The translations under genes were made by a program, and so were the position numbers. This document shows, piece after piece, positions 1-20,616 of a stretch of 20,616 nt of DNA. The notes beneath the pieces are model-generated. The model made no database searches. It was not told the origin of the DNA and was given only the letters and a program-made list of their open reading frames with translations. Where the stretch lies: positions 79,504-100,119 of the forward strand of contig NW_003146292.1 in assembly GCF_000003605.2 (NCBI RefSeq), in the 5' to 3' direction. Source of the stretch: Saccoglossus kowalevskii (taxonomy: Eukaryota > Hemichordata > Enteropneusta > Harrimaniidae). Positions within the stretch are counted from its first letter, which is position 1, and each line of letters opens with the position of its first letter.

Positions 1-85
1 AACAAAAAGAAAAAGATGGTTATCTCAGAATTGTTTGTATTTTGATATGATATTGAAATGTTTGTTTTTATTATCGACATACTGG

Positions 86-197
86 GTGAGCATTCAGTTA
101 GTCTCTGGGTGGGGTGAGCATTCAGTTAGTCTCTGGGTGGGGTGAGCATTCAGTTAGTCTCTGGGTGGGGTGAGCATTCAGTTAGTCTCTGGGTGGG
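86..197 (+). repeat. 28-bp tandem repeat, four identical copies
   Basis: Units start at 86, 114, 142 and 170 with GTGAGCATTCAGTTAGTCTC and end CTGGGTGGG. All four copies are identical, which points to very recent expansion or gene-conversion-like homogenisation. Confidence 0.97.
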
Positions 198-1180
198 GCG
201 GGGTTAGAAAACAGTGCCAACATACCTAGAGTTATATTTCCACGGCCATGTATTGCATTTTATTAGCACAATGATGGTATACCCGAAAACACTGGTAACG
301 CTAATTCATACATTCATATAATTCTCTACGTGCCACCTGACTACAGCAAGTGATATTGCCATGGTAACCTTGCTTAGATTGTTCTGCACAAGGTGAATAC
401 AATAGACACTGCTATGTAGGGATTTGTTTACGGCGCATGTCAGGTGGATTTTACCGCCGGGTAATTATTTCAAGTAGTACAATGAAGACGTGTTGTATTA
501 CCGACTGGATTGTACTTCATTTGTATGGTTTTTATTCCGGACATGACTCGTCTGAGATACGATTTCCACCTCTTGTCAATTAGATATCCACCCTAGCAAC
601 CGGGCTTAGTAACGATTATACTGTATTAAATTGATATATTTATACACACGTGATTATTAATTAATTAAAATGATTTGCATACCACTTGGAATATCAACGG
701 ATGAAAGGAATCTATTACACCCTTAAACGACCAAACCAAAACCATAACATTGAACGTCATTCAAATTACAACACTTTGTGACCAATCATCACCTGCGTCT
801 GAGTTCATTCCTCGACTAATATAACTTATCTCATGAATATTCATGTATACCGAGGTGATGACTTCACAAACTCAAACCATCAGTATACACTTCGTGAGCA
901 CTGTTATACGGTGTAGGTTTACTGTGGTTATTACGTGACGTGCGGCCATGATTTAACTACAGTGGTGTTCATATTATTCAAGGCAAAGTGTGCGGCCAGC
1001 GAATTCGTTTGTCGAAAGTCACGGGTGGGAAACCGTTAGGGATACTTTAGGCAGGACACATCTCGTGGACCAGGTCTTCACAGCACGTGGAAACGCGGCA
1101 CATCGTATTTTGGTTTGTAGATCGCCGCTGTCTGTAAAGCACTCTTGTCACAATACATGTAAGCAACGTAAAGCGGAGTA
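198..1180. other. Left flank, no gene supported
   Basis: This stretch is AT-rich apart from its right end. It holds an X-box-like site at 355-368. From about 990 it becomes richer in G+C and probably forms the promoter and 5' UTR of the distal first exon. Confidence 0.5.
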
Positions 1181-1333
1181 ATGCCTCCTGTCCCACAAAT
1201 GATCCCGTTTGACCAAGACATGGTCCCATCGCGGACTACCTATCAAGATATGTTCGGGAAAAGGGCACTGCTACAACGTATAGGTATTCGACCGTCATCG
1301 GTACGAAGGCGTAATAATCCCCACCCCGCACCG
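1181..1333 (+). CDS. Candidate distal first coding exon (51 codons)
   Basis: An ATG at 1181 (G at -3) opens 51 codons that end at a GTATGT donor at 1334, in phase 0. An in-frame TAA at 1169 makes this ATG the natural start. The peptide begins MPPVPQMIPFDQDM, then has SRTTYQDMFGKR (residues 17-28), GIRPSSVRRR (35-44) and NNPHP (45-49). Joined to the phase-0 acceptor at 5986, it reads NNPHPAP-DFLEPKH, which looks like one continuous domain edge. The stretch from about 990 to 1330 is richer in G+C than its surroundings, as expected for a promoter and first exon. I infer that it belongs to the downstream gene from phase and from the sense of the junction. The 4.65-kb intron this implies is long, so an independent short gene remains possible. 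Confidence 0.68.
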
Positions 1334-4300
1334 GTATGTTCATAATATAATTGTTTTTTATACTATTGTTGATTGATTGATTCATTCATATGACTTGACT
1401 ATTTTTCATGATGTAATGATACGTCCGTATATATATATATATATATCAATTACGTTACCATAGCAATGAAGCCGAGTTGGTTGAGTTACGTTCTATTGCA
1501 TGGCCATATTCTTCACACACTAACGAAACACTCCTATCCCACCGACTATGGTACAATCTGACAATTAACCGTATGCAAAAGTTACATATAAGTTCAGATA
1601 GTCTGAAACAAATGAAATGCAAATAATAGCAAAAAGTCGGCTACTAGTAATCTACGATCGTCACGAAGAGCGTAAAAGTTGTTTTCCACTAAGGGTTATG
1701 GTTAGATCTCTGTTTAATACCTGGCGTGTACATCGTAGCTATTGCTGTTACAAAACGCGTCTTATTAACGAGTTTGTTCCAATCGTATGAATGCTATGTT
1801 GTCATTTAGTTATTGTGGAGTTTGTAATGTGTATCCTCTCGAGTTCTTTAAAACTAGTAATTTGTTAGTTTTGCTTTGTAATCGAAATACTTTAACAATC
1901 CATTCAGCCTCGGGCATTGGGCGAGCGCAGACAATTTATATTATGTCCAAACATTAATTATGTTATTTACTGTAAACACATTGGTATCAGACATCCGTCA
2001 CCATGGTAATTGTTATTTATGCCATGCTTTGATATTTTATGGAAGTTATCTTTCTTGTTGCCATGGTTACAACGCAATGCATTCGTTCCCACAGCACAGT
2101 CGTTTCCCGTAGATTGTGACGACACTGATGTTGATGTTTCCATAGTAACGAAATTACTTTTTTGCGGAAGCCCATCGATCATTCGCGAGGAAATTCATTG
2201 GTAAACAATAGCCCCGTCTAGAGCTAGTCGTAAAAAGTCAATCATTGGCCTGTATATCATAAACGAGCAACACTGCAGAACTGCATTTTTGTTTGGTGTT
2301 TTTCTATTGACAGTTTTTGTTATTAACTTTAAGATTCGGTTTATACGCTTTCTGTTCTGCGACGGAAACGATTTTATTGCCTTTTCGTTGCAACTATATA
2401 TAACGTTTTCAAAGCCAAACATTTCATTACGTCAGTTTGGAGATTAATTAAGTACATGTGCCTGCATATACATTGTAGGTTCGTTCATTGGCACAGGCAT
2501 TTTTATCTTATCATATATGCCTAACCCGTCTCTCTCTCGCTCCGTAATCACTTGAGTGATGTATTTTGTTTGGTCACTTATAAAACATCAGCAATGAAGA
2601 GCCTCTCCAGAAATGTTGATATTATCTCAATCAATCTTTACTAACTCCTTCAGTATTCTAAACATATTTACAGAAATTAATTAATTGTATTTGTTTGCAA
2701 TTGTACTGTGAGGTTTATAAACCTTAAAGTTAGTTCGTGATTCTTAGACACATACTTGGGTGATGGTTTGGTTATGGAATTTGCATTTCTCGAGTAGATG
2801 TTAGCACCTAAATCTATATACACATATGCTAGTAGACGCTCGTAATTTAAACGTCGTCCGGGAAATCCAGGACTATCTTAATAATTTTTAAAATTAATGT
2901 CACCTTCCATTAGGCGTTACAGTCGCTCCTGAGACTTTCCTCATTCGAGCACGATTATATTGTCCCTGTTTCAAGCGTGTGACCATTAAATATTTCAATA
3001 TCCGCAAAACACATTTTGAAACCATGGTTACAGTTATACAACTACTCTATTGATCACTAATTGCTTTGAATATCAATAAACATATTGTTTTATTGAATAT
3101 CATTAATTGAGTTTTGAATAAACTTAAATGAAAAATATAGTATCATAATTTAGTGATTGACTTCCGCTCCATTTTCATTCCGAGTATTAATAATAATGTA
3201 TAAGTCATAATCACTGACTCATACACCCTCTGTAGCGGCAGCATTGGTGCGTAGTTCAACACGACTGATGTGTGGGGTGTGGGTTCAAGTAGAGTCACAA
3301 CCGCGTTAATCGCTAAGACTTAGTGTGAATGTCTGATATATCCGAAACAACTTTTTCTTTATATATATATATAAATATTTATATTCTTTATTTAACTACG
3401 TCCGCAAAGAATAATGTACATGAAACTGAACGAATGGGAATCTTAGACTTGTTTAAAACACTTCATATACAAATGATGGTGTGAACTCCCTTGAAGAATG
3501 GTATCCAGTAGTCATGGAAACGTTTTAATATATAAGTATACCCATGTGTCCCATGGATATGATCGTAACTGTGTCATGATAGTGACCGTAACCATGGCCA
3601 ACTATGCTCTATATCAACTATGGTAATTCTATTATCGTCTCGTGTTTGCGTGGTGTGTGGTCGGTATGTAACCGTTCGGTTGTAGCCCCCTCATCGTTGA
3701 CACGTGAATGTCGACTGTGGGGCGTGAATAATTTGAACATGCACCATGGCTCCTTCGATTATGCAGTCTATACATCAATTTCGACATTATTTTTAAACAA
3801 TCTGGAATTAATATTAAACCATTCAGTATTACTACTGTAGTAATGTGAGTACGAGTCATATCACAGTTATGACGTCACGGTGCTTGGTAAATGTGGCATT
3901 CATGAGAAATCAATATAGAAACCTAATTGTGTGGTAATTTGTCATATTATTATTTGATCGGTAATCGGCCTTCATTGATTAATTTCATATTGATTGACTA
4001 GTAGTGTATTATTTCCCGTTGAAATATTATTATTCCGAGAATACATTTTATTAATATTATGATATTCATAATCGGGATCGTGTCATTGTTATGAAACGCG
4101 AACGCAGAGAGTACTTCAGCTGTCTTCATGGTACAAAGTTCGTTGTAATCACTGTGTTTGGCAAGTACTCATTCAACAACCTGTTCTGACTTTACCCAAT
4201 TAGTAATGCAGCCGCTAAATTTTATTTATATGTTTTGAACACTTTAAAGCCCCGCAGACAACATAACTGGACTGTTGTTATAGGTTTTAACAACAATACG

Positions 4301-7300
4301 GTTAGCGAGCAATGAAAAGCCCACCGAAGGTATGAAATACAACAATAGGTCTGAGCAAACACTTAATCAACACAGCCTTATCGCACGGGTCGAACTCTAG
4401 TGTGGTTACCAACCAGCTGACCTCGGTCCTATACATAGTTACCGGGCTGTGCTACCAATATATTCCGGGAGAGACGACTGATTTTTGACTAGTTGACGGT
4501 AAAGTTTATTGCCATGTCGTCGTATTACAGAAGTCCAAGTCCAACAACCAGTGTAAGTAGCGATACTGAATCGTTGCGGGGAACGCAGTTTGATTCAAGT
4601 ACATGTACCTCTGTCGTGGTAAACTAGGCATGTAACAATGGTGTTTTATTAATGGCCGTTCTGTTTGGCTTCGATCTGTGTTACACGCATCGTGTGGGAT
4701 ACAACACAGACAGATTTCAGAGCGACACACCGATTACACGACATTTAACAGACCAGCCACGCTTCTGAATAATGTGTTTACAACTCTGAAAAATTAGTCG
4801 AGTGATTGTGTGAGTGTTGGGTAGGGTTTCACTCTGAGTATTTACAATGGAAACTGAATGACGTGATCAAAGTTACAGGGTAGTTACATACTAAGTTCTT
4901 GTCACAACTCCAACACAAGTAGAGGGTAATATGTGCAAGTAGCAGTATAGCACTCATCGGAGGAGACACTATGCCTGTGGTGGTGAGTACCCCCTCGGAC
5001 GCCGTGCCAAACTGTTCTTCCGATTGTCTTTTTATTTACGATAATTGTGTCTGTTTTGTTGTTTATTGGCTGGGAACCGGAGAATGGGGTTAAGATACGC
5101 AATTAACGAAATGTTACAATGTATGGGTATCTGTACACGTGGTTCTTATTGATTGGCTCATATCATGAAATAATGTCGCATTTTCTCTTGCTGAATTACC
5201 AATCTTCACCGTAATCGCCGTACACTGTGCCATCGCCGGCACGCTTTGTAATCGCCGTACACTGTGTCATCGCCGGTAGGCTTTGTAATCGCCGTACACT
5301 GTGCCATCGCCGGCACGCTTTGTAATCGCCGCACACTGTGCCATCGCCGGTACGCTTTGTAATCGCCGTACGCCGTGCTGTCATCGACACGGTTCGTACT
5401 CGACACACACCATGTTGTCACCGGCACACTTCGTAATGGCCATACGCAGTGATGTCTCCGACACCATTCTGGGCACGTCTAAACCATCCTGGGTATACCT
5501 AATTTCAAGATGGTGGAAATTTTGTTGTTGAACAAAGGTTTAAAACATGACTATACGCCCCTTAAATGCATGTTATTGAAAAACACGACAGGTACATTCA
5601 TAGCTTTTCTCCAATGCTGGTACTTTCTATAGCTTCATCGGACATAGTTGATAATCGACAACTGAAGAATCATTCTTTGGTAGTAGTGGGAATGTTAGTT
5701 GTCCAGTAAAACTTTTTCAATGAATAGTGTTGGCATGGTTACAGAAAATTCCAAATAAATGTAAATATCAACAAATTATCTAAATAATTTATACGAATTC
5801 TGTTGAATAACTGATACAACTGACCGATATAATTGGACGTCAGTGTGCTAAACGAATTTAGATTAAAGAATGAATACATATGCCTGAGCCAGCTTTACGA
5901 AATTAAAATGTACTTATATTGAGTTGCAAGACATAGTGAAACTTATTAATAAATTAACCAAGAGTTGTTGGAATTGAACGTTACAGGACTTTCTGGAGCC
6001 GAAACACAGAGTGGATAAAGATGTGCGATTGCAGGAGCGCATCCAGGTCGCCGTAAAAGACTACCTAGATAGACTACGGGAAAGAGAAAATCCCAAAATA
6101 CCACACGCTTTCGACCGAGAACAGAAACCCAAATATCGAGGTAAGTCATAACAACGGTGTAATTATCGTTTACACCTCATGTACATGTACGCTGGCATAG
6201 AAAATGTTAGCTTACGTTGCCATAGTAACAAGTGCTTAACTCCGTATATGTCCCATGAATTACGTTAATTTCAGAATGTGTTGTTATGAGACGTCACGAC
6301 ACAACAAGTCCACCAAAGTTTTGTCAGTCACGCCCGCCGACACTGTTAATGACATTGATTGTAATTCCTGTCTACCCGTTACCCTGACGCATGAATCCTT
6401 CTAAATTCAATAGCCTCCTTTTTAACATAAATTTTGCCATAAAAATCCACTGAGTACCAGAGAGACGACACATCGTTGCCCTGGTAACACAGGTTAAGCC
6501 CCTTATTCTGCCAGGTCGGACATACAGACATATGAACTAAAGTTAGCATCACACCCATCACATAGATAAGAGCTGTGACTGCACATATCTAATAATCTAT
6601 TCCAGTAACCATGGTTACAGCTTTTACATAGTCTTCGTTAAAATAACATAAAAGTGATTTAGAAAATGATTGGTAATTTAAAGCTAATTCGCGTATCAGG
6701 AATTGATAACACGATAACACGATAAAAACTAAATGACACAGCAAGTTTGACTGTAAAACGCTCCCCAAGTTGTGTAACGTTTAACCGTCGCCAGATGTAT
6801 GCCCACTGAGTTGGAAATATACAATAGCCGCCATATTCCATCAGTGTGTTGATACTACTAACAATAAAACAAACGTCATATAGTGCTTTATGCGTTTGTT
6901 AAACTAGAGAGGTACAATAACCTGATTCCTGTTGTTTGTACGGGAATGTTTTGTTGGTCTGAAATTACTGTTCAACCAATTATGCGTCAATAAAACGGAA
7001 ACCATCGCTTCATGTTGTTACTTTTCTTCGGAGGGTAAAGAACAAAGTTCAGGAATTCCGGTAACCATAGAAATATCCGAAACTCATACTTCGTGAATGA
7101 CCTTATTGTTTACATTTGACTGGATTTCTACAATTGCCCCGAGAACAATAAATCAGAAATATACACACTTTCGAGTTTGGACGAAACCGTGAAAGTTGAA
7201 TTTATTGCGATGTTAACGCCTTTCACCTAGCACGAGGTGAATAGTTAAATGAACTGGCAAGTAATAACCTGTGTGCGACCTTCTAATACCCATGGGGAGC

Positions 7301-10300
7301 TTCCTGAAAAGACTGAAACATAACGGAGGAGTAATATAGCCATGAATAGTCTTCGCATTGTTACTAAATCGTAGCCGTAGACACAGGTTTGACAATAACT
7401 GAATAAACAAACAGTTATTTCCCATGAATTATGCCGTGCTTTATTTCATGATGTTTCTCTATGTCGGTAATAGAAGAAGTGAAGATGTGCTTACATGTCG
7501 TCCGAACAGCACAGATTCGCGAGCTCGACGTAAACATACTTCTAATAGAGGTGATGCAATGATCGAATAAAAGAACCTTCGCTGGTGAAGATGCCATTAG
7601 TCAGACTAGGCAGTGGTACTTCATTGTACACAACTCAGTGCCACCCGCACATTAACGTTTCAGTTCTAGAAGAGAAAAAAAAAGGTTAAAACATTATTTA
7701 AAAAGTTGAATGGCACGTGTACATGCTTTTTCTCTTTCTGATCTGTCTTTGAGTGATTCAAAACGACGAATATTTAGCTACGATCGTCTTTGTTTATGAG
7801 TTCATAAAATGCACTGATCACGCGATATAGTGACCTGGCAGTAGTTAGGGTGAATATTAAATCAACAGCAGCACCCATTTATTCATCCATGATTCATTCA
7901 AGTTATAAGTGCTGACATAATTGCGACTACGTGTCAATATTTGGCATGGTGTGTTTGTTTTTCTGCGTTACAGTTGCGTGACTAATCTAGATCCTGATGC
8001 GTGGGAGGTTTCACACGGGGGGGGGGGGGGTCTGATACTAATGTGTCTGTCAAACTGTAAAAATGAACTTCAGATAAAGATGAATGCGACGTTGACGATG
8101 ACATTGACGACGACGTTGACATTGACAGTGACGTTGACGACGACTTTGTAATACAGTCACAGTCACTGATTCCGGCGTTGAGTAAACAAGAAAATGCGAC
8201 GGCGACACCACAAGGTTTGCCACCGCTGGATTCAATGAATGTTAATTGTAATGGAATAGACCGCGTTCACGATTTAGTGAATAAATGAATAAACTTGAAA
8301 TTGTAGGACAATAAAATGTGGTACGTGCTTGCCGTGTGAATCTGGTTGCTATGCACGCTCGTGCCTAGTGACAGCACGGTAAATAGTCGGTGCCATACAA
8401 TACATTAGAAACACGCACGCAATACCTCCTACCGCTGTGACCCTACCAACCATTTGCACTTCATTTTCACTATAATTATGTGTTGTACATTACATAATTT
8501 ATCACCATAATGCATGTTCGTCATATATTGACCTGTGTAGTTGGGGGGTAATAAGGGTCATAGGTCATGTATCTTGCGTAATTGTAACGTTGTATACCCA
8601 TCTCGGGGTTACAGACTCAGTTTGTCTTCAACAACAACTTCTATCCTTAGTTTTCAAAGTATACAGTTCTCAAAACAGTTTAGAATTATTCATTTATTTG
8701 CATCAACAATTGTTATGCAATAAACACATTTTGTTTTGGGTGTATAATTTTTCTGCGAAATTAAAAAAATGAGATATTTTGCAACGTCCAAATATCAGAT
8801 CATTCCCTCTACAACAGGTAACCAAAACAGTGTATATTATTATATTACATTTGAATTGTTTTTGTCAGAAATGGTGTGCCCCGTGGGGTCCCTGCTAAAA
8901 GAATCCATTCATATTAGAACAATTGTGAAATGTATATTGAATTATTTCACCATACTATTCAATAACGATTCAATATGGAATCTCGTGGCACGGACCTGAG
9001 TTGACAGAGTCTGACTACAATTATATCATTGTTACTGTATTTTTTCGTTTAATATGATTGTTTTTCTTGCTTCATTCAAACTGTGTAATACATGTGTGTG
9101 GCTGCAGTTAAAGACAAGAAAGTGCTGTTTAGTTTCGTCAAACCATCTAGTGGGCAATGCATGAAGAAAGCCCGAGAAGCGGATCGTAAGCAAATGCAGC
9201 GTGAAAGTAAGACTATGTTGCATGGATACTGCTGCATTTCTACACTCCGCTTCAACAATATAATAGCTACCGCACCAATTATCGCATGAAAACTGCTGCA
9301 TTATTTTTTCTACACTCCGCTTCAACTAAAGCTCAACACTAATCATCATACTAACCTCCTCAAATTTTCACATTTTGTTGAAATAACCAAAGCACCCTCT
9401 GATCCAATCATTAACGCACTCACCCCGAATATTCACTCATCACAAAACGGGCCTTTTATACAACGATTGTGTCGTTTTTTTGACAGAAACACCAACTAAC
9501 TTGAATTCTGTAAAAAGGGGGACGAAAGAAAATAGTCACGCGTAAACAAATTATATCAATAACTGTGTTCAATAAAAATATTGTAATCGGTAGTAGTAAC
9601 TACGAAGTGGATGGCAACGGAGTGAACACATCAATTTGGCGGATTTGTCTCTGGGTAAATTAAACTTAGATTATCTGAAGCTGCAATTATTCTCTATATC
9701 TGTTTTCGTTATTTGTGAAATTATCATCCAGTCAAACCAATCATGTGTGTGTATGACCAACAGGTGGAACTTATCATGACTGCCTGCGTTGGCGACCAAT
9801 CTCTGAGCACACATTGAATTGATTGTTTTGTTGGTTGGTGATAGTTGCTTAGAGAATTAAAGCTTGCGTTATTTTGGCTGCCCATATTATGCTAATAATA
9901 CGCCCAATATCATTTGACTATTGTGTTTCTGCAACGAATTACTACAAGTAATAAAAGCTCGGCGGAGTTTCATTTCTGTTGGCTTCAAAGTTGACCAGCC
10001 ATGCAAATATAATCCTAGTCATTTTTCAATAAATACATTTCCAATAAAGTAAAGTAGTTTTACCGAACGACAACATGATTGGCGTGTATACATAGGCGCA
10101 CGGACACCTTTGACGCAATTTAAGTATTTTTCAATGATTTCAATAAAAACGACAAACCTTCAAATTACTATACTGTATTTTTTCCATATGGGCTAATTTC
10201 CATTTACTGATATTGGTTCTAATGTAGTGCACATGTAATACGGATACCACAATCCATTCAACACTGATAACTCTAATTTAGCTTTATTTACAGTATGTTA

Positions 10301-13300
10301 CAGTTGCATTTTGCTACAATGCAGCACGATTACAATAAATGAATCTGTATAACAAATATCACTTGAAACGTCAGGGTTACTTGGGTACCCGTGATGCAAT
10401 GTGACACTTTGAATCTGAAGTGTTGGGTTTATACTCGTCCTCAAAAATGTCACTGGAGTTCCGATACTTACGTCAAAGTGTTTAACTGTGGACGTTGTGT
10501 GAATATTAACTACTCGGACTTATTTTCTATACGCAGAAGCATATGCCCTAAAGGAGGTCGCCAGAGTAATCAATGCCCCTGAACAGAGGAGTGCCAATCT
10601 CACTGTACCGGCTCCACCACCGATGAAACCAACCTCTTTTGATTCAAGAAATGTAAAATACCAAGTGGTGAAGAGGCCAGTGACTCCAGTGGATCAACGA
10701 GATCATTGGATCGCCTGGAGAACTAAGACACCCTCAACGCCAGGAAAAGTGAAACCACTCTACAACCCACCGTTGGCGAAATACAACAAAACGAGGTACA
10801 AGCGATCCCACACACCATCGCCACCGCAGCCTCCAGCAATCAGCGAGGAAGAACCGCCCAGGCCAATGACAGCACCAGGAATAAGAGTGTATACTCCTCA
10901 AAACAGACCAATAGCGCCCTCTCCACCCCCGAAAACACCTGTTGTCGTAAGTATAGTGTTCAATTACATTTTAACCTTATTAAATCATTGTAATGGTGGT
11001 ATGTGCGTCGCTAAATTATTAACCATAAAGCCCCTTTCACAATTGGTGCCAAACAGGCTATAACGGCTTGCGACTCGAAATTGTTCCCGTTGTACGACTC
11101 GTTGTAGCCGTTGTACCACTTATTGTACGATCCAGATGCGACAAAATGGTCGCATCTCGGTCGGGAAAAAAACCGTGCTGCTCCGATATTTTGAGCGACT
11201 GACGCGATGAAAAATAATTGCACGACAGGCAGTACGAGTGTTGTGCGACTTTGCACGCACTCGTAAGACCCCGAACGAGTGTTGCACGAGTATTTTCATG
11301 TCGTACGATGATGCGTCTATTGACTATTGGAATGCCTGTCTTGCCCCCTTTGCAACGTTGTACGATTTTTTTTTCACCCCCAATATAAGCTCGAGAACTC
11401 CTGAGCTTTCATTCCAAATACGTACGATTTTATATATTGCTTGCGACTCAAAGACAACACTTCTACAACAGGACGGAAAAAATATTTTCGAAAAAAAAAA
11501 TTATCGCACGAGTGAGGCGCCAATTATGAAAGGGGCTTAATGCACCACGAGTGCCCAAAACTTAACACCTCTATTAGTACATATGTGCACAAAGTTTTAT
11601 ATTGTCGTTTTATTTTTTGTTTTTGTCTTTGAATGTTTTCATGCATTGTTTGTATTTATTGTATTAGTGTCAGTTAGTGGTATTTATTTACTGTCTATAG
11701 GAATCACCAATACCGCCATCACCACCAGCAGAAGACATTTACGATCAATCGACTGTTCCCGTGTGTGATGATGCAGCGAGTGTAGATGTACCATCTGTTC
11801 GAAACGTTGCATGTAGTCCGATGGTACGTCTTCAGTATGACACATTATTATATATTTGTCTCGTATTATAAACAGATTCTGTCTTGCTATTGCACGAGTC
11901 TTCCCTCTTTATCCAGTTGTCTAACTATTATTCTGATCGTGGTTACCGTTAAATTCACAATCGATAGAGCCATCATTTGTTATTGCGAGACTTACATTGT
12001 CTATCAATTAGGTTCATAGGTTGGCATTTATTCGTAAACCGTAATGAAGTAAGCGATCTACCCGGTTCTATGATTTGGGTGCGGCTTTCAACTTGACCAT
12101 TCTATGGGCTGTAAATCTTCCATACTTGAAATCAATGATAAACTAGGGGTGTACTTTGTGACGCCATTCACCACGACACCGCTGCACAATAACGGGCGAT
12201 ACATGACAGACTCGGCCTGTCGCTCATTGTACCCAAACACATTATTTAACTCGTTGTGGCTTTGTCTTTCATTGTACAGATCTGAGTCGTTGTGATCGCG
12301 TCTTTCGTTGTACAAACCACGTTAATCGACGCACCGTTTCTTGTGAACAGGAATATCAATTTATACATTATAATAGTAAAAAGTCATTTCGAAAATCGTT
12401 TAGACGCGCTGTTGTAGTTTAGAAAGTCAGAGCAGGTGTTTTTAGTTTTCACACGTAAGAACGAGAGTCTGGTATGTCGCATTCAATTCAATTGTATTGT
12501 TAATGAATGGTGTGATTTACGTTGTGATGTGGAATTTTACCGTTGCTGATTTCGTTCTACAATACTTGTATATTGTATGACTGTTAACGCCGCAGGGGTT
12601 CAACACGCCATAACTTAACTTGGCGATGAACATTGGGCGAAGCTTGTTTAAAAAAAATATTGGTGCGACGTACATTATAAAACTGTACTGTACAACAAAT
12701 ACGATTGATGACAATCGCTTATGTTGCTGGTTCGCCAGTGTCTTGAATCAGCCGCACCCACACTACACTGACAAACTCGGTACTCAGTTCTGATCAATTT
12801 CGTCACGTGTGATCGCAACATAATTTCTATATTCATAAAACCTATAATATATGCGCTGTTACGTGTTAACCCCAAATCAAATAGTTATGGACCGGTGACG
12901 TCACCCAAGCTAAAACGCAAACGTTCATGAACAACATTATTTCTAGTTTAGCGTTAAATAAATCAATAATTCAATGAAAAGTCCGTTGAAATTTCCTGTT
13001 GGCAACTTCCGGTGTAAATCATGCAAACGGAAACTCTGCAACATGTTACTTCTTAATGACATCCGCCATATTGTCTAGATTACCTGAGTCGTGAACTGGG
13101 AATGTGGCATATGTAGCACCAACTAGGATGGCGTGATTGCCATGGCAACGAGTTGTTAAGAGGGTAAAGTAAAATTCTGACGCTCGTTGTAAAGCGTCCG
13201 AGGAACTTGAAGGGTTCACCATGCCCCTTTCCGTGATAAATTTACCTGACAACTATTACTTCAATCCAATGCGATGGACGTGGCTTAGTAATGGAGTGAA

Positions 13301-14638
13301 TGCGACTGACAAGTTATCGCGTTATGCTGGAACGTATTCGACTGACAAGTTGCCACGACATGTTGGGCCGAGTTCGACAAACATGTTGCCGCAACATGCA
13401 GAACCGATCACATTAGCGGTTCATGTAAGCATGGAACATACTTTTACTAGTGTTACGAACACTACGTTGTAGTAATTAAGTTGGTATCAGTAAAATAAAA
13501 TAATGGGTAGTAAAGCAGACTAGTTGAGAGTTCTTAAATATACATAATGTATTTTATGATAGTATTCATGTTCACAATGATGAAATAACAACGTTTTTTT
13601 TTCTACAGAGACCAGACACCACGATGTCTGTCTCCAGTGAAGCTGCAAGGGAAATGATGCTTCATCCACGTCTCAAACCCTGGGTAAACAGCGCCAATGA
13701 CTATGGTAATACCAATAAGTATTCTTTACACCGTGATGCGAGTATATGTACATAATTCAGTATTGGATGAACCAAAATGTTATCGGACGCCACATGCAAA
13801 AATGTTAAACAGAAAGTAAACTAACAAGAGTATAAGTACACAAGCAGGCATGCTACCAATACGCTTGACGTTTGACAATAAAACTTCCTATTACTACATT
13901 TACTTTCCAGAGAAACAAGTTGCTTATAATTTGTTCAAGTCCTTAAATGGTGGAAAATCGGCGTCCATGGCGCGCTCAATAAGTGCAAATGGATACCAAT
14001 CACCTGTACCAGCTTACGAGAGGATGGTGAAATCCGCAAGACCACAGAGAGGAGTTCCTACGTCAACTCAGTATGGCTACGACCAATCTGAGCTTCACCC
14101 ACATCGTGCTGGTATGGAAGATGAAGTAGTCCGAGAGTGGATGCAAGAAATTGAAAAGAAAATCAACGAGTGAGTAAAATAAATAATCGTAAGAAATTAA
14201 TTGTAAGGAGTTAATATCAGGCCAAGAAAAATGTGACCGAGAAATGTGTTAAGAACTTTATGTTTGCATTCAGTACACCTATCAGGAAGCCCAACACATA
14301 TGCGTGCATATATTATCCTACTAACACCAGTTTTTATTGGGTTATTTCACAGGCGTGCAAAGACTCCACAGCCCGAGTTTCATGCTAGACCTTTATATCA
14401 GCTCCCAGTACATCGTCAGCAACGTCCTTGTTCCCGACAGCGATTGAAAAAGCCACCTGCGAAAGAATACACCCACGAGAACAGCTTCTTTGCTAACGCG
14501 AGTCCAACTGGACGTGGCCACTTCATAATCGCTCCTGACTGGGTTTCCGAAGGTTTAACAATAAGAAAATTGAACGCACAGGCATTGGCAAACAGAAAAC
14601 GCCATCCTCCACCTGGTTGCTATGCTGCACGAGCCTAA
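1181..14638 (+). CDS. Multi-exon gene for an unrecognised basic proline-rich protein, possibly cilium/microtubule associated
   Basis: The model is join(1181..1333 or 4514..4552, 5987..6140, 9108..9206, 10537..10946, 11701..11823, 13609..13705, 13911..14169, 14353..14638). Every intron is GT-AG, and intron phases after the first exon run 0,1,1,0,0,1,2 without conflict. The spliced frame is open for 1581 nt (526 aa) from the distal start or 1467 nt (488 aa) from the proximal start. Distal-form layout: residues 1-51 carry TTYQDMF and NNPHP motifs. Residues 52-145 are charged and largely helical in character. Residues 150-290 are Pro/Arg/Lys/Thr-rich and probably disordered. Residues 300-435 contain an aromatic, basic segment and the helix EVVREWMQEIEKK. 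Residues 432-526 end with GRGHFIIAPDWVSE. I see no signal peptide, membrane span or catalytic motif, so a structural or scaffold role is most likely. The axonemal suggestion rests only on motif style. AATAAA lies at 14817. Confidence 0.8.
1428..1446. repeat. TA dinucleotide microsatellite
   Basis: A 19-bp alternating TA run. Confidence 0.95.
2057..2070 (-). promoter_or_regulatory. RFX X-box consensus match
   Basis: GTTGCCATGGTTAC on the plus strand, read on the minus strand, fits GTNRCCATRGYAAC exactly. Near matches lie at 1997-2010 and 2136-2149. Function is inferred from the RFX binding consensus. Confidence 0.45.
4514..4552 (+). CDS. Candidate proximal (alternative) first coding exon, 13 codons
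   Basis: The ATG at 4514 sits in a good context (GCCATGT) and encodes MSSYYRSPSPTTS. It ends at a near-perfect donor, GTAAGT, at 4553 in phase 0, matching the phase-0 acceptor of the next exon at 5987. An in-frame TAG at 4490-4492 supports this ATG as the first codon. The same TAG overlaps a possible acceptor (TTTTTGACTAG). A 60-bp in-frame cassette exon, 4493-4552, spliced after the distal first exon is therefore a second reading. Ser/Tyr/Pro-rich short N-termini of this kind are common in disordered cytoskeletal proteins, but that alone is weak evidence. Confidence 0.55.
4553..5986 (+). other. Intron after the proximal first exon
   Basis: It holds the 37-bp minisatellite and an X-box-like site on the minus strand at 5729-5742. 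No other exon is needed, since the flanking exons join in phase 0. Confidence 0.65.
5211..5469 (+). repeat. 37-bp minisatellite, seven copies decaying rightward
   Basis: Units start at 5211, 5248, 5285, 5322, 5359, 5396 and 5433. The first four are close to GTAATCGCCGTACACTGTGC followed by CATCGCCGG. Copies five to seven keep the 37-bp length but diverge step by step. The period is not a multiple of three, and open frames on both strands here are by-products. It lies in the intron just after the proximal first exon. Confidence 0.95.
5987..6140 (+). CDS. Internal exon, charged helical region
   Basis: The acceptor GTTACAG ends at 5986 and the donor GTAAGT begins at 6141. Only the frame starting in phase 0 is open, because both other frames carry stops. 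It ends one base into a codon (phase 1). The peptide starts DFLEPKHRVDKDVRLQER, then IQVAVKDYLDRLRERENPK, and ends EQKPKYR. Regular spacing of hydrophobic and charged residues suggests one amphipathic helix of about 30 residues. Both candidate first exons join to it in frame. Strong splice sites and biased coding-like composition make it one of the firmest exons. Confidence 0.87.
6216..6229 (+). promoter_or_regulatory. RFX X-box consensus match in intron
   Basis: GTTGCCATAGTAAC fits GTNRCCATRGYAAC exactly, 76 bases after an exon donor. RFX factors bind this motif in ciliary genes. Regulatory use here is inferred. Confidence 0.45.
8074..8288 (+). CDS. Possible alternative terminal (or cassette) exon, Asp-rich
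   Basis: An AG at 8072-8073 (AACTTCAG) is followed by a frame open to TGA at 8286-8288. AATAAA signals sit at 8280-8285 (overlapping the stop), 8288-8293 and 8310-8315. Entered from the phase-1 exon ending at 6140, it would add about 71 residues: KDECD, a run of DVDDDIDDD-type repeats, then non-repetitive sequence with LIPALSKQENATATPQ and a terminal DLVNK. The acidic part is built on a GACGTT/GACATT hexamer array, so some openness is a by-product of the repeat, but the frame stays open well past it. A 141-bp cassette, 8074-8214, ending at GTTTGC would also keep phase 1. The acceptor has a poor pyrimidine tract, so support is modest. Confidence 0.33.
9108..9206 (+). CDS. Internal exon of 33 codons, Lys/Arg-rich helix
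   Basis: The acceptor GGCTGCAG ends at 9107, with a T-rich tract about 30-55 bases upstream. The donor GTAAGA begins at 9207. The exon is 99 bp and enters and leaves in phase 1, exactly matching the exon ending at 6140 and the one starting at 10537. It encodes KDKKVLFSFVKPSSGQ followed by a basic helix with KKAREADRKQMQRE. That helix runs smoothly across the next junction into KAYALKEVARVI. Phase agreement on both sides and continuity of the helix are the main evidence. Because it is a multiple of three, it could also be skipped in some transcripts. Confidence 0.8.
9207..10536 (+). other. Intron, 1.33 kb
   Basis: This is AT-rich intron DNA. Just after the donor there are two copies of a short sequence ending CTACACTCCGCTTCAAC, at 9228-9256 and 9292-9326. 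I see no other structure or gene. Confidence 0.75.
10537..10946 (+). CDS. Largest exon, proline-rich basic region
   Basis: The acceptor TATACGCAG ends at 10536 and the donor GTAAGT begins at 10947. It enters with two bases completing a split codon and leaves in phase 0. It encodes a short helix (AYALKEVARVINAPEQR), then a Pro/Lys/Arg/Thr-rich segment with YQVVKRPVTP, DHWIAWRTKTPSTPGK, PLYNPPLAKYNKTRYKR and repeated PPRP/PSPPP stretches. S/T-P pairs are frequent (TPV, TPS, TPG, TPSP), so phosphorylation or WW/SH3-type binding is conceivable. The exon begins upstream of the internal ATG at 10623. Splicing, not that ATG, defines it. Confidence 0.92.
10947..11700 (+). other. Intron, 754 bp, two thirds of it a MITE
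   Basis: This intron lies between two exons in phase 0. A transposon-like element fills 11029-11537. The remaining right part is T-rich and ends in a TATAG acceptor at 11700. Confidence 0.85.
11029..11537. mobile_element. 509-bp MITE-like DNA transposon with 22-bp TIRs and TAA target duplication
   Basis: The ends 11029-11050 and 11516-11537 are inverted repeats that agree at 20 of 22 positions. Both begin AGCCCCTTTCA and continue through AATTGG. Directly outside lie matching TAA triplets at 11026-11028 and 11538-11540, as for a 3-bp target site duplication. TAA/TWA duplications are typical of the PIF/Harbinger superfamily, so that assignment is reasonable but not proven. The interior repeats the word TTGTACGA in both orientations. 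Open frames inside are short and do not look like transposase, so the copy is non-autonomous. Confidence 0.8.
11701..11823 (+). CDS. Internal exon, 41 codons, Pro- then Asp/Val-rich
   Basis: The acceptor CTGTCTATAG ends at 11700, after a long T-rich tract. The donor GTACGT begins at 11824. It is in phase 0 on both sides and a multiple of three. It encodes ESPIPPSPPAEDIYDQ followed by VPVCDDAASVDVPSVRNV. It continues the proline-rich region of the preceding exon and moves into a more acidic linker. All 41 codons are open in the predicted frame. Confidence 0.85.
13203..13424 (+). CDS. Possible optional exon with three 12-residue repeats
   Basis: A 222-bp stretch lies between an AG at 13201-13202 and a good donor, GTAAGC, at 13425. 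It is open throughout, in phase 0 at both ends, so it could sit between the exons ending at 11823 and starting at 13609 without breaking the frame. It encodes NLPDNYYFNPMRWTW and then three 12-residue units at 13303-13338, 13339-13374 and 13375-13410 of the type STDKLPRHVGPS. The repeat period (36 bp) is a multiple of three, so the repeats keep frame. The acceptor lacks a pyrimidine tract, which is the main reason for doubt. Confidence 0.27.
13303..13410 (+). repeat. 36-bp tandem repeat, 3 diverged copies
   Basis: Three contiguous 36-bp units start CGACTGACAA, CGACTGACAA and CGACAAACAT. They have diverged, but all are free of stops in the plus frame described for the optional exon. Confidence 0.8.
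13609..13705 (+). CDS. Internal exon, 32 codons
   Basis: The acceptor is excellent: a long T run then CTACAG ending at 13608. The donor GTAATA begins at 13706. It enters in phase 0 and leaves in phase 1. It encodes RPDTTMSVSSEAAREMML and then HPRLKPWVNSANDY. The Ser-rich start leads to a short amphipathic helix, then the aromatic/basic HPRLKPWV. The split codon at its end is completed by AG of the next exon to give Glu. Confidence 0.87.
13911..14169 (+). CDS. Internal exon, 86 full codons
   Basis: The acceptor TACTTTCCAG ends at 13910. The frame enters with two bases and would reach a TGA at 14171, but a strong donor, GTGAGT, begins at 14170, so the exon ends in phase 2 and the stop is spliced away. 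It encodes KQVAYNLFKSLNGGKSAS, a Ser/Tyr/Pro segment with PVPAYERMVKSARPQRG, and a C-terminal acidic-basic helix with DEVVREWMQEIEKKINE. Reading into the intron would give a shorter protein, which is a possible retained-intron form. Confidence 0.9.
14353..14638 (+). CDS. Terminal coding exon with GRGHFIIAPDWVSE block
   Basis: The acceptor TTATTTCACAG ends at 14352. One base completes the split Glu codon, then 94 codons run to TAA at 14636-14638. It encodes RAKTPQPEFHARPLYQ, a very basic stretch (RQQRPCSRQRLKKPPAK), and HENSFFANASPTGRGHF-IIAPDWVSE. It ends RKRHPPPGCYAARA. The Gly-Arg-Gly-His-Phe to Trp-Val-Ser-Glu block looks like a conserved domain and would be the best query for homologues. 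I do not recall the family with enough certainty to name it. Confidence 0.92.
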
Positions 14639-14840
14639 CACTGATTGGATATAAGATTATGGAACGTTGCACCGACTGAATAACTCTTGACCAATTCGAA
14701 GATAGCGATTTGTCACGTGGAGGATTATAAACCAATATACGATAACCTTATGAATGTATTTACATATTGTTCGGACAAGTATCCAGTAGATCCACGTTCG
14801 AGTGTGCTTAATTTTAAATAAAGTTAATCTTTTTGGTAAT
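14639..14840 (+). other. 3' UTR
   Basis: AT-rich sequence follows the stop up to the polyadenylation signal AATAAA at 14817-14822, with cleavage presumably 10-25 bases further on. Confidence 0.65.
14817..14822 (+). terminator. Polyadenylation signal AATAAA
   Basis: This canonical hexamer lies about 180 bases after the stop of the main gene and is followed by T-rich sequence, as expected for a cleavage site. Confidence 0.7.
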
Positions 14841-15881
14841 TTAAAATGCAAAAAAGTCCTTAACAAAAATAGTCTTTTAAACACTATGCAATCACATGTA
14901 AAACACTTTTCATGATTTTTCTGTGCAAGGTAGTTCAAGTTTTTATTAAATATCAGCTTTAAATAGTTTAGTGTTTTAAAAATAACACGGTACATGAAAT
15001 AGGTTTGAAAGACCGTTCATGCAATTTATCACATGCACAGTGGTTTTAGAGATTTTTGCTTAGAAGTTATTTACATAATGTCACAGTGTATATCAATTGT
15101 AATTGAATCTATAACTCTGTAACGTTATAATTGGTTTATCGTAGACGGTTGCAGTTTTAATATGTATTGTAATTTGTTGACTGTTAATTTGTTACACATA
15201 TCTGATTCTGTTTCAAGAACTGCGTACTATATATTTAATTATAAATAGATTTTTCGTAAGCTCTAAAGTAAAACCGTCCATTTAATACAGACACAATTTA
15301 GAATCACTGCCGATCACTTATGAGTATACTGGTTATATAGAGTCGCCCTCTATTTATAGACTATTTATAATATTACTAGTATTCCCATAATTCCACGCAA
15401 TTATATCCGTCACATGTATACCGGTTGTCACTGGGCGTCATTTATATTACAGTTGAATTCTGTGTCAATATGGTTTGTTTTAATTTCATTTAGTGGCAAA
15501 ACGAAAATACACCATTTAGATATTATCTGGTCCTCGTAATACTAGTATGTGTACACTAAAGTAAAGTTTGACAAATTAAATAACCCAAAACCCATCAAGA
15601 TTGTGCGATATGAGAGGGTGTCTGTCAAATCTCGCGAGATGTGTGGACGGAGGAACGCCGAAAGTAATGTTTTGGTATGAATTCGATTTTCAAGTCACGT
15701 GCAATCTTATTTCGAGCAAATTGTACATAAATTGTTTGTAAATAAAACAAATCTGGACTTTATGCTATTTTTAAAATATAAAAAGTATTTGTCACACTAT
15801 GAGTATGCATGTTATACATGTGAACATTTGTTTGTGCTGTTAGCAGTGGAATTATTATTTGGAATTATTTATATGCACTGT
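14841..15881. other. Intergenic AT-rich DNA
   Basis: I see no supported gene. A TCTCGCGAGA palindrome lies at 15630-15639. A short ATG frame at 15610 (MRGCLSNLARCVDGGTPK) runs into GTAATG at 15664. An AT-rich minus-strand open frame of 112 codons near 14657-14995 is low-complexity and covers the 3' UTR. Confidence 0.6.
15630..15639. promoter_or_regulatory. TCTCGCGAGA palindrome, possible core-promoter element
   Basis: This is a perfect copy of the TCTCGCGAGA motif, known from animal work as a CGCG-type promoter element of TATA-less genes. It stands out in AT-rich DNA and lies 1.9 kb upstream of a candidate terminal exon. Its function here is inferred. Confidence 0.4.
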
Positions 15882-17395
15882 GTCATTGAGTGACTGATGC
15901 AGAGTAGCCGAGTGTGTCATTTAGTGACTGGTGCAGAGTAGCCGAGTGTGTCATTGAGTGACTGATGCCCGAGTAGCCGAGTGTGTCATTGAGTGACTGA
16001 TGCCGAGTAGCCGAGTATGTCATTGAGTGACTGATGCCGAGTAGTCAAGTGTGTCACTGAGTGACCGATGCAGAGTAGTCAAGTGTGTCATTGAATGACC
16101 GATGCAGAGTAGTCAAGTGTGTCATTGTGTTACTGATGCACGGTAGCCAAGTGTATCATTGAATTACCGATGAACTGTAGCTGGGTGTGCCATTGAGTGA
16201 CAGATGCACGGTTGTTGAGTGTGTCAGTAGTCGAATGTGTCATTGAGTAACTGTTGAAGAGTAACCAAGTTTATCATTGAGTTACTGATGCACGGTAGCT
16301 GAATGTGTCATTGAATTACCGATGAACTGTAGCTGGGTGTGCCATTGAGTGACAGATGCACGGTTGTTGAGTGTGTCAGTAGTCGAATGTGTCATTGAGT
16401 AACTGTTGAAGAGTAGCCAAGTTTATCATTGAGTTACTGATGCACGGTAGCTGAATGTGTCATTGAATTACCGATGAACTGTAGCTGGGTGTGCCATTGA
16501 GTGACAGATGCAGAATAGCCAAGTGTGTCATTGAGTTACTGATGTACGGTAGCCAAGTGTGTCATTGAGTTACTGATGCACGGTAGCCAAGTGTGTCATT
16601 GAGTTACTGATGCACGGTAGCCGAGTGTGTCATTGATTTACTGATGTACGGTAGCCAAGTGTGTCATTGAGTTACTGATGCACGGTAGCCAAGTGTGTCA
16701 TTGAGTTACTGATGCACGGTAGCCAAGTGTGTCATTGAGTTACTGATGCACGGTAGCCGAGTGTGTCATTGATTTACTGATGTACGGTTGCCAAGTGTGT
16801 CATTGAGTTACTGATGCACGGTAGCCAAGTGTGTCATTGAGTTACTGATGCACGGTAGCCAAGTGTGTCATTGAGTTACTGATGCACGGTAGCCAAGTGT
16901 GTCATTGAGTTACTGATGCACGGTAGCCAAGTGTGTCATTGAGTTACTGATGCACGGTAGCCAAGTGTGTCATTGAGTGACTGATGCACGATAGCTGAGT
17001 GTGTCTTTGAGTGGCGGATGAACTGTAGCTGGGTGGGCCATTGAGTGACAGATGCACGGTTGTCGAGTGTGCTGAGCGTTCCATTTAGTAACTGATGCAG
17101 AATATTCGAATGTGTCACTGGGTGACTGATACAGAGTGACCGAGTACGTCATTGAGTGATACAGAATAGCCAAGCGTGCCATTGAACGACTGATAAGAGT
17201 AGCCTAGTATGTTATTGAGTAACTAATGTATGGTATCCTAGCGTGTCATTGAGTGACTGATACAGATAGTTAAGTATGTCATTGAGTGAATGTTGTACTC
17301 TAGCCTGATGTGTCATTGAGTGACTGATATACAATAGTCGAGTGTCATTGTGTCTGAATTAGTGTGTCATTGAGTGACTTATGTACGTCAATTGT
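15882..17395 (+). repeat. 1.5-kb minisatellite of about 34-bp units with higher-order structure
   Basis: About 44 units of the form GTGTGTCATTGAGTTACTGA followed by TGCACGGTAGCCAA. The middle part, about 16520-16980, is nearly uniform and both flanks are diverged. A 152-bp higher-order unit repeats near 16160-16500 (for example the GAATTACCGATGAACTG block at 16161, 16313 and 16465). A 136-bp unit (four monomers) repeats at 16635 and 16771, marked by GATTTACTGATGTACGG. Open frames across it on the minus strand are repeat by-products. Confidence 0.97.
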
Positions 17396-17515
17396 CATGA
17401 GTGAATGCAAATGTGTTTTTATGCTGTATTTTCTATACTTTGAGATACTACTGCTAATGTAAATATATCTCTGGATACAACAATTGACTAAACAACGTGA
17501 ATTCATTTACTACAG

Positions 17516-17581
17516 ACAGATACAGGTGAATTGTTATGTAAAACAGAAAAAGAAGAACCGGCGGAATCCCTAAAAGAGTAG
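17516..17581 (+). CDS. Candidate terminal coding exon of an unidentified transcript
   Basis: The acceptor TTTACTACAG ends at 17515. Phase 0 gives 21 codons and TAG at 17579: TDTGELLCKTEKEEPAESLKE, an acidic-basic tail that looks coding. AATAAA signals follow at 17623-17628 and 17636-17641. A second frame, entered with one base, also stays open to TAA near 17570 and would fit the phase-2 donor at 14170 as an alternative end of the main gene. The upstream exon is not settled. One option is a short ATG frame at 15610 ending at GTAATG in phase 0, with the minisatellite inside the intron. Confidence 0.4.
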   Translation, partial: TDTGELLCKTEKEEPAESLKE

Positions 17582-18460
17582 CGTTATATTTGATGTATTT
17601 ATAAAGATAAAGTCAGAAATTGAATAAAAGTGTGAAATAAATCAGTACAAACAATTAACAGACTGGTCCTAGTGAACTTGAACCCCAGTGCAGACCATAC
17701 AAAGTGGTATAATAGACAAGAAATGCACTGTGTACTATACGTCTGCATTTAACAAAGACCATAAATTATTTGTTCACCAAATAATTACTCGAATTGGCAT
17801 GAATGTTCAGCTCAATGTTTTATTAAAATGTATACTGATTTATTATTAAATTATAGTTTTGAATTTAATGTTGGGATCGGTCGCCGTTGTGTGAGGGTGA
17901 ATAAAGACCGCCCACGGCTGAAGGAATTCACCATATCTTACTGACCCACAGCCGACTCAGGTCGATCGACAGAAATGATAATAACAATGTGTGGAAAATC
18001 TCGTAGAGACTAAAGTTAGCAAAACTAGTAATAATATATTAACAACATAGCCAATGTATATAAACAAAATAACGGGACACTTTGAACAAAATGCACTTTT
18101 ACTAATATGAACAAACGATTAAGAAATAGAGGGCGCTGTGTAACGCGATTGCCCGATACTTGCCCAATACTTGCACGCCAACGAGCAATAAATTGAAATA
18201 GTCAATTCTCTGGGAAAAAAAATATTTTATGGGCCTTTTGAAGTATGCTAATTCAGTAATATAAAGGAAAGAGGGGGAAATTAAAAGCTGTTCATAAGCT
18301 ACCCTCCACCTGAAATAATTGTCCTCCCTTCCTGCTGACCAAATTCATCTTTCCCCTGCCCTACTCTTCTCTCGTTGTGTTGCCTTGCCCTGGGGAGGAT
18401 GCTGCCCTTTCCCCACTGCCCTAAAATCATTCAATGAACTCTTTAAGCACACTTCTTGAA

Positions 18461-18860
18461 AGATAATCTCAATTTAGTTTAAACAATATGCAAATTACCC
18501 CCAATAGTAATATGTCATGCAGATTACATCAATGTACATGCCTACCAAATTTGATTGAACTCCATTGATTTATTCACGAGATAATCCTAATTTAGTAAAT
18601 TATCTTCAATAGTATACATAATGTATTGCTAATTGAATGTACATTCAAATTTGATCCTAACCTGTTGAGTTGTCCACGAGATAATCCCAATTTAGTAAAA
18701 ACCATATGCAAATTATTTAATTTACCCTAAACAGATTTGGCCCAAAAACAAATCAGGTCTGAGAATACTCCAAAGCATGTACTAAATTTCATCGAAATAT
18801 CGTGAACGGTTCTTGAGATTTCCGTGGAACAGACTCAAACACACATGCAGACAGACACCT
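18461..18860. repeat. Interspersed-repeat remnant with three tandem modules
   Basis: The word AGATAATCYYAATTTAGTWWA starts modules at 18461, 18579 and 18679. Copies of CAAATTTGATYNAACTCC type precede them, and AAATTTCATCGAAATATCGT with GAACAGACTCAAACACAC closes the set. Tails of this style (AAATTTCATCGAAATC..., then GAGATATC and a CAGACAGACA end) are widespread in invertebrate interspersed repeats. I cannot assign a family. Confidence 0.6.
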
Positions 18861-19547
18861 TAATCCAAAAATGGATAAAACAACCAATTTTTATTTCATC
18901 ATACAGTTAAGTTCATCAAAAAAATCTTTGTACATATACCGATTTCAATAAATAATTGCAAATATGAATTTTAAATACCCTCACCAGAACGTAACAAAAA
19001 AAACACACATCAAACTAGTGTGCACATTTTAAAACAAAGGTAATGCCAACAAAGTTATTAATGGGCTCAGTCGCTATCTTTAGTACACACTTAATACTAT
19101 TTAACATTTACCCTATTGTCATTTTTACGACGAAACAAAACTAAAAATGTATGTGAAAATCAGTGCGCTAAGCTCCGTTGACGCTGCAAATGTACGACAT
19201 CAATGCCAGAGCAAGTCTGAGAATTTGGATACACTCACCCAAATTACTGCCCAATAACGGTTGACCATTCATTATGAACATCCGAAATTGTCCCACAATG
19301 ACATAGTGCTTTTTACTGAGTTAGTCAGAGTAAGGAGCATGTATCATGCTGCTGAATACGTACGTGGTAACGGCTGATTTCAACAAGACTGCATCTAAGA
19401 CGTGTGGTGGCGCGTGCTGTTTCATTAAAACAGTCTTTCTGAATTTGGGTCCGTCCCCTAAATTATTTTACAGCGCAGTACATGTTATTGATAGAACACG
19501 ACTGCCCATATTTAGCAGATGTTATTTCCCCCAATGCGTGTTTTTTT

Positions 19548-19720
19548 TATTATACCCTGCCCTAAAGGCTGTTTTGCCCACCCTGCCGATATTGTTTTAT
19601 GTAAGTACCCTACCCACTAAAACGAAGTTTTCCTGTCTGCCCTGCCCACGGGGGGGGGGGGTACTGATATTTCCCGCCCCCTACAAATTGAAAAAATCCC
19701 CTGCCCTCAACAAAAATCCC
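19548..19720. repeat. CCCTGCCC-rich low-complexity or repeat DNA
   Basis: Repeated CCCTGCCC/CTACCC words with a G11 run. A similar C-rich block at 18296-18425 suggests two copies of one family, which I cannot prove by eye. Confidence 0.45.
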
Positions 19721-20027
19721 TTGGAAAAGCTTTTCCGACGAACAGCTCCATTGGCTGCACCTGAGATAGTGCTTGACAGGAATGGAGTGATAGGACAGTT
19801 TTACGGTTATGTTTAGTGTCATAAGTTGAACAATATAGCATACTTTCTACTATCGGCAGGTCCAGCAAAGCATTGTAGTTATGGTAACGGCACACTGGAT
19901 ATCAAGTAAGGCATATATAAAACAATTGTCTTTAGTATTTATGCAAAAATATGTATTCACAGCAAACTCATGAAATTACTCACACTAATACCTGTCCCGA
20001 AGTATCAGTTCTTTGTGGTTATTAGTT

Positions 20028-20224
20028 GCGTTCACGCACAGCTCCTTAGCACGGGCTAAGAGTTGTCAAATTCCTTAGCCCGTGCTAAGAAAACGTGCGT
20101 GAACGCTTAGCACGGGCTAAGAAATGCTAAGTACGGGTTAAATCTCATCCGAATTTAAGACGCGGTCTAGACCCTTAGCACGGGCTAACGAAGTATGCGC
20201 GAACGCTTAGCCCAGGGCTAAGCG
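20028..20224. mobile_element. Compact palindromic MITE-like element
   Basis: The left part is a nested hairpin. GCGTTCACGCAC at 20028-20039 pairs with GTGCGTGAACGC at 20095-20106, and CTTAGCACGGGCTAAG at 20045-20060 pairs with CTTAGCCCGTGCTAAG at 20074-20089. Further copies of the 16-mer lie at 20106-20121 and (one end changed) 20174-20189. The right part ends in CGCTTAGCCC-A-GGGCTAAGCG at 20204-20224. Target duplications are not clear, so the element limits are approximate. Confidence 0.65.
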
Positions 20225-20616
20225 CCCTCTGCGGCGACCTTTGGGTGTGAAAATTGTCCCATGTTCGTATAACGACTCTATTCCACGAGTCATTACTCCG
20301 CGCTCGCTTCCACATTGAAAGGGTCGCTGTAGTAGAGCGTACAGCAGCTCCAATTGTTATATCCTGGCCTTATTATGTATACAGCAATAGGCTAGTCTAC
20401 AAATATACCCATGATGCATTGTTCTTCTCATCATGGCTGCCTACATGATATAAATACTGTCCAGGTTAGTTAATCACAATCCAGCCATCCTGTCTTCTAT
20501 ATAATATTGGTGAACATATAACATGGTGGCAGCAATAAACTGATATGTTAAGACTCTCAACACTATATTATTAACGATTTGAAGTCAAACAACGGTCAAT
20601 TTGGAAGCCATAAAGA
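20225..20616. other. Right edge, no gene supported
   Basis: Ordinary AT-rich sequence. A short plus-strand frame at 20254-20448 has no splice or composition support. Confidence 0.6.

Follow-up and report, generated by a model that had tools for sequence, protein, structure and literature searches.

The locus raises two questions: whether eight short open stretches spread over a hemichordate sequence form one gene and, if they do, whether its product belongs to the cilium. The window, that is, the whole stretch of DNA analysed, is 20,616 nucleotides of Saccoglossus kowalevskii (contig NW_003146292.1). The mitochondrial contig of the same genome (C4830, 17,037 b) agrees with this source. In the part of COX1 that aligned to its best PDB match (7o37), four of the seven ATA codons fall at Ile, two at Val, one at Leu and none at Met, and the only AAA codon falls at Lys. 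The anticodon of tRNA-Lys is UUU; with genes other than COX1 named by eye, nad5 and cob are neighbours, cox1 is on the opposite strand, and nad2 and nad1 come after the rRNA region. PMC3121625 and PMC2697986 describe matching traits for Saccoglossus kowalevskii: AUA read as Ile and AAA as Lys, a UUU anticodon, an inverted COX1, a relocated ND1 or ND2, and nd5 beside cob. On these traits, the most likely origin is an acorn worm of the genus Saccoglossus. The initial annotation had joined eight pieces into a protein of 526 residues and had taken its basic, disordered make-up as a hint of an axonemal or microtubule-bound function. We found that the pieces almost certainly constitute one spliced nuclear protein-coding gene. 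The gene is real, ordinary and uncharacterised, and its membership of the cilium is a guess.

Exon chain and coding bias

The junctions, the intron phases (0,1,1,0,0,1,2), the length of 526 residues and the absence of any exon above 410 bp were all reproduced. Read from the sequence, the chain consists of 526 codons followed by a TAA stop, with GT-AG borders at all seven introns, and its longest exon, the fourth, has 410 b. Among the three forward frames, only the frame used was free of internal stops, and this held for all eight exons. The ATG at 1181 is preceded in frame by a TAA at 1169, at a distance of 12 b. The features of the model are as follows.

1181..1333, + strand: exon 1; residues 1-51, with NNPHP at 45; proposed start codon; open frame; donor 8.4
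5987..6140, + strand: exon 2; GT-AG; weak acceptor (3.0), strong donor (11.8); codon score 7.7
9108..9206, + strand: exon 3; GT-AG; codon score 7.2
10537..10946, + strand: exon 4; 410 b; proline- and basic-rich; codon score 11.4; donor 5.1
11701..11823, + strand: exon 5; GT-AG; weak codon score (0.9)
13609..13705, + strand: exon 6; GT-AG; acceptor 12.0, donor 4.3; codon score 3.4
13911..14169, + strand: exon 7; codon score 16.4; predicted helix at its end
14353..14638, + strand: exon 8; codon score 19.7; GRGHFIIAPDWVSE from residue 485; stop TAA
14817..14822, + strand: AATAAA, likely polyadenylation signal, 179 b past the stop

Splice sites were scored with splice matrices; the lowest scores were those of the exon 2 acceptor (3.0), the exon 6 donor (4.3) and the exon 4 donor (5.1), and the highest those of the exon 2 donor (11.8) and the exon 6 acceptor (12.0).

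Codon bias was scored with a model trained on 1,658 codons of the same genome. The training set comprised 14 of the 18 dynein motor-domain matches in five stretches, with their ends trimmed, together with two open frames from the same contig as the gene; 68 dynein matches were listed in the genome, and the four left out of the chosen stretches included three with an internal stop. Stop-free segments of the window's own introns served as the background. Because these segments overlap and the introns are themselves the source of the background, the resulting counts are not probabilities. The scores of exons 7 and 8 were equalled by none of 73 and none of 33 segments, respectively, that of exon 2 by 3 of 652 and that of exon 3 by 6 of 1847. 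Exons 5 and 6 were equalled more often (75/1129 and 56/1847), and the score of exon 1 (-9.9) was equalled by 437 of 652 segments. Exon 4 scored 11.4, but one of its antisense frames reached 21.1, and the introns held no segment of comparable length. The coding bias of the host is thus clear in exons 7 and 8, good in exons 2 and 3, weak in exons 5 and 6 and absent in exon 1.

Exons were also chained independently by combined splice and codon score, at per-intron penalties that we set ourselves (9, 11 and 13). The eight-exon chain scored 87.0, 73.0 and 59.0 at these penalties, and the best free chain of the + strand 136.8, 103.5 and 76.6. At penalties 11 and 13 the best + chain recovered the exact boundaries of exons 2, 3, 5, 6, 7 and 8; for exon 4 it recovered the acceptor but divided the interior differently. 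At penalty 9 it extended beyond exon 8. Exon 1 was absent from the best + chain at all three penalties, and the 5' side of that chain was made of short pieces resembling noise. Codon bias and independent chaining together back the proposal of a spliced gene and its junctions: taken together, exons 2-8 have good support, and the model is probably right in seven of its eight exons.

A search of the seven introns for additional internal exons of 30-700 b in a compatible phase, with acceptor and donor of at least 4, found none; this cut-off would exclude exon 2 as well (acceptor 3.0). An additional acidic exon between exons 2 and 3 (8074-8214) would keep the frame, but it was rejected, having an acceptor of -2.7 and lowering the chain to 81.4 from 87.0. 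This candidate overlaps a GACGTT tandem repeat.

Composition and relatives of the protein

The protein has a pI of 10.03, a net charge of +36 and 13.5% proline, and 388 of its 476 windows of 51 residues fall on the disordered side of the charge-hydropathy line, so the basic, disordered make-up read from the sequence was borne out. It carries 14 SP/TP and 17 PxxP motifs, and no PPxY motif occurs in its 526 residues. Single-sequence AF2 models of exons 7 and 8, both of low overall confidence, had mean pLDDT values of 64 and 62. In the exon 7 piece, helices were predicted at residues 2-13, 34-40 and 68-84, the last with a block pLDDT of about 90; in the exon 8 piece, a single helix was predicted at residues 70-83. 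Candidate helices in exon 2 and at the junction of exons 3 and 4 were assigned by eye. The protein may be a series of short helices joined by long proline- and serine-rich linkers, the helices of exons 7 and 8 being low-confidence predictions and the others judged by eye.

A search of the animal's own genome (572 Mb, 4,830 contigs) at E values up to 1 gave eight matches, one per exon, among the best candidates scored, and no second copy of the gene was found among these. The gene appears to be single-copy, as far as this search saw. For the whole protein, no Pfam family exceeded its cut-off. The weak likeness of residues 104-161 to the Sec3 N-terminal PIP2-binding domain (PF15277; E 0.052) reached 14 bits against a curated cut-off of 25.3; it is probably due to chance, and membership of that family was rejected. 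When exons 4, 7 and 8 were searched singly, only exon 7 gave a match, which was below threshold (DUF7208, E 0.12).

With the whole protein as query, a single-sequence search of the PDB returned nothing at E up to 10; residues 313-526 and residues 1-159 each retrieved one designed protein (E 0.11 and E 0.96, respectively). No relative was found in the prokaryote genome scan. Six peptide strings, taken from or modelled on the NNPHP and GRGHFIIAPDWVSE blocks, were absent from the literature searched, in which no paper held NNPHP together with cilia. Two recognisable neighbouring exons provided no lead from synteny.

Ciliary and non-ciliary roles

How such a protein might work can be sketched from its composition. 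It may be a largely unfolded scaffold that would acquire its shape only once bound, and its helices and basic patches could dock onto a surface that is acidic or polymeric, the simplest candidate being a microtubule or an axoneme. Microtubule inner proteins are in general extended, basic chains that bear short helices and lack a globular domain. Any likeness to those found in axonemal doublets, Pierce1 and Pierce2 among them (PMC8595878), is one of style only; the present protein differs in having no sequence match to any solved chain. A role as a cytoskeletal or axonemal scaffold would suit the basic, disordered make-up with its high charge and its SP/TP and PxxP motifs, the predicted helices of exons 7 and 8 and the lack of a Pfam domain over cut-off. 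However, single-sequence PDB searches and Pfam gave no homology to any known axonemal microtubule inner protein, no solved structure, the ciliary ones included, gave a convincing match, and proteins with other functions, be they nuclear, membrane-associated or acting with actin, can be basic and disordered too. The proposal of an axonemal or microtubule-bound protein thus gained no positive support, and we consider a cytoskeletal or axonemal scaffold possible but on balance doubtful.

An RFX/FOXJ1-driven ciliary gene would be expected to have an X-box near its promoter, and the sequence was examined for X-box-like palindromes, defined by the pattern GTTRCCATGGYAAC with up to 2 mismatches. Upstream of the ATG, at a distance of 813 b, there is one site (355-368) that departs from the pattern at a single position. 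Four tektin genes served as a positive control, the 3 kb preceding the first matching exon being scanned in each; two of these stretches are partly N. Two of the four held a site with at most one mismatch, and one of these two had zero mismatches. The density of sites was 1.4-2.0 per kb for the tektins, 0.9-2.8 for the flanks and other stretches and 2.4 for the present gene, so that site density does not set the gene apart. Over 1-14638 there were 10 sites, against 8 in 56,293 known bases of the contig flanks. The corresponding enrichment (p 0.0012) is uncorrected, and the stretch was picked after the sites had been seen. Since 9 of the 10 sites are intronic and promoters did not stand out in the tektin control, the palindromes were not counted as ciliary evidence and the enrichment was rejected as such. 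The X-box comparison speaks neither for nor against a ciliary role.

The same gene might instead encode a disordered adaptor acting outside cilia, kinase-regulated, SH3- or RNA-binding or nuclear, by way of its SP/TP motifs, PxxP motifs and basic stretches. The numbers of these motifs (14 and 17) and the high basic charge agree with such a role, and neither the PDB searches nor the X-box sites yielded evidence specific to cilia. On the other hand, the protein has neither a PPxY motif nor a known domain, and nothing positive speaks for an adaptor either. We give this reading close to an even chance, and it is at least as likely as a ciliary role.

First exon, chance assembly and significance

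Exon 1 is the weak point of the gene model, and several other possible first exons exist.

4312-4329 and 4971-4982, + strand: other possible short first exons; phase 0; in intron 1
4514..4552, + strand: possible alternative first exon; MSSYYRSPSPTTS; phase 0, fits exon 2
13221..13424, + strand: candidate alternative start exon within intron 5; open over 204 b; phase 0; donor 7.7

The three short candidates in intron 1 have donors of 6.3, 7.8 and 9.6. At penalty 9, the three short phase-0 alternatives outscore exon 1 slightly, with chains of 89.1, 95.0 and 100.4 against 87.0. The candidate in intron 5 had a codon score of -17.2 and was equalled in 4 of 500 shuffles of that intron, seven introns having been examined. 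The 5' end may differ from the model, exon 1 being either wrong or just one among alternative first exons (4312, 4514, 4971), as its negative codon score and its omission by chaining at every penalty would suggest. Yet exon 1 is open over 51 codons, ends at a good donor and is preceded, at 12 b, by an in-frame stop, and a comparable first exon, with phase 0, at least 150 b and a donor of at least 8.0, arose in 36 of 500 shuffles of 1-5986. Given this last frequency, exon 1 is plausible, not proven. We hold a different 5' end to be rather unlikely. A different 5' end is compatible with either functional role.

The remaining alternative denies the gene altogether. When the scores of the eight-exon chain were compared with 200 dinucleotide shuffles, they were reached by 156, 14 and 0 of the 200 at penalties 9, 11 and 13, the shuffle maxima being 147.8, 80.3 and 54.4. 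The best free chain of the - strand scored 125.4, 81.0 and 51.1; it beat the eight-exon chain at penalties 9 and 11 (87.0 and 73.0) but fell short of it at 13 (59.0). In chaining by length only, 20 of 200 shuffles equalled or exceeded the real maximum, so that equally long chains of many short exons do arise by shuffling, and this procedure was set aside as a test because it was non-discriminating. Although these results at the lower penalties and in length-only chaining favour a chance assembly of open stretches, it is very improbable, because no shuffle reached the chain at penalty 13, exons 7 and 8 exceed every stop-free intron segment of their length, and the boundaries of six exons were recovered independently.

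With one spliced gene as the preferred reading, a narrower proposal can be considered, namely a hemichordate- or ambulacrarian-restricted protein with a structural role in cilia or sperm tails, in which NNPHP and GRGHFIIAPDWVSE would be binding motifs new to solved axonemes. We regard this as quite improbable. Lophotrochin and trochin, described in PMC7441323 as lineage-restricted genes expressed in spiralian ciliary bands, offer a precedent for lineage-restricted ciliary genes. Like them, the present gene lacks a known domain and belongs to a ciliated marine invertebrate; unlike them, it is hemichordate rather than spiralian, and the likeness is one of description.

A gene composed of short exons could thus be read nearly correctly from the raw sequence. 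What it adds is one more uncharacterised protein; animal genomes contain many such genes, and this one would be of interest only if homologues or expression linked it to cilia. Were it to prove axonemal and lineage-restricted, it would be relevant to the diversification of cilia among deuterostomes.

Contig surroundings of the gene

On contig C3695, which holds both the window and the eight-exon gene, 61,540 of the 138,449 bases were N. Two domain-bearing exons were found on this contig on either side of the gene:

about 38 kb upstream of the gene: exon encoding ANF_receptor (receptor ligand-binding), E 1.6e-30
about 43 kb downstream of the gene: exon encoding ABC transporter TMD0, E 3.7e-7

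Tandem repeats were observed around the gene and within it. A perfect 28-b repeat of 4.1 copies lies 5' of the gene (window 84-198), a 37-b repeat occupies part of intron 1 (5211-5445), and a minisatellite in which a 34-b unit recurs about 43 times, organised in part as 152-b higher-order units, lies on the 3' side (15879-17345).

The palindrome GTTGCCATGGCAAC

In a whole-genome count, the palindrome GTTGCCATGGCAAC was found at 121 sites, while its reversed letter order was found at none (0 sites). Between positions 355 and 13149 of the window, degenerate copies of GTTGCCATGGCAAC were also crowded in the introns of the gene. The copies of this palindrome may represent either RFX-like sites or a repeat.

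Inverted repeats and the hairpin-rich element

Intron 4 contains a segment (window 11024-11542) bounded by 27-b terminal inverted repeats that are 89% complementary and separated by 465 b. This segment appears to be a non-autonomous DNA transposon that inserted into the intron. Downstream of the gene, an element rich in hairpins and built of AGCACGGGCTAAG units occupies window 20025-20240. Among the 377 genome-wide candidates for this element, 40 were scored, the window copy being one of them, and these matched over nearly the full length with 96-100% identity. Therefore, the element at window 20025-20240 is a young and abundant repeat.
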